NCBI RefSeq assembly: GCF_022437945.1
Contig: NZ_CP092535.1
Span: forward strand, 2,790,001 to 2,854,000
Direction of reading: 5' to 3'
Source: Nocardioides sp. TF02-7
GTDB lineage: Bacteria > Actinomycetota > Actinomycetes > Propionibacteriales > Nocardioidaceae
DNA: 64,000 nucleotides
Both the position numbers and the translations under genes were made by a program. Shown here one piece after another: positions 1-64,000 of the stretch. Positions within the stretch are counted from its first letter, which is position 1, and each line of letters opens with the position of its first letter. The notes under the pieces are model-generated. The model ran no database searches, was not told where the DNA came from, and saw nothing but the letters and a program-made list of their open reading frames with translations.

Positions 1-168
1 GTCGCGCTGGCCGAGCGGCTCGAGCTCGGCAAGGCCACCGAGCGGCGCGACGTCGACGACGCCACCGTCGCCGCACGGCACCGGGTGACGATCGCGCTCG
101 ACGAGCTGGTCGAGCAGACCGAGCGCAACCGGTCCCGCAAGCGGTTCCGGGCGCTGTTCCGCCGGTGA
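1..168 (+). CDS. C-terminal fragment of an unidentified protein
   Basis: An open frame enters from the left edge and stops with TGA after 56 codons. The visible part is charged and helical-looking, with an Arg/Lys-rich tail that ends in LFRR. No family motif is visible in so short a piece. Its position next to acyltransferase and glycosyltransferase genes suggests it belongs to the polysaccharide locus, but this is inference only. Codon use has the strong third-position GC of its neighbours, which supports coding. Confidence 0.6.
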   Translation, partial: VALAERLELGKATERRDVDDATVAARHRVTIALDELVEQTERNRSRKRFRALFRR

Positions 169-185
169 CGCGGCGCCTCCTCGCC

Positions 186-191
186 TATGAT
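186..191 (+). promoter_or_regulatory. -10 box upstream of the acyltransferase
   Basis: TATGAT matches the bacterial -10 consensus and lies 29 nt before the acyltransferase ATG, just after the stop of the upstream fragment. No convincing -35 is seen. A GAGGAG ribosome-binding-like stretch lies between box and start, about 12 nt from the ATG, which is rather far. Confidence 0.4.
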
Positions 192-220
192 CGCGGCGTG
201 ACGAGGAGCCTCGGCCGCCG

Positions 221-769
221 ATGACCCAGTCGACCCAGCGACCCGTCGGCCTGCTCCGGCTCGTCGCCGAGGACGTCCGCGCCAACCGCGGCTACCCCAA
301 GAGCCAGCTGATCCTGCTGCTCTTCCGGATCGCGCAGCGTGCCCGGCAGCCGGTCGACAGGCGCGCGTCGCTCGCCGCCGTCCCGGTCGGCATCGTCTAC
401 CGCGTCGTGGTCGAGTGGGTCCTCGGCGTCGAGATCCCGTGGCGTACGACGGTCGGTCGCCGGCTCCGGCTCTTCCACGCCTACGGGCTCGTCGTCAACG
501 ACGGCGCGGTGATCGGCGACGACGTGCGGCTCCGTCACGGCGTGACGGTCGGCAACGACGGCAAGTCCGACGAGTGCCCGGTGCTGGGCAACGGTGTCGA
601 CGTCGGCGCCGGCGCCGTCATCGTCGGCGGGATCCGCCTGGGTGACGGTGCCCGTGTCGGCGCCAATGCCGTCGTGCTCTCCGACGTGCCCGCCGGTGCC
701 ACCGCGGTCGGGGTGCCGGCGAAGGTCGTGGGCGCGGGTGCGGCGCCCGACGAGCGCGGGCGGCGCTAG
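221..769 (+). CDS. serine acetyltransferase-like hexapeptide-repeat acyltransferase
   Basis: The protein (182 aa) has a helical N-terminal half and a left-handed beta-helix from about residue 85. The hexapeptide repeats are visible as turns such as VVNDGAVIGDDVRLRHG and NGVDVGAGAVIVGG. A His in RLRHGVTVG matches the catalytic position of the CysE/WcaB acyltransferases. These enzymes transfer acetyl from acetyl-CoA to serine or a sugar hydroxyl. In this locus an O-acetyltransferase acting on a polysaccharide precursor is more likely than cysteine synthesis (inference). The gene is intact and converges on the glycosyltransferase gene, overlapping its corrected end by 4 bp. Confidence 0.8.
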   Translation: MTQSTQRPVGLLRLVAEDVRANRGYPKSQLILLLFRIAQRARQPVDRRASLAAVPVGIVYRVVVEWVLGVEIPWRTTVGRRLRLFHAYGLVVNDGAVIGDDVRLRHGVTVGNDGKSDECPVLGNGVDVGAGAVIVGGIRLGDGARVGANAVVLSDVPAGATAVGVPAKVVGAGAAPDERGRR

Positions 770-1699
770 ATCCCGCGACCGCGCCGGTGCAGCGCCTCCA
801 TCACCCAGCCCGGCTTCACCGCACCGCTGGCGACCGCCAGCGCAGAGCACGGTCCGCGGCTCGCGGACGCTGCTGCGGAACGCGCGCCGGGCCCAGCGCA
901 GCGCCGACCGCCGGTCGCCCATCGAGGCGTGCGCGAAGGCGATCTGCCCCTGCAGCCGGGCCGACCCGCGGGGCGAGGACGCGAACTCGGGGTAGCGCTC
1001 GAGCAGCCAGGAGAGGCCGGCGGCCATGGTCTCCCAGCGCCGGAAGAAGAACGACTGCTTGCCCCAGCGGATCACCGTCAGCGGCTCGGAGACGTTGACG
1101 ACCGGGTGGTGCCGGGCGGTGCGGAGCAGGAACTCGTAGTCCTCGCCGAACCCGCCGGGCACGTCCTCGCCGACCAGGCCCAGGGTGTCGAGGTAGGGCT
1201 GCTTGCGGAGGAGGAACGTCGACGGGTGCAGCTCGGTGAGCCGGTCGGCGAGGAGCATGCCGAGGGTCACCTCGGTCTGCTCGAGGACCCGCGGGTGCCG
1301 GTCACCGTCGTACTCGACGCGGATGCCGCACGTGCACAGCGTCGCGTGGGGGTGGGCGTTGAGCGCGGCGACCTGCCGCCGGAGCTTGCCGGGCAGCCAG
1401 TAGTCGTCGTCGTCGCAGAAGGCGACGAGCTCGCCCGTGGCGGCGGTGATCCCGCTGTTGCGGGCGCCGGCCAACCCCGGCGTCCTGGTGTTGGTGATCA
1501 CCCGGATCCGGCGGTCGGGTCGTCCCTCCCAGGCGTCGGTCGCCAGGTCCGCGTCGGGGTCGGACTGGTCGAAGACGGCGACGACCTCGACCAGGCCGTC
1601 GTAGTCCTGGCCGAGCGCCGCGGCGACCGCCTCCCGGAGCATCTCCGGCCGGTCGCGGGTGGCGATGACCACGCTGACGTCCGGGCTCGCGCCGCTCAT
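766..1699 (-). CDS. family 2 glycosyltransferase (one frameshift)
   Basis: The N-terminal GT-A fold is clear: VSVVIATRDRPEMLREAV at residues 8-25 and the metal-binding CDDDDYWLPGKL near residue 95. Such enzymes transfer a sugar from a nucleotide donor onto a growing lipid-linked oligosaccharide at the inner membrane face. The frame breaks near 840, after REPRTVL. Removing one base restores an end rich in Ala/Val followed by EALHRRGRGI, with stop at 766-768. Left uncorrected, the frame runs on antisense to the acyltransferase, which is not credible. The corrected length is 310 aa. The start ATG at 1699 overlaps the sulfotransferase stop (ATGA), so the two are translationally coupled. Confidence 0.85.
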
Positions 1700-2653
1700 G
1701 CCGGGACCTCCCGGACCCGGGCGGGGTAGCCGTACCGCTTGAGCAGCGGCAGCGACAGCGCGGTCACGGCTCGCCGGTCACGGGCGTTCATCCGGCCGAC
1801 CCACTCGGTGTCCGGCCGCACCGTCGTCTCCCCGGTCCGGAACCGCATCGGGTTGCCGGCGACCGAGTGGGTGCCGTTGAGGGTGATCGTGTGGCGGTCG
1901 CTCAGGGGCAGCTCCGCGGAGCCCGGGAGCCGCAGCCCGCGCCAGAGGTCGCGCACCACCGGGCCGGGGTCGCGCACGAGGTCCTCGTACCGGAGGCGGT
2001 GGACCGGCACGCCGCGGTAGCGCAGTCCCGTCATCGACATGTTGTGGACGACCCAGTTCTGCGTGCTGTCGACCAAGCCGATCCGGGGCATCGACTCACC
2101 CTCCTTCTCCGGGCGCGCCACCGACTTCTGCCACGAGTACGCGACTCCGCGGGGGTCGCGGACGATGTGGGCGATCCGCAGGTCGATGGCGGGGTCGTGG
2201 CTGAGTGCCATCGGCAGCGGCACCACCTTGGAGGAGTCGACGACCACGCTGGCTCCGGCGACCTCGGCCGCCGCCTCGTAGATCCGCCGGTAGTGCCCGG
2301 TGTAGGCGAGGAGGTCGTCACGCAGGTCGGGCGGCGTCCGGCGGCGGGTGGTGCGGGTGAGGCGGCGCTTCCGGTCGACGGTGTCCTTGAGCCAGAGCAC
2401 CCGCTCGACGTCGAGCCGGTCCCAGCCGCCGAACGCGCGGTCGCCGACACTGCGCCAGAACGGGCACTCGCTGAACGGCGTGCTGCACGCGCACAGCTCG
2501 TCGTTGCCGATCCCGCGCTCCCACATGTGCCGCAGCTCGCCGAGCACGACCACCCCGGGCATCTCGGCCAGCATGCACTCGAGCAGGGTGGAGCCGCTGC
2601 GTCCCCCATCCGCCGATGTAGAGCACGGCGGGCGCGTCGTGGCGGTTCGTCAC
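1696..2653 (-). CDS. sulfotransferase (one frameshift)
   Basis: This is a sulfotransferase-family protein of about 318 aa. After removing one G near 2607 the N-terminus reads LYIGGWGRSGSTLLECML, the PAPS-binding P-loop, and it continues into the intact downstream frame. The 3'-phosphate-binding segment IVRDPRGVAYSWQ follows at about residues 165-177. The family moves sulfate from PAPS to a carbohydrate or small-molecule hydroxyl. The GTG start at 2653 sits 7 nt after a TAGGGT box, and the stop overlaps the glycosyltransferase start. With a second sulfotransferase at 4294 it points to a sulfated surface glycan (inference). Confidence 0.85.
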
Positions 2654-2659
2654 GACGCG

Positions 2660-2665
2660 ACCCTA
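2660..2665 (-). promoter_or_regulatory. leaderless -10 box for the sulfotransferase
   Basis: On the minus strand TAGGGT ends 6 nt before the GTG at 2653. This TAnnnT spacing is what is seen at leaderless actinobacterial genes. The opposite strand has TACGAT at 2682-2687, a possible -10 for the divergent flippase gene. Confidence 0.5.
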
Positions 2666-2741
2666 TCCGCCCGTCCGGCACTACGATGACCGCTTCGGGC
2701 AGGTGGCCGGGATCTTCCCAGCACTGATATCGAGGGGGATC

Positions 2742-4257
2742 GTGACGGGTCGGACGGCCGCGGACCGGACTGGTGAGATCGGGGCCGCCGCGCGCGGAGG
2801 CCTGGTCTCGCTCGTGGGCGCCGCCGCGAGCGCGGTGCTCGGGTTCCTGCTCGTGGTGCTCCTGGCCCGGATCCTCGGCGTCGGCGACAGCGGCGTCGTG
2901 CTGCAGGCGGTCGCGGCGTTCATGATCTCCGTCGCGGTGGTGCGGCTCGGCCTGGACACGGTGGCGATGTGGCTGCTGCCGCGGCTGCGCGTCGAGGAGC
3001 CGTCGGCGATCCCGGGGGCCGTGACCGCGATCCTGGTCCCGTCGCTGGTCGTCCCGGCCGCCGTGGTCGCCGGGTGGTTCCTGCTGCTCGCGGTCGCCCC
3101 GGGCCCGGTGCTCGGCCGCGAGGTCGACGCCGCGGTCAGCGCCGCGGCGCCGTTCCTGCCGTTCGCGTCGCTGATGATGGTGGCGGTGGCCGGCACCCGT
3201 GCCTTCGGGAGCGTCCTGCCCTTCAACCTGATCCAGAACATCGCCGTGCCGGGGCTCCGGCTGCTGGTGATCGCGGGGGCCGTCGCCGCCGGCGGGAGCC
3301 GCCGCTGCCGCCTCCGGCGCGTGGGCTGCGGTCTACCTGCCGGCGGCCGCCGTCAGCGTGGTGGTGCTGCTCCGGGGCGTGCGCCGTCACCACCCGGGGC
3401 TGCCGCTGCTGGCGCGGCCCGACCGGCGGTTGGTCCGCAAGGTCGCCGGGTTCGGGCTCCCGCGGACGGTCTCCGCCGCCGCCGAGCAGGCGAACCTGTG
3501 GCTGGCGGTGATCCTGGTCGGTGCGCTCCTCGACGCCGACGCGGCCGGCGCCTACGGATCCGCTGCGCGCTTCGTCGCCGCCGGGATGATCGTGTCCACG
3601 GCGGCCCGGGTGGCCGTCGCCCCCCGGTTCAGCGCGCTGCTGGCGGCGGGCGACACCGCCGCCGTCGCGCATCTCTACGCCGTGACCGCGCGGTGGGTGC
3701 TGCTGTTCGGGTCGCCGGTCTACATCGCTCTCGGCGTCAACGCCCCGACCGTCCTCCGTTGGCTCGGCGACGGGTTCGACGAGGCGGCGCTGTCGATGCT
3801 GGTGCTGTGCCTGGGTTCCTCGGTGATGCTGGCGGCCGGCAACGTGCAGTCGCTCCTCCTCATGAGCGGCGGCAGCGGCCGCGCGGCCGTCAACCGGGTG
3901 CTGGCGGTGGCGACGATGACGGTCGGCACGGTGCTGCTCGTGCCGTGGCTCGGGATGGTCGGCGCCGCGGTCGCCTGGGTGGTCGGCACCCTCCTCGACG
4001 TCGCGCTCGCGGCGGTCCACGTGCGGCGCCTGACCGGCATCTCGCTGGACCTGCTGCCGGTGGCGGCCGTGGCCGCGACCGTCGCCGGCTGCGTGGGCGG
4101 TCCGTGCCTGCTCGCCGTGCTGGTGCTGGGCGCCGGGTGGCCGGCACTCCTCGCCGGGACCGCGGTCGCGGCCGGGTGCCTGGCGGCGGCGTGCTGGGTC
4201 GGCCGCCGCCCGCTCCACGTGGGGGAGCTGGCCTCGGTGTTCCGCCGGACGGCCTAG
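2742..4257 (+). CDS. Wzx-like polysaccharide flippase / MATE-fold membrane protein (one frameshift)
   Basis: A roughly 504-residue multi-pass membrane protein. About a dozen hydrophobic helices run from LVSLVGAAASAVLGFLLVVL near residue 20 to the C-terminus. Layout and size fit the polysaccharide transport (Wzx/MurJ-like) branch of the MOP superfamily, which flips lipid-linked oligosaccharides across the membrane. One extra G near 3296 shifts the frame; after correction both halves join within a small-residue segment. GTG at 2742 is preferred as start because GAGGGGG lies just upstream; the frame is open further 5'. It is followed by sulfotransferase 2 with a 36 nt gap. Confidence 0.8.
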
Positions 4258-4293
4258 GGTGTGCCCCGCGGAGACGACGAGAGGCTGGTGCTG

Positions 4294-5190
4294 ATGGATG
4301 TCGGGTCGCTGAAGGACCGCTCGCCGCGGTGGGTGAAGGACGTCGCGAACTCCGCGACGCGCCGGTTCGCGCTGCAGACCGTCGGGGACCGGCCGGCGCC
4401 GGACTTCCTCATCATCGGGACCAAGCGGGGCGGGACGACCTCGCTCTACAACTACCTGCTGATGCACCCCGGCGTCCTCGGCCTGTTCCCGCAGAGCCGC
4501 GGCAAGAAGAGCACCGACTACTTCTTCTCCACGACCTACCACCGCGGCGACGACTGGTACCGCTCGCACTTCCACACCGAGCGGCACCGGCGCCGGCTCG
4601 AGGCCCGGCTCGGCTACCGGCCGTTGGGCGGCGAGGCGTCGCCGTACTACGTGTGGGACCCGCGGATCGCCGAGCGGGTACGGCGTACGGCTCCCGGCGC
4701 CAAGGCGATCATGCTCGTGCGCAACCCGGTGAAGCGCGCCTGGTCGCACTACCTGGAGCGCACCCAGAACCACGTGGAGCCGCTGCCCTTCACCGATGCC
4801 CTCGCGGCCGAGGACGAACGGCTCGCGGGGGAGCTGGACCGGATGCTCGCCGACCCGGGCTACCACAGCACCGCGTGGGACTGGTACCCGTACCGGTCGC
4901 GCGGCGACTACCTGCCGCAGCTGGAGCGGTGGACCTCGGTGCTCGGCCGCGAGAACCTGCTCGTCGTCCGCAGCGAGGACATGTACGGCGACGTCCAGCG
5001 GGTGTTCGACGAGGTCTGCGACTTCCTCGGGCTGCCGCACCACGAGCTGCCGACCCGGCGCACCTTCAACGCCTCCCACACGTCGCCCCGGATGCCGGAG
5101 GAGGCGGAGGCCGACCTCCGGGCGCACTTCGCCCCCCGCGTGGAGCGGCTGGAGGAGTGGCTCGGGCGACCGCTCAGCTGGTCACTGTGA
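4294..5190 (+). CDS. sulfotransferase, second copy (intact)
   Basis: The protein (298 aa) carries DFLIIGTKRGGTTSLYNYL near residues 37-55, the PAPS P-loop of the heparan/Stf0-like sulfotransferases, and MLVRNPVKRAWSHYLER near residue 140, the 3'-phosphate loop with its conserved Arg and Ser. It is soluble and lacks a Golgi-type anchor, as expected in bacteria. An upstream in-frame GTG at 4261 exists, but ATG 4294 has a GAGAGG ribosome site 8 nt upstream. It shares no close sequence with the sulfotransferase at 1696, so the two probably sulfate different positions or acceptors (inference). Its end overlaps the convergent kinase-like gene by 17 bp. Confidence 0.88.
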   Translation: MDVGSLKDRSPRWVKDVANSATRRFALQTVGDRPAPDFLIIGTKRGGTTSLYNYLLMHPGVLGLFPQSRGKKSTDYFFSTTYHRGDDWYRSHFHTERHRRRLEARLGYRPLGGEASPYYVWDPRIAERVRRTAPGAKAIMLVRNPVKRAWSHYLERTQNHVEPLPFTDALAAEDERLAGELDRMLADPGYHSTAWDWYPYRSRGDYLPQLERWTSVLGRENLLVVRSEDMYGDVQRVFDEVCDFLGLPHHELPTRRTFNASHTSPRMPEEAEADLRAHFAPRVERLEEWLGRPLSWSL

Positions 5191-6489
5191 GGTCGTCGGC
5201 CTGACCGGTCAGTGCGTAGAGCTGGTCGGGCTGGATCCAGAGCCGCTGCCAGCCGCCGTCGGCTGCTGCCAGTCCGCACGCCCGCTCGATCGTGACCGCC
5301 AGATAGATCCGCAGCAGGGCCGGCCACGTACGACGCGCGGCGCCGAGGGCGGTCAGGTGCGGCGCCGCGTCGGTCAGGCAGTCGGCCAGCCGGATGCCGC
5401 CCGGCCCCGCGGTCTCGCGGTGGACGCTGAACGCCCAGTGGAGGGCGTCGAGACCGGCAGGCGCGTCCGGCTCGCACGACTCCCAGTCCCAGACCCAGAG
5501 CGTCCCCGTCGCGTCCCGCGCGGTGTTCCACGGCGCGAGGTCGCCGTGCCACCGCGCCGCGACCGTCAGGCGGGGGGCGTCCCTGCTCGCCCGGTCGAGG
5601 AGCCGCACCGCCCAGGCGGCGGGCTCGGCGACGGCGTCGCCGGCGGGCCCGGTGAGCCCCGCGAGCTCCGTGAGTCCCGCGAGCCGGGCCCGTAGCGTCC
5701 GCACCTGGCCGATGTCGGCGACCGAGCCGGTGCGCACGACCGGCGCGAGGTCGTGGAGCTCGACCGAGGTCGGGTCGTCACCGGTGCCGGGACGCACCGC
5801 GCGGACGCTCGGCGGCAGCGGCTCTGTCACCAGCACCGGGTGGCCGCCGTGCTCGAGCGCCAGGAGGGGGGGCGGGGGGTCCGGACGCTGCCGGTCCCGG
5901 CCGCCGCGAGCTCGGCGAGGGCAGCGGACTCGGTGCGGACGTAGTCGTCGCTGGTGCGGTTCCAGCCGATCTTGGCGTAGCCGGCGGGAGTCCCGTCGGC
6001 GTGCACGAGCTGGAGGGTCGCCTTGCGGTTGGCGCCGGTGCGGACGCCGATCGACGCGCGGAGCGGACCACCGCCGAGTTCCCGCGCGATCGCCGCCAGC
6101 GGCAGCGACGCCGCCGCGTGCGGCCGGTCGTCGGGGACCAGGACCTGCAGCTGCGCCGCCGCGGTGGGGAGGCCGGCCCGCGCCGCCGCGCCGAGGACGG
6201 CGCGCACCGCGCGCTCGCGCGGCCCCCGCAACGAGCGGTAGTTGAGCGCGGACCCGCGGGCGGCGACGGCCTCGGCCGGCAGCAGCATCCGGGGCTGCCG
6301 CACCGACGGCACCACGGCGTACCGCTCCGCCACCCGGTAGCCGGGCGGTGCCGGCTGCCCGACCCTGCCGACGGCGAAGCGGACGTCGTCGTCGACCGCG
6401 AACCACAGCTGCTCGGCGAGCCCCCGCAGCGGACCGGGGAGCCCGTCCAGCCGCGACGGAACGACTCCCGCCGCGGCCCGGCCGGCTAT
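5174..6489 (-). CDS. aminoglycoside-phosphotransferase-like kinase in a polysaccharide locus (one frameshift, start unresolved)
   Basis: The C-terminal half has the APH/choline-kinase catalytic signature: RWHGDLAPWNTAR followed by LWVWDWESCEPDAPAGLD, giving the catalytic Asp and Asn and the metal-binding DWE. The N-terminal half holds residues such as ANRKATLQLVHADG that could form the nucleotide-binding lobe. The frame breaks near 5870 inside a run of G residues and needs one added base. No good ATG or GTG is in frame near the end of the wzz-like gene; an ATA overlaps its stop codon, so a further error at the start is possible. The substrate is unknown. A sugar, lipid or polyol acceptor for the surface glycan is a guess. 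Confidence 0.65.
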
Positions 6490-8060
6490 CGCGCCACCTC
6501 GCGCTTCGGCCGCTTGCCCCGGTGCGCCTTGCCGTCGGCGCCCTCCGTTGCGGCGGCTGCGGACTCCTCGCCCCGGTCCGCCCCCCGGCCGCGGCCGGCA
6601 CCCCACGGCCGGCGGTGCCGCAGCAGCACCGTGCCCTGAAGGGTGGCGTTGACGCTCACCAGCTCGTCGGCGACGTCGGCGAGGTCGCGCTTGCGGGTGC
6701 TGCCCGCGGTGCACACCGTGATCACCGACGTGCCGAGCCGCCCGGCGGCCAGCACCAGCGACCGGCTGGCGCGCGGCGGCAGCGCCACGATCGTCATCGG
6801 CGCGACGGCTCCGCTCTCCGCCAGCTCCCGCACCCGGGACACGAACATGGTCGCCGGGTTGGCGGCGTCGGCGGTCGGGTCCGGCACGTGGACCCGGAAG
6901 CCGGGACGGGCCTTGCTCTCGTACGTCGTCACGCCGTCGGCGACCGCGTCGCGCCTGCGCAGCACGAGGGCCGAGCGGATCTCGTCGACGGTGCGCTCGG
7001 GGTACTCGGCGAGGACCAGCTCGGTCGGCACGTCGGCGGCGGCGAGCTCGACGGCGAGGTTGACCGCGACGTCGGTGGGCTCCTCCTGCGTCGAGACGTC
7101 CGCGACGGAGACGACGGCCGTGCCCGGCGGGGTCGCCGCCAGCAGGTGCTCGCGCACCGATCGCACCGCGTCGACGTCGACCGCGGCGCTCGGGGTGGCG
7201 CTCTGCTTCCCGCGCAGGATCGCCAGCACCGGACCGACCTCGGAGTCGTCGATGTCGTGGCGGTCCCTGACCCGGCGGTCGATGCCGTCGACGGCGAACG
7301 CGCCGAGCAGGCCGAGCAGCAACCCGCCCAGCAGGCCGGTCGCGAGCACCAGCGGCCGGTTCGGAGCGGTCTCGACGCGGTTGACCTCGGCCGACGCGAT
7401 CATCTCGCCGCCGGTGGTGTCGATGCCGGTCAGCCGGCTGCGCTCCTGCAGCAGGATGTCGATCTCGGCCTGGACGACCGCCTGCTCGGCCTGCGCCGCG
7501 GCCACCTGGGGACCGGAGGCCTGGGAGACCGCGCGGCTGGCCGCGGCGAGGCGGCTGCCCAGGGTGTCCAGCCGGTCGTCGTACTCGGCCAGGATCCGGT
7601 CCACACGATCCGCGTTGGCGGCCGAGCGCACCTCCAGGAACGCCTCGGCCAGGGCGTCGGCCCCGCGGACCGCCGCGTCCCGGCTGCCGGCGGTATAGCG
7701 CAGCTGGAGGACCGTCGAGTCAGGCAGGACGACGACCTCGAGCGACGCCCGGATGTCGGCGATGCTGCGGTCGATCTCGTCGGCCACGAGGGCGATCACG
7801 GCGGGGGAGCGCGCCGTCTGCTCCTCGGTCGTGCGGTTGAGCAGGTCGGGCTCGGGCCGGGCCAGGGCGAACGGCTGGCTGGACACCACCGCGAGGTCGA
7901 CGCTCGTGAACGCGGTCGACGTCGACGGCGTGACGGCGAGGAACGCCACGGCGGCGAGCGCACCTCCGAGGGCACCGAGGACGAGGGTGTACCAGCGTCG
8001 CCGCAGCACGCGGATGTAGTGCAGCAGACCCAGCGTCGGCGTGGCGCTGTCCGTGTCCAA
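6486..8060 (-). CDS. Wzz-like polysaccharide co-polymerase with degenerate tyrosine-kinase-like domain
   Basis: The 524-residue protein has a first membrane helix at about residues 24-45, a periplasmic-side region with a coiled coil rich in Ala/Gln/Glu (around 165-225), and a second helix RPLVLATGLLGGLLLGLLGAF followed by a cytoplasmic domain. This is the layout of Wzz/CapA-type proteins that set chain length with the Wzy polymerase. The cytoplasmic part looks like a BY-kinase fold but no Walker A lysine motif is seen, so it is probably not a kinase. TTG at 8060 is chosen because GGGGGAG stands 7 nt upstream; the longer frame to 8225 starts with a non-membrane Arg-rich stretch. Confidence 0.8.
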   Translation of the reverse strand: MDTDSATPTLGLLHYIRVLRRRWYTLVLGALGGALAAVAFLAVTPSTSTAFTSVDLAVVSSQPFALARPEPDLLNRTTEEQTARSPAVIALVADEIDRSIADIRASLEVVVLPDSTVLQLRYTAGSRDAAVRGADALAEAFLEVRSAANADRVDRILAEYDDRLDTLGSRLAAASRAVSQASGPQVAAAQAEQAVVQAEIDILLQERSRLTGIDTTGGEMIASAEVNRVETAPNRPLVLATGLLGGLLLGLLGAFAVDGIDRRVRDRHDIDDSEVGPVLAILRGKQSATPSAAVDVDAVRSVREHLLAATPPGTAVVSVADVSTQEEPTDVAVNLAVELAAADVPTELVLAEYPERTVDEIRSALVLRRRDAVADGVTTYESKARPGFRVHVPDPTADAANPATMFVSRVRELAESGAVAPMTIVALPPRASRSLVLAAGRLGTSVITVCTAGSTRKRDLADVADELVSVNATLQGTVLLRHRRPWGAGRGRGADRGEESAAAATEGADGKAHRGKRPKREVAR

Positions 8061-8147
8061 GAGCGATCTCCCCCAACGTGCGGATCCGGCGCCGCGGCTC
8101 GACCGCCGGTCCGCCCCAGTATGGCCGCAGGTCCGGCAGCACCCGCC

Positions 8148-8153
8148 TACTAT
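8148..8153 (+). promoter_or_regulatory. leaderless -10 box for the Wzy-like gene
   Basis: TACTAT ends 7 nt before the ATG at 8161, the leaderless TAnnnT arrangement. It supports the choice of this ATG and gives the polymerase gene its own promoter, divergent from the wzz-like gene. Confidence 0.5.
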
Positions 8154-8160
8154 GGCCGCA

Positions 8161-9567
8161 ATGCGTTCAGATCGACGCGGTGCGCGGCGGGCCGACGCGA
8201 CGCAGCTGCCGGCGTGGCCCCTCAAGGCAGCACTCTTCGGGTTCCCCCCTCTGGTGGGTGCTCGGCGTCGTCGACCTGATCTGGATCGTGGTGGGGCTGG
8301 TGATGCTCGGCTACCTCACCCGGGCCCGCCGGGTGGCCCTGCCCAAGGGGACGGGCATCTGGCTCGCCTACCTGGTCATCGTGCTCTGCTCGGCCGTCAT
8401 GCTCTCCGGACCGGGGCCGCTCGCGGTCTTCGGCTACCGGTTCCTGCAGTACGCCGCGGCGGGCGTGGTCGCGGTCTACGTCTACAACGCCCGCCGGCAC
8501 CTCACCACCCCGGTGGTCCTCGGGTGCCTCGTCGCCCTGTGGTGCGCCACGGTCGCCGGCGGCTACCTCGGGGTGCTGTGGCCCGAGGGCGTCTTCCGCA
8601 CCCCGCTCGCCACGGTGATGCCGCAGGGGCTGCTGTCCAACGACCTCTTCAACCACATGGTCGTCCGGAGGTTCGCGCAGTACAACCCCGACAGCTACTT
8701 CGACATCTCCCCCGCCCGAGCGCGCCCTACCACTACACGAACAACTGGGGCCTGGCCTTCTCCATCCTGACGCCGTTCGCCCTCGCGGCGATCGTGGTCT
8801 GGCGCCGCCGACGCCGCGCGTGGCTGCTGGCCCTCGCGCTGCCGGTGGGGCTCGTCCCCGCGTTCATGACCCTCAACCGGGGGATGTTCATCGGTCTCGC
8901 GCTGGCCGGCACCTACATCGCGGTCCGGCAGGCCGCGCGGGGCAACGCCCGGGCGCTGCTCGGCATCGCGGCGGTCGCGGTGGTGGCGGCGAGCATCTTC
9001 ACGGTCCTGCCCACCGAGGAGCTGCTCGCCCAGCGGCTGGAGGGCAGCAGCACGACCGAGGACCGTGCGTCGCTCTACCGGCAGTCGATCGACGCGGTGA
9101 AGGACTCACCGGTCCTCGGCTACGGCGCCCCCCAGGAGCCGGACCACCCCGGCCTCCCGCCGGTGGGCACCCAGGGGCAGCTGTGGATGGTGCTGGTGTC
9201 CCACGGGCCGCTCGCCGCCCTGTGCTTCGTCGGGTGGATGCTGTCGGCGTGGGTCAGGTCGGTCCGCCGGCACGAGCTGGTGCCGATGGTCGCGAACGCC
9301 GGGCTGCTCGTGAGCATGGTCCAGATCTTCTTCTACGGGCTGCTCCCGCACGGGCTGCCCGTGATCGCGGTGATGGTCGCGATCGCCCTCCGACCGTCCG
9401 ACCGACCGCCCGGCCCCGGTCAGCAGTCGGGGTCGGACGGGGAACGTGCTGTCGACGACGACCCAGCCCGACCCGCGCCGCGAGAGGGTGAAGATGTTGA
9501 GCGAGCGGGGCCGGTCGGCGCCGTCGCTCACGACCCGGCCGCGCTGATCGCGGACCTTGACCCGTGA
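8161..9567 (+). CDS. O-antigen-ligase / Wzy-like polymerase (two frameshifts)
   Basis: A membrane protein of roughly 460 residues with about ten hydrophobic helices. A long non-membrane loop includes QYNPDSYFDI and YHYTNNWGLAFSIL, typical of the Wzy_C/O-antigen ligase family that polymerises or transfers lipid-linked glycan on the outer membrane face. An extra C near 8247 and a missing base near 8712 break the frame; the two cancel, so start and stop are in the same frame. The ATG has a leaderless promoter. The 3' end overlaps the convergent lipoprotein gene by about 150 bp as drawn. A further G-run error near 9440 would move the stop to about 9547. Confidence 0.75.
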   Translation: MRSDRRGARRADATQLPAWPLKAALFGFPPLVGARRRRPDLDRGGAGDARLPHPGPPGGPAQGDGHLARLPGHRALLGRHALRTGAARGLRLPVPAVRRGGRGRGLRLQRPPAPHHPGGPRVPRRPVVRHGRRRLPRGAVARGRLPHPARHGDAAGAAVQRPLQPHGRPEVRAVQPRQLLRHLPRPSAPYHYTNNWGLAFSILTPFALAAIVVWRRRRRAWLLALALPVGLVPAFMTLNRGMFIGLALAGTYIAVRQAARGNARALLGIAAVAVVAASIFTVLPTEELLAQRLEGSSTTEDRASLYRQSIDAVKDSPVLGYGAPQEPDHPGLPPVGTQGQLWMVLVSHGPLAALCFVGWMLSAWVRSVRRHELVPMVANAGLLVSMVQIFFYGLLPHGLPVIAVMVAIALRPSDRPPGPGQQSGSDGERAVDDDPARPAPREGEDVERAGPVGAVAHDPAALIADLDP

Positions 9568-10053
9568 GTCGTCGACGCACGCTCCGATGACCATCTCCTC
9601 GTCGCGCTGCTCGTAGACCTCGACGGACACGACGCGGGGACGTCCCGTGATCCGCCACCCCGACCGCTCGTACTCCTCGGCCTGCGCGGTCAGCGCCTCC
9701 AGCGCCACGCCCTCGAGCGGGAGGTCGGCGAGGTTGTCCGGGTCCCCGGGGTCGCCCAGGGCGTCGGCCACCGCCTCCGCGTAGTCGTCCGCGGACTCGG
9801 ACGCCTCCTCGGCGACCTCGGCCGGGACGTCGATCGGCGTCGGCCGGTCCTGGTCGGGGTCGGCGGCGGGGGGGTCCGACGGGGACGAGCCGTCGGCCGG
9901 GTCGGTCGGGTCGGTCGGGTCGGCCCGCTGCCCGGCCGTGGTCCGGTCGCCCTCCGGGCCGGCGTCCGGGTCGTCGTCGGACGATGAGCCGCAACCGACG
10001 AGGAGGGCGGCGGTGGTCGTGGCGGCCAGCAGGCCGGCGAAGAAGCGGTGCAC
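9420..10053 (-). CDS. secreted lipoprotein of unknown function (one frameshift)
   Basis: A short signal ends in the lipobox LLVGC (Cys about residue 20), then a Ser/Asp/Pro-rich linker (PTDPTDPADGSS region) and a mixed alpha/beta domain of about 130 residues with RITGRPRVVSVEVYEQRD. The GTG at 10053 is the only start that places the signal peptide at the N-terminus. Removing one base near 9440 gives a stop at 9420-9422 right after a Cys that could pair with the single domain Cys in MVIGACVDD. The family is not recognised; a small SnoaL/NTF2-like fold is one possibility. It is anchored outside the membrane. Confidence 0.65.
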
Positions 10054-10220
10054 GACGCCATTGTTCTGGGCCGGCTCGCGTGGCGCTCCCGATCGGTGAG
10101 GATCTTCGTCAACCTTGACGATGTCGGGTGCTCGGCGGCTCCGTGATGCTGGAGCGGAAGCAGTCCGTCTGCGTCTTGTGTGGGGGCGCGTTCTCGGGAC
10201 GGCAAGAGCAAGGGACACCG

Positions 10221-13200
10221 ATGGACAAGTTCTCCTGGGGGCGCCGCCGCCTCCGCCTGCTGACCGGCCCCGCCGTGGCCGTCGCCCTGGGCATCACCGG
10301 CCTCGGGGCCGTCGCCAACGGACCGGCCAACGCCGCGCCGGTGCCGGGGCCGGCCTCCGCCGCGCCCGAGCCGGCCCTGCTCGGCACGTCCCAGGACAAC
10401 GCTGCCGGCTCCTGCTGGGAGATCAAGCAGGCCCGGCCCTCGGCCCCGAGCGGTGCCTACTGGCTGCTCACGCCGAAGATGGCCGAGCCCCAGCAGTTCT
10501 ACTGCGACCAGACGACCGACGGCGGCGGCTGGGTGCTCGTGGGCAAGGGCCGCAACGGCTGGACGATGGACGACTCGGGCAAGGGGAGCGCCGCGGCCCT
10601 GCTCGACACCGGCTACCAGAGCGGGCACGACACCCACCAGTACACCGCCGACCTGGTCGACCAGCTGCTCAACGGCGGCCGGGTCGTCGACCTCAGCGAG
10701 GGCATCCGGGTCCGCCGCGCGCGGAACACCACCGGCACCGACTGGCAGGAGGCCCGGTTCCGCCCCGACACCCGGCAGACCGGCTGGTCGTGGGCGTTCC
10801 CCGCCCGGTTCTCGGTCCAGTCCTGGTCGTTCACCCCCGGCTCGAGCGGCTCCGGGACCAGCAGCGGCTTCAGCGGCACCACCGACTACTTCGGCACCGG
10901 CAGCTCCTGGGCGCGGATCCGCACCGGCCCGAGCGAGCAGACCGGCTACACCAGCGGCTTCGCCTACGGCGACTCGGTCACCGGCTCCAACGCCGCCTCC
11001 TCCTACCTGTGGGCGCCGAGCAACGGCGCCGGCCGGGCCGTCCCGGTGGCCCAGGTCTACGTCCGCCCGCGGGTGCTGTCCACCGACGCCGGCTTCACCG
11101 CGATCCCCGGCAGCGGCACACCCGCCATCGAGGCACGCGCCCTGCACGAGTCCGACGCCGACCCGCTGCCCTGGGGCGTGGCGGGCACCGCCGGCTCCAC
11201 CTCCCGCGAGGGCAGCGTCGAGGTCCAGGCGTTCGCCGAGGCCGGCGGACGGATGTACGTCGGCGGCAACTTCCGCTACGTCCAGCCCTACGACAACGCG
11301 GGCGCACGCGTGGAGCAGTCGTTCCTCGCGGCCTTCGACCTGCAGACCGGCGAGTGGGTCCAGTCGTTCCGGCCGCGGCTCAACGAGCAGGTCCGTGCGC
11401 TCGAGGTGCTGCCGAACGGTTCGATCGTCGCCGGCGGTGACTTCACCTCGGCCAACGGCCAGCCCGCGACCGGGGTCGTCGCGCTCGACCCGACCACCGG
11501 CGCGACCGACACCGGGTTCCGGCTGACCGTCGAGAACCGCGTCTCCGGGGGCATGGTGCGCATCTGGGAGTTCGAGCGCCTGGGCGACCAGCTCTACCTC
11601 GGCGGCGACTTCACGCACCTCGTCGGCGGCGGCCGTCCGAGCTTCACCTACATGCGGGCCCTCGCGCGCGTCCGCGCCACCGACGGGCGCACCGAGCCCG
11701 GGGTGGAACCCGGAGATGATGGGCACCGTCATCGACCTCGACGGCTCCGACGACGGGTCGCGGGTCTACGCGGCCGGGTTCTTCAACACCTCGAAGGGCG
11801 TGCCGGCCCGCAAGGCCGCGGCGGTCCTCACGAACTTCGCGACCAACCCCGACGGCTCGGTCCGTCACCTGGCCGACCCCCTCTGGTCGCCGGTGTGGTC
11901 GGCCAGCAAGGACTACCAGCAGGCGATCGTCGAGGGCGGCGGCAACGTGTGGTCCGGCGGCTCGGAGCACAGCATCTTCGGGTTCGACCGCAACACCTTC
12001 CAGCGGATCAGCACGACGATCCTGCACGCGAAGGGCGACGTGCAGTCGTTCTCGGTCGCGGGCGACGTGCTCTACGCCGGCTCCCACGCCAACAACCAGT
12101 ACGCCTACAGCGGCGCGACGACCTGGTCCGGCGGCGGCCCGGGCGGCGCTCCGTGGACGGCGGCGCACACGCAGCACTGGCTCGGCGCCTACGACGTGGC
12201 GACCGGCGAGACCCTTCCCGACTTCGCCCCGCACTTCATCATGCGGTCCGGCGTCTGGGCCACGCACGTCGACTCGACGGGCCGGCTGTGGGTGGGCGGC
12301 GACATGACCGCGACCCGCACGTCGGCGCAGGCCGGCCGCTGGGCCGGTGGGTTCACCCGGTTCTCCGTGCGGGACTCGGTCGCGCCCAGCACGCCGTCGA
12401 ACTTCCACGTCGACAGCTCGAGCAGCGGCTCGATCACCCTCGACTGGAACGGCGTCGGTGGCAGCGGCCTCCGCTACCAGGTGCTGCGCGACGACCGTCC
12501 GGTCGCCGTGACGACCGACACGCAGATCACCCTGCCGGTCGTCGGCAGCGTCGGGGAGGAGCAGCGCTACTTCGTCCGGGCCGTCGACCGCGCCGGCAAC
12601 GTGTCGGCCAGCACGCCGGCGCTCACCAACGAGGTGCCGGTCAACCAGCCCCCCGGTGGCCGCGTTCGAGGTGCAGCACAACCGCCTCACGATCTCGTTC
12701 GACGCCGGGTCGTCCAGCGACCCCGAGGGCGCGATCGTCGGCTACTCCTGGACGTTCGGCGACGGCGACAGCGGCACCGGGAAGGTCGTCCAGCACACGT
12801 ACGCCGGCACCGGCAGCTTCGACGTGACGCTGGAGGTCACCGACCACGAGGGCCTGACCTCCACCACGACCCGGACCGTCCAGGTCGAGGACGCCGTGCC
12901 GGTGAGCCTGGTCGAGAAGACCTCGGCCTGGACGTGGCGCTACCAGGCCGGTGCCCCCGGCACCGGTTGGAACACCGTCGGGTTCGACGACACGGGCTGG
13001 CAGCAGTCCGGGACGGCTCCGCTCGGCTGGGCGCCGGCCAACGCGTCCGGCCAGGTGACGACCAACATCGACACCTTCGCCACCACCCCGGAGCGTCCGC
13101 AGACGGCGTACTTCCGGCGCACGTTCCAGGTCACCGACCCGGCCCGGCTGTCGCAGGTCGTGGTCACCGGGGTGGCCGACGACGGTGCCGTGTTCTACGT

Positions 13201-13435
13201 CAACGGCGTCGAGATCGGACGGCAGAACATGCGCGACGGTGCGGTCACCCCGACCACCTACGCCCCCAGCGCCCGCCGGCTGGCGGTCGCGGAGGCCGAC
13301 CCGGTGGTGCTCGAGGTGCCTGCGGGTCTGCTGGTCGCCGGGACGAACGTGATCGCGGCGGAGACCCACGTCAACTACCGCGGCACGCCGGACCTCACGT
13401 TCTACCTCTCGCTGAACGCCCTCCGGACGCCGTAG
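10221..13435 (+). CDS. large secreted multidomain protein: fibrinogen-like domain, beta-propeller-like repeats, FN3, PKD, C-terminal sandwich (two frameshifts)
   Basis: About 1,070 aa. A signal peptide (residues 1-40, GPANAAPV cleavage region) is followed by a fibrinogen C-like domain with SCWEIKQA, YCDQTTDGGGWVLVGKGRNGW and Gly/Ser-rich ends. Next come repeats of the YVGGNF / YLGGDFTHL type, as in delta-60 or propeller proteins (about 300-720), a fibronectin type III module (PSTPSNFHVDSSSSGSITL), a PKD module (IVGYSWTFGDGDSGTG) and a C-terminal domain with DDGAVFYVNGVEIGR. Extra bases near 11704 (G run) and 12650 (C run) split the frame. ATG 10221 has AAGGGA upstream. A cell-surface glycan-binding or adhesive role is inferred from domains and locus. 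Confidence 0.8.
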
Positions 13436-13445
13436 CCCAGCACCG

Positions 13446-14456
13446 TCAGCACCGCCGCGACTCCCGCAGGGCCCGGGCGAACGCCGCCCGGGCCCTCGGG
13501 AACGCCCGGCCGTCGCTGCGATCGCCGATCCGGGTGTCGAAGTCGCGCTCGCGGTTGAACAGCACCGCCCAGGAGATCCCGAGGGCCGTCAGCTGGTCGG
13601 GCACGTCGGTGAGGAACCGGGCGACGGCGGCGTCGCCGAGCTCGACCGTCATGCCGAACTCGCCCAGGGCGAGCTCCTGCCCGTCGTACCACTGCTGCTG
13701 GCGGATCCAGGCGACGTCCTCCGCGGCGACGGCGGTCAGCGTCTCACCCGGCTCGTCGGCGTACGGGTCGAAGACCACGGTGTCCGGGAGCGTCCGGAAC
13801 TGGTCGCCCACCAGGCCCTCGAACTCCCGGTCGTAGCCGACGATCCAGTACGTCGTGCGCAGCCGCGGGGCCTGCTCCGCGGCCAGGGCGTAGAACCGGT
13901 CGAGGGCGCGACCGTAGACGACGGGATCGGCCGACCGGCCGGTGACCTGTCCGGTGCGCACCTTGGCCCGGAACTCGTGCTCGAGCGTGGCGTAGACCGG
14001 CACGGACCGGTCGACCTCGGTGAGGGCGGCCAGGTCCGCGAGCCGGTCGGCGAGCCAGGCCTCGACGGTGGGGTAGTCGGGGTGCCGGGGGCCGGCGGCC
14101 AGCACCTCGATCCGGTCCGTGCCCTTGGTCGTGAAGGTGATGTTGGGGCTGGTCCCGCGACGGATCCGCTCGCTCTCCTCGCCGACCAGGACCGGCTGGT
14201 CGGGCTGGTAGTAGCTGGTGCCGACCTGGGGCGGGGCCCCGAACTGACGGACCACCTCCAGGTCGGCGTCGGGGCTCCAGTCCTCGTAGACGCCGAGCCG
14301 CGGACAGGTGCCGGGTTCGAGCGGGACGGTGCTCGGCCGCGTGCCCGGCCCGTCGGACGACCGGTCGGCCGGCTCGCTCGGCGTGCTGCACCCGGTCAGG
14401 AGCGTGGCGAGGACCAGGGGAGGGCCGAGGACGGCCAGGCGGCGGGAGCGGAGCAC
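13446..14456 (-). CDS. secreted lipoprotein, glycosidase-like paralog 1
   Basis: The 336-residue protein has a lipoprotein signal (LLTGCSTPS) and one domain shared with the next two genes. Conserved blocks are SYYQP, a RRGTSPNIT motif, VPVYATLEHEF, TYWIVGYDREFEG, VFDPYADE, WYDGQELALGEFGM and a terminal SDGRAFP...RC. The E in EHE and the E in GEFG sit as the acid/base and nucleophile do in clan GH-A barrels, so a GH26-like glycoside hydrolase is proposed (inference). The C-terminal Cys is shared by all three paralogs. It is intact and ends 10 bp from the convergent fibrinogen-like gene. Confidence 0.7.
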   Translation of the reverse strand: MLRSRRLAVLGPPLVLATLLTGCSTPSEPADRSSDGPGTRPSTVPLEPGTCPRLGVYEDWSPDADLEVVRQFGAPPQVGTSYYQPDQPVLVGEESERIRRGTSPNITFTTKGTDRIEVLAAGPRHPDYPTVEAWLADRLADLAALTEVDRSVPVYATLEHEFRAKVRTGQVTGRSADPVVYGRALDRFYALAAEQAPRLRTTYWIVGYDREFEGLVGDQFRTLPDTVVFDPYADEPGETLTAVAAEDVAWIRQQQWYDGQELALGEFGMTVELGDAAVARFLTDVPDQLTALGISWAVLFNRERDFDTRIGDRSDGRAFPRARAAFARALRESRRC

Positions 14457-14480
14457 GGCCCCATTGTCACCGCGGGCCGG

Positions 14481-16073
14481 TCAGCACCTCCCGGTCGCCT
14501 TCAACGAGGTCGAGAACGACGCCACCGCCTTGGGGAACGTCTTCCCGTCGCTGCGCTCGACGATGCGGGTGTCGAGGTCGCGCTGCCGGTTGAAGAACAC
14601 GCCCCACGCGAGACCGAGGTCGGCCATCTGCTCACGGATCCCGGTGTAGAACTTCGCGAGCGCGGCGTCGCCGAAGCGGACCTGCATGCCGAACTCGCCG
14701 AGGCCGACCTCCTGGCCCCGGTACCACGACTGCGCCTGGATCCAGTCGAGGTCGCCCTTGGCGATCTGGGTGAGGCTGAGGTTGCCGGACTGCGCGTAGG
14801 GGTCGAACAGGACCGCGTCCGGGAGCGTGACGAACTGCTCGCCCACCTCGCCCTCGACGGCCCGGTCGCTGCCGACGATCCAGTACGTCGTCCGCAGCTG
14901 CGGGGCCTTCGTCGCGGCGCGCGCGTAGAAGAGGTCGAGGGCCTTGCCGTAGACCTTGGGATCGGCCGACTGGCCGGTGAGCATGCCGAGCCGGATCTTC
15001 ACCTTGTACTCGTGCTCGAGCGTGGCGTACACCGGCACCGCGGGGTCCACCCGGGTCAGCGTGGCCAGGTCGGCGAGGTGCTGGTCGAGCCACGCGAGGG
15101 CGGCCGCGTGCCCCGGGTGGCTCGGGCCGAGGCCGAGCGCGGCCAGCCGGTCGGTGCCCTTGGTGGTGATCGTGATGTTGGGGCTGGTTCCCCGCTTGAT
15201 CCGCGCCGTCTCCTGGCTCATCCGGATCCGCTCCGCCGGCTGGTAGTAGCTGTTGGCGACCTGGGGCATCCCGTCGAACTGACGCAGGGCGTCGACGTCA
15301 CGGTCGGCTGCGGCCTCGTTGTAGATGCCGATCGCCGGGCACTGCCCGGAGCCGGGCGGCGGGACGGTCGGGTCCGGGTCGGTCGGGTCCGTGGGGCCGG
15401 GGTCGGCCGGGTCGGAGGGACCGGGGTCGCCGCCGCCCCCGGGGAGGCCCCGGACGACCGAGGCCAGCCAGAACTGCAGCGAGACCGGTCGCTGCGCGCG
15501 GTCGCCGAGGTGCACCCGGGCCCGCGACGTCCCGGGCCGGGCGAGCGGCTTGCGGTCGATCCTGGTGACCTGCCAGCGCGGCGCCCGCTTGCCCGGGTCC
15601 CAGGCCCGGGCCCGGATCCGGTCGCCGTCGGTCTGCAGCTCGACCCGGACCTTGCGGCCGATGCGCTGTGGCACCCGCACCTTCCCGAGGGTCACCGCCC
15701 GGTGCGCGCCGGCGCGCACCACCCGCAGGACCTTGCGGTGCTTGCCGAACCGGAGGATCGCCCGGTAGCCGGTGCGACCGACGGCGCGGGCGTCGGCCGC
15801 CACGCGCAGGCCGGTGCGCCGGGCGCCCGGGATCCGGTAGGTCACCCGGGTCGTGCCGTCCGTGTACGCCGGCCCGCGGGGCCCGCGCACGACGGTCTGG
15901 CCGGGCGCCGCCCGCACGACGCCCTCGTGCCGGTGCGTCGCGGACGCCGAGGAGGTCGCCGCGGCGGTCGAGGAGGACGACGCGAGCGCGACCGCGGTCG
16001 CGACGGCGACGGCCAGCGCCACCAGCGCGGAGAGCGCCGAAGCGACACCGGCTCGCTGTCGGATCTGATACAT
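14481..16073 (-). CDS. secreted glycosidase-like paralog 2 with N-terminal beta-sandwich domain
   Basis: 530 aa: a signal peptide (residues 1-40), a basic beta-rich domain (about 50-205; RTGYRAILRFGKHRKVL, QFWLASVVRG) resembling a concanavalin-like carbohydrate-binding module, a Pro/Asp/Thr linker (SDPADPGPTDPTDPDPTV), then the same catalytic-like domain as paralog 1 with ATLEHEYKVKI, FDPYAQ and GQEVGLGEFGM. The gap of about 25 bp to paralog 1 and the common strand make an operon likely. A glycan-degrading or transglycosylating role on the locus polysaccharide is inferred. The frame is intact and the start ATG at 16073 gives a good signal peptide. Confidence 0.75.
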   Translation of the reverse strand: MYQIRQRAGVASALSALVALAVAVATAVALASSSSTAAATSSASATHRHEGVVRAAPGQTVVRGPRGPAYTDGTTRVTYRIPGARRTGLRVAADARAVGRTGYRAILRFGKHRKVLRVVRAGAHRAVTLGKVRVPQRIGRKVRVELQTDGDRIRARAWDPGKRAPRWQVTRIDRKPLARPGTSRARVHLGDRAQRPVSLQFWLASVVRGLPGGGGDPGPSDPADPGPTDPTDPDPTVPPPGSGQCPAIGIYNEAAADRDVDALRQFDGMPQVANSYYQPAERIRMSQETARIKRGTSPNITITTKGTDRLAALGLGPSHPGHAAALAWLDQHLADLATLTRVDPAVPVYATLEHEYKVKIRLGMLTGQSADPKVYGKALDLFYARAATKAPQLRTTYWIVGSDRAVEGEVGEQFVTLPDAVLFDPYAQSGNLSLTQIAKGDLDWIQAQSWYRGQEVGLGEFGMQVRFGDAALAKFYTGIREQMADLGLAWGVFFNRQRDLDTRIVERSDGKTFPKAVASFSTSLKATGRC

Positions 16074-16202
16074 GCCGCGCAGCGTAGGCCGGGTCGGTTA
16101 TCAGATACCAAAACTTTCGCCGAGATTTAACCATCGGCGTGTCCGGGGAGTCGCCGGAGCGCCCGGTGCCGCAGGTGCGTCCGGGCCGCCGTCGGGGCGT
16201 CG
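16074..16202 (-). promoter_or_regulatory. AT-richer intergenic stretch before paralog 2
   Basis: About 130 bp with markedly more A/T than the surroundings (ATCAGATACCAAAACTTTCG and GAGATTTAACC). It lies just upstream of the paralog 2 ATG on the minus strand and downstream of paralog 3, so it probably holds a promoter. No perfect -10/-35 pair or operator is identified. Confidence 0.35.
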
Positions 16203-17672
16203 TCAGCACCTCGCGGAGCCGGCGAGAGCGGCCCGGAACGCCGCGACCGCACGCGGGAACCGGCGGCCGTCGGACCGATCGGTGATCTGGGTGTCGAGGT
16301 CGCGACCGCGGTTGAAGAAGACGCCCCAGCTCAGACCCGCGTCCCGGATCGCCCCGTGGGCGCTCCGGTAGAACCTCGCGAGCTCGGCGTCGCCGGCGAC
16401 CACCCGCATCCCGAACTCGCCGAGGGCGATCTCCTGGCCGACGTACCACCGCTGCCGCTTGATCCAGGCGATGTCGCCGGAGGTGATCGAGGCCAGCGAC
16501 TCGCCCCGGTCGGCGTACGGGTCGAACAGGATCGCGTCGGGCGGGGTGCGGAACGGCGCCGCTGCCGCCTCCTCCAGCGCGCGGTCGCTCCCGTCGGCGA
16601 CCATCCAGTAGGTGACCCGCAGGTGCGGCGACGCCTTTCGCGCCGCGGCGTAGAACCGGCGGAGGGTGCGGCCGTAGTAGCGCGGGTCGGCCGATCGGCC
16701 GGTGACCTGGCGGATCCGGACCTTGTACTTGAACTCGTGCTCGATGGTCGCGTAGACCGGCACGTCCGTGTCGATCGCGGCGATCCGGGCGAGGCCGCGG
16801 ACGTACCGGTCGAGCCATGCCTTCGCGCGGCCGAACCCCGGGTGGCGACGGCCGGTCCCGAGGACCTCAATCAGGTTGGTGCCCTTGGTGGTGATCGTGA
16901 TGTTGGGGCTGATGCCGCGCCGGATGCGCGTCCGCTCGTTGCGGATGCTGACCGCCTGGTGGGGCTGGTAGTAGCTGGTCTCGACCGCGGGGTAGCGCCC
17001 GAGCTGCTGCCGGGTGCGGCCGGACTCGAACATGCCGTTGTAGACGCCGATCGACCCGTGCCGGCGGGTGACGCGGACCGTGACGTGGGAGAACCGTACG
17101 CCGACCCGCTCGCCGCCGCGGAGCGCGGCGCTGACCGAGGCACGCCCGCTGCGCGCAGCCGCCTCGTGCCGGGCGCTCAGCTGCCACCCCGGCTGCCGGC
17201 GTCCGGCCGCCCACGCCTTCGCGCGGACCGTCGTGCCCCGGAAGCCGATCTTGACCCGCACGCTCCGGGCGGCCGGTCCCCGCAGCGCGAGGCTGCGCGA
17301 GGTGAGGGTCCGGTCGCCGCGCTGGATCTCCAGCCGGAGGCCACGGCCCGGGGTGCGGACCAGTGCGGCGCGGAACCGGCGGGACCCGACGGCCACGGTG
17401 AGCCGGGCCGACGAGCGGGGCAGCTCGAAGCGGGCGGCAGCGGTGCCGGACCGGAACGCGCCGGCGGGGTGCACCCGCCGGACCGTGCGGCCGGGTCGCG
17501 CCGCCAGCGTGCCGCGGATCCGCTCGGGCTCGGTGGCGGTGACGCGGCAGCCCGCACCCACGGAGCCGCGGGCCGTCACCTCGGCCGAGCCCGCGGCCGG
17601 CGCCAGGCTCCAGCCGGCGAGGCAGACGACCGCTGCGACCAGGCAGCGGAGCAGCGTCAGCGGCGGGTTCAA
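16203..17672 (-). CDS. secreted glycosidase-like paralog 3 with N-terminal beta-sandwich domain
   Basis: 489 aa with a signal peptide ending near PAAGSAEV, a basic beta-sandwich (about 40-230) like that of paralog 2 but with no Pro-rich linker, and the shared domain: VPVYATIEHEFKYKV, TYWMVADGSDRALEE, FDPYADRGES and GQEIALGEFGM. The TTG at 17672 overlaps the stop of the sugar transferase (TTGA), which makes it co-translated with that gene. A much longer frame runs antiparallel into the sugar transferase region, but it is only a continuation of a wrong frame. An intact gene. Confidence 0.75.
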   Translation of the reverse strand: MNPPLTLLRCLVAAVVCLAGWSLAPAAGSAEVTARGSVGAGCRVTATEPERIRGTLAARPGRTVRRVHPAGAFRSGTAAARFELPRSSARLTVAVGSRRFRAALVRTPGRGLRLEIQRGDRTLTSRSLALRGPAARSVRVKIGFRGTTVRAKAWAAGRRQPGWQLSARHEAAARSGRASVSAALRGGERVGVRFSHVTVRVTRRHGSIGVYNGMFESGRTRQQLGRYPAVETSYYQPHQAVSIRNERTRIRRGISPNITITTKGTNLIEVLGTGRRHPGFGRAKAWLDRYVRGLARIAAIDTDVPVYATIEHEFKYKVRIRQVTGRSADPRYYGRTLRRFYAAARKASPHLRVTYWMVADGSDRALEEAAAAPFRTPPDAILFDPYADRGESLASITSGDIAWIKRQRWYVGQEIALGEFGMRVVAGDAELARFYRSAHGAIRDAGLSWGVFFNRGRDLDTQITDRSDGRRFPRAVAAFRAALAGSARC

Positions 17673-18350
17673 TAGGCCCCGCGTCGTCCGAGCACCGCAC
17701 CGGCGGTGCGGAGGAGGATGGTGAGGTCCATGGTCAGCGACCAGTCCTCGACGTACTCGAGGTCCAGCCGGATCGCCTCGTCCCACGACAGGTCCGAACG
17801 GCCCGAGACCTGCCACAGGCCGGTGAGGCCCGGCTTGACCTGCAGGCGTCGCGCGGCTCGCGCGTCGTAGCGCGCCACCTCGTCGGGGAGCGCCGGCCGG
17901 GGGCCGATGAGCGCCATGTCGCCCCGGAGCACGTTGAACAGCTGGGGAAGCTCGTCGAGCGAGAACCGCCGCAGCACCTGGCCGACGCGGGTCACGCGCG
18001 GGTCGCGCCGCATCTTGAAGAGCACCCCGCCCTCCACCTCGTTCGCACCGGCGAGCGCGGCCTTGACCTGCTCGGCGTCGGTGCGCATCGTGCGGAGCTT
18101 GAGCATCGTGAACAGCTGTCCGTCCTTGCCGACCCGGCGCTGGCGGAAGATCGCCGGGCCGCGGGGAGTCGAGGCGGATCGCGAGCACCAGGACCGCGAG
18201 GAGCGGGATCGCCACCAGGACGAGCACCGCAGCGGCGGTCCGCTCCACGAGGTGCTTCACCGCCCGCGGGACGCTGGGACCGGCCACCTCGGCAACGCTG
18301 CTGAACCCGACCTCGACAGGACTGAGCGCCGTCACTTCACTAACCCCCAC
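17669..18350 (-). CDS. initiating undecaprenyl-phosphate sugar transferase, WbaP/WcaJ C-terminal type (one frameshift)
   Basis: About 226 aa. A single membrane helix (VLVLVAIPLLAVLVLAIRL) precedes the catalytic core. Removing one C near 18165 restores DSRGPAIFRQRRVGKDGQLF, the hallmark of bacterial sugar-1-phosphate transferases, followed by MLKLRTMRTDAE, SLDELPQLFNVLRGDMALIGPRP and KPGLTGLWQVSGRS. These enzymes load the first sugar-1-phosphate onto undecaprenyl phosphate. The N-terminal four-helix part of full WcaJ is absent, as in minimal PglC-like forms. Start GTG 18350; a second GTG in the same frame at 18338 is possible. It heads the unit with paralog 3. Confidence 0.87.
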
Positions 18351-18434
18351 TGCTCGACCGGGCTTCCCCCCACGAGAGCCCGCCCCCCGACGCTAACGGC
18401 GGCGCGGCCGGGTCAGCCTGCTCAAATGGGGAAA

Positions 18435-18454
18435 CACCCCGCGAACACGGGGTG
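18435..18454 (-). terminator. small hairpin after the response regulator gene
   Basis: CACCCCG and CGGGGTG form a perfect 7-bp stem with a 6-nt loop, 35 bp past the response regulator stop. There is no T-run, as is common in high-GC actinobacteria, so terminator function is only suggested. Confidence 0.35.
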
Positions 18455-18488
18455 ACCGGGGCGGACCGGTCGGGCGCGGGGCGGTCAC

Positions 18489-19188
18489 TCAGCCCGGCTG
18501 CTGCGGCGGCGTCCACCCGACGCTGTAGGCCAGGCCGATCGCGGCGACCTGCGACGACACGTCGAGCTTGGAGAGCAGCGAGCGCACCTGGCTGCGCACC
18601 GTCGCCTCCGCGAGCATCGAGGAGTCGGCGATCTCGCGCACCGCCATCCCGGCCATCAGCTGGCCGAGCACCACCGACTCGCGTGCGGTGAGCGACGCGA
18701 GCCGGTCGCGGACCAGGGCGGTCTCCGCGGTCGTCTCGCGCCAGTGGGTGACGAGCTCCTGCCGTTCCGCGGAGCTCAGGACGGGCACGCCGTCGTTGAC
18801 GCGGCGCACGGTGGAGATGATCGTGTTGAGCGGCTCGGTCTTGGACATCACGATCCGGGCGCCGCGGTGGAGCGCCTCGCCCCAGCGCGCCCGGTTGGTG
18901 TCGCCGGTCAGGACGACGACGTGGGTGTGCGCCCGGCTGATCGGCTCGACGAGCTGACCGCCGTCCCCCGAAGCCGCCGAGGTCGAGGTCGAGCAGCACC
19001 ACCCGCGGCCGGGCACGGGTGATCGTGTGGACGAACGTCGCCGGCGCCCCGGCGTGGTCGGGGACCTGGACCCGGCGTACGTCGTAGCCGTGGAGCGTGA
19101 GCGCGTGGGCCAGCGACTCCGCGAGGAGCTGGTGGTCCTCGACGATCGCCACCCTCTTGTCGACCGTGGGCACGCCGGAATCTGACAT
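18489..19188 (-). CDS. LuxR-family response regulator (one frameshift)
   Basis: The receiver domain has VAIVEDHQLL near residue 15 and the phospho-acceptor stretch VVLLDLDLGGFGDGG (after removing one G near 18966), then a switch Lys in VMSKTEPL. The C-terminal helix-turn-helix (LTARESVVLGQLMAGMAVREIADSS, RSLLSKLDV) is of the NarL/FixJ type. It would bind DNA when phosphorylated by the kinase encoded just upstream. ATG 19188 directly follows GGGGAG, an unusually tight spacing, so GTG 19170 is an alternative. Position beside the locus suggests control of polysaccharide genes. Confidence 0.8.
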
Positions 19189-19238
19189 CTCCCCGAGGCT
19201 AGTGCGCCCGGGTCGCCGGGCGAAGGGGAACCGCCGAC

Positions 19239-20141
19239 TCAGCTGGCGACGCCGAGCTCGACCGGCTGCAACGGCGCCAGTCGCACCGGTGCCGGGACCG
19301 CGGGCAGGCGGACCACGAACCGGGTCCCGCGAGCGTGGCTCACGTCGAGCTCGAGGTCGCCGCCGAGCTGCTGCACGAGCGCCTGCGCCACGTGGAGACC
19401 GATGCCCTGGCCCGGCGAGTCGGCCCGCCGCTCGCCCCACTGGAACAGCCGGTCGCGCATCTCGACCGCGACCCCGGGACCGCTGTCGGTGACGCTGATC
19501 GTCACCTGGTCCCCGTCGCGCTCGGCGTGAACGCGGATGTCGTCGGCGTTGCCGTGCACGGCCGCGTTGTCGATCAGGACGTTGACCGCCTCGGCGACGT
19601 CGTCGTAGCGGCCGACGGCCAGCAGCCCCGAGGGCTGCCACGTGATCGTGCGGCCGCGGGCGCGGTGCGACGTCACCAGGTGGACGAGCAGCTCGTCGAG
19701 CTCCACCGGGCGGCTCGCGGTGCGGTCGCCGCCCTTGAGGATCCGCATCAGCCGGTCCATCTCGGCGTCCACCATCGACTCGAAGGACTCCCGGCGCTCG
19801 GCCGGGAGGCTCTTGAGCAGCTGGGTGGCCGACACGATGCCCGCGACGGTCGAGCGGATCTCGTGCATCCGGGCCCGGGAGCTGCGGTGCTCGGCGTCGA
19901 CGGCGGTGAGCCGCGCAGTCATCGCGGCGAGCTGTTCCTCGCGCTCGCGGAGCGCGGCGCGGTGCGCGCCGGCGTAGTGCGTGGCGCCGATCGTCACGAA
20001 CGCGGCCGCTGCCAGCAGCAGGCTGGCCGGCACCGCACCCACCCAGGCCGTCAGGACCAGGACGGCGATCGTCACCGCCGAGAGCGGCATTCCCGCCGCG
20101 TCGAGCCTTGCGGCGCGCGCGACACTACTGACCTTCCTCAT
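19239..20141 (-). CDS. sensor histidine kinase
   Basis: 300 aa: two N-terminal membrane helices (about residues 18-60), a short coiled coil (ALREREEQLAAMTARL), a dimerisation box with MHEIRSTVAGIV that provides the likely phospho-His, and an HATPase domain with NVLIDNAAVHGNAD (N box), VTDSGPGV (G1) and QGIGLHVAQALV (G2). It lacks an extracellular sensor loop of any size, so it probably senses the membrane or a partner. ATG 20141 has GGGGAA upstream. The response regulator starts 50 bp downstream, forming a two-gene unit. Confidence 0.82.
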   Translation of the reverse strand: MRKVSSVARAARLDAAGMPLSAVTIAVLVLTAWVGAVPASLLLAAAAFVTIGATHYAGAHRAALREREEQLAAMTARLTAVDAEHRSSRARMHEIRSTVAGIVSATQLLKSLPAERRESFESMVDAEMDRLMRILKGGDRTASRPVELDELLVHLVTSHRARGRTITWQPSGLLAVGRYDDVAEAVNVLIDNAAVHGNADDIRVHAERDGDQVTISVTDSGPGVAVEMRDRLFQWGERRADSPGQGIGLHVAQALVQQLGGDLELDVSHARGTRFVVRLPAVPAPVRLAPLQPVELGVAS

Positions 20142-20658
20142 GTGCTTCCCCACGTCATGCTTCAGTGCCGGTCGCATGCACACGCCGCACACAAGCCGTG
20201 GAGGCCCCCCGAGAGATGGGCGACGTGGCTGGAGCTGCTTCCGGCTGTCCCCACGGAGTCCGGGGTGCGACCCCCTTTGAACGCACGATCCGGTGCTCCG
20301 TCTTGGATGGGAACGTACGGATTCCGTAGGTACCCGGCAACCGGAACGCGGACATCGGTGCCGGATGTGAAATAGGGTTACCGGATCAGGTGTCGACGGC
20401 CGGATCCGGCCTGTGACGGGCGTCTCAGGGGCGCGGGTCCGGACCGGGCGCGGACGGCCTCCGGTTTTGTCCACCGCCGGACCCACGGCCTAGGATCGTC
20501 CGGTTGCCCCGGCGAGGGAGCACCCGCTTCTGTGACTCCGTGATCGACTGGGCCCGGCTCGTCCTCCGACGCCGCGCGCCCTGGCCGATCATCGGGTGAG
20601 GAAGCGCGGCGCTCCTCGTCCCACCGGGGTCCGTCACCCAGAGCCGAGGAGAAACACC
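20142..20658. other. 517-bp gene-free region between the kinase and rplY
   Basis: No coding frame with normal codon use is seen on either strand, and no tRNA cloverleaf. It holds the divergent promoters: for rplY the TTGTCC/TAGGAT pair, and for the kinase unknown elements near 20150-20280. A 13-bp palindrome, TACGGATTCCGTA (20316-20328), lies midway and could be an operator. The last 150 bases form the rplY leader, with a GAGGA...TCCTC hairpin-like pair near 20599-20618. Confidence 0.5.
20467..20496 (+). promoter_or_regulatory. rplY promoter
   Basis: A -35 TTGTCC (20467-20472), an 18-bp spacer and a -10 TAGGAT (20491-20496) form a good housekeeping-sigma promoter. Transcription would begin near 20503 and leave a 5' leader of about 155 nt before rplY, long for this genome, where many genes look leaderless. 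Confidence 0.6.
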
Positions 20659-21315
20659 ATGAGCACCGACAAGATCGTCGCCGAGCTGCGCACCGAGTTC
20701 GGCAAGGGCGCCGCCCGCCGGATCCGCCGCGCCGACAAGGTCCCCGCGGTCGTCTACGGCCACGGCAACGAGCCGATCCACCTCACCCTGCCGGGTCACG
20801 ACACGATGATGGCGATCAAGCACGGCGGTGCCAACGCCCTGCTCGAGCTCGAGATCGACGGCGAGACCCAGCTGGCGCTGACCAAGCAGGTCCAGGTCGA
20901 CCCGATCCGCCGGTTCCTCGAGCACGTCGACTTCGTCGCGGTCAAGCGCGGCGAGAAGGTGACCGTCGACGTCCCGGTGGTCGTCGTGGGCGACGCCGTC
21001 CGCGACACGCTGGTCGTCACCGAGGTCCCGACCGTCCAGCTCGAGGCCGAGGCCACCCACATCCCCGAGCAGATCGAGGTCGACGTCCAGGGCGCCGAGG
21101 CCGGCACCCAGTACCTCGCCGGTGCGCTGACCCTCCCGCAGGGCACCACGCTGCTCACCGACCCCGAGGCCCTCGTGGTCAACGTGACCGCCGCGCAGAC
21201 GGCGGAGGCCCTCGAGGCCGAGCTCGCCGGCGCCGAGGCCGACGCCGGCATCGAGCGGGACGAGCCCGAGGCCGCGGCCGACGAGGCTGCCGCGTCCGGC
21301 GGCGACGAGGGGTGA
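20659..21315 (+). CDS. rplY: 50S ribosomal protein L25/general stress protein Ctc
   Basis: 218 aa. The N-terminal L25 domain that binds 5S rRNA is clear (ELRTEFGKGAARRIRRADKV, VVYGHG), followed by the TL5/Ctc C-terminal beta domain (DVPVVVVGDA, LEAEATHIPEQIEVDV) and an acidic tail rich in Glu/Ala. The long TL5/Ctc form is usual in Actinobacteria. ATG 20659 has GAGGAG 7 nt upstream; an in-frame upstream start is not supported. pth follows after 123 bp, the usual neighbour in this phylum. Confidence 0.95.
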   Translation: MSTDKIVAELRTEFGKGAARRIRRADKVPAVVYGHGNEPIHLTLPGHDTMMAIKHGGANALLELEIDGETQLALTKQVQVDPIRRFLEHVDFVAVKRGEKVTVDVPVVVVGDAVRDTLVVTEVPTVQLEAEATHIPEQIEVDVQGAEAGTQYLAGALTLPQGTTLLTDPEALVVNVTAAQTAEALEAELAGAEADAGIERDEPEAAADEAAASGGDEG

Positions 21316-21354
21316 TCCTCGCTCGGCTCAGGTGGTTCCTGGGCCGACTGATCT

Positions 21355-21377
21355 CCCCGGCGCGTCCGGCGCCGGGG
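21355..21377 (+). terminator. hairpin between rplY and pth
   Basis: CCCCGGCGC pairs perfectly with GCGCCGGGG across a 5-nt loop, about 40 bp past the rplY stop. It has no T tract. It may terminate or attenuate readthrough from rplY into pth. Confidence 0.45.
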
Positions 21378-21438
21378 GAGCACCGCCCCCTCGGCCGGCG
21401 CCCGTACGACGACCCGGCCCGACCCCGCGGAGGAGCCG

Positions 21439-22072
21439 ATGCCCGACCGTGCTGCCGGCAGTGCCGGTGCCCCCGGAGCCGCTGGTGACGGGGTGTGGTT
21501 GGTCGCCGGGCTCGGCAACCCCGGGCCGTCGTACGCCGGACACCGCCACAACGTCGGGCACCTCGTCGTCGACGAGCTCGCCCACCGGCTCGGCAGCCGG
21601 TTCCGGGCGCACAAGTCCGGCCGCGCCGAGGTGGTCGAGGGCCGGCTCGGCGCGCCCGGGACGCCGGGTCCCCGGATCGTGCTCGCGAAGGCCCGCAGCT
21701 ACATGAACGAGTCGGGCGGGGCGTTCAAGGCGCTGGCGACCTTCTACAAGGTGCCGCCGGCGCGGATCGTGGTGATCCACGACGAGCTGGACATCCCGTT
21801 CGGCACCCTGCGGGTCAAGCTCGGCGGCGGCGACAACGGGCACAACGGGCTCAAGTCGCTGCGCTCCTCGCTCGGCACCGGCGACTTCTACCGCGTGCGG
21901 GCGGGCATCGGCCGGCCACCGGGCCGGCAGGACGTCGCCGACTTCGTGCTGTCGGGCTACGCCGCCGCGGGAGCGCAAGGAGCTGCCGTTCCAGGTGGAC
22001 GCGGCCGCCGACGCCGTCGAGTGCCTGGTCACCGAGGGTCTCGAGCGGACCCAGCAGAAGTTCAACTCCTGA
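21439..22072 (+). CDS. pth: peptidyl-tRNA hydrolase (one frameshift)
   Basis: About 210 aa. Family motifs are [20 protein letters not shown] with the catalytic His, [28 protein letters not shown] with the catalytic Asp, and [13 protein letters not shown]. The enzyme frees tRNA from peptidyl-tRNAs dropped by ribosomes and is essential. One extra G near 21973 shifts the frame; after correction the protein ends with a short helical tail (ERTQQKFNS) and stops at 22070-22072. Start ATG 21439 follows GGAGGAG. The N-terminus is about 18 residues longer than in E. coli. Confidence 0.93.
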
Positions 22073-22080
22073 TCCGGCAC

Positions 22081-22086
22081 TACGCT
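22081..22086 (+). promoter_or_regulatory. leaderless -10 box for cysQ
   Basis: TACGCT ends 6 nt before the GTG at 22093, in the short gap after the pth stop, matching the leaderless TAnnnT pattern of this genome. Confidence 0.45.
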
Positions 22087-22092
22087 GGCCCG

Positions 22093-22924
22093 GTGACCTC
22101 CGAGCCTGCGAACCCCTCGCCCGCGCCGTCGTCCGACCCGTCCGCCGGCCCCTCGTCGGAGACCGTCGCCGACGACCACCTGCTCGCCGCCTGGCTGGCC
22201 GAGGCCGCCGGGCGCCGGCTGCTCGAGGTGCGCGAGGACTCCTCGCTCGAGGGCAAGCAGCTCAAGGACGCCGGCGACCGGGCCGCGCACGACCTGCTGA
22301 TGAAGCTGCTGGCCGAGCACCGCCCCGACGACGCGGTGCTCTCCGAGGAGGCGCTCGAGAGCGCCGACGACAAGGACCTGCGGCTGCGCGCGAGCCGGGT
22401 CTGGATCGTCGACCCGCTCGACGGCACCCGCGAGTTCAGCGAGCGGCCCCGGGACGACTGGGCGGTCCACGTGGCCCTCTGGGAGGGCGGCGAGCTGGTC
22501 GCCGGTGCGGTCGCGCAGCCGGCGCTGGGGGGAGACCTTCAACACCGGAAACCCGCCGGTCGTCCCGCCCCGCACCTCCGAGCGGCCGCGGATCGCGGTC
22601 TCGCGGAGCCGTCCGCCGGCCTTCGTCGAGGCGCTCGCCGAGGAGCTCGGCGCCGAGCTGGTCCCGATGGGGTCGGCCGGGGTGAAGATGATATCGGTGG
22701 TGCGCGACGTCGCCGACGCCTACGTCCACGCCGGCGGCCAGTACGAGTGGGACTCCGCGGCTCCGGTCGCCGTCGCCCGGGCGGCCGGCCTGTTCACCAG
22801 CCGCACCGACGGCAGCGCGCTCGCCTACAACCAGGCCGACGTCTACCTCCCCGACGTCGTGGTGTGCCGGCCCGAGCTGGCCGACGACATCCTCGCCTTC
22901 ATCGAGCAGCACGGCACCGACTGA
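22093..22924 (+). CDS. cysQ: 3'(2'),5'-bisphosphate nucleotidase CysQ family (one frameshift)
   Basis: About 276 aa of the inositol-monophosphatase fold. Metal ligands are seen in [24 protein letters not shown] and [16 protein letters not shown]. In Actinobacteria this family dephosphorylates PAP (and PAPS), the by-product of sulfotransferases, so it would clear product from the two sulfotransferases of this window (inference). An extra G near 22529 within a G6 run splits the frame between ALG and ETFNTG. The GTG start has a leaderless promoter. An inositol-phosphatase activity cannot be excluded. Confidence 0.82.
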
Positions 22925-22932
22925 TCCCGCCG

Positions 22933-23568
22933 ATGCCCCGGTTCCGCCACGTCCTCCTCGACGCCGACGGTGTCGTGCAGACCGGCACCGGCGACATCCC
23001 GGGCGTCCTGGCCGAGCACCTCGGCGACGGCGGCTTCGCGTTCCTCGCGGCGACCTTCCCCGACGACAGCCCGGTGCTGCGCGGCGAGGCCGAGGTGGTG
23101 CCGCTGCTGCGGGAGGCCCTGCGGGCGGCGGGCAAGCCCGACGTCGACGTCCAGCGCCTCTACGACGAGGCGTGGCTGGCCATCGAGGTGCACCGCCCGA
23201 CGCTCGACCTGGTCGCGACGCTCCGCGCTCGCGGCTACGGCGTGCACCTGGTGACCAACCAGGACCCCGGCCGGGCCCGCCACATGCAGCGGACGCTCGG
23301 CTACCAGGACGTCTTCGACAGCTGCTGGTACTCCTGCGACGTCGGCGCCGCCAAGCCCGACGCCGCGTTCTTCGCCGCCGTGCTCGAGGGTGTCGGTGCC
23401 CGGCCCGACGAGGTGCTCTACGTCGACGACAGCCCGCGCTACGTCGCCGGCGGCCGGGCCGCCGGGATCACCGCGGAGGAGTGGAGCACGACCGAGGGCG
23501 ACGAGCGCCTGCACGCGCTGCTCGAGCAGCACGGCATCGCGCTCGGTCCGGCCCGGTCGAGCAGTTGA
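22933..23568 (+). CDS. HAD-superfamily hydrolase
   Basis: The 211-residue protein has all four HAD motifs: [11 protein letters not shown] (nucleophile Asp), VTNQDP, a Lys in [10 protein letters not shown] and [10 protein letters not shown]. The cap is of the small helical kind, as in phosphoglycolate- or sugar-phosphatase-like members. The substrate is not identifiable. It starts 8 bp after the cysQ stop, so the two are probably cotranscribed. The frame is intact. Confidence 0.85.
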
Positions 23569-23599
23569 GCCCGAGGTCGGCGCAGGGGACAGTGGGGCG

Positions 23600-24010
23600 A
23601 TGACGGCGTACGTATCCCACACCACGATCGACTGCAGCAACGCCTACGAGCTCTCCGAGTGGTGGAAGCCGGTGCTCGGCTACCGCGACATCCCCGGCGA
23701 CCCGAACCTGCCGGGCCACGAGGAGTGCATGATCGAGGACCCGGAGACCGGCCACCGGCTGCTGTTCATCGAGGTGCCGGACCGCAAGGGCGTGAAGAAC
23801 CGGGTGCACCTCGACCTCCGGCCGCGTGCAGCGAGCCGGGACGAGGAGCTGGCGCGCCTGCTGGCGCACGGGGCGACCCAGGTGGCCGACCACCGCGGCA
23901 AGTACGGCCCGGGGTCCGGGTGGGTGGTCCTCGCCGACCCGGAGGGCAACGAGTTCTGCATCCTCCGCTCGGAGGCCGAGGTGGCGGCGGGCGAGCAGCC
24001 CTCGGACTGA
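23600..24010 (+). CDS. VOC (glyoxalase/bleomycin-resistance-like) family protein
   Basis: 136 aa with the paired beta-alpha-beta-beta-beta modules of the vicinal-oxygen-chelate fold: YVSHTTIDCSNAYELSEWW at the N-terminus and WVVLADPEGNEFCIL near the C-terminus, with an RVHLDL strand between. Only some usual metal ligands are present, so it may bind rather than turn over a small molecule. It belongs to the abundant actinobacterial group of unknown substrate. Confidence 0.78.
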   Translation: MTAYVSHTTIDCSNAYELSEWWKPVLGYRDIPGDPNLPGHEECMIEDPETGHRLLFIEVPDRKGVKNRVHLDLRPRAASRDEELARLLAHGATQVADHRGKYGPGSGWVVLADPEGNEFCILRSEAEVAAGEQPSD

Positions 24011-24067
24011 GATCACACCGCCGGTGGCTGGGGTCGGCGGCCCGGGCCACGAATACTGGACGGCGGG

Positions 24068-24887
24068 ATGACTGACGAGAAGCGATCGAGGCTGGACATC
24101 GACTGGGCCACGACCGTCGCCGGGGCGCTGGCCGCGGTGACGGTGGCGGTGCTGCTGTCGACGCTCGGCGCCGCGGGAACCCTCGCCGGCGCAGCCCCTG
24201 GGCAGCGTCGTGGCGACGTTGAGCACGGCGGTCTACCGGCAGGGCATCGCCACCAGCCGGCGCACGGTGGCAGCAGTGCAGGAGGCCGCGCTGACGAAGG
24301 TCGGCCACGCCCAGGACGACGTACGCCGGGCGGCGCGGGCGACCGACTCGCCGACGGCCGGAGCCGACCTCGCGCGAGCCCAGCGCCGGCTCGACGAGGC
24401 GCGGGCGGAGCTCGACGAGGTCACGGCGGACGCCGCGCAGGAGGACGAGCCCGGGCCGGACGGCCCGGTGCCGCCGGAGCCGGCGGGGGCGTCGCGCTGG
24501 TCGGCTCTCCCGTGGCGCCGGATCCTCCTGCTGGCCGGATCGCTGTTCGTCGTCGCCGTGCTGCTGATCAGCGCCTTCGAGCTGGTGGCCGGACGCAGCG
24601 TGTCGTCCTTCACCGGCGGGTCCGACCGCGACTCGGGCACGTCGGTCGGCAACATCGTCGACCGGGGCGACGAGCGCCGCGAGCGGGGACCGGACCGCGA
24701 CCAGCGCCCGAGCGAGCAGCCGAGCGACGACGCCACCGAGCCGACGCCGGACGAGCCGAGCGGCCCCGACGAGCCGCAGGCCCCGGTGGAGGAGCCGTCG
24801 ACCGAACCGGCGACGCCCAGCGAGCCGGCCAGCCCGCCGGCCTCGGAGGTGCCGACCGAGGCGCCGACGCCGAGCGCCACTCCCTGA
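24068..24887 (+). CDS. membrane protein with coiled coil and Pro/Glu-rich tail, unknown function (one frameshift)
   Basis: About 272 aa. Two N-terminal hydrophobic helices (TVAGALAAVTVAVLLSTLG, then a Gly/Ala-rich one) are followed by an Ala/Glu/Arg coiled coil (about 80-130), a third helix (ILLLAGSLFVVAVLLISAF) and a low-complexity tail of Pro, Glu, Thr and Ser. One extra C near 24198 splits the N-terminal helices; removal gives LAGAALGSVVATLSTAV. No enzymatic motif is seen. The tail probably lies outside the membrane. Confidence 0.65.
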
Positions 24888-24924
24888 CCGGCCCTGATCC
24901 CTCTGTCGGGACCGGACCGGTCGA

Positions 24925-25539
24925 TCAGAACACGTTGAACGGGCGGAACTGGACGGACAGCCGCGGCCCGGCCGACGCGACCTTGGGCACGGCGTGCTCC
25001 CAGGTGCGCTGGCAGGAGCCGCCCATGACGAGCAGGTCGCCGTGGCCCATCTCGAACGAGATCGAGTCGCCGCCGCCGACCGGCCGCAGGACCAGCCGCC
25101 GCGGGTCGCCCACGGACACGATCGCCACCATCGTGTCGTGGCTGTTGCCGCGCCCGATCCGGTCGCCGTGCCAGGCGACGCTGTCGCGACCGTCGCGGTA
25201 GTAGCAGCAGCCGGCGGTGCGGAACGGCTCGCCGAGCTCGGGCAGGTAGTGCTCGCTCAGCGCGTCGCGCGCGGCGGTGAGGACGGGATGGGGCAGCTCC
25301 TCGCCGATCATGTAGGTGTGGAGCAGGCGCGGGACGTCGACGACCCGGTCGTACATCTGGCGGCGCTCGGCCCGCCAGGGCACGTCGCGCACCAGCGTCG
25401 CGAAGACGTCGTCGGGCTCGGGCAGCCAGCCGCGCGCGACGTCGACCCAGGCCCCGGCGGTCAGCTCGTGCCGCTCGGGCCCCGCGAAGTCGAGGGCGCC
25501 GGTGGCGGGGGCCTCGAAGAGGGTGCTCTGGAAGTCCAT
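24925..25539 (-). CDS. AlkB-family 2-oxoglutarate/Fe(II) dioxygenase
   Basis: The 204-residue protein carries the jelly-roll iron site: WHGDRIGRG gives His and Asp, CQRTWEHAVPK the distal His, and PRLSVQFR the Arg that holds 2-oxoglutarate. The substrate lid segment CYYRDGRDS matches AlkB homologs. Members remove methyl or etheno adducts from DNA or RNA bases. The ATG at 25539 has a leaderless -10 box, and a LexA box lies right behind it, so SOS control of this repair gene is likely. Confidence 0.88.
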   Translation of the reverse strand: MDFQSTLFEAPATGALDFAGPERHELTAGAWVDVARGWLPEPDDVFATLVRDVPWRAERRQMYDRVVDVPRLLHTYMIGEELPHPVLTAARDALSEHYLPELGEPFRTAGCCYYRDGRDSVAWHGDRIGRGNSHDTMVAIVSVGDPRRLVLRPVGGGDSISFEMGHGDLLVMGGSCQRTWEHAVPKVASAGPRLSVQFRPFNVF

Positions 25540-25545
25540 GTGCCG

Positions 25546-25551
25546 ACGATA
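25546..25551 (-). promoter_or_regulatory. leaderless -10 box for alkB
   Basis: On the minus strand TATCGT ends 6 nt before the alkB ATG. The LexA box begins 10 bp further upstream. Confidence 0.5.
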
Positions 25552-25560
25552 CCCGATCGT

Positions 25561-25576
25561 TCGAACACGTGTTCGC
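25561..25576. promoter_or_regulatory. LexA (SOS) box upstream of alkB
   Basis: TCGAACACGTGTTCGC fits the actinobacterial LexA consensus TCGAAC-N4-GTTCGA with only the last base changed. It sits about 21 bp before the alkB start, between the expected -35 and -10 positions, where a repressor would block transcription. The divergent GntR gene starts 104 bp away and could also be affected. Confidence 0.75.
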
Positions 25577-25666
25577 ACCGTGCCGGCGTGCGGGGCGCCG
25601 CAGGTGACCTGGACCTGATGCGGGAACCGGTTTCAATGTTCCGGGGACGGCGCGGGGTCTCCGCTC

Positions 25667-25672
25667 TATCGT
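25667..25672 (+). promoter_or_regulatory. leaderless -10 box for the GntR gene
   Basis: TATCGT ends 7 nt before the GTG at 25680. An inverted-like stretch GGGAACCGGTTTC (25622-25634) just upstream is a possible autoregulatory GntR operator. Confidence 0.45.
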
Positions 25673-25679
25673 TCGGTCC

Positions 25680-26399
25680 GTGGAGACAGCCGACCGGGGT
25701 ACGGCTGACCGACGCGCTCTGAAACACGTCGCGATCCGGGAGTACGTACGCGAGCTGGTGGACGGCAGCGCGCCGGGAACGGCGGCCCCTTCCGAACGGG
25801 ACCTCGTGGAGAGGTTCGGTGTCGCGCGGATGACCGTGCGGCAGGCCCTCGACGCGCTCGTCGCCGAGGGCGTGCTCGAGCGGTTCCCCGGCCGCGGCAC
25901 CTTCGTGGCGCAGCCGCGCCGGATGCCGAGCCGGGTCTCGAGCTTCACCGAGGACATGCGGTCGCGCGGTCTGACGGCAGAGTCGCGGACGCTGGTGGCC
26001 GAGACGGTCAGGGCGGGGTCCGGGGTCGCGCGGGCGCTCGGGGTCGCCGTACGGGAACCGGTGGTGCACTGGCGGCGACTGCGCCTGGCCGACGGCAAGC
26101 CGGTCTGCCTGTCCGAGGCGTATCTGACTGCGGCCCTCGTGCCCGACCTGCTGGGCGGCGACCTGCCCGACAGCCTCTACGAGTGGCTCGCCCTCCGGGA
26201 CCGCCGCCCGACCTGGGCAGAGGACTCGGTGTCGGCGGCCGTCGCCGGCGCCGAGGAGGCCGCCCTGCTCGAGAGCCGGCCCGGCGCGGTGGTCCTGCGG
26301 CTCACCCGGCGGGCCCTACGGGGCGACCGGCCGATCGAGGTGTCGCGGAGCGTCTACCTCGCCGACCAGCACACGGTGTCGGTGCGGATCGGCTCCTGA
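25680..26399 (+). CDS. GntR/HutC-family transcriptional regulator with UTRA domain
   Basis: 239 aa: a winged helix-turn-helix at about residues 15-80 (APSERDLVERFGVARMTVRQALDALVAEGVL...GRGTFVA) and a UTRA effector domain (about 85-235) with SSFTEDMRSRGLTAESR and WRRLRLADGKPVCLSEAYL. Such proteins repress sugar or amino-sugar uptake and breakdown genes until a ligand binds. No catabolic genes are adjacent, so the target is not evident. The frame is intact. Confidence 0.87.
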   Translation: METADRGTADRRALKHVAIREYVRELVDGSAPGTAAPSERDLVERFGVARMTVRQALDALVAEGVLERFPGRGTFVAQPRRMPSRVSSFTEDMRSRGLTAESRTLVAETVRAGSGVARALGVAVREPVVHWRRLRLADGKPVCLSEAYLTAALVPDLLGGDLPDSLYEWLALRDRRPTWAEDSVSAAVAGAEEAALLESRPGAVVLRLTRRALRGDRPIEVSRSVYLADQHTVSVRIGS

Positions 26400-26436
26400 G
26401 CCGGGACCGCGCCGGGAGCTTGCCGGGACCGGGCTC

Positions 26437-26807
26437 CTAGGCGTCGGCGAGCGACCCGAGCGCGGCGACAGCGGTGCCGCTCTCCTCGCACACCCAGGTC
26501 GGGTCGGGACCGCCCAGGTCCGGCGCGATGTGCAGCGGGTGCACCGGGCCGCCGTTGCAGCTGCGGCAGACCGGCCACAGCCCCTCCGGGCGGTCGCGGC
26601 CGTGGCCGTCCACGAGCGCGTCCTGGACGTCCTGCGCGACCAGCCCGGCGACGTACGCCGCCCCCCTGCGGCCACTGCTCGACCCACCAGCGGCGCTGCG
26701 AGCACGCCTCGTCGAGTGCGGAGACGGTGGTCGCGTTCGCCACCCCCGCGGGCCTGGAGGTCGGCGAGCACACGCGCCCGGGCCTCGTAGATCACGCTGT
26801 CGTCCAC
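26437..26807 (-). CDS. small conserved-looking hypothetical protein (two frameshifts)
   Basis: Two extra bases (near 26667 and 26748, both in C/G runs) hide a 122-residue protein: an N-terminal helix DDSVIYEARARVLADLQARG, a middle part with ALDEACSQRRWWVEQWPQG, and a C-terminal part with WPVCRSCNGG and WVCEESGTAV. Four Cys suggest a small zinc or disulfide site. The start is GTG 26807 and the stop 26437-26439. The function is unknown. Both frames keep the strong third-position GC expected of coding DNA. Confidence 0.6.
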
Positions 26808-26882
26808 TGCCTCATTGTCCCGGGGCCGCCAAGTCGCGCCGGGTCCTCAGCCTCGATCCGCCGGGGTCGGCGGGCGACGTGA

Positions 26883-26971
26883 CGGGCAAAACCTCCACTT
26901 GTCCGGCATTGCTTTGCCCGACATGTTGAGGTTTCCCCGGTCGGCCGGGGAAACCTCACGCGGTCCGGCCC
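26883..26971. repeat. alternating inverted-repeat element
   Basis: Three related units lie in alternating orientation: one with CAAAACCTCC then GTCCGGC, an inverted one with GCCCGAC then TTGAGGTTTCC, and a third with GGAAACCTC then GTCCGG. The best hairpin is GAGGTTTCCCCGG-TCGG-CCGGGGAAACCTC (26928-26957), 13 perfect base pairs. CGGGCAAA/TTTGCCCG (26883-26920) forms another. It lies between two genes that read on the minus strand and may end transcription, but it also looks like a REP-type repeat. Confidence 0.6.
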
Positions 26972-27020
26972 CCCGCGACCCCCGGCCACCGCCCCGCACC
27001 AGCCCCGCACCAGCCCGCCC

Positions 27021-27638
27021 TCAGACGGCCAGCAACGAGAGCTCGCGCTCCATGTTGCGACGAGCGGGCTCCTCCCAGTGCGCGTAGCCGTGGGCGGTGT
27101 GGAAGAGCCGGGGCTTGGCGGCGAGGTCGCGGAGGACGTCGGCGCGGCCGGCGGTGAAGACGGCGTCGTCGAGGTGGCGGTACTCGGTGCGCACGGCGGC
27201 GACGTAGGCGTCGTAGCGCTCCTGCGGGGCGGCGAGGATGCCGAGGTCGGCGTCGGAGAGTGCGCAGCCGTTGCGGTCGTCGTCGGCGGGGCGGTGCGAC
27301 TCGGTCAGCCGCACGAGGCGCGCCACCTCGGCGACGGTCGCCGGGTCGACCAGGCCGGGGAGGGCGTCCTCGGCCCAGGCGGCCGAGCGCTCCTCGGCGT
27401 CCCGCTCGCCGTCGTAGACGGCGTCGTGGAACCACGCGGCGAGCAGCACCGGGGTCGGGTCGTACGGCGTGCCGGCGTCGGCGAGCTCGCGGAGCCGGTC
27501 GAGCACCTCCGCCAGGTGGCGCACGTCGTGGTGACCGCGGGCGGGGTGGCCGTAGGCCGCGAGCAGCTCCTGCTTCAGCCCCTCCCCGCCGGGGAGGGGC
27601 CAGGGCGGCGGAGGTTGGTCGGGATGTCTGCCGTCCAT
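27021..27638 (-). CDS. HD-domain metal-dependent phosphohydrolase-like protein
   Basis: About 205 aa of a single helical domain. An HxxxH-like start HDVRHLAEVLDRL, the HD pair in LLAAWFHDAVYDG and a later Asp in CALSDADLGIL match the HD superfamily. The extended motif around LTESH resembles the predicted HD phosphohydrolases of unknown substrate (YfbR/COG4339-like). The start at 27638 follows a GGGGG run; an ATG three codons upstream is possible. The frame is intact. Confidence 0.8.
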   Translation of the reverse strand: MDGRHPDQPPPPWPLPGGEGLKQELLAAYGHPARGHHDVRHLAEVLDRLRELADAGTPYDPTPVLLAAWFHDAVYDGERDAEERSAAWAEDALPGLVDPATVAEVARLVRLTESHRPADDDRNGCALSDADLGILAAPQERYDAYVAAVRTEYRHLDDAVFTAGRADVLRDLAAKPRLFHTAHGYAHWEEPARRNMERELSLLAV

Positions 27639-27702
27639 CGCCCCCATTCAAACCCAACCGGGCGGCGTTCGGGGAGGGGGTCGCCAGGTCGCGGGAGCGC
27701 GG

Positions 27703-29060
27703 TCAGCCGACGGCCGGGACGCCGCGGAGCGCCTCGGCCAGGTCGTCGTCGGAGAGCGGGTCGTCCTCGAGCCGGCCGGCGAGGAACGCCTCGTAGGCGC
27801 CGAGCTCGAGCAGCCCGTGGCCGGAGAGGCCGACGACGATCACCGGGGAGGTGCCGGCCTCGCGGGCGGCGAGGGCCTCGCGGCGTACCTGCGCGAGCGC
27901 GTGGGACGCCTCCGGCGCCGGCACCACGCCCTGGGTGCGGGCGAACTCGATCGCCGCCTCGAAGCACTCCCGCTGGTGCAGGGCGGTCGCCTCTACCAGA
28001 CCCTGGTCGACGACGTGCGAGACCAGCGGTGCCATGCCGTGGTAGCGCAGCCCGCCGGCGTGGATCGGCGACGGCACGAAGTCGTGGCCGAGGGTGTGCA
28101 TCTTCATCAGCGGGGTGAGGCCGGCGGTGTCACCGAAGTCGTAGCGGTACTCGCCGCGGGTGAGCGTGGGGCACGAGCTGGGCTCGACCGCGAGCACCCG
28201 CGGCGACAGCCGGCCGGCGAGCTTCTCGCGGAGGAACGGGAAGGCGAGCCCGGCGAAGTTGGAGCCACCGCCGGCGCAGCCCACCACCAGGTCGACCGAG
28301 TCCTCGCCGGCCTTCGCCAGCTGCAGCACGGCCTCCTGGCCGATCACCGTCTGGTGCAGGAGCACGTGGTTGAGCACCGACCCGAGCGCGTACTTCGTCG
28401 CCGGGTCCTGGGCGGCCGTCTCGACCGCCTCGGAGATCGCGATCCCGAGCGACCCGGGGTGGTCGTCGGCGAACGCCTTGCCGGACTCGGTCAGCCGGCT
28501 CGGCGAGCGGTGCACGCGGCCGCCGAAGACCTCGATCAGCGTACGGCGCTGCGGCTGGTGTCGAACGAGGCGCCGACCTGCCACACCTCGCACTCGACGC
28601 CGAACAACGAGCACGCGTAGGAGAGCGCGGTGCCCCACTGGCCGGCGCCGGTCTCGGTCGTGAGCCGGGTGATCCCGTTGAGCCGGTTGTAGTACACCTG
28701 CGGCACGGCGGTGTTGACCTTGTGCGACCCGGCCGGGGAGACGCCTTCGTACTTGTAGTAGATCCGTGCGCTGGTGCCGAGCTGCTCCTCCCAGCGGCGG
28801 GCGCGGTGGAGCGGCGCCGGCCGGTACTGCCGGTAGACGTCGAGGACGGGGCCCGGGATGTCGACGTACCGCTCGCCGGTGACCTCCTGCTGGATCAGCT
28901 CCGGCGGGAACAGGGCGGCCAGGTCGTCCGGGCCGACCGGCTCGTGGGTCGCCGGGTGCAGCGGCGGCGGCGGTGGGGTCGGGAGGTCGGCCGCGAGGTT
29001 GTACCACTGCGTGGGCTGCTCGTCGGCGTCGAGCGTGAACGTCACCTGGTCGGCGGCCAT
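27703..29060 (-). CDS. tryptophan synthase beta-like PLP enzyme, TrpB2 type (one frameshift)
   Basis: About 452 aa. The PLP lysine lies in [16 protein letters not shown], followed by [14 protein letters not shown] and the phosphate-binding [18 protein letters not shown]-terminal [16 protein letters not shown] holds the Ser that contacts the pyridine nitrogen. The long form with an N-terminal extension is the TrpB2 type, which often stands apart from trpA, as here. One base is missing near 28558 (after SFDT). ATG 29060 has AAGGAGA upstream. Tryptophan from indole and serine is the likely reaction; a different amine cannot be excluded. Confidence 0.85.
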
Positions 29061-29163
29061 CGCCGTCTCCTTCCGTCGCGGGCTGGACGGAGGCTAGTGC
29101 GCGCCGGTGCCGGTGCGGGAGGACCTGTCCAGGGGACGGGCCGAGCGCAGTCCTACTTCGCGT

Positions 29164-30832
29164 CTACTCCCGCTCCGGCGCGAGCTCGTCGCCGGCGTCG
29201 ACGATCCGGTAGGCGTAGCCCTGCTCGGCCAGGAACCGCTGCCGGTTCTGGGCGAACTCCGCGTCGACGGTGTCGCGGGACACCACGGTGTAGAACCGGG
29301 CGACCTTGCGCTCCCCGCCCGGCCCGGGGTCGCCGGGGCGCAGCAGCCGGCCCAGGCGCTGCGCCTCCTCCTGGCGGGGAGCCGAACGAGCCGGACACCT
29401 GGATCGCCACCTCGGCCGAGGGCAGGTCGATCGAGAAGTTCGCGACCTTCGACACGACCAGCAGCCGCACCTCGCCCGAGCGGAACGCGTCGAACAGGCG
29501 CTGCCGCTCGCGGACGGTCGTCTCCCCGGTGATCACCGGCGCGTCGAGCTCCGCGCCCAGCTCCTCGAGCTGCTCGAGGTACTGGCCGATCACGAGCGTG
29601 GGCTGGTCGGCGTGACGGGCCACCAGGCGCTTGACGACGCCGACCTTCTCGCGGGTGCAGGCCGCCAGCCGGTAGCGCTCCTCCGGTTCCGCGGTCGCGT
29701 ACGTCAGCCGTACGGCGTCCGGCAGCGTCACCCGCACCTCGACGCAGTCGGCCGGCGCGATCCACCCCTGGCTCTCGATGTCCTTCCACGGCGCGTCGTA
29801 GCGCTTCGGGCCGATCAGCGAGAACACGTCGCCCTCGCGCCCGTCCTCGCGCACGAGGGTGGCGGTCAGGCCGATCCGCCGGCGGGCCTGGAGGTCGGCG
29901 GTCATCCGGAAGATCGGCGCCGGCAGCAGGTGCACCTCGTCGTAGACGATGAGGCCCCAGTCGCGGGCGTCGAAGAGCTCGAGATGCGGGTAGACGCCCT
30001 TCCGCCGGGTGGTCATCACCTGGTAGGTCGCGATCGTGACCGGCCGGATCTCCTTGACCGAGCCGGAGTACTCGCCGATCTCGTCCTCGGTCAGCGACGT
30101 GCGCCGGACCAGCTCGTCCTTCCACTGCCGGGCGCTGACGGTGTTGGTGACGAGGATCAGCGTCGTCGCACGGGCGTGCGCCATCGCGGCCGCGCCGACG
30201 AGCGTCTTGCCGGCGCCGCAGGGGAGCACGACGACGCCGCTCCCGCCGTGCCAGAACGACTCGGCCGCCTCCTGCTGGTAGGTCCGCAGCTCCCACCCGT
30301 CCTGGCGGAGGTCGATCGGGTGCGCCTCGCCGTCGACGTAGCCGGCGTAGTCCTCCGCCGGCCAGCCCAGCTTGAGCAGCGCCTGCTTGAGGTTGCCGCG
30401 CTCGCTGGGGTGCACGGCGACCGTGTCGTCGTCGATCCGCTGGCCGAGCATCCCGGCGACCTTCTTGGCCCGCAGCACCTCCTCGAGCACCGGTCGGTCG
30501 GTGCTGGCCAGCACCAGGCCGTGGACCGGGTGCTTCTCCAGCCGCAGCCGGCCGTAGCGGGCCATCGTCTCGGCGACGTCGACCAGCAGGCTGTGCGGGA
30601 CGGCGTACCGGCTGTAGGTGAGCAGGGTGTCGACCACCTGCTCGGCGTCGTGGCCGGCTGCCCGGGCGTTCCACAGGCCCAGCGGCGTGAGCCGGTAGGT
30701 GTGGATGTGCTCCGGGCTCCGCTCGAGCTCCGCGAACGGCGCGATCGCCCGGCGGCAGTCGGCGGCCTGCTCGTGGTCGACCTCGAGCAGCAGCGACTTG
30801 TCGGACTGGACGATGAGGGGGCCGTCGGTCAC
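29164..30832 (-). CDS. XPB/Ssl2-type DNA repair helicase (one frameshift)
   Basis: About 555 aa of superfamily 2. An N-terminal XPB-specific region (about 1-170) precedes the helicase motifs: GVVVLPCGAGKTLVGAAAM (Walker A), LIVYDEVHLLPA (DEVH box), GLTATLVREDGREGD and LLVVSKVANFSIDLP. An extra C near 29382 shifts the frame before RQEEAQRLGRLLRP, the motif VI arginine region; the stop is then 29164-29166. Actinobacterial XPB is a 3'-5' helicase implicated in repair. The GTG start carries a leaderless promoter, TAAACT. Confidence 0.9.
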
Positions 30833-30838
30833 CGCACG

Positions 30839-30844
30839 AGTTTA
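30839..30844 (-). promoter_or_regulatory. leaderless -10 box for XPB
   Basis: On the minus strand TAAACT ends 6 nt before the GTG at 30832, giving the XPB gene its own promoter right after the upstream gene's terminator hairpin. Confidence 0.5.
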
Positions 30845-30888
30845 CGTGCGGGCAGCGGTGGCGCGGGTCACGCCGACCCCGGACGCGC

Positions 30889-30924
30889 CCCGGCCCGGTG
30901 CGCGCAGGAACGCACCGGGCCGGG
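30889..30924 (-). terminator. strong hairpin terminator after the secreted-protein gene
   Basis: CCCGGCCCGGTGCG pairs perfectly with CGCACCGGGCCGGG (14 bp) around an 8-nt loop, 20 bp past the stop of the secreted-protein gene and before the XPB promoter. There is no T-run. Confidence 0.6.
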
Positions 30925-30943
30925 AGCGGGTCGGGGCCTCGGA

Positions 30944-31671
30944 TCAGCCGAGGATCTGGCGGAGCAGGGCCTTCCGCTCCACCGGCGGCAGCTCGGGCAG
31001 CGTCCAGCGCTGCTCCTTGCCGCTGACGCCCGGGGAGTACGACGCCACCAGCTTGCGGAAGGCGACGGTGATCGGGTCGCCGGGAGTGCCGCCGGGGTTG
31101 AGGGCGACCCAGCGGATGGTGTGCTTGCCGGCGTTCACGCGCTTCGGGATCGCGTAGCCGAGACCGATTCCCCCGCCGATCGCGACGACGGAGTTCATCA
31201 GCCTGGCTGCCTCCGGATCGCTCGCCCCGCCGAAGAGGGCTTCCGGCGAGATCGCGCCCTTGTAGTCGAGGAGGGCGAGCATGGGCGCCCCCGGTCGGCA
31301 GGGAATCGCCGTAGACCGGCGTCCCGAACATGTCGACCTCGAGCAGGCCGGGAGCGGCCACCTTGATGGTGCGGGTGCCGAGGTTGAGCACACCGCTGCT
31401 GGGCCACGTGGTCTCCAGCGGCGCACCGGGCTGCCACACCCACGAGTGGGTGCGGGCCTTGGCGGAGAGGTCGGCGCGGGTGACGTGGCCGTTCTTGATC
31501 TTGGCGGTGGTGACCGCGTTGTTCTTGAGGTCGCCGGTGCCGATCTTGGCGGCCGCGTAGGCGCCGGCGCCGCCGGCGGAGGCGACGACCAGCGCAAGCG
31601 TGGCGACGGACATGGAGGCCTTGGGGAGAGCGGCGTCGAGCCGCTCCCCGGATGCGGGTGAGTCGGGGCAT
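30944..31671 (-). CDS. secreted protein with an AKIKNG-type repeat head, unknown function (two frameshifts)
   Basis: Corrected length about 241 aa. Extra G bases near 31653 and 31287 break it. The restored N-terminus MPRLTRIRERLDAALPKASM leads into a membrane or signal helix (VATLALVVASAGGAGAYA), then TGDLKNNAVTTAKIKNG, a repeat type common in actinobacterial and phage fibre-like exported proteins, and a beta-rich globular domain with VDMFGTPVYGDS. ATG 31671 has GGAAGG upstream and a TAGGTT -10 at 31737-31742. The role is unknown. Confidence 0.65.
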
Positions 31672-31799
31672 GAGGGAGCACCTTCCGAGGAGATCGCGGT
31701 CCCGGCGGAGGACCCGTCGAGACCCTGTTCATCGGCAACCTAGGGCGGCTGCGGGCTCGTAATGATCAGATCCGACAAGTCTTTACTTTGTGTTCGACC

Positions 31800-34078
31800 T
31801 CACGTCGAGCCGACCGGGCCCACCCGCGAGATCCGGTGGACGGCGAACGTCCGGACGTCCTCGGCGGCGTGGTCGCGGGCGGTGAGCCGGCCGCCCTCGA
31901 CCGAGATCGGGTCGACCACCCGCTCCCCCGACGACGCCGCGGTCGTCGGTGAACCCGATGACGACCGACGTACGCCGCTCGATGGCGTCGCGGAGCGCGG
32001 ACAGCGCCCCGGCGGGCGAGGCCGCGGAGGCGGGGCGGGTGCGCGCCGCGGCGTCGCCGGCACGGAGCGAGCGCACCGCGGCCGCCACCTGGGTGGCTTG
32101 GCGCGCCTGGTCCTGCGGCCCGCTCCGGGTGCGCGGTGGGCGGGCGCGGAGCGCCTCGACCCGGCCGACCCGCACCGTGCCGTCAGGCCCCTCGACGACC
32201 GGGGCGACGCCGAGGTCGCGGAGCCGGGGGAGGAGCACGTCGACCGGCGTGGTGCTGATGACGACGGTCGGGGCGATCCGGCGCAGCCCCAGTGCCTCGG
32301 CGGCCGGGTGGTGCACCAGCTCGGCGAGGGCGGCCTCGTCGTCGGAGCGCACGAACGACTCGGCGACACCGACCCGCACCCGACCGAACGTCCGCTCGGC
32401 GTCGTCGACCAGGTAGGTCAGCGGCTGGGGGACCGGCGTCCGCGAGACCGAGGCGAGGAACGCGTGCACCTCGGCGGCGGTCCACCCGGCGTCGAGCGCG
32501 CGGCGCACCGACGCCGGTGTGAAGCGGTAGACGGTCGCGGCGCCCCGGGACTCCACGTCGGCGACGAGCTGCAGCGACCGGGCGATCCCCGACTCCAACG
32601 GTCCCGGGGCGACCGCGGTGAGGTCGGCCTGGACCAGCACGTGGTCGACCGGCGGGGGCAGGAGCGCGGCCAGCCGGGGGGTCGGGTCGGTGCCGGCGAC
32701 CAGGTCGCGACCGTACGGCGACAGCGCGTCGAGCCCGGTCACGCCCAGGGAGGCCGCCTCGGCGACCGCCCACCCGACGAGCTCCGCACGGGTCCGGGGG
32801 CGGCGCGGGCGGAGCCACTCCAGCCGGGCGACGAGCGACGGCAGTCCGGTGCCGGAGGCGAGGGCCTCCCCCTCCGGGACGGTGGCCAGCTCGGCGAGGG
32901 CCATCGCCTTGGCCTCCGGCATCAGCATCGACGACAGCTCGGGGGTGAGGGCGTTCCACGGCCGGTCGTCCGGGCCGCGGCGGCCGACCAGTCCCGGCAG
33001 CCGCGGGCTGTCGAGCCAGGCGCGCGCCAGGCGGGTCCACCGCGCGGCCAGGTCGTCGGCGAGCCAGTCGTCGAAGCGGTCGGTCGGCACCCACACGGGG
33101 TTGCCGTCGGCGTCGGCGCGGCTGCCGACGAGGCCCGCGGCGGACGCGGTCTCGATCACGAGCGCGGCCTCCGGCTCGGTCAGCTGGAGGTGCGCCGCGG
33201 CGGCCCGGAGCTCGCGGACGCCCAGGCCGCCGGTCCGCAGGGCGGCGGCCGGCCGGGTGCCCCACCACTCGAGCAGCAGCTCGGTGCGGCGCACGAGCTC
33301 GGCGGCGGCCCCGGCCGCCGCCGATGCGGTCATCCGTGCGGGGCGGTCGGCGGTGGCGAGCGGGGGGCGGCCGGTCGACCGGGTCCGCCGTGGTCCGGCC
33401 GCCCCGCAGGGTGAGGCCGGCCTCGCCGGGCACCACCAGCAGGTCGTCGCCCCCCGGCACCAGCAGGCCGTGCGCGACCAGCTCCTCCGCCGGCGTCCGC
33501 GCGTCCTCGGGCCGCACCGTGCGGCGGGTGGCGCCCGCGGTCGCGGCACCGCCCTCGTCGAGGACGTGCCCGAGGAGGGCGCGCGCCGGGTCCGACAGGC
33601 CGTCGACCCGGGCCTGCACCTCGGCCGGCCCCGGGCCGTCGGGCGTGCGCGGACGCAGCCCGCTGACCCCGGCCGCCGGACCGCCGGTCAGGCAGTCGCC
33701 GACGCCCGACAGCGGGCGGAGGCCCTCGGGGGAGTCCCAGGCGAGCGCCAGCGAGCGCAGCCGGGCGAGGGCGGCGACGGGGTGCTCCTCCTCGGCGTGG
33801 ACCAGGCCGACCAGCTCCTCGTCGCTGGTTTGGCCGGCGACGTACAGGGCATCCAGCACCGAGAGCTCGCCCCGGGTGAGCGAGTCGAGGGCACGGGCGA
33901 TCGAGCTGCGGACGGCGGCGCGGGAGGCCAGCTGTGAGAAGTCGTGAGGGGCAGGCGTGGCGAGGTCGGGACGCAGGGTGAGCAGCTGGGCGACCTGGTC
34001 GTCGGACCACGAGCGGAGCTGGTCCGCGAGCGACCGGTGCCCGCCGGGACGCCTCGCTCCCCTGACCACGCTCGCCAC
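31800..34078 (-). CDS. XPB-associated Helicase_C_3 domain protein with WYL-like tail (two frameshifts)
   Basis: About 758 aa. N-terminal helices (SLADQLRSWSDDQVAQLLTLRPDLA) are followed by winged-helix-like modules. The Helicase_C_3 region of XPB N-terminal type is represented by VDHVLVQADLTAVAPGPL and AATVYRFTPASVRRALDAGW. The C-terminal RERRVVDPISVE-type segment (ERVVDPISVEGGRLTARDH, VRTFAVHRISRV) resembles the end of WYL domains. Extra bases near 33366 and 31931 are corrected to reach TGA at 31800. GTG 34078 is supported by TAGCGT 7 nt upstream. In this phylum such a gene usually sits next to XPB and probably works with it; here one gene lies between. Confidence 0.8.
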
Positions 34079-34085
34079 CCGTCCC

Positions 34086-34091
34086 ACGCTA
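34086..34091 (-). promoter_or_regulatory. leaderless -10 box for the XPB-partner gene
   Basis: On the minus strand TAGCGT ends 7 nt before GTG 34078. The divergent PP2C gene begins only 15 bp beyond, so the two starts share about 28 bp. Confidence 0.45.
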
Positions 34092-34105
34092 CCGACGGTG
34101 GCCTG

Positions 34106-34933
34106 GTGACCGACGCGGTGCTCCGGCACGGGGCGGCCTCGCACGTGGGCAACGTCCGGGAGCTCAACGAGGACGCGTTCCTCGTCGCGCCGCCGGTCTT
34201 CGCCGTCGCCGACGGCATGGGCGGGCACGACCACGGCGACGTCGCAGCCCGGTTCGTCGTCGAGGAGCTCGCGGCCCTCGGCGGCCGCACGTACGACGCG
34301 GCGACGGCGGTCACCGCCGTCGCCGGGGCGCTGACCGCCGTGCACGAGCGCATCGACGCCTACGAGGCGGCGCAGCGGGCGGCGGGCCGCCCGCTGTTCA
34401 GCGCGGGCACGACCGCGGTGGTGGCCGTGCTGGTGGAGGACCCCGCCGACCCCCGGTGGCTGCTCGCCAACCTCGGCGACTCCCGCGCCTACCGGGTGGC
34501 GGGGGACCGGCTGGAGCAGGTCACCGTCGACCACAGCCTCGTCCAGGAGCTGGTCGACGCCGGCACCCTCTCCGCCTCCGCGGCGGCAGGGCACCCCGAC
34601 CGGCACGTCGTGACCCGCGCGCTCGGCGGACCGGTGCGTCACGACGCCGACTTCTACTCCCCTCCCGGCGGCTCCCGGCGAGCGGCTGCTGCTGTGCTCC
34701 GACGGTGTGAGCGAGATGCTCTCCGCCTCCGACATCCGGCGCGTCCTGCTCGCGACCGAGCACCCCGGGGCGGCGGCGGACGCCGTCGTCGGCGCCGCGG
34801 TCGCGGCCGGGGGGCGCGACAACGCGACCGCCGTCGTCGTCGATGTGATGGGATTGGGCGCACACATCCGTGAGAGGCCACCGGACATCGGCATCCAGCA
34901 GCCGGGTCCAGAGCAGGAGACGGGGGCACACCC

Positions 34934-34937
<4 letters not shown>
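34106..34937 (+). CDS. PP2C-family serine/threonine protein phosphatase (one frameshift)
   Basis: About 276 aa. PPM motifs are VRELNEDAFLV (metal Asp), VFAVADGMGGHDHGDVA, AGTTAVVAVL, WLLANLGDSRAYRV and, after removing one base near 34675, LLLCSDGVSEML and GGRDNATAVVV. It would dephosphorylate Ser/Thr-kinase targets in the cytosol; no membrane anchor follows the domain, unlike PstP. Its stop overlaps the start of the FHA gene (ATGA), a coupling that suggests a shared phospho-signalling role. Confidence 0.85.
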
Positions 34938-36474
<1,537 letters not shown>

Positions 36475-36527
36475 CCGCCGCGGCCGCGGGCGGCGCAAGT
36501 CGTTCGTGGCCGACGGTGCTGGTGGCC

Positions 36528-36533
36528 TACGAT
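36528..36533 (+). promoter_or_regulatory. -10 box of the cold-shock gene
   Basis: TACGAT lies 47 nt before the GTG, giving a leader of about 40 nt rather than a leaderless message. The leader ends in the strong GAGGAGGAG ribosome site. Confidence 0.5.
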
Positions 36534-36580
36534 TTCGGGTCGCGCCGGACCGACCGGCGCCCCTGAGGAGGAGCGAGACC

Positions 36581-36977
36581 GTGCCGACTGGCAAGGTGAA
36601 GTGGTACGACGCGGAGAAGGGCTTCGGCTTCCTCTCCCAGCCCGACGGGCCCGACGTCTACGTGCGGTCCGACGCGCTGCCCGAGGGGGGTCACCACGCT
36701 GAAGGCCGGCACCCGGGTGGAGTTCGGGATCGCGCAGGGGCGCCGCGGCGACCAGGCGCTGCAGGTCCGGCTGCTCGACGCGCCGCCCTCGGTCACCCGC
36801 GCCCAGGCCAACGCCAAGCGCAAGAAGCCCGACGAGATGGCGCCGATCGTGGAGGACCTGATCCGGGTGCTCGACGGCGTCGGCGAGGCCTACCGCCACG
36901 GCCGGCACCCCGACCGGCGCACCGCGCAGCCCGTCGCCAAGCTGCTGCGCGCGCTGGCCGACGAGCTCGACGGCTGA
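36581..36977 (+). CDS. cold-shock protein with C-terminal extension (one frameshift)
   Basis: The first 66 or so residues are a CspA-type OB fold: [17 protein letters not shown] (RNP1) and DVYVRSDAL (RNP2). One extra G near 36690 shifts the frame; the corrected protein continues into a helical C-terminal tail of about 65 residues ([20 protein letters not shown]...), longer than classic CspA at about 67 aa. It binds single-stranded RNA or DNA. Similar long forms occur in actinobacteria; the tail's job is unknown. Confidence 0.85.
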
Positions 36978-37011
36978 ACCCGGACGGCCGGCGGCCGCAC
37001 CGGGGCGTCTC

Positions 37012-38487
37012 TCAGAGGCGGGTGGTCGCGCTCGCCGCCGGCCGCGGCGCGCCGGCCCGCCGGGAGCGGGTCCCGAGCACGAAGACCGCCCACGCGGACA
37101 GCACGATCGCGGCCACCACCAGCCCGAGCAGCGGCTCGAGCGGCATCGCGATGCCGACGAACCCGCCGACGACCCACGCGAGCTGGAGCGTGGTGTCGCC
37201 GCGGGCGAACGCGCTCGCGTGGGCGCGCGCCGGCACGCCGGTCTGGATGGTGGTGTCGAGCGACACCTTGGCGAGGTACTGCGCCAGCCCGGCGGTCAGG
37301 CCGAGCGCGACCAACGGGACCAGGCTGTAGAACACCGCCGCCACCACGACCAGCGCGATGTCGGCGAGCAGCGCCGCGACCACGGTGACGGCGGGGTTGA
37401 TCTTCTTCGCCACCGACGCGAGCACGATGCCGAGCGTGTTGCCGAGGCCGGCGGCGCCGATCACCAGCCCGATCAGGAGGGTGGTGCGGTCCTCCCAGCC
37501 GGGGATCGGCTCCTCCCGCAGCAGGAACGCCATGAACATCGTGAGGAAGCCCGACAGCCAGCGCGGACCGCAGTTGACCCGCAGCGCGAACGACACCGCG
37601 GGCGGGATGCCGGTGCCCCGCCGCCGGCCGGTGCGCGGGTCGTCGGTGCCGACCTCCTGCTCGCCCTCGGTGGAGTCGACCTTCGCCGGCAGCAGGATCG
37701 CCGCCACCGTGCCGAGCGCGAACACGAGGAACCCGACCCGCAGCGCCCACTCCGGGCCGAAGTACGCCGCCGCGCCCGCCAGCGGCGCCGACACCGACGC
37801 GCCGACGACGCCCGCGAGCGACACCCGGCCGTTGGCCTTCACCAGGGTGATCCCCGTCGGGACCAGGCGGGGCACCGCGGCGGCGCGGGTGACGCCGTAC
37901 GCCTTCGACGAGACGAGCACACCCAGCGCGGCGGGGTAGAACCACACCGACTCCGACGCCACCGCGCCCGCGAGCACCCAGCACAGGAACCCCCGGATCG
38001 CGAACGTCGCGCCGATCGCCCACCGCCGGCCGTGGCTGAACCGGTCGAGGAACGGGCCGATCAGCGGCGCCACGATCGCGAACGGCAGCATCGTCAGCCC
38101 GAGGAACAGCGCCACCTGGCCGCGCGCGTCGCTGGTGGCGCCGGCGAAGAAGATCGTGCCGGCGAGGGCGATCGCGACCGCCGCGTCGCCCGCGGCGTTG
38201 CAGGCGTGCAGCTCGATGAGCCGGTTGAGGCCCGACCGGTCCGCCCCCTGGGCGCCCGCCGCGCGGCGGGCCTGCGTCCAGGTCGCCTTCCCGAACCGCC
38301 CCGTCACCCGCGCGAAGCCGCGCAGCCCGCGGGCGGTGGCGCGGGCGCCGGTGCCGACGCTCTGGCCGACCGACCGGCCGGTGCCGCCGTCGGGCGGCAC
38401 GGAGGTGCCGGCCCCCGGCCCGTGGTCCGCGGACGGCGGCGCACCCACGCCGCCGGGCGAGCGGGGGTCGGGACGCTCGGTGCTCAC
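37012..38487 (-). CDS. major facilitator superfamily transporter
   Basis: 491 aa with about 12 membrane helices after an unusual cytoplasmic N-terminus of about 90 residues rich in Gly, Pro and Arg. The first helix begins near [17 protein letters not shown] and the internal loop [14 protein letters not shown] matches the MFS loop 2-3 motif. A long central loop (residues about 290-320) with [14 protein letters not shown] separates the halves. The substrate cannot be told; the protein resembles export-type MFS. The frame is intact. Confidence 0.82.
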
Positions 38488-38603
38488 GTGCCTATCTTGC
38501 CTGCTCGTCCCGAGCGGACCCGGGGCGGAACACGCCGACCCCGAGGTGACGTGAGCCTCCCGGATGGGGGATGCTAGCCGCCGTGAGGACGCAGGAGCGC
38601 AAG

Positions 38604-39384
38604 GTGAACGACGCCGTCACGGCAGCAGCCGTCGACCAGGCGCGGGCCGCCCTGCTCGAGGAGGTGCCCGCCGAGGACGTCGGCGACCACCTCGGCCGGC
38701 GGGTGGAGGCGGCACGGGTCGTCACCCACCTGTTCGCCTGCCACCGCAAGGGCTACGTCGGGTGGCAGTGGGCCGTCACGCTCACCCGCGCCACGCGGCA
38801 GAAGAAGGTCACCGTCGTCGAGGTGGCGCTGCTGCCCGGCCCCGACGCGATCGTCGCGCCCGCCTGGGTGCCCTACCGCGAGCGGATCAAGCCGGGCGAC
38901 CTGTCCCCGGGCGACCTGCTGCCCGTCGCCGACGACGACCCGCGGCTGGTGCCCACCTACTCCTTCGGCGACGACCCGGTCGAGGCCGGGGTCGACGTCC
39001 AGCTCGACAGCGCCGCGAAGGCCCAGGTGCGCCAGGTCGCCAAGGACCTCGGCCTCGGCCGGGTGCGCACGCTCTCGCCCGAGGGCCGCGACGCCGCGGC
39101 GCAGCGGTGGTACGACGGCGACGGCGGGCCCGACTCCGCGCTCGCCCGGTCGGCGCCCGAGGCCTGCAGCTCCTGCGGCTTCCTGGTGCGCATCTCCGGC
39201 CCGCTCGGCCTGCTGTTCGGGGTCTGCGCCAACGGCGACGCCAACGACGACGGCCGGGTGGTCTCCTTCGACCACGGCTGCGGCGCCCACTCCGAGGTCC
39301 GGCTCACCAAGCGCCACACCTCCCCGCCGCCCGCCCCCGCCGGTCGTCGACACCGTCTCCGCAGGCGACCTGGACACGTTCTGA
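38604..39384 (+). CDS. DUF3027-family protein (one frameshift near the end)
   Basis: About 259 aa. Conserved blocks include HLFACHRKGYVGWQWAVTL, VVEVALLPGPDAIVAPAWV, WVPYRERIKPGDLSPGDLL and a zinc-like CSSCGFLVRI...GVCANG pair of Cys motifs. One extra base near 39340 moves the frame; correction gives an end VVDTVSAGDLDTF with stop 39382-39384. The family is actinobacterial and uncharacterised; the Cys pairs suggest metal binding. GTG 38604 has AGGAG upstream. Confidence 0.75.
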
Positions 39385-39392
39385 GCGGACGC

Positions 39393-40019
39393 TCAGCCGG
39401 TGGCCGCTGACAGCAGCCACACGGCGTACCGGTCGTCGACCGGGCGGAGGTCGTAGCCGCCGAAGCGGTGGTCGACCCGCAGCCCGGCCTCGGCGGCCTC
39501 GGCGGCGAACACGTCGGGCGGGAGCCGGCGAGCGGTCTCGGGGCCGTCCTGCAGGTGGAAGCCGACGAGCAGCCGGCCGCCGGGGGCGAGCAGCTCGCCG
39601 AGCCGGCGCAGCACCGCGACCTCGGTGCCCTCGGCGACGAAGACGATGACGTTGCCCACGCAGACGACGAGGTCGAAGGCGTCCGGGGCGCCGGCCGCGG
39701 CGAGGGCGTCGTCGGTCAGGCCGAGGACGTCGTGGGGGAGCACCGCCAGGTCGGGGTACGTGCGCTGCGACTGCTCGCGAAGGCGCGGGTCGGGCTCGGT
39801 GGCCACCACCCGGTGCCCGCGCCGGAGGAGGGCGGCCGCCACCCGGCCCATCCCGGACCCCGCGTCGAGGACCCGGCCGTGGCGGGGGAGCAGCGTGTCG
39901 GCGAGCCGGGCCTCGCCGTCGACGTCCTCGCCGGCCGCGACGAGCCGGGCGAAGTGCTCGCCGTAGCCGAGGTTGCGCTCCCCGCCCCGCTGCCAGCGGG
40001 AGAGCGGCGCCTCAGGCAT
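39393..40019 (-). CDS. class I SAM-dependent methyltransferase
   Basis: 208 aa with Rossmann motif I in RVLDAGSGMGRVAAALLRRG, motif II HRVVATEPDP, motif III FDLVVCVGNVIVFV and a Gly-rich ELLAPGGRLLVGFHL. The acceptor is not recognisable. It overlaps the DUF2530 gene by 8 bp, so they are translated together. The frame is intact. Confidence 0.82.
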   Translation of the reverse strand: MPEAPLSRWQRGGERNLGYGEHFARLVAAGEDVDGEARLADTLLPRHGRVLDAGSGMGRVAAALLRRGHRVVATEPDPRLREQSQRTYPDLAVLPHDVLGLTDDALAAAGAPDAFDLVVCVGNVIVFVAEGTEVAVLRRLGELLAPGGRLLVGFHLQDGPETARRLPPDVFAAEAAEAGLRVDHRFGGYDLRPVDDRYAVWLLSAATG

Positions 40020-40302
40020 CGTCGCCGGCGCGCTCGGCGCGGACCCGCCGCCGGCGCTTGCAGTACTCGACGCCGAGCAGGCCCAGGCCGACCCCGGCCA
40101 GGCACATCCAGAGCAGCCAGGTGTGGTCGTCCTCCCGCAGCCGGCCGTAGAAGGGCAGCAGCCCGACGAACGCGAGCAGGAAGAGCCCGGTGCCGACCTG
40201 CACCGTGCGCACGCCGTCGACGTCGAGCGGCTCGACCGGCGCGATCAGGTAGGTGCGGTTGCCGATCTCGTGCCGGTCCGGCTGCTCGTCGCGAAGCTCC
40301 AC
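40012..40302 (-). CDS. DUF2530-family small membrane protein
   Basis: 96 aa: a short N-terminus with IAPVEPLDVDGVRTVQVGT, helix 1 (FLLAFVGLLPFYG), a polar turn with REDDHTWLLWM, helix 2 (CLAGVGLGLLGVEY) and a basic tail. This is the typical actinobacterial DUF2530 pattern. The role is unknown. GTG 40302 carries a leaderless TACGAT box; the MarR gene starts 91 bp away on the other strand. Confidence 0.85.
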   Translation of the reverse strand: MELRDEQPDRHEIGNRTYLIAPVEPLDVDGVRTVQVGTGLFLLAFVGLLPFYGRLREDDHTWLLWMCLAGVGLGLLGVEYCKRRRRVRAERAGDDA

Positions 40303-40309
40303 ACGGTCG

Positions 40310-40315
40310 ATCGTA
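40310..40315 (-). promoter_or_regulatory. leaderless -10 box for DUF2530
   Basis: On the minus strand TACGAT ends 7 nt before GTG 40302. Confidence 0.45.
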
Positions 40316-40357
40316 GTCGCCGGCGGGCGGTCGGAGCGGCGGGCACCGACCGCGCGG

Positions 40358-40392
40358 ATTATTTCGCATTGCTAATGAGTTATGCTAACGAC
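40358..40392 (+). promoter_or_regulatory. AT-rich promoter/operator of the MarR gene
   Basis: ATTATTTCGCATTGCTAATG followed by AGTTATGCTAACG holds direct repeats of TGCTAA with 12-bp spacing and a TATGCT -10-like box. It is far more AT-rich than its surroundings and sits just before the marR ATG, as expected of a MarR autoregulatory operator. Confidence 0.5.
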
Positions 40393-40842
40393 ATGGCTTC
40401 GACGAGGACCGCAACGCGCAGCGACACGGGGCTCGCCAGCGAGCTCCGGCTCGCGGTGATGCGCCTGCGTCGCCGGCTGGCCTACGAGCGGCACCCCGAC
40501 AACCCGCTGGGTCTCGGGGCGATGGCCGTGCTCGGGGCGCTCCTCCGGCGCGGCGACCTCACCGTCGGCGAGCTCGCCGCGCACGAGCGGGTGCAGCCGC
40601 CGAGCATGACCCGCACGGTGGGCGGCCTGGTCGAGGGCGGCTACGCCGAGCGGCGGGCCAACCCCGACGACGGCCGGCAGGTCGTCGTGTCGATCACCGA
40701 CGCGGGCCGCGAGCTGGTCCTCGCCGACCGGGCGCGCCGCGACGGCTGGCTCGCCCGCCAGCTCACCGGGCTCAGCCGCGAGGAGCGCGACCTGCTCCGC
40801 CGGGCGGCGCCGCTGCTGCAGCGGCTGGCCCAGTCGGACTGA
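40393..40842 (+). CDS. MarR-family transcriptional regulator
   Basis: 149 aa with the MarR winged helix: LGAMAVLGALLRRGDLTVGELAAHERVQPPSMTRTVGGLVEGGYAERRANPDDGRQVVV, the recognition helix and the wing with DGRQ. The gene is followed after 112 bp by an MFS exporter on the same strand, the classic arrangement of a drug- or antiseptic-responsive repressor and its pump. The MFS start is damaged in this sequence. Confidence 0.87.
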   Translation: MASTRTATRSDTGLASELRLAVMRLRRRLAYERHPDNPLGLGAMAVLGALLRRGDLTVGELAAHERVQPPSMTRTVGGLVEGGYAERRANPDDGRQVVVSITDAGRELVLADRARRDGWLARQLTGLSREERDLLRRAAPLLQRLAQSD

Positions 40843-40954
40843 CCATCCGGCAGATCCACCCGATCCACCCGATCGACCACCAGGTCCAGTCCGACCGACT
40901 GACCGACTGATCCAGACCGACGGCCGACCGCCGTCATGATCCGCTGAGGGAGAG

Positions 40955-42303
40955 ATACCCCCACGAGCCCCACGTTCCGCTCCCTGTCCCACCGCAACTA
41001 CCGGCTGTACTTCGTCGGCAGCATCGTGTCCAACGTCGGCACCTGGATGCAGCGCGTCGCCCAGGACTGGCTGGTGCTGACCATCCCGGGCAACGGCGGT
41101 GCCGCCCTCGGCATCACCACCGGGCTCCAGTTCCTGCCGATCCTGCTCCTGTCGCCGTACGCCGGCGTCATCGCCGACCGGTTCCCCAAGCGCCGCCTGC
41201 TCCAGGTGACCCAGGCGACGATGGCGCTCGCCTCGCTGCTGCTCGGCGTGATCGCCGCGCTCGGCGTCGCCGAGACCTGGCACGTCTACACGATCGCGTT
41301 CGCGTTCGGCATCGGCGCCGCGTTCGACGCCCCCGCCCGGCAGGCGTTCGTGTCGGAGATGGTGGGTCCCGACGACGTCACCAACGCGGTCGGCCTCAAC
41401 TCCGCGGCGTTCAACACCGCCCGGATCGTCGGGCCCGGCCTCGCCGGCCTCCTGATCGGTCTCCTCGGCGGCGGGATGGAGGCGACCGGCTGGGTGATCC
41501 TCGTCAACGCCGTGTCCTACCTCGCGGTCATCTGGCAGCTGCAGCGGATGGACACCTCCGCCCTGCGCTCGCCGAAGCCGGTCGGGCGCCGGCCCGGCAT
41601 GCTGCTGGAGGGCGTGCGCTACCTCCGCGGCCAGCCGAAGATGCTGATGATCCTGGTGCTGGTGTTCTTCGCGGGCACGTTCGGCATGAACTTCCAGATG
41701 ACGTCGGCGCTGATGGCGACCGAGGTCTTCGGCAAGGGCGCCGGCGAGTTCGGCATCCTCGGCTCCGCGCTCGCCGTCGGGTCGCTCTCCGGAGCCCTGA
41801 TGGCCGCCAGCCGGACCCGGGTGCGGCTGCGGCTGCTGTTCGGCGCGGCGATCGCGTTCGGCGTGGCCGAGATCGTCGCGGGCACGCTGCCGAGCTACCT
41901 CGCGTTCGTCCTGTTCTCGCCGCTGATCGGGCTGGCGACGATCACGCTGCTCAACTCGGCCAACGCCACCCTCCAGATCGAGGCCGACCCGGAGTTCCGG
42001 GGCCGGGTGATGGCGATCTACATGACGATCGTCATGGGCGGCACCCCGGTCGGGGCGCCGGTGATCGGCTGGGTCGGGGAGACCTACGGCGCCCGCTGGA
42101 CGCTGATCGTCGGCGGCGCGCTGGTGCTGGTCGGCGTCGGGCTGGCGCTGCTGCTGCGTCCCTCGGCGAGCGGCGGGGAGCCGCCCGCGTCAGCCGAGGG
42201 CGCCGACGTCCACGACGAGGTCCGCGGCGTCGCGCGTCGCCTCGACGAGCTCGGCGTTCGCAAGGTCGCTGCGGTCCACCCAGTCGCGCGCGGCGCCGGG
42301 TGA
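40955..42303 (+). CDS. MFS exporter, MarR-linked (start codon lost by a one-base deletion)
   Basis: About 449 aa of the drug-exporter MFS type with twelve helices; motif A-like DRFPKRRLLQVTQATMAL follows helix 2. No ATG or GTG precedes the first helix, but AT-ACCCCCACG at 40955 becomes ATG-ACC-CCC-ACG with one inserted G, giving TPTSPTFRSLSHRNYRLYF. This is the likely true start, with GGGAGAG upstream. The 3' end as drawn overlaps the convergent kinase by 114 bp, unusual, so another indel near the end is possible. Confidence 0.78.
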
Positions 42304-42865
42304 CTTGCCGAACCGCACGTGGCGCGCGACCAGGCGCTCCCGGCGGACGACCGGGTCGAGGTCGGCGTACCAGACCTCGGCGAGGAGCGGGCGCACCCGC
42401 TCCCACCCCGCCGTCGGCGAGCAGGAGGTAGTTGCCCTCGGTGACCACCAGCCGGGCCGCCGGAGCGACGACGGTCGCCGCCGCGAGCGGCTGCTCGAGG
42501 TCGCGCTCGAAGCCCGGCGCGTACACCGGGCGGTCGGTCGTGCGCAGCACCCGCTCCAGCGTCGCGACGTAGCCGTCGACGTCGAACGTCGCCGGCGCCC
42601 CCTTGCGGTCGCGCAGGCCCAGCCGGTCGAGCTGGACGTCGGCGAGGTGGAAGCCGTCCATCGGCAGGGCAGCGACCCGGTCGCGGCCCAGGCCCGCCGG
42701 CGGGTCGGCCGCGAGGTGCTCGAGCAGCGAGCGGGCGAGGGTGCTCTTGCCGGCGCCCGGCGGGCCGGCGATCCCCAGCGCCCGCCGCTGCCCGTCGCCG
42801 GCGACGAGGTCGCGGGCCCGGGCGACCAGGGCCGCTAGCACGGCGGGTGTCTCGGCATTCGGCAC
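42190..42865 (-). CDS. uridine-kinase-like P-loop kinase (one frameshift)
   Basis: About 224 aa. Walker A is GIAGPPGAGKSTLARSL, with PMDGFHLADVQLDRLG and VYAPGFERDLEQPL as in the nucleoside/nucleotide kinases of the pantothenate-kinase/uridine-kinase fold, then VVTEGNYLLL. One extra G near 42408 breaks the frame; the corrected end has WYADLDPVVRRERLVARHV. The substrate is likely a nucleoside or sugar but is unassigned. Start GTG 42865 follows GGAG. Confidence 0.8.
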
Positions 42866-42908
42866 GGGGTCTCCTCGGACGGTCCTCTGCTTCTGGGATG
42901 CTGCCGCC

Positions 42909-44339
42909 ATGAGCTCAACGGCAGACGGTACGTCGACACTCGACCGGTTCTTCAAGCTCAGCGAGCGCGGCAGCACCGTCGGCCGTGAGGTGCGCGGCGG
43001 CGTGGTCACGTTCTTCACGATGGCCTACATCGTCGTGCTCAACCCGCTCATCCTCGGCTTCGTCACCGACGTCGAGGGCAACTACCTCGGCGGCGGGTCG
43101 GAGCCGAACCTGGCGGCGATCGCCGCCGGCACCGCGCTGGTGGCGGGGGTCCTCACGATCCTGATGGGCGTGTTCGCCAACTACCCCATGGCGCTGGCCA
43201 CGGGGCTCGGCCTCAACGCCTTCGTCGCGTTCTCCGTCGCCAGCCAGATGACCTGGGCCGACGCGATGGGCCTGGTCGTGATCGAGGGCGTCGTGATCCT
43301 CGTCCTGGTGCTCACCGGGTTCCGCACCGCCGTCTTCCGGGCCGTGCCGAAGCAGCTCAAGGTCGCGATCTCGGTCGGGATCGGCCTGTTCATCGCGCTC
43401 ATCGGCTTCGTCGACGCCGGGTTCGTGACCCGGATGCCCGACATCGCCAACACCACCGTCCCGGTGCAGCTCGGCGCCGGCGGCAACCTGAGCGGCTGGC
43501 CGGTCCTCGTCTTCGCCGTGGGCCTGCTGCTGATGATCGCCCTGTGGGCGCTCGACGTCCGCGGCGCGATCCTCATCTCGATCCTCGCCATGACCGTCGT
43601 CAGCCTGGTCATCGAGGCGGTCGGCGACCACGCGTGGGCGCTCACGGTGCCGGCCTGGCCCGACGACCCCGAGTGGCTGCCCGGCTTCGGCACCCTCGGC
43701 GAGTTCAACCTGCTCGGCTCGTGGGAGAACGCCGGCGTCGTCACCGTGCTGCTGCTGATCTTCTCCCTGCTCCTGGCCGACTTCTTCGACACGATGGGCA
43801 CGATGACCGCCATCGGCGCCGAGGCCGGGCTGCTCGACGAGGAGGGCATGCCGCCCAACACCGAGCGGATCCTCGTGGTCGACTCGCTCGCCGCGGCGGC
43901 CGGCGGCGCCGCCGGCGTCTCGTCCAACACCTCCTACATCGAGTCCGCCTCCGGCGTCGGCGAGGGCGCGCGCACCGGCCTGGCCTCCGTCGTGACCGGC
44001 GTCCTGTTCCTGCTGTCGATCTTCCTGTCGCCGTTCGTGGGGATGATTCCCTCCGAGGCGGCCGTGCCCGCGCTGGTGCTCGTCGGCTTCCTGATGATGC
44101 AGCAGGTGCGCGCCGTCGACTGGGACGACGTCGAGATCGCGATCCCGGCGTTCCTCACCATCGTGCTGATGCCGTTCACGTACTCGATCTCGGTCGGCAT
44201 CGGCGCGGGCTTCGTCTCCTACACGTTCCTCAAGATCGTCCGCGGCAAGGCCGCCCAGGTGCACCCGCTGATGTGGGTCGTCTCGGCGCTGTTCGTCGTC
44301 TACTTCGCCATCGACCCGATCACCGACTGGCTGACCTGA
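42909..44339 (+). CDS. NCS2/AzgA-type purine permease
   Basis: 476 aa with about 14 membrane segments. The N-terminal GREVRGGVVTFFTMAYIVVLNP, ATGLGLNAFVAF and the AzgA block SSNTSYIESASGVGEGARTG identify the adenine/guanine/hypoxanthine permease family, which imports purines with protons. The frame is intact. A strong hairpin terminator follows at 44363-44395, isolating it from the str operon. Confidence 0.9.
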   Translation: MSSTADGTSTLDRFFKLSERGSTVGREVRGGVVTFFTMAYIVVLNPLILGFVTDVEGNYLGGGSEPNLAAIAAGTALVAGVLTILMGVFANYPMALATGLGLNAFVAFSVASQMTWADAMGLVVIEGVVILVLVLTGFRTAVFRAVPKQLKVAISVGIGLFIALIGFVDAGFVTRMPDIANTTVPVQLGAGGNLSGWPVLVFAVGLLLMIALWALDVRGAILISILAMTVVSLVIEAVGDHAWALTVPAWPDDPEWLPGFGTLGEFNLLGSWENAGVVTVLLLIFSLLLADFFDTMGTMTAIGAEAGLLDEEGMPPNTERILVVDSLAAAAGGAAGVSSNTSYIESASGVGEGARTGLASVVTGVLFLLSIFLSPFVGMIPSEAAVPALVLVGFLMMQQVRAVDWDDVEIAIPAFLTIVLMPFTYSISVGIGAGFVSYTFLKIVRGKAAQVHPLMWVVSALFVVYFAIDPITDWLT

Positions 44340-44362
44340 CCCTGGCTGACCCGGGCTGCACC

Positions 44363-44395
44363 GCAGCGGCGGCGAGCGTCGCTCGCCGCCGCTGC
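44363..44395 (+). terminator. hairpin terminator after the purine permease
   Basis: GCAGCGGCGGCGAGC pairs perfectly with GCTCGCCGCCGCTGC (15 bp) around a 3-nt loop, 24 bp past the permease stop, followed by GATTTTG. Confidence 0.7.
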
Positions 44396-44404
44396 GCAGT
44401 GATT

Positions 44405-44433
44405 TTGCGTCTGGTTCCTGCGGCCGGTAATCT
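44405..44433 (+). promoter_or_regulatory. str operon promoter
   Basis: TTGCGT (44405-44410), a 17-bp spacer and TAATCT (44428-44433) form an excellent housekeeping promoter. Transcription would start near 44440, leaving a leader of about 180 nt before rpsL that could carry growth-rate or feedback control. Confidence 0.75.
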
Positions 44434-44618
44434 CGGTAGCCGTGTCTGGGCCACCGGGCACGTCACGCATGCCCTCGATGCGGCCAGGGTTCCCGCGGAG
44501 TCTCGCGGAGCCGGCAACCACAACTGCTGGGCATCCAGATCAAGGCACAGCATCAAGCAACACCACCGTGCCCGGCAAGGTGCCGGCACTGAGAGCAGAG
44601 ACGAAAGGGAACCATCAG

Positions 44619-44990
44619 GTGCCCACCATTCAGCAGTTGGTCCGCAAGGGCCGCCAGGACAAGGTGTCGAAGAACAAGACGCCTGCCCTGAAGGGTTCGC
44701 CCCAGCGACGCGGTGTGTGCACCCGCGTCTACACCACCACCCCGAAGAAGCCGAACTCCGCCCTGCGGAAGGTCGCCCGTGTGCGCCTGAGCAGTGGCGT
44801 CGAGGTCACGGCGTACATCCCGGGTGAGGGCCACAACCTCCAGGAGCACTCGATCGTGCTCGTCCGCGGTGGTCGTGTGAAGGACCTCCCCGGTGTCCGC
44901 TACAAGGTCATCCGGGGCGCTCTCGACACCCAGGCCGTGAAGAACCGCAAGCAGGCCCGTAGCCGCTACGGCGCCAAGAAGGAGAAGTGA
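44619..44990 (+). CDS. rpsL: 30S ribosomal protein S12
   Basis: 123 aa, full length and intact: [34 protein letters not shown] and [16 protein letters not shown]. Lys43 and Lys88 are both present, the streptomycin-sensitive state. GTG 44619 has AAAGGGA upstream. First gene of the str operon with S7, EF-G and EF-Tu; rpsG starts 1 bp after its stop. Confidence 0.98.
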
Positions 44991-44991
44991 G

Positions 44992-45462
44992 ATGCCTCGT
45001 AAGGGTCCCGCTCCGAAGCGCCCGATCGACGTCGACCCGGTCTACGGCTCGCAGCTGGTGACCCAGCTGGTGTCGAAGGTCCTCCAGGACGGCAAGAAGC
45101 AGGTCGCGCAGCGCATCGTCTACTCCGCTCTCGAGGGCACCCGCGAGAAGACCGGCACCGACCCGGTCATCACGCTCAAGCGCGCGCTCGACAACGTCCG
45201 CCCCGCGATCGAGGTCAAGTCCCGCCGCGTCGGCGGCGCGACCTACCAGGTCCCGATCGAGGTCAAGGGCACCCGCGGCACCACGCTCGCGCTGCGCTGG
45301 CTGGTCGGCTACGCCCAGGACCGCCGCGAGAAGACGATGAGCGAGCGGCTGATGAACGAGATCCTCGACGCCTCCAACGGCCTCGGCGCCGCGGTGAAGA
45401 AGCGCGAGGACACGCACAAGATGGCCGAGTCCAACAAGGCCTTCGCCCACTACCGCTGGTGA
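44992..45462 (+). CDS. rpsG: 30S ribosomal protein S7
   Basis: 156 aa, intact, with [19 protein letters not shown] and a C-terminal [13 protein letters not shown] tail typical of the family. It nucleates the 30S head by binding 16S rRNA. It is immediately downstream of rpsL; a 12-bp hairpin and about 105 bp separate it from fusA. Confidence 0.98.
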
Positions 45463-45469
45463 TCCCGGT

Positions 45470-45496
45470 CTGCGTGCGGCCCCCGGCCGCACGCAG
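45470..45496 (+). terminator. intra-operon hairpin between rpsG and fusA
   Basis: CTGCGTGCGGCC pairs with GGCCGCACGCAG (12 bp) across CCC, 8 bp after rpsG. In the middle of the operon it is more likely an attenuator or mRNA processing and stability element than a full terminator. Confidence 0.5.
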
Positions 45497-45568
45497 CCGA
45501 GGCGGGTCCGCCCGCACACCGGTCCATCCCCGACTCTCGCCCCGACTTTCGAAGGAACGCTGACTCAC

Positions 45569-47680
<2,112 letters not shown>

Positions 47681-47762
47681 TCGCAGCCCTCGGCACCACC
47701 CCTTGGCTTCGGCCAGCAGAGTACGAGTCAGGTAAGAAAACCACATCCAGGAGGAGCCCCCA

Positions 47763-48957
47763 GTGGCTAAGGCGAAGTTCGAGCGGACCAAGCCGCACGT
47801 GAACATCGGCACCATCGGTCACATCGACCACGGCAAGACGACGCTGACCGCGGCGATCTCGAAGGTGCTGCACGACAAGTACCCCGAGCTCAACGAGGAG
47901 TCGCCGTTCGACGCGATCGACAAGGCTCCCGAGGAGCGGCAGCGCGGCATCACGATCTCGATCGCGCACATCGAGTACCAGACGGAGGCGCGTCACTACG
48001 CCCACGTCGACTGCCCCGGTCACGCGGACTACATCAAGAACATGATCACCGGTGCCGCGCAGATGGACGGCGCGATCCTCGTGGTCGCCGCCACCGACGG
48101 CCCGATGCCGCAGACCCGTGAGCACGTGCTGCTCGCCCGCCAGGTCGGCGTGCCGGCCCTGGTGGTCGCGCTCAACAAGTGCGACATGGTCGATGACGAG
48201 GAGCTCATCGAGCTCGTCGAGATGGAGGTGCGCGAGCTCCTCTCCGAGTACGAGTTCCCGGGCGACGACGTCCCCGTCGTGCGCGTGGCGGCCTTCCCGG
48301 CCCTCAACGGCGACGCCAAGTGGGCCGACTCGATCCTCGAGCTCATGAACGCGGTCGACGAGGCGATCCCGACCCCGGAGCGCGACACCGACAAGCCGTT
48401 CCTCATGCCGGTCGAGGACGTCTTCACGATCACCGGTCGCGGCACGGTCATCACCGGCCGCATCGAGCGGGGCATCATCAAGGTCAACGAGGAGGTCGAG
48501 ATCGTCGGCATCCGCGAGGGCTCCCAGAAGACCACCGTCACCGGTGTCGAGATGTTCCGCAAGCTCCTCGACGAGGGCCAGGCCGGTGAGAACGTCGGTC
48601 TGCTGCTCCGCGGCACCAAGCGCGAGGACGTCGAGCGCGGCATGGTCGTCGTGAAGCCGGGCACCACCACCCCGCACACCAACTTCGAGGCCTCGGTCTA
48701 CATCCTCTCGAAGGAGGAGGGCGGCCGTCACACGCCGTTCTTCAACAACTACCGTCCGCAGTTCTACTTCCGGACCACGGACGTGACGGGTGTCGTGACC
48801 CTGCCCGAGGGCACCGAGATGGTCATGCCGGGTGACAACACCGAGATGTCGGTCGAGCTCATCCAGCCCATCGCGATGGACGAGGGGCCTGCGGTTCGCC
48901 ATCCGTGAGGGTGGCCGCACCGTCGGCGCCGGCCGGGTCACCAAGATCACGAAGTGA
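47763..48957 (+). CDS. tuf: translation elongation factor Tu (one frameshift near the 3' end)
   Basis: 397 aa after correction. The P-loop [14 protein letters not shown], the effector region [28 protein letters not shown] and the C-terminal barrels are all present. In the last 30 codons an extra G near 48889 in GAGGGGCC shifts the frame; removing it gives [20 protein letters not shown] and stop at 48955-48957. EF-Tu is essential and highly conserved, so this is a sequence error rather than a real mutation. RBS AGGAGGAG is strong. Confidence 0.97.
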
Positions 48958-48975
48958 CCTGACCGACCAGTCGCA

Positions 48976-49011
48976 ACGACGGCCCCGGACCGACAGGTCC
49001 GGGGCCGTCGT
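48976..49011 (+). terminator. str operon terminator
   Basis: ACGACGGCCCCGGACC pairs perfectly with GGTCCGGGGCCGTCGT (16 bp) around GACA, 18 bp past tuf, the strongest hairpin in this region. It ends the ribosomal-protein and elongation-factor operon. Confidence 0.8.
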
Positions 49012-49050
49012 GCTGTCCGGCCACACCACGACACCCAGGGAGATCCCCGC

Positions 49051-49799
49051 GTGAGCGACGGCGCAGAGCACCGGGTCACCCCCGGCCCGCCCCCACCACA
49101 AGATGACCGCCGACGGCCGCCGGGTGCGGGAGGTCCTGACCTACGCCCGCCGCGGCAGCCGGTTCACCCCGCAGCAGGCGGCGGCGTGGGGAGGCCCACC
49201 ACGAGCGCTGGGTGGTGCCCGACGAGGCGGTCGACGAGGACGGCTTCTCCTTCGACACCTGGTTCGGCCGCGGACCCGGCGAGCGCGACGGGCTGGTCGT
49301 CGAGATCGGGTCGGGCGTCGGGAGGCGACCGCCGCGCTCGCCGCGCAGCGGCCGACGTACGACGTGCTCGCCCTCGAGGTGTGGCGTCCCGGGGTCGCCG
49401 CCACCCTGGCGCGACTGGCCGAGGTCGGCGCCGACAACGTGCGCCTCTGCGGCGTCGACGCCGTGTGGTCGCTGGAGCACCTGCTGGCCCCGGGGTCGGT
49501 CGCCGAGCTGTGGACGTTCTTCCCCGACCCGTGGCACAAGAAGCGCCACCACAAGCGCCGGCTGGTGACGCCGGGCTTCGCCGCGCTCGCCGCCGAGCGG
49601 CTGCGGCCCGGCGGCAGCTGGCGGCTCGCGACCGACTGGGCGGACTACGCCGAGCAGATGGTCGAGGTGCTCGACGCCGAGCCACGCCTGTCCGGTGGCG
49701 TGGTCGAGCGCTGGGCCGACCGCCCGGTCACCAAGTTCGAGCGCAAGGGGGCTCGCCGCGGGCCGGTCGATCACCGACCTGCGCTACACCCGGGTCTGA
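49051..49799 (+). CDS. trmB: tRNA (guanine-N7)-methyltransferase (four frameshifts)
   Basis: About 248 aa. Motifs WFGRGPGERDGLVVEIGSG (SAM loop), ALEVWRPGVAATL, ELWTFFPDPWHKKRHHKRR (the TrmB catalytic PDPW) and a final TDLRYTRV identify it. Four one-base errors (near 49092, 49194, 49322 and 49745; the third a deletion) scatter it over all three frames; correcting all four yields one 249-codon frame. It places m7G46 in tRNA variable loops. GTG 49051 has AGGGAG upstream. It converges on the TPR gene with a 16-bp overlap. Confidence 0.88.
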
Positions 49800-50526
49800 C
49801 CGGGGCCGTCGCCGAGCAGCGCGAGCTCCTCGTCGACGTAGGGGTCGACCTCGCCCAGGGCGTCGAGCTCGGCCTTCAGCGCCCGCTGGAGCGCGCCCGC
49901 GCCTCCTCGGCCCGGCCGAGGTTGCGCAACGCCCACGCCACCATCCACCGCGCGACCCGGGTGGCACCCGGGTCGCCGATCCGCCGGCGCGCGGCCAGGG
50001 CCTCCTCGAACCCGGCGAGCGCCGCCGCGAAGTCACCGGCGTCCGCCCAGGTCATCGCGAGGTTGTTGAGCAGCGAGGCGTCCCAGTCGCGGGCCCGCGG
50101 GTCGGACGCGGCCCGCGCCACGGCGAGCGCCCGCTCGGTCAGCGCCCGCCGCTCCTCGGGCGCGGCCGCCAGCGCCACCATGTGCAGCGCGTCGACGTGG
50201 AGCTCCTCGAGGCCCGCCCGGGCAGCGGCCACCGCCGCCTCCTCGAACAGCGGCCGGGCCGCGGCGGGATCGCCCGCCGAGCGCCGCAGCCGGCCGCGCT
50301 CGAGCAGCAGCCGGACGGCGACCTCCGGGTCGTCCGCGCCGTCGGCCGCCGCCACCTCGTCGAGCAGCGCGTGCGCGTTGTCGTACCGCTCCTGGAGGCC
50401 GGCCGCGCGGGCCGCCTGGGTGAGCAGCACCGCCCGCTCGGCGCCGCGCCGGTCGGCGGCGGCCCGGCGGAACCGGTGCTCGGAGCCGGCGGGGTCGTCG
50501 AAGTCCCAGATCTCCGCAGGGTGCAC
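49784..50526 (-). CDS. tetratricopeptide-like helical repeat protein (one frameshift)
   Basis: About 247 aa of helix pairs with TPR character: FRRAAADRRGAERAVLLTQAARAAGL, HALLDEVAAADGADDPEVAVRLLLERG, ARPLFEEAAVAAARAGLEEL, SLLNNLAMTWADAGDFAAALAGFEEAL. One missing base near 49897 breaks the end; adding it gives LKAELDALGEVDPYVDEELALL and stop 49784-49786. GTG 50526 gives a plausible N-terminus (HPAEIWDFDDPAGSEHRFR); an upstream ATG at 50595 is possible. A protein-protein scaffold; its partner is unknown. Confidence 0.75.
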
Positions 50527-50875
50527 CCGCCCAGTGTGCGCCCGTCCGGGCGCCGTCGTCGCGGAGGAGTAGGCGATCGGCAACCCGACGTTCACGCGGT
50601 CGTCGCGGCGTGTCGCTGCGGGCGGCCGGGTGCGCGGCGTACGTTCGCACCACTGGCGGGTGGGGAAGCCCGCCAGATCGGGGAGGCCCGTTCGTGAACG
50701 ACGACCACATCATCCGGTGGCGGAGCCAGGGCGGTCCCTGGCGTGCCGACCGGGTGGGAGGGCGCCGGCACTCCGGCGTTCGGGCTCACGCGCCTGCTCG
50801 GGCATCCGCTTCCCGGTCCGTCTGCGAGGAATAGGACCGGGCGCAGAGTGCGCGCGCGGTCCGGTGAGGTGTCAC
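50527..50875. other. 349-bp region between the TPR gene and phoH
   Basis: It holds a hairpin CTGGCGGG-N8-CCCGCCAG (50653-50676), a small possible gene at 50694, and just before phoH a GGTGAGG ribosome site. A TAGGAC (50832-50837) could be a -10. No known riboswitch class is recognised with confidence. Confidence 0.4.
50694..50834 (+). CDS. small ORF, possibly real, unknown function
   Basis: 46 codons from GTG with GGGGAGG 7 nt upstream. The first 25 codons ([19 protein letters not shown]) have high third-position GC like real genes; the rest loses that bias. It could be a short peptide upstream of phoH, a leader peptide, or a fragment altered by an indel near 50758. No family is recognised. 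Confidence 0.3.
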
Positions 50876-52235
50876 GTGACAACCACAGAGTCCCGCGCCG
50901 CGCTCAGCGCCGAGGTCCCGGACGCCGCCGCGACCGACCGCCGTACCTACGTGCTCGACACCAGCGTCCTGCTCGCCGACCCCGGCGCGCTGCGGCGGTT
51001 CGCCGAGCACAGGTGGTGCTGCCCGTGGTGGTGATCAGCGAGCTGGAGGGCAAGCGCCACCACCCCGAGCTCGGCTACTTCGCGCGCAGCGCCCTGCGGA
51101 TGCTCGACGAGATGCGGATCAGCCACGGCCGCCTCGACACGCCCGTCCCCGTGGGCGAGGAGGGCGGCACGCTCCGGGTGGAGCTCAACCACACCGACGT
51201 GGGCTCGCTGCCGTCGGGGTTCCGGCTCGGCGACAACGACACCCGCATCCTCGCGGTCGCGCGCAACCTCGCCGACGAGGGCCACGACGTCACCCTCGTC
51301 TCCAAGGACCTGCCGCTGCGGATCAAGGCCTCCGCGGTCGGGATCGACGCCGAGGAGTACCGCGGGGGAGCAGTTCGGCGACGCGTCGTCGGCCGGCTAC
51401 ACCGGCATGGCCGAGCTGGACGTCGCCGCCGAGGCCCTCGACGAGCTCTACGACGACGGCACGGTCGACCTGGAGGCCGCCCGCGACCTGCCCTGCCACC
51501 ACGGGCTGGTGCTCCTCTCCGACCGCGGCACCGCGCTCGGCCGGGTCGGGCCCGACAAGCAGGTGCACCTCGTGCGCGGCGACCGGGAGGCCTTCGGGAT
51601 CCACGGCCGCAGCGCCGAGCAGCGGATCGCGCTCGAGATGCTGCTCGACCCCGAGGTCGGCATCGTGTCGCTCGGCGGCCGCGCCGGCACCGGCAAGTCC
51701 GCGCTCGCCCTGTGTGCCGGGCTGGAGGCGGTGATGGAGCGGCGCCAGCACAAGAAGGTCGTCGTGTTCCGCCCGCTCTTCGCCGTCGGGGGCCAGGAGC
51801 TCGGCTACCTCCCCCGGCTCGGAGTCGGAGAAGATGTCGCCCTGGGCGCAGGCGGTGTTCGACACCCTCGGAGCCCTCACCTCCACCGCCGTGATCGAGG
51901 AGGTCCTCGACCGCGGGATGCTCGAGGTGCTGCCGCTCACCCACATCCGCGGCCGCTCGCTCCACGACTCCTTCGTGATCGTCGACGAGGCCCAGTCGCT
52001 GGAGCGCAACGTGCTGCTCACCGTGCTCTCCCGGATCGGCGCCAACTCCAAGGTCGTGCTCACCCACGACGTCGCCCAGCGCGACAACCTCCGCGTCGGC
52101 CGCCACGACGGCGTCGTCGCGGTCGTCGACAAGCTCAAGGGCCACCCGCTCTTCGCCCACGTCACCCTCACCCGCTCCGAGCGGTCGCCGATCGCCGCGC
52201 TGGTGACGGAGATGCTGGAGAACGTCGTGGTGTGA
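50876..52235 (+). CDS. PhoH-family protein with N-terminal PIN domain (three frameshifts)
   Basis: About 452 aa. A PIN domain ([47 protein letters not shown]) and a PhoH ATPase/helicase domain ([50 protein letters not shown]) match the actinobacterial PhoH2-like proteins with RNase and RNA-unwinding activity. Errors near 51012 (deletion), 51367 and 51823 are corrected to a single frame. GTG 50876 follows GAGGTG. It ends right before the first palindromic element. Confidence 0.87.
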
Positions 52236-52247
52236 GGGGGGTGGGCG

Positions 52248-52410
52248 GCGCGGGCCGGGCGCGGCGGGGGACGTCATACGAAGTGAGGGTGATCGCCCAC
52301 GATCCGGATGACGTCCCCGGCCTCACGCAACGCGGCGGGGCGCGGGCCGGGCGCGGCGGGGGACGTCATACGAAGTGAGGGTGATCGCCCACGATCCGTA
52401 TGACGTCCCC
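52248..52410. repeat. tandem direct repeat, period 92 bp
   Basis: Bases 52248-52318 and 52340-52410 are identical over 71 bp except one position (G at 52307, T at 52399). Each copy contains one palindromic element. A 21-bp spacer lies between. A local tandem duplication of the element is the simplest reading. Confidence 0.85.
52266..52318. repeat. palindromic element, copy 1
   Basis: Left arm GGGGACGTCATACG and right arm CGGATGACGTCCCC (one mismatch) enclose GGGTGATCGCCC, itself a hairpin with a GATC loop. It lies 30 bp past phoH. Same core as copies 2 and 3. Confidence 0.8.
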
Positions 52411-52411
52411 C
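52358..52411. repeat. palindromic element, copy 2
   Basis: GGGGGACGTCATACG and CGTATGACGTCCCCC form a 15-bp perfect stem enclosing GGGTGATCGCCC. It ends 6 bp from the stop of the DUF559 gene, on the far side of which copy 3 stands. Confidence 0.85.
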
Positions 52412-52417
52412 AGTGGG

Positions 52418-53381
52418 TCACGCGGCTCGGCGGGCGGCGGCCGCGGCCAGCGCGTCGGCGATCTGCCCGAAGAAGTCGTCGGGCTGCAGGCGCAGGCCGA
52501 GCAGCGGCAGGCGGAGCACGGTGTCGCCGGTGATCGCGAGCGCGTTCTGGCGCAGGGCGTCGCCGATGACGTTCTCGACCCAGGCGTGGTGGATGCCGTC
52601 GATCTCGACGACGACGCCGAGGTCGGGCCAGCAGAGGTCGAGGTAGTAGCGGCCGCGCCGGTCGCGGCGCAGCACCTGCCGAGCCGGCGGGGGCAGCCCG
52701 CGCTTGCGCAGCTCGCGGACGAGGTGGAGCTCGCCGAGCGAGCGGGCGCCGTCGAGCAGGTCGTTGAGGAGGGCGTGCAGCAGCAGCCGGCGCTTGTCGC
52801 GCTTGATCCGCAGCAGCTGCTCGCCGATCTGCTCCGGCGTCGCCAGGCCTTGCTGCACGGTGGCGGTGAGGAGGTACGCCGCCTGCTTGTCGCTGCGCGC
52901 CCAGAGCGCGCCGCGGACCGCGGCGACGGCGGGGCGGGTGCGCGGGATGCCGGTCGGGCAGAGGTCGTCGGCGCACCAGCGGCGGGTCTGGCGGATGTCG
53001 TAGCGGCGGTTGCGGCGCACCCGGGCCCCGCGCGGCACCGACACGCGGATCCGGTCGGCGTCGAAGCGCTCGAGCCCCGAGGCGAGCAGCGACGCCGACC
53101 CGTCGAGCTGGGCGCGCGGCCCGCCCTGGAACACCGCCGCCCAGCGGTGCCCCCTCGTCGGTCACCGGCCCGGAGTGGACGGCGACCGCCTGGTCCCCGA
53201 GCCGCCGCCACCGCTCCGCGCGGAGGTGGGCCCGGATCTCCCACCGGGTGACGCCCAGCTCCTTGAGCTGACGACGGGAGACGACGCCGGCCTGCTCGGC
53301 GGCGAGCTCGGCCAACCGGCGGGAGCGCTCGTCGGAGCCGGTGCCGACGAGCGCCCGGGCGAGGCGGGGCGGTGTGGTCAT
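52418..53381 (-). CDS. DUF559-domain protein with AbiEi-like N-terminal helix-turn-helix (one frameshift)
   Basis: About 320 aa. N-terminal RLAELAAEQAGVVSRRQLKEL resembles the AbiEi/type IV antitoxin winged helix; the C-terminal domain (RRGRYYLDLCWPDLGVVVEIDGIHHAW, then TGDTVLRLPLLGLR) is the DUF559/Vsr-like endonuclease fold with the E-I-D-G-x-H pattern. One extra G near 53154 is corrected. These proteins are abundant in actinobacteria with unproven function. It is flanked by palindromic elements at 52266-52411 and 53511-53564. The substrate is unknown. Confidence 0.8.
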
Positions 53382-53510
53382 GCCGGCATGCTGCGGCCGC
53401 GGGGGCCACGAGCGGGCACGGCGGTCGGCCGGCTGTGGAGAGCCCCTCCTGCCGCAGCGCCCTGTGGACGCCGAGTGGCCCCGACCGACGCCGACCAGCT
53501 CAGCGCCAGC

Positions 53511-53564
53511 CGCGGACGTCATACGGGCCGAGGGCGATCGCCCACGATTCGTATGACGTCCGCG
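53511..53564. repeat. palindromic element, copy 3
   Basis: CGCGGACGTCATACG and CGTATGACGTCCGCG form a perfect 15-bp stem around GGGCGATCGCCC, a perfect 12-bp inner palindrome. Relative to copy 2 the outer stem bases change in compensating fashion (GGGGG/CCCCC to CGCGG/CCGCG), which supports a conserved structure rather than conserved sequence. Confidence 0.85.
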
Positions 53565-53644
53565 CCCGGCCCCGCGCGACGTCCCGCGGCACCTGCGGCA
53601 TGACGCGGCATGCCGCATGACCTTGGACACCCCGTGTGAGCGCT

Positions 53645-53667
53645 GTGACCCGCGTGACTGTTGTGAC
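53645..53667 (+). promoter_or_regulatory. three GTGAC direct repeats, 9-bp period
   Basis: GTGAC occurs at 53645, 53654 and 53663, that is GTGAC-CCGC-GTGAC-TGTT-GTGAC. Direct repeats of this type are seen at response-regulator sites of wall-hydrolase genes, such as MtrA boxes (GTnAC repeats), but the MtrA period is near 11, so the match is loose. Confidence 0.35.
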
Positions 53668-53833
53668 TGGCGGGACCAAACTGACCCACATTTCAACCAC
53701 TTTCCGGTGCGGTTCGGTTTGCACGGGGCAGGTCGGTCGGGCAGGGTGTCGTGGGTTGCCTGGGCCCGGTCAACGACGACCGGCCGCCCGCACGGGCGAC
53801 CTGCACACGTCGTCGACCCCACGGGATCGAGCT

Positions 53834-54496
53834 TTGTCGAAGCACGCGAACTACACACCGAAGCACCGCGGCACCCCCGCCACGCCCACCTGAAGGAGAC
53901 GCCCAAGAAGGCGCTCCGCAACACGGTGGTCCTGTCGGGCGTCGCGCTCACCGTCACCGGGATCACCGTCGGCGGCGGCGTGGCTGGGCGACCGGGGCGG
54001 CGAGGCCCCGGCGGCCGCGGGCAACCTGGCAGGCCTCACGGGCTCCGGCTCGGGCGCCGAGGCGGCCGTCGACTCCGGTGACCGTGCGCCGGTGGTGTCG
54101 CGCTCCGACCGTCGCGGCGAGGCAGACCCGGCCAAGCAGGCGGGCCTGGTGCAGAGCGAGACGGCGGCGATCACGGAGGCCGAGCAGCTCTCCGACTCCG
54201 ACCCCCGCGACATCGCCCGCGCGCTGATGGGCGACTTCGGCTTCGGCCAGGACCAGTTCGGCTGCCTCGACTCGCTGTGGACGCGCGAGTCCAACTGGAA
54301 CCCGTACGCCGACAACCCGACGTCGTCGGCCTACGGCATCCCGCAGTCGCTCCCCGGGTCCAAGATGGCGTCGGCCGGTGCCGACTGGGCCACCAACCCG
54401 GTCACCCAGATCACCTGGGGCCTCGGCTACATCCGCGACCGCTACGGCAGCCCGTGCTCCGCGTGGGGCCACAGCGAGTCGCACGGCTGGTACTGA
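53834..54496 (+). CDS. aggregation-promoting-factor C-terminal-like wall protein / lytic transglycosylase-like (two frameshifts)
   Basis: About 220 aa. A basic N-terminus (SKHANYTPKHRGTP...LKETPKKALRN) precedes one membrane or signal helix (TVVLSGVALTVTGITVGG), an Ala/Gly-rich linker and an APF C-terminal domain with FGFGQDQFGCLDSLWTRESNWNPYADNPTSSAYGIPQSLPG, the transglycosylase-like fold with the Glu of RESNW, then a final HSESHGWY. Errors near 53875 (deletion) and 53982 are compensating. TTG 53834 is weakly supported. The protein acts on peptidoglycan or in cell-wall remodelling (family knowledge). Confidence 0.78.
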
Positions 54497-54527
54497 GCCA
54501 CCCCACACACCGGGCCGAAGATGAGGC

Positions 54528-55919
54528 CTAGGGCCGGGTCATCCGCTCCACGTCGAGCGCGGCGTCGAGCTGCTCGAGCGTGAGGTCGCCGCGGTCGACG
54601 TAGCCCATCTCGAGCACCTGCTCGCGGATCGTGCGGCCCTCCTTCAGCGCGGCCTTGGCGACCTTCGCGGCCTCCTCGTAGCCGATGTGCTTGTTGAGCG
54701 GCGTGACGACCGACGGCGAGGACTCGGCGTAGCGGCGCATCCGCTCGGCGTCGGCGGTGATCCCGTCGACGCACCGGGCGGCGAGCGTGCGCATCGCGTT
54801 GGCGAGCAGCCGCACCGACTCGAGCACGTTGCGGGCCATCACCGGCATGGCGACGTTGAGCTCGAAGCTGCCGCTGGCGCCGGCCGCGGTGACGGCGGCG
54901 TCGTTGCCGACGACCTGCATGCACACCATGAGCGTCGCCTCGGGCAGCACCGGGTTGACCTTGCCGGGCATGATCGACGAGCCCGGCTGGAGGTCGGGCA
55001 GGTGGATCTCGGCGAGCCCGGTCGTGGGTCCCGACCCCATCCACCGCAGGTCGTTGCAGATCTTGGTGAGCCCGACGGCGATCGTGCGGAGCACGCCGCT
55101 GAGCTCGACGAGGGAGTCGCGGGCGCCCTGCGCCTCGAAGTGGTTGCGCGCCTCGGTGAACTCCTCGCCGGTGGCGTCCGCCAGCGCCTCGATGGCCGCC
55201 GCGGCGAACCCGGCGGGGGTGTTGATGCCGGTGCCGACAGCGGTGCCGCCGAGGGGCAGCTCCCGCACCCGCGGCAGCACCACGGCGAGCCGCTCGGCGC
55301 CGTAGCGGACGGTGGCGGCGTACCCGCCCAGCTCCTGGCCCAACGTCACCGGGGTGGCGTCCATCAGGTGCGTGCGCCCCGACTTCACCAGCCCGGCGAA
55401 CTCCTCGGCCTTCGCCTCCAGCGACCCGGCCAGCACGTCGAGCGCGGGCAGCAGGTCGCGGGTGACGGCGAGCGTCGCAGCGACGTGGATCGCGGTGGGG
55501 AAGGTGTCGTTGCTCGACTGGCTGGCGTTGACGTGGTCGTTGGGGTGCACCGTCACCCCGGCCCGCTCGCACAGGGAGGCGATCACCTCGTTGGCGTTCA
55601 TGTTGGAGCTGGTGCCGGAGCCGGTCTGGAACACGTCGATCGGGAAGTGCTCGTCGTGCTCGCCGCCGGCGACCTCGCGCGCGGCGGCGACGATCGCGTC
55701 GGCCTTCGCCTCTTCGAGCACGCCGAGCCGGGCGTTGGCGGCCGCCGCGGCGGCCTTCACCTCGCCCAGGGCGTGGACCAGCGCCGGCTCGATCGGGGTG
55801 CCGCTGATGGGGAAGTTCTCGACCGCGCGCTGGGTCTGTGCCTTCCACAGGGCCGCGGCCGGCACCCGCACCTCGCCCATGGAGTCGTGCTCGACGCGGA
55901 AGTCCGTCGGTTCGCTCAT
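54528..55919 (-). CDS. fumC: class II fumarate hydratase
   Basis: 463 aa and intact. Motifs are [52 protein letters not shown] and the signature [16 protein letters not shown] that carries the catalytic Ser/Lys pair. It hydrates fumarate to L-malate in the citric acid cycle. The ATG at 55919 has a leaderless TACTGT promoter. It ends 31 bp from the convergent APF gene; the spermidine-synthase-like gene upstream ends 39 bp away on the same strand. Confidence 0.96.
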
Positions 55920-55926
55920 GGAGCCG

Positions 55927-55932
55927 ACAGTA
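55927..55932 (-). promoter_or_regulatory. leaderless -10 box for fumC
   Basis: On the minus strand TACTGT ends 7 nt before ATG 55919. Confidence 0.45.
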
Positions 55933-55958
55933 CCCACGAGCGCCCGCTCCGCCCCTCG

Positions 55959-56625
55959 CTATCGCCGGCGGGCGAGGTAGAGGTGGTAGGTCCCGACCCG
56001 CCCGTGCCCGGGCACGGGCAGCGCCTCGGCGGCCACCTCGCCGACGACCTCGGCCAGCGTCGCCGCGAGCGCGGGGGAGGGCGCGGCCGACCAGACCGCG
56101 AGCAGCCCGCCCGGTGCGAGCGCGTCCCCGCGCGGCCGCGAGACCGGTGCGGTCGTAGAGGGCGGCGTTGGTGTCGTGCACCAGGTGGTCCGGGCCGTTG
56201 TCGACGTCGAGCAGCACGACGTCGTACGCCGCCGCCGCGCGCCGCAGGGCCTGGCCGACGTCGTCGACGACGACCTCGACCCGCGGGTCGGCGAGCAGCG
56301 GCGGCCCGTGCGGCACCGTGCCGTCGCGCAGCCACTCCACGAGCGCGGGCTCCAGCTCGACGACCGTGCACCGCGCGACCCGCGGGTCGTCGAGCACCGC
56401 GCCGAGCGTGAACCCGAGGCCCAGCCCGCCGACGAGGACGTGCAGCGGGCCGTCGGCGCACGCGGCGAGGGCCCGGGTCGCCAGCGCGCGCTCGGAGGTG
56501 TGCTCAAGGGTGTCCATCACGAACACCCCGTTGGCGCGGAGCTCGAGGTGGCCGTCGTCCCGGCGGCGCAGCACCAGCTCGCCGCGGCCCGACGCGCTCC
56601 GGGTCGTGTCGCCCGAGCCGGTCAC
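55959..56625 (-). CDS. spermidine-synthase-like methyltransferase-fold protein (one frameshift)
   Basis: About 221 aa. A beta-rich N-terminus (GELVLRRRDDGHLELRANG, VFVMDTLEHTSERALATRA) and a Rossmann core with HVLVGGLGLGFTLGAVLDD, CTVVELEPALVEWL and YDVVLLDVDNGPDHLVHD fit the SpeE-like group. One extra G near 56125 is corrected. No C-terminal putrescine-binding features are seen, so polyamine synthesis is doubtful. GTG 56625 is one base after the stop of the zinc-ribbon gene, forming an operon. Confidence 0.75.
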
Positions 56626-56626
56626 G

Positions 56627-56889
56627 TCAGTCGAAGAGCTCGCTGAGCCAGCTCTCCTTGCGCTTGCGCTTGTAGTGCCCCTGCTGGAGTACGACGACCG
56701 GTCGTCGTACCGGTCGTGGCGCTGCTGCTGCGGTGCGGCCGGACCGGGCGGCACCGACAGCGAGCGCTCGATGATCTTGTCCAGCTCGCCGCGGTCGAGC
56801 CAGACGCCGCGGCACTGGGGGCAGTAGTCGATCTCGATCCCGTTGCGCTCGCTCATCACCAGGGTCGTCTCGTCGATCGGGCAACGCAT
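56627..56889 (-). CDS. TFIIB-type zinc-ribbon protein (one frameshift)
   Basis: About 87 aa with MRCPIDETTLVMSERNGIE and DYCPQCRGVWLDRGELDKI, the zf-TFIIB pattern with CxxD and CxxC knuckles, then a coil, a Gln-rich part and a basic tail KRKRKESWLSELFD. One base is missing near 56700. Such proteins are small accessory zinc ribbons of unknown role. It is the first gene of the two-gene unit with the SpeE-like protein. Confidence 0.8.
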
Positions 56890-57020
56890 CCGGCTCTCCT
56901 CGTGGTCGGGGGCTTGCTGGGTCCAACGTGGTCAGATCCGAGGTGGTTCCCCGGCGATCGTTGCCGTCGGCCCGCCTGCGTGCTGAGGTGGTCGGATCGG
57001 TGACGTCGAGGGGAGCAGCC

Positions 57021-58481
57021 ATGTCGCTCGATCGCAGGACCCTGGTCAAGTCGGCCGCCGCCCTCTCCGCCGCCGGCCCGTTCGCCGGCCTGGTCGCCCC
57101 CGGGGCGCCGGCCCACGCCAGGCCGCGGGCGGCCGCCCTGGTGCCGGTGCGCGACAAGCGCGACGGCAAGGTGCGGCTGCACCTGCCGCGCGGGTTCTCC
57201 TACCGCTCCTTCCACGACACGGAGTCGCCCGTGGTGCTGCACGACGGCACCCGGCTGCCGGGCCGCCACGACGGCATGGGGGCGTTCCGCGGGCCGCGCG
57301 GCACCGTGGTCCTCGTCCGCAACCACGAGGTCAACAACCCGACGCCCGCGTTCGGCCCGCGCCGGCCCTACGACCCGATGGCCGGCGGCGGCACGACCAC
57401 CGTCCAGGTGACCCGGCACGGCAAGGTGGTGCGCGCGTTCACCAGCCTCAACGGCACGATGATGAACTGCTCGGGCGGCCGGATGCCGTGGGGCGCCTGG
57501 GTGACCTGCGAGGAGACCGTCAACGGCCCGGACGTCGGCCCCGACTTCACCGGCGCGTCGAACGTGCCGCTGACCAAGCCGCACGGCTACGTCTTCGAGG
57601 TGCCGGTGGACTGCCGGCAGGGCGCGGGGCAGGCGAGCGGGCGCCCGGTGCGCTCCGCCGGCCGGTTCGCCCACGAGGCGGTGTCGTTCGACCCCCGGCA
57701 CGGGCACCTCTACCTCACCGAGGACAACTTCGCGTTCGCCTCCGGGTTCTACCGCTACCGCCCGCCGGTGCACCCGATGAAGGTCGGCCGGTTGAAGGAC
57801 GGCGGCCGGCTGCAGATGCTGAAGGTCAAGGGCGTCGACAACGCCCACCTCGAGGGCGCGCAGCCCACCGGGGCGACGTACGACGTCGAGTGGGTCGACA
57901 TCGACGAGCCGGACGTCGAGTACGACTACCAGCCCGGGGCGGACGCGCCGACGCCCAACGACACCGCACTGGTGCACGCGAGCAGCCAGGGCTGGGCGCA
58001 GGGCGCGGCGTACTTCTCCCGGCTCGAGGGCCAGGTCTACGACGACGGCGTCGTCTACTTCACCTCCACCCAGGGCGGCGGCGCTCCGGAGGCCGGCAAC
58101 CACGACCCGGCCGGCTACGGCAACGGCTCGGGGCAGGTCTGGGCCTACGACACCCGGGCCCGCCGGCTGCGGTGCGTGTTCCAGTCCAGCGGCCCGCTCG
58201 AGCTCGACCTGCCCGACAACATCACCACCTCGCCCCGGGGCACGCTGGTGGTCTGCGAGGACAACGTCGACGACAACTTCGTGCGCGGGCTCTCGCCGAG
58301 CGGGCGGCTGTGGGACATCGCCCTCAACCGGCTGCGCAGCGCCAGCGGCGCCGACCGGTCCAACGACGAGTTCGCCGGGTCGACGTTCAGCCCCGACGGC
58401 CACACCCTGTTCGTGAACATCCAGGCGAGCGCCGGGATGACGTTCGCGATCTGGGGCCCGTGGCACCGGATCGGCGTCTGA
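57021..58481 (+). CDS. Tat-exported PhoX/DUF839-family protein
   Basis: 486 aa and intact. A twin-arginine signal (SLDRRTLVKSAAALSAAGPF, Ala-X-Ala near APAHARP) leads into a beta-propeller of the PhoX/DUF839 family: MNCSGGRMPWGAWVTCEETVN, HPMKVGRLKDGGRLQMLKV, EAVSFDPRHGHLYLTEDNF and VCEDNVDDNFVRGL. PhoX members are calcium-dependent alkaline phosphatases; whether this one is active is not shown. ATG 57021 has GGGGAG upstream. It shares an operon with the LysM protein. Confidence 0.87.
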   Translation: MSLDRRTLVKSAAALSAAGPFAGLVAPGAPAHARPRAAALVPVRDKRDGKVRLHLPRGFSYRSFHDTESPVVLHDGTRLPGRHDGMGAFRGPRGTVVLVRNHEVNNPTPAFGPRRPYDPMAGGGTTTVQVTRHGKVVRAFTSLNGTMMNCSGGRMPWGAWVTCEETVNGPDVGPDFTGASNVPLTKPHGYVFEVPVDCRQGAGQASGRPVRSAGRFAHEAVSFDPRHGHLYLTEDNFAFASGFYRYRPPVHPMKVGRLKDGGRLQMLKVKGVDNAHLEGAQPTGATYDVEWVDIDEPDVEYDYQPGADAPTPNDTALVHASSQGWAQGAAYFSRLEGQVYDDGVVYFTSTQGGGAPEAGNHDPAGYGNGSGQVWAYDTRARRLRCVFQSSGPLELDLPDNITTSPRGTLVVCEDNVDDNFVRGLSPSGRLWDIALNRLRSASGADRSNDEFAGSTFSPDGHTLFVNIQASAGMTFAIWGPWHRIGV

Positions 58482-58488
58482 GGCCGCG

Positions 58489-59001
58489 ATGGGACTCGTC
58501 ACAGACGTCCGGGTCCGGCAGCCCGCGAAGAACGACCTGGTCGGTCGCCGGTTCCGGGTTGCCGGCGTCGGCGCCGGCTTCGAGGGGACGATCGGGATGC
58601 GGCTGCTCGACCCGCGGGGCCGGGTGCTCGCGACCGGGTCGGCGCAGTCGTCGGGCGGCGGCGTCGGTGTCGGCGAGTTCGCCACCACTCTCGAACTGGA
58701 CCGGTCGCCGAGGGCCGGCACCCGGTGCCTGCTGGAGGTCTTCGGCGACAACCCCGGCCTGCCCGACGAGGGCCCCAGCCCCGGCTTCGACACCCGGCGG
58801 GTCGAGGTGATCGTCTTCCCCGACCTCGCCGGCTGGCTGCTCTACCGGGTCGAGCCGGGCGACACCCTCAGCGGCATCGTCCGCAAGCTGCGCGACTTCG
58901 GCCGGTTCACCGTGCCGCAGGTGGTCGCCGCCAACCCCCGGATCACCGACCCCGACCACATCGAGGTGGGCTGGCGCCTCCGGATCCCGCTCAAGCGGTG
59001 A
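58489..59001 (+). CDS. LysM-domain protein with Gmad2-like N-terminal domain
   Basis: 170 aa. A beta-sandwich with VRQPAKNDLVGRRFRVAG and an FEGTIGMRLLDPRGRVLATGSAQ stretch, typical of the Gmad2 immunoglobulin-like domain, is followed by LysM (YRVEPGDTLSGIVRKL...NPRITDPDHIEVGWRLRIP). No signal peptide is visible, so the start may be incomplete, or the protein works on the inside. It begins 8 bp after the PhoX-like gene. Peptidoglycan binding is the likely role. Confidence 0.82.
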   Translation: MGLVTDVRVRQPAKNDLVGRRFRVAGVGAGFEGTIGMRLLDPRGRVLATGSAQSSGGGVGVGEFATTLELDRSPRAGTRCLLEVFGDNPGLPDEGPSPGFDTRRVEVIVFPDLAGWLLYRVEPGDTLSGIVRKLRDFGRFTVPQVVAANPRITDPDHIEVGWRLRIPLKR

Positions 59002-59020
59002 CGCCCCGCCGCCCGGACCC

Positions 59021-59026
59021 TAGGCT
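59021..59026 (+). promoter_or_regulatory. leaderless -10 box for the aldo/keto reductase
   Basis: TAGGCT ends 6 nt before ATG 59033, the clearest leaderless arrangement of the window. Confidence 0.55.
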
Positions 59027-59032
59027 TCCCGC

Positions 59033-59957
59033 ATGAGCGAAGCCGCGGCCTCCCGCGTCATCTACGGCTGCATGGGCCTGGCGTCGGTGCCGCAGGCCGA
59101 GGCCGCGGTCGAGGCGGCCCTCGAGGCCGGCATCACCCGCTTCGACCACGCCGACATCTACGGCCGCGGCGGCGCGGAGTCGGTGTTCGGCGAGGTGCTG
59201 CGCCGCTCCCCGGGGCTGCGGGAGCGGATCGTCGTCCAGAGCAAGGTCGGCATCCGGCTGCCCGAGCAGGGCGTCGTCGGCCACTACGACCTCGGGGCCC
59301 GCGCGATCCGGGAGGGCGTCCTCGGCAGCCTCGACCGGCTCGGCACCGACCGGCTCGACGTGCTGCTCCTGCACCGGCCCGACCCGCTGCTGGAGCCGGC
59401 CGAGGTGGCGGCGGCCGTCGCCGGCCTGCAGGAGGAGGGCCTGGTCGGCGGCGTCGGCGCCTCGAACATGTCCGCCGCGCAGCTCGCCGCGCTCCAGGAG
59501 GCGCTCCCGACGCCGCTGGTCGCCGACCAGCTCGAGATGAGTCTCGCCCGGCACGGCTTCGTCGACTCCGCGGTGCTGGTCAACCACCCGGAGGCGGTGA
59601 TGGTCGACTTCCCGCACGGGACGCTGGAGCACTGCCGACGGCACGGCATCGAGCTGCAGGCGTGGGGCGCGCTCGCCGGCGGCCGCTACAGCGGCGGGCC
59701 CGCCCTCGAGGGCGACGCCGCTGCGGAGGCGACGGCGGCGCTCGTCGAGCGGATGGCCGGGGGAGCGCGCGGTGCCGCGGGAGGCGGTCGTGCTCGGGTG
59801 GCTGATGCGGCACCCGGCGCGGATCGCCCCGGTGGTCGGCACGACCGACCCGTCCCGGATCCGGTCGTGCGCCGAGGCGGAGAAGGTGGCGGCGTCGATG
59901 AGCCGGGTCGAGTGGTACGAGCTCTACACCGCGGCCCGGGGGAGCCGGGTGCCCTGA
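59033..59957 (+). CDS. aldo/keto reductase (one frameshift)
   Basis: About 307 aa. The TIM-barrel motifs are FDHADIYGRGGAE with the catalytic Asp/Tyr, VVQSKVGIRLPE with the Lys, DRLDVLLLHRPDP with the His, VGASNMSAAQL and the cofactor region APVVGTTDPSRIRS. One extra G near 59763 is corrected. The enzyme reduces carbonyls with NADPH; the substrate is unknown. It resembles the YdhF-like subgroup. Confidence 0.87.
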
Positions 59958-59979
59958 CCGGCCGAGAGGACCGGGGGCT

Positions 59980-59985
59980 TAGGAT
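59980..59985 (+). promoter_or_regulatory. leaderless -10 box for the STAS gene
   Basis: TAGGAT ends 6 nt before GTG 59992. Confidence 0.5.
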
Positions 59986-59991
59986 CCTTCC

Positions 59992-60300
59992 GTGGACCTC
60001 AAACCGCTCGCCTGCTCGTTCGACGAGGAGTCCAGGACCCTGTTCGTCAGCGGGTCCGTGGACGAGCTCTCCGGCGTCGTGCTCCGCGAGAACCTCGCGA
60101 AGTACTCCGACGACTACCAGGAGAACCTGACCGTCGACCTCGCCCGCGTCGACTTCCTCCCGAGTCTCGGGATCGGCGTGCTGGCGGTCGCGATGCGCGA
60201 CGCGGAGACCAACGGCGCCGTGATCGACCTGGTCGTCGAGCCGGGGACCCTGGCCCACCAGGTGCTCAACGTCTGCGGGCTGCCCTACCGCGAGCGCTGA
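59992..60300 (+). CDS. STAS-domain anti-sigma-factor antagonist
   Basis: 102 aa and intact. A single STAS fold with SGSVDELSGVVLRENL and the phospho-site segment VDFLPSLGIGVLAVAM, in which Ser replaces the usual Ser/Thr of SpoIIAA. Its dephosphorylation frees an anti-sigma partner. It ends 6 bp from the convergent hybrid kinase gene, whose SpoIIE phosphatase domain could act on it, a pairing seen in partner-switching systems. Confidence 0.85.
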   Translation: MDLKPLACSFDEESRTLFVSGSVDELSGVVLRENLAKYSDDYQENLTVDLARVDFLPSLGIGVLAVAMRDAETNGAVIDLVVEPGTLAHQVLNVCGLPYRER

Positions 60301-60306
60301 GCCCGC

Positions 60307-63300
60307 TCACTCGTCGTCGACCTCGGGCGGGATCCGTGCGGCCAGCAGCGCCACGTCGTCGGCCGGGGCCTCGGTCAGCAGCCCCCGGACCAGCGCGTCC
60401 GGCAGGTCGGTGAGGGGCACCCCGGGACGCGACGCGAGGTCGACCAGCGCCCCGATGCCCGTCTCGAGGTCCTGGCCGCGCCGCTCGACGAGCCCGTCGG
60501 TGTAGAGCAGCAGGCCGTCGCCGGGTCGGAGCTGCAGCTCGGTGTCGGCGGTGAACTTGCGACCGACCCCCAGGGGCGGGTGCGGCTCCGCCCGCAGCCG
60601 GGTCGCGACGCCGTCGGCTCCGAGCAGGATCGGGGGCACGTGACCGGCGTTGACGACGTTGGCCGTCATCGTGTCGGGGTCGAACAGCGCGTAGACGCAG
60701 GTGACGATCTCCTCGGGGAACAGGTCCCAGACCAGGGCGTCGAGCGACTCCATCAGCGGCAGCGGGGGCAGCCCGAGCCGGGCGTAGGCGCGGACGGCGG
60801 CCCGGAGCTGGCCCATCACCGCGGCCGAGCGGACGCCGTGGCCCATCACGTCGCCGATGACGAGGCCGGACCGCCCGTCGTCGAGCTCGATGACGTCGTA
60901 CCAGTCGCCACCGACGCGGCTGCCCTCGGCGCCGGCGCGGTAGAACGTCGCCACCTCGAGGTGCTTGAGGTTGTAGGAGCGCTCGGGCAGCAGGCTCGCC
61001 TGCAGCTCGTCGGCGATCTGCCGCTCGCGGGCCGCCACCTCCGCCGCCGCGTGGGCGACGAGGACCGACTCCGCCGCACGGCGCCGCTCCGTCACGTCCC
61101 TGCAGCGAGCAGCGCAGCACCGGCCCCACGTCGTGGACCGTGGTGACCTCGCCGCGCACGTGGGCGAAGAACTCCGAGCCGTCGGGACGGTGGACCGGCA
61201 CCTCGAACGCGATCTCGTCGCCCAGCCGTGCCTCGCCCAGCACCGCGCGCACGAACGGCCGGTCGTCGGGGCGGACCAGGTCGGCGAGGAGCCCGGGGTG
61301 GCCGGCCGCCTCGACCTCCTCGGCGGAGCGGCCCAGCAGCCGCAGCAGCTCGCTGGAGACCTGCACCCGGCCGGAGTCGAGCTCGACCGACCAGCTGCCC
61401 ATGTTGGCCAGCCGCTCCGCCTCGTCGAGGAGCCGCTGGTTGCGCTCCAGCTCCTGACGGGTGCGGCGGGTGCGGTCGAGCTCGAGGCTGGCGCGCACGC
61501 GCGCCAGGAGCTCGCGGGCGGCGAACGGCTTGATGAGGTAGTCGTCGGCGCCCGCCTCGAGCCCCTCGGCGGTCGCGTCGTCGCCGCCGCGCGCCGACAG
61601 CATCACGACCGGCACCCCGACGGTCGCCGGGTCGGCCCGCAGGGCCGCGAGCAGCCCGAACCCGTCGAGCTCGGGCATCATCACGTCGGTCAGCACCAGG
61701 TCCGGGGTCTGCGCCCGGGCGGCCTCGAGCGCGGCCCGGCCGTCGACCGCCGTCACGACGTCGTAGTGGGGGGCGAGGACCTGCGCGACGTACTGCCGGA
61801 TGTCGGCGTTGTCGTCGGCGACGAGGACCCTGCAGCCGGTCTCCCGCGGCGCCGGCGGCGGGAGTGGCGCGGTCGACGTCGACGTACTGCGCCGCCTCGG
61901 TCAAGAACCCCTCGATCACCCGGTCGGAGACCGCTCCTCCGGTGCCGCCCACCACGCGCTCGGGGTCGAGGTGGTCGGTGCCGAGCGGCACCCGCACGGA
62001 GAACGCGCTGCCCTCGCCCGGCGCGCTCACCACCTCGGTGCGGCCACCGTGGATCTCGACCGCCTCGCCGACGAGGGCCAGGCCGATCCCGGACCCCTCG
62101 TAGCTGCGGCCGCGGACCTCGCGGATCCGGTGGAACCGCTCGAACAGCCGCGACTGCTCCTCGACGGGGGATCCCGACGCCGGTGTCGCGCACGGTGAGC
62201 ACCGCGTCCGGGCCGTCGAGCCCGAGCCGGACGGTGATCGAGCCCTCGTGGGTGAACTTGAGTGCGTTGGACAGCAGGTTGAGCACGACCTTGCCCCACA
62301 GGTCGCGGTCGACGTGGACCTCCTCGTCGAGGGGCGGGCAGTCGACGACGAGGGTGAGCCCGAGCCGCTCGGCAGCGCCGGAGAACATCCCGGCCAGCTG
62401 GCGCGTGTACGCCGCGAGGTCGACCGGCTCGAACGTCCCCTCCATCCGGCCCGACTCGAGCCGCGAGAAGTCGAGGAGCGTGTTGACCAGCTTGAGCAGG
62501 CGCAGCCCGTTGCGCTGCACCAGCTCCACCCGGTCGCGCTGCCGGGGCGGCAGCGGCTCCCCGGAGTCGGCGAGGGCGTCCTCCGCGGGGCCGAGGAGGA
62601 GCGTCAGCGGGGTCCGGAACTCGTGGCTGACGTTGGTGAAGAAGTCGCTCTTCGCGCGGTCGAGCGCCGCCAGGCTCTCCGCCCGCTGACGCTCGGCCTC
62701 GTAGGCGCGGGCGTCCGTGATCGCCGCGCCGAGCTGGCCGCCGACGAGCGTGAGGAAGTCGGCGTACTCGGCGTCGAAGGGACGGTAGGGGTTGAGGCCC
62801 GCGACCAGGAACCCGTACGCCGCCCCCTGCGCGCCCGGGACGGGCACGACCGCCGCCTGCGACGGCGGCACCGGCCAGGCGCCCGTCGGCAGGTCGGGGA
62901 ACCGCTCCGGGTCGAGGTCGACGACCGTGGGGCCGACGTCGGGCGCGCCCGCGGTCCAGAGCCCGCCCTCGCCGTCGGCGGGCACCACGGCGGGGGCCGC
63001 GGGGTGCTCCGGCGGCAGGCCGCCGATCCCCACCCGCTGGGCGGCGCCGCTGCCGTCGTGGAGATAGAGGAGGTGGAACGGCAGGTCCTTGCGCCCGGCC
63101 GCGAGCGCCTCGCCGGCGGCCCGGATCGTCTCCTGCTCGCCGACCTGGGCGCGGATCCGGCCCGCGAGCTCGGCGAGGGTCGCGATCCGGCGGTTGGCGA
63201 TCACCTCGTCGGTGTCCTCGCTGACCACGCAGAGCATCGCCGCGACCTCGCCGTCGTCGTCGGCGACGGGACTGTAGGAGAAGGTGTGGTAGGTCTCCTC

Positions 63301-63666
63301 CGGGTAGCCGCTGCGCTCGAGGACCAGCATCAGCTTCTCGTCCCAGGTCGACACGCCCTCGCGGAAGACCTGCTCGATGCGCGGTCCGATGTCGTCCCAG
63401 ATCTCCGACCACACGGTGGCGGCCGGGCGGCCGAGGGCCCAGGGGTACTTGGCGCCGAGCGTCACCTCGCGGTAGGCGTCGTTGCAGAAGAACGTCATCG
63501 ACGGTCCCCACGCCAGCCACATCGGGAACCGGGACGCGAGGACGGTGCGGACGGTGCTCCGGAGGAGCGGCGGCCACTCCTCAGGAGGGCCGATCGGCGT
63601 CTCCGCCCAGTCGACGGACAGCAGGTCTCGACCGAGGCGACCGCTGCGGAGCAATGTCTCCCGCAT
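60307..63666 (-). CDS. hybrid sensor kinase with receiver and SpoIIE phosphatase domains (three frameshifts)
   Basis: About 1,118 aa. Order: a PAS-like domain (WGPSMTFFCNDAYREVTLGAKYPW), a GAF domain (about 200-350), HisKA (SHEFRTPLTLLLGPAEDAL), HATPase (NLLSNALKFTHEGS, DTGVGIP, GSGIGLALV), receiver (VLVADDNADIRQYV, LVLTDVMMPELDGFG, IKPF), PAS (ERLANMGSWSVELDSG) and PP2C/SpoIIE (GGDWYDVIELDD, GDVMGHG, DGLVERRGQD). Errors near 62168, 61845 and 61096 are corrected. ATG 63666 has AGAGGAG upstream. One protein could thus phosphorylate itself and dephosphorylate a STAS partner. Confidence 0.85.
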
Positions 63667-63840
63667 CTCGCTGAGCTCCTCTGGCAGGTCCACGGGCCGC
63701 TGACCGGTTTGCTCCAGGGCGGCTGGTGACGGGGATCCTAGGCCAGGATCGCCCTGGTCTGCATCGGATGGGTCCTGCGGGTTACCGTCGGACCAGCAGC
63801 CGGGCACTCGTCCGGCCCACGAGGACAGGAGAGGTCGCCC

Positions 63841-64000
63841 GTGGAACCCACCACGACCCGGTCGGAGCCGGACACCGGCCTGGACCGTGGCCCGGTCGTG
63901 GGGCGCGACGAGGTCGGTCGCGTCCCGACGGTGGTGCTGGTCGACGACGCGGTCGAGGTCCGCACCCTGGTCCGCGCCCGGCTCCGGCTGGCCGGGACGA
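63841..64000 (+). CDS. start of a response-regulator-like gene (partial)
   Basis: GTG 63841 has GGAGAGG upstream. About 53 codons are seen: a polar N-terminus (EPTTTRSEPDTG) and the start of a receiver domain, VPTVVLVDDAVEVRTLVRARL, with the acidic pair. It is cut by the window edge. It is divergent from the hybrid kinase gene, with which it probably makes a signalling group. Confidence 0.75.
   Translation, partial: MEPTTTRSEPDTGLDRGPVVGRDEVGRVPTVVLVDDAVEVRTLVRARLRLAGT

Follow-up and report, generated by a model that had tools for sequence, protein, structure and literature searches.

A predicted LexA operator before an AlkB-type gene of Nocardioides sp. TF02-7 and its conservation among actinobacteria

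Results

The alkB locus

The window analysed is a 64 kb stretch (64,000 nucleotides) of contig NZ_CP092535.1 of Nocardioides sp. TF02-7, and positions refer to this stretch unless otherwise indicated. An AlkB-type gene and a divergent GntR-type regulator gene share an intergenic region of 140 bp that contains a palindrome resembling the binding site of LexA, the SOS repressor. The features of the locus are as follows.

24925-25539, minus strand: alkB, encoding an AlkB-type 2-oxoglutarate/Fe(II) dioxygenase (204 aa plus stop)
25546-25551, minus strand: TATCGT, the -10-like element of alkB, with 9 bp between it and the box upstream
25561-25576: predicted LexA (SOS) box, TCGAACACGTGTTCGC on the plus strand, agreeing with the consensus at 11 of 12 positions
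25667-25672, plus strand: -10-like element TATCGT of gntR, 7 bp before the GTG start and 90 bp from the LexA box
25680-26399, plus strand: gntR, encoding a GntR/UTRA (HutC-like) regulator with Pfam GntR and UTRA matches

The alkB product matched Pfam family PF13532 with 53.5 bits (cut-off 31.2), and this is the single match to the family in the genome. Comparison with the PDB identified human ALKBH3 (E 1.1e-12), with which the WHGD motif (H-x-D), the histidine of EHAVPK and a C-terminal arginine of the window protein align. The HxD...H...R arrangement is thus present, and the aligned residues are presumably those of the active site of an AlkB-type dioxygenase. Among the best 80 of 584 matches, the nearest named relatives of the protein are all from Nocardioides. 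No ada gene adjoins alkB; the one Ada_Zn_binding match of the genome lies at genome position 324537 and alkB at 2814928, more than 2 Mb apart.

The LexA box and the alkB promoter

The original prediction had placed a LexA box at the alkB promoter, and such a site is indeed present at 25561-25576. The published actinobacterial LexA consensus is tCGAAC-N4-GNNCGa (PMC9380542), and the site fits the 16-bp palindrome TCGAAC-N4-GTTCGA with one mismatch in 12, as expected of a member of the actinobacterial LexA regulon. The mismatch is the outermost base on the alkB-distal side, which is G where the consensus has T. Within the window, exact CGAACRNNNGTTCG occurs only at this site, which is also the best match to TCGAACNNNNGTTCGA (1 mismatch of 12). 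Relaxed matches are common in this GC-rich sequence, and the palindrome might on that account be a chance occurrence: the 14-mer at up to two mismatches was found 75 times versus 57.4 expected, and the 16-mer at up to two mismatches 6 times versus 2.4 expected. Since these two-mismatch matches exceed chance only a little, the strong site alone was counted. Against a chance origin, the alkB box is exact at all 10 fixed positions of the pattern CGAACNNNNGTTCG, which has 15 exact occurrences genome-wide compared with 1 for a reversed control pattern, and all 54 loci of the relatives set described below retain the box in front of alkB. A chance palindrome is accordingly rated as having a negligible probability.

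Read toward alkB on the minus strand, the order is GCGAACACGTGTTCGA, 9 bases, TATCGT (25551-25546), 6 bases and the ATG (25539), so that the box spans 22-37 nt 5' of the start codon and lies in the predicted alkB promoter, whose -35 region it covers. The box had been described as 10 bp behind a leaderless -10 element; it does adjoin a -10 element of the leaderless type, and the spacing as counted is 9 bases. The same layout recurs among orthologs, with TANNNT found 7-10 nt past the box in 89 of the 120 boxed orthologs versus 12.2 expected after shuffling. A sigma-70 consensus scan of 25400-25800 reported no promoter. The alkB transcript is probably leaderless, starting with the ATG at 25539-25537, a fair reading because this codon lies six bases past the -10 element.

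A longer alkB reading frame, beginning at a GTG at 25578 and running through the box, was considered and is not favoured, because the codon that aligns with the ATG start is itself an ATG or GTG in 32 of the 37 same-genus loci (own included) and because the stretch before the ATG resembles a box followed by a -10 element.

Conservation of the box among alkB orthologs

A scan of orthologous upstream regions, which the original prediction had proposed as a check, bore out conservation of the box. Expected counts come from Markov-resampled versions of these upstream regions. In the relatives set, an alkB match was found in 54 of 58 genomes (own included). Upstream of orthologs with at least 50% identity, a box with up to two mismatches was present in 54 of 54 loci (own included; 0.5 expected) and a box with up to one mismatch in 43 of 54 (0.0 expected), the boxes beginning 26-53 nt 5' of the projected start. 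A class-wide sample comprised 148 genomes; a match was found in 101 of them, including the strain itself, nine further same-genus genomes and three of the same family. This sample contributed another 74 loci at or above 50% identity, of which 66 carried a box with up to two mismatches (0.8 expected) and 45 one with up to one mismatch (0.1 expected). Three of the eight loci below this threshold (L087, L100 and L127) have a three-mismatch box at the usual place, and no box was found upstream of the class-wide orthologs L117, L118, L121, L146 and L147. Conservation of the box with its gene, likewise expected of a regulon member, thus extends over both sets. From these comparisons one row was dropped (L105, where the contig ends at the gene), and the second fragments of split genes (G142, G152, G172 and G111), two short G066 fragments and a 32%-identical match in G031 were left out.

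Among AlkB homologs with less than 50% identity, a box with up to two mismatches preceded only 3 of 36 (0 of 2 in the relatives set and 3 of 34 class-wide). Since the orthologs at or above 50% identity are boxed and the more distant homologs rarely are, the box tracks one AlkB subfamily and not AlkB generally. The three boxed distant homologs (L148, L159 and L167; 39-47% identity) have strong LexA boxes with a single mismatch, which may mean that alkB came under SOS control, or stayed under it, on more than one occasion.

Additionally, 77 of 80 named loci (the best 80 of 584), which span Nocardioides, Marmoricola, Streptomyces, Amycolatopsis, Kribbella, Nocardia and others, have a box with up to two mismatches; these loci overlap with the other genome sets and are therefore not an independent count. 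When 46 same-genus loci (own included) were aligned on the box, information was high inside it, with little signal outside and a weak one before the -10 element. Within this alignment 32 boxes match exactly, and 44 match with no more than one mismatch.

The divergent gntR gene

The position of the site between divergent genes allows two further explanations, both involving gntR, which adjoins alkB in 18 of 37 same-genus loci (own included). All 18 of these loci have the box (8 with no mismatch, 8 with one and 2 with two). The box is equally present in 19 of the 19 loci in which gntR was not found, 16 of them with no mismatch and 3 with one, although four of these (L050-L052 and L070) were covered for only about 0.5-0.8 kb upstream. 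Its retention in all 19 loci argues that the box belongs to alkB. The palindrome could instead be the operator of the GntR/UTRA regulator itself, which would then regulate its own gene together with alkB, as the frequent adjacency of the two genes might suggest. Such an operator would not be expected to persist in the 19 loci where gntR was not found, or in other genera where gntR was not found in the stretch covered, nor would the motif be expected before recA, ruvC, uvrA and DUF222 genes, where it also occurs (see below); this explanation is considered very improbable.

The original prediction had also suggested that the GntR gene could share the LexA site. A symmetrical site in a common intergenic region of 140 bp could in principle serve both promoters, but the -10-like TATCGT of gntR itself, 90 bp off, is too far away for simple occlusion, and the presence of the box does not depend on gntR. 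A single box acting on both genes is therefore rated improbable, if less so than an operator of the regulator, and control of gntR by the alkB box is unlikely. The suggestion was not upheld; judged from the comparison of loci, the box most likely serves alkB.

Elsewhere in the window, positions 26876-26965 hold an intergenic repeat of 85-90 bp with at least 42 near-full-length copies in the genome (this one included) that are 95-100% identical, a lower bound given that 40 of 74 candidates were scored. As single-stranded DNA the repeat folds into two hairpins (z -5.3). Weaker matches, mostly to the second hairpin, were found among same-genus genomes, 20 of 59 having a match (own included). The repeat looks like a spreading palindromic element.

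LexA boxes elsewhere in the genome

The genome contains one match to the LexA DNA-binding domain. Two boxes precede the lexA gene, one with a single mismatch 95 nt before the domain match and one with two mismatches 78 nt before it, and recA is preceded by an exact box; both genes expected at the core of a LexA regulon are thus present, each with a box. Genes were assigned to the exact CGAACNNNNGTTCG sites other than L004, L007 and L010, as follows.

L016: exact box before recA
L015: exact box before ruvC
L012: exact box before uvrA (the match to UvrA models covers about 126 residues near the N-terminus, then breaks off)
L014: exact box before imuA' plus an IMS-family stretch (imuA'-imuB), in one reading frame
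L011: exact box before a HEPN_SAV_6107 gene
L002, L003, L005, L006 and L009: exact boxes before five DUF222 genes
L013: exact box before an HNH gene
L008: exact box before alkB

Six of the 15 exact boxes precede DUF222 (five) or HNH (one) genes, and some of these are nearly identical to each other. The RecA-dependent set of M. tuberculosis also includes five putative HNH endonucleases (PMC8151990). The single-contig assembly of the strain is rated 70% complete and some genes, such as those at L012 and L013, appear split across frames; together, the low rating and the apparent splits suggest indel errors in the assembly.

The site before alkB, its position in the promoter, its conservation with the gene and the presence of the motif in front of other SOS genes of the genome are all directly observed. 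On this basis the palindrome is almost certainly a LexA operator, as read from the sequence comparisons.

The SOS box printed for S. venezuelae alkB

For S. venezuelae, the alkB SOS box is printed as GGTTACGCTGGATC at -20 and marked as validated by Fig. 4D (PMC9380542); the binding tests named in the text of section 8 of that article are for lexA, recA, dnaE2 and uvrA (PMC9380542). The printed sequence was found in 5 of 295 probable Streptomyces genomes. In three of the five (L264, L266 and L267) it immediately precedes an alkB ortholog and there resembles a -10 region, and a LexA-like palindrome with two or three mismatches lies 21-22 bp upstream of it. At the other two loci holding GGTTACGCTGGATC, alkB was not found. 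These observations, made at three probable Streptomyces loci and not at the S. venezuelae promoter, suggest that the printed box may sit on the -10 element.

Discussion

SOS control of an alkylation-repair gene had been regarded as unusual when the site was first noticed. That view does not hold for actinobacteria: genes of this AlkB subfamily as a rule carry the box in the actinobacterial samples, and LexA control has been published. In S. venezuelae, alkB (vnz_32390) is a core LexA target with LexA ChIP-seq enrichment and an 11.02-fold rise in RNA-seq with mitomycin C (PMC9380542), and the introduction of the same article names ada, alkAB and aidB as functions induced by the SOS response. 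The locus described here resembles that system in that an AlkB gene is preceded by a probable LexA site; ChIP-seq enrichment and mitomycin C induction have been demonstrated for the S. venezuelae gene. At the same place, 11 probable Streptomyces loci (63-68% identical) have a box-like palindrome. The Streptomyces boxes are weaker, with 1-3 mismatches in these 11 loci and 1-4 in the named Streptomyces loci (among the best 80 of 584).

In M. tuberculosis, alkB is among the genes raised RecA-dependently, and Rv1000c, a putative AlkB, is in the set of 38 putative SOS-box genes, its protein having been detected only after mitomycin C (PMC8151990). Rv1000c was also 8.09-fold up, within the SOS group, in a moxifloxacin study (PMC7911356). 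It resembles the window gene in its AlkB annotation and its place on an SOS list, and its qPCR reverse primer (PMC7911356), when reverse-complemented, translates to LCYYRDG compared with CCYYRDG in the window protein; the two were compared through primer and list only. The M. tuberculosis gene differs in responding, at least in part, without the need for RecA and PafBC (PMC8151990). AlkB was overproduced in a recA-deletion, pafBC-silenced strain, and alkB is reported as still mitomycin C-responsive (PMC8151990); in view of both reports, control of M. tuberculosis alkB may involve more than LexA cleavage.

In E. coli, an ada-alkB operon (PMC6813329) belongs to the Ada adaptive response. The window gene likewise encodes an AlkB-family enzyme, but it has no adjoining ada and it has a LexA box. 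For Caulobacter and Brucella, the examined parts of PMC1839093 and PMC6813329 contained no LexA control of alkB, and for Kineococcus no alkB homolog is listed in the species in the part of PMC2587704 consulted. A narrow search of the literature on Nocardioides and LexA or SOS returned nothing relevant.

By analogy with homologous systems, LexA would bind the box and repress alkB in this strain, and DNA damage would induce the gene. In an undamaged cell, a LexA dimer on 25561-25576 would occupy the -35 region together with the 5' part of the spacer and would exclude RNA polymerase. Upon DNA damage, RecA would load on single-stranded DNA, LexA would cleave itself, and alkB would then be made along with recA, ruvC, uvrA and imuA'-imuB. 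The substrate of AlkB is likewise assigned from homologous enzymes: the protein would oxidatively strip alkyl groups from DNA bases, of the 1-methyladenine/3-methylcytosine type.

SOS control of alkB is already known, and what is new here is the Nocardioides case and the depth of conservation. The effect of the finding is confirmatory, because LexA binding and induction have been measured in Streptomyces and induction in mycobacteria. A broader proposal, which we hold to be slightly better supported than not, is that in one actinomycete AlkB subfamily SOS control replaced that by Ada at an early stage and has since been retained, with a constant layout (a LexA box 7-10 bp before the -10 element of a largely leaderless promoter), in most of the class. 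Alkylation reversal would there belong to the core of the SOS response instead of being adaptive. The proposal also includes the misplacement of the printed S. venezuelae box onto the -10 element. The results support the view that, unlike in E. coli, the direct removal of alkyl damage that this AlkB subfamily carries out in actinobacteria is wired to the general SOS switch and not to Ada. Judged by how well the box is conserved, alkB looks like one of the core genes of the regulon, beside recA and ruvC, and the survey yields a catalogue of operators.
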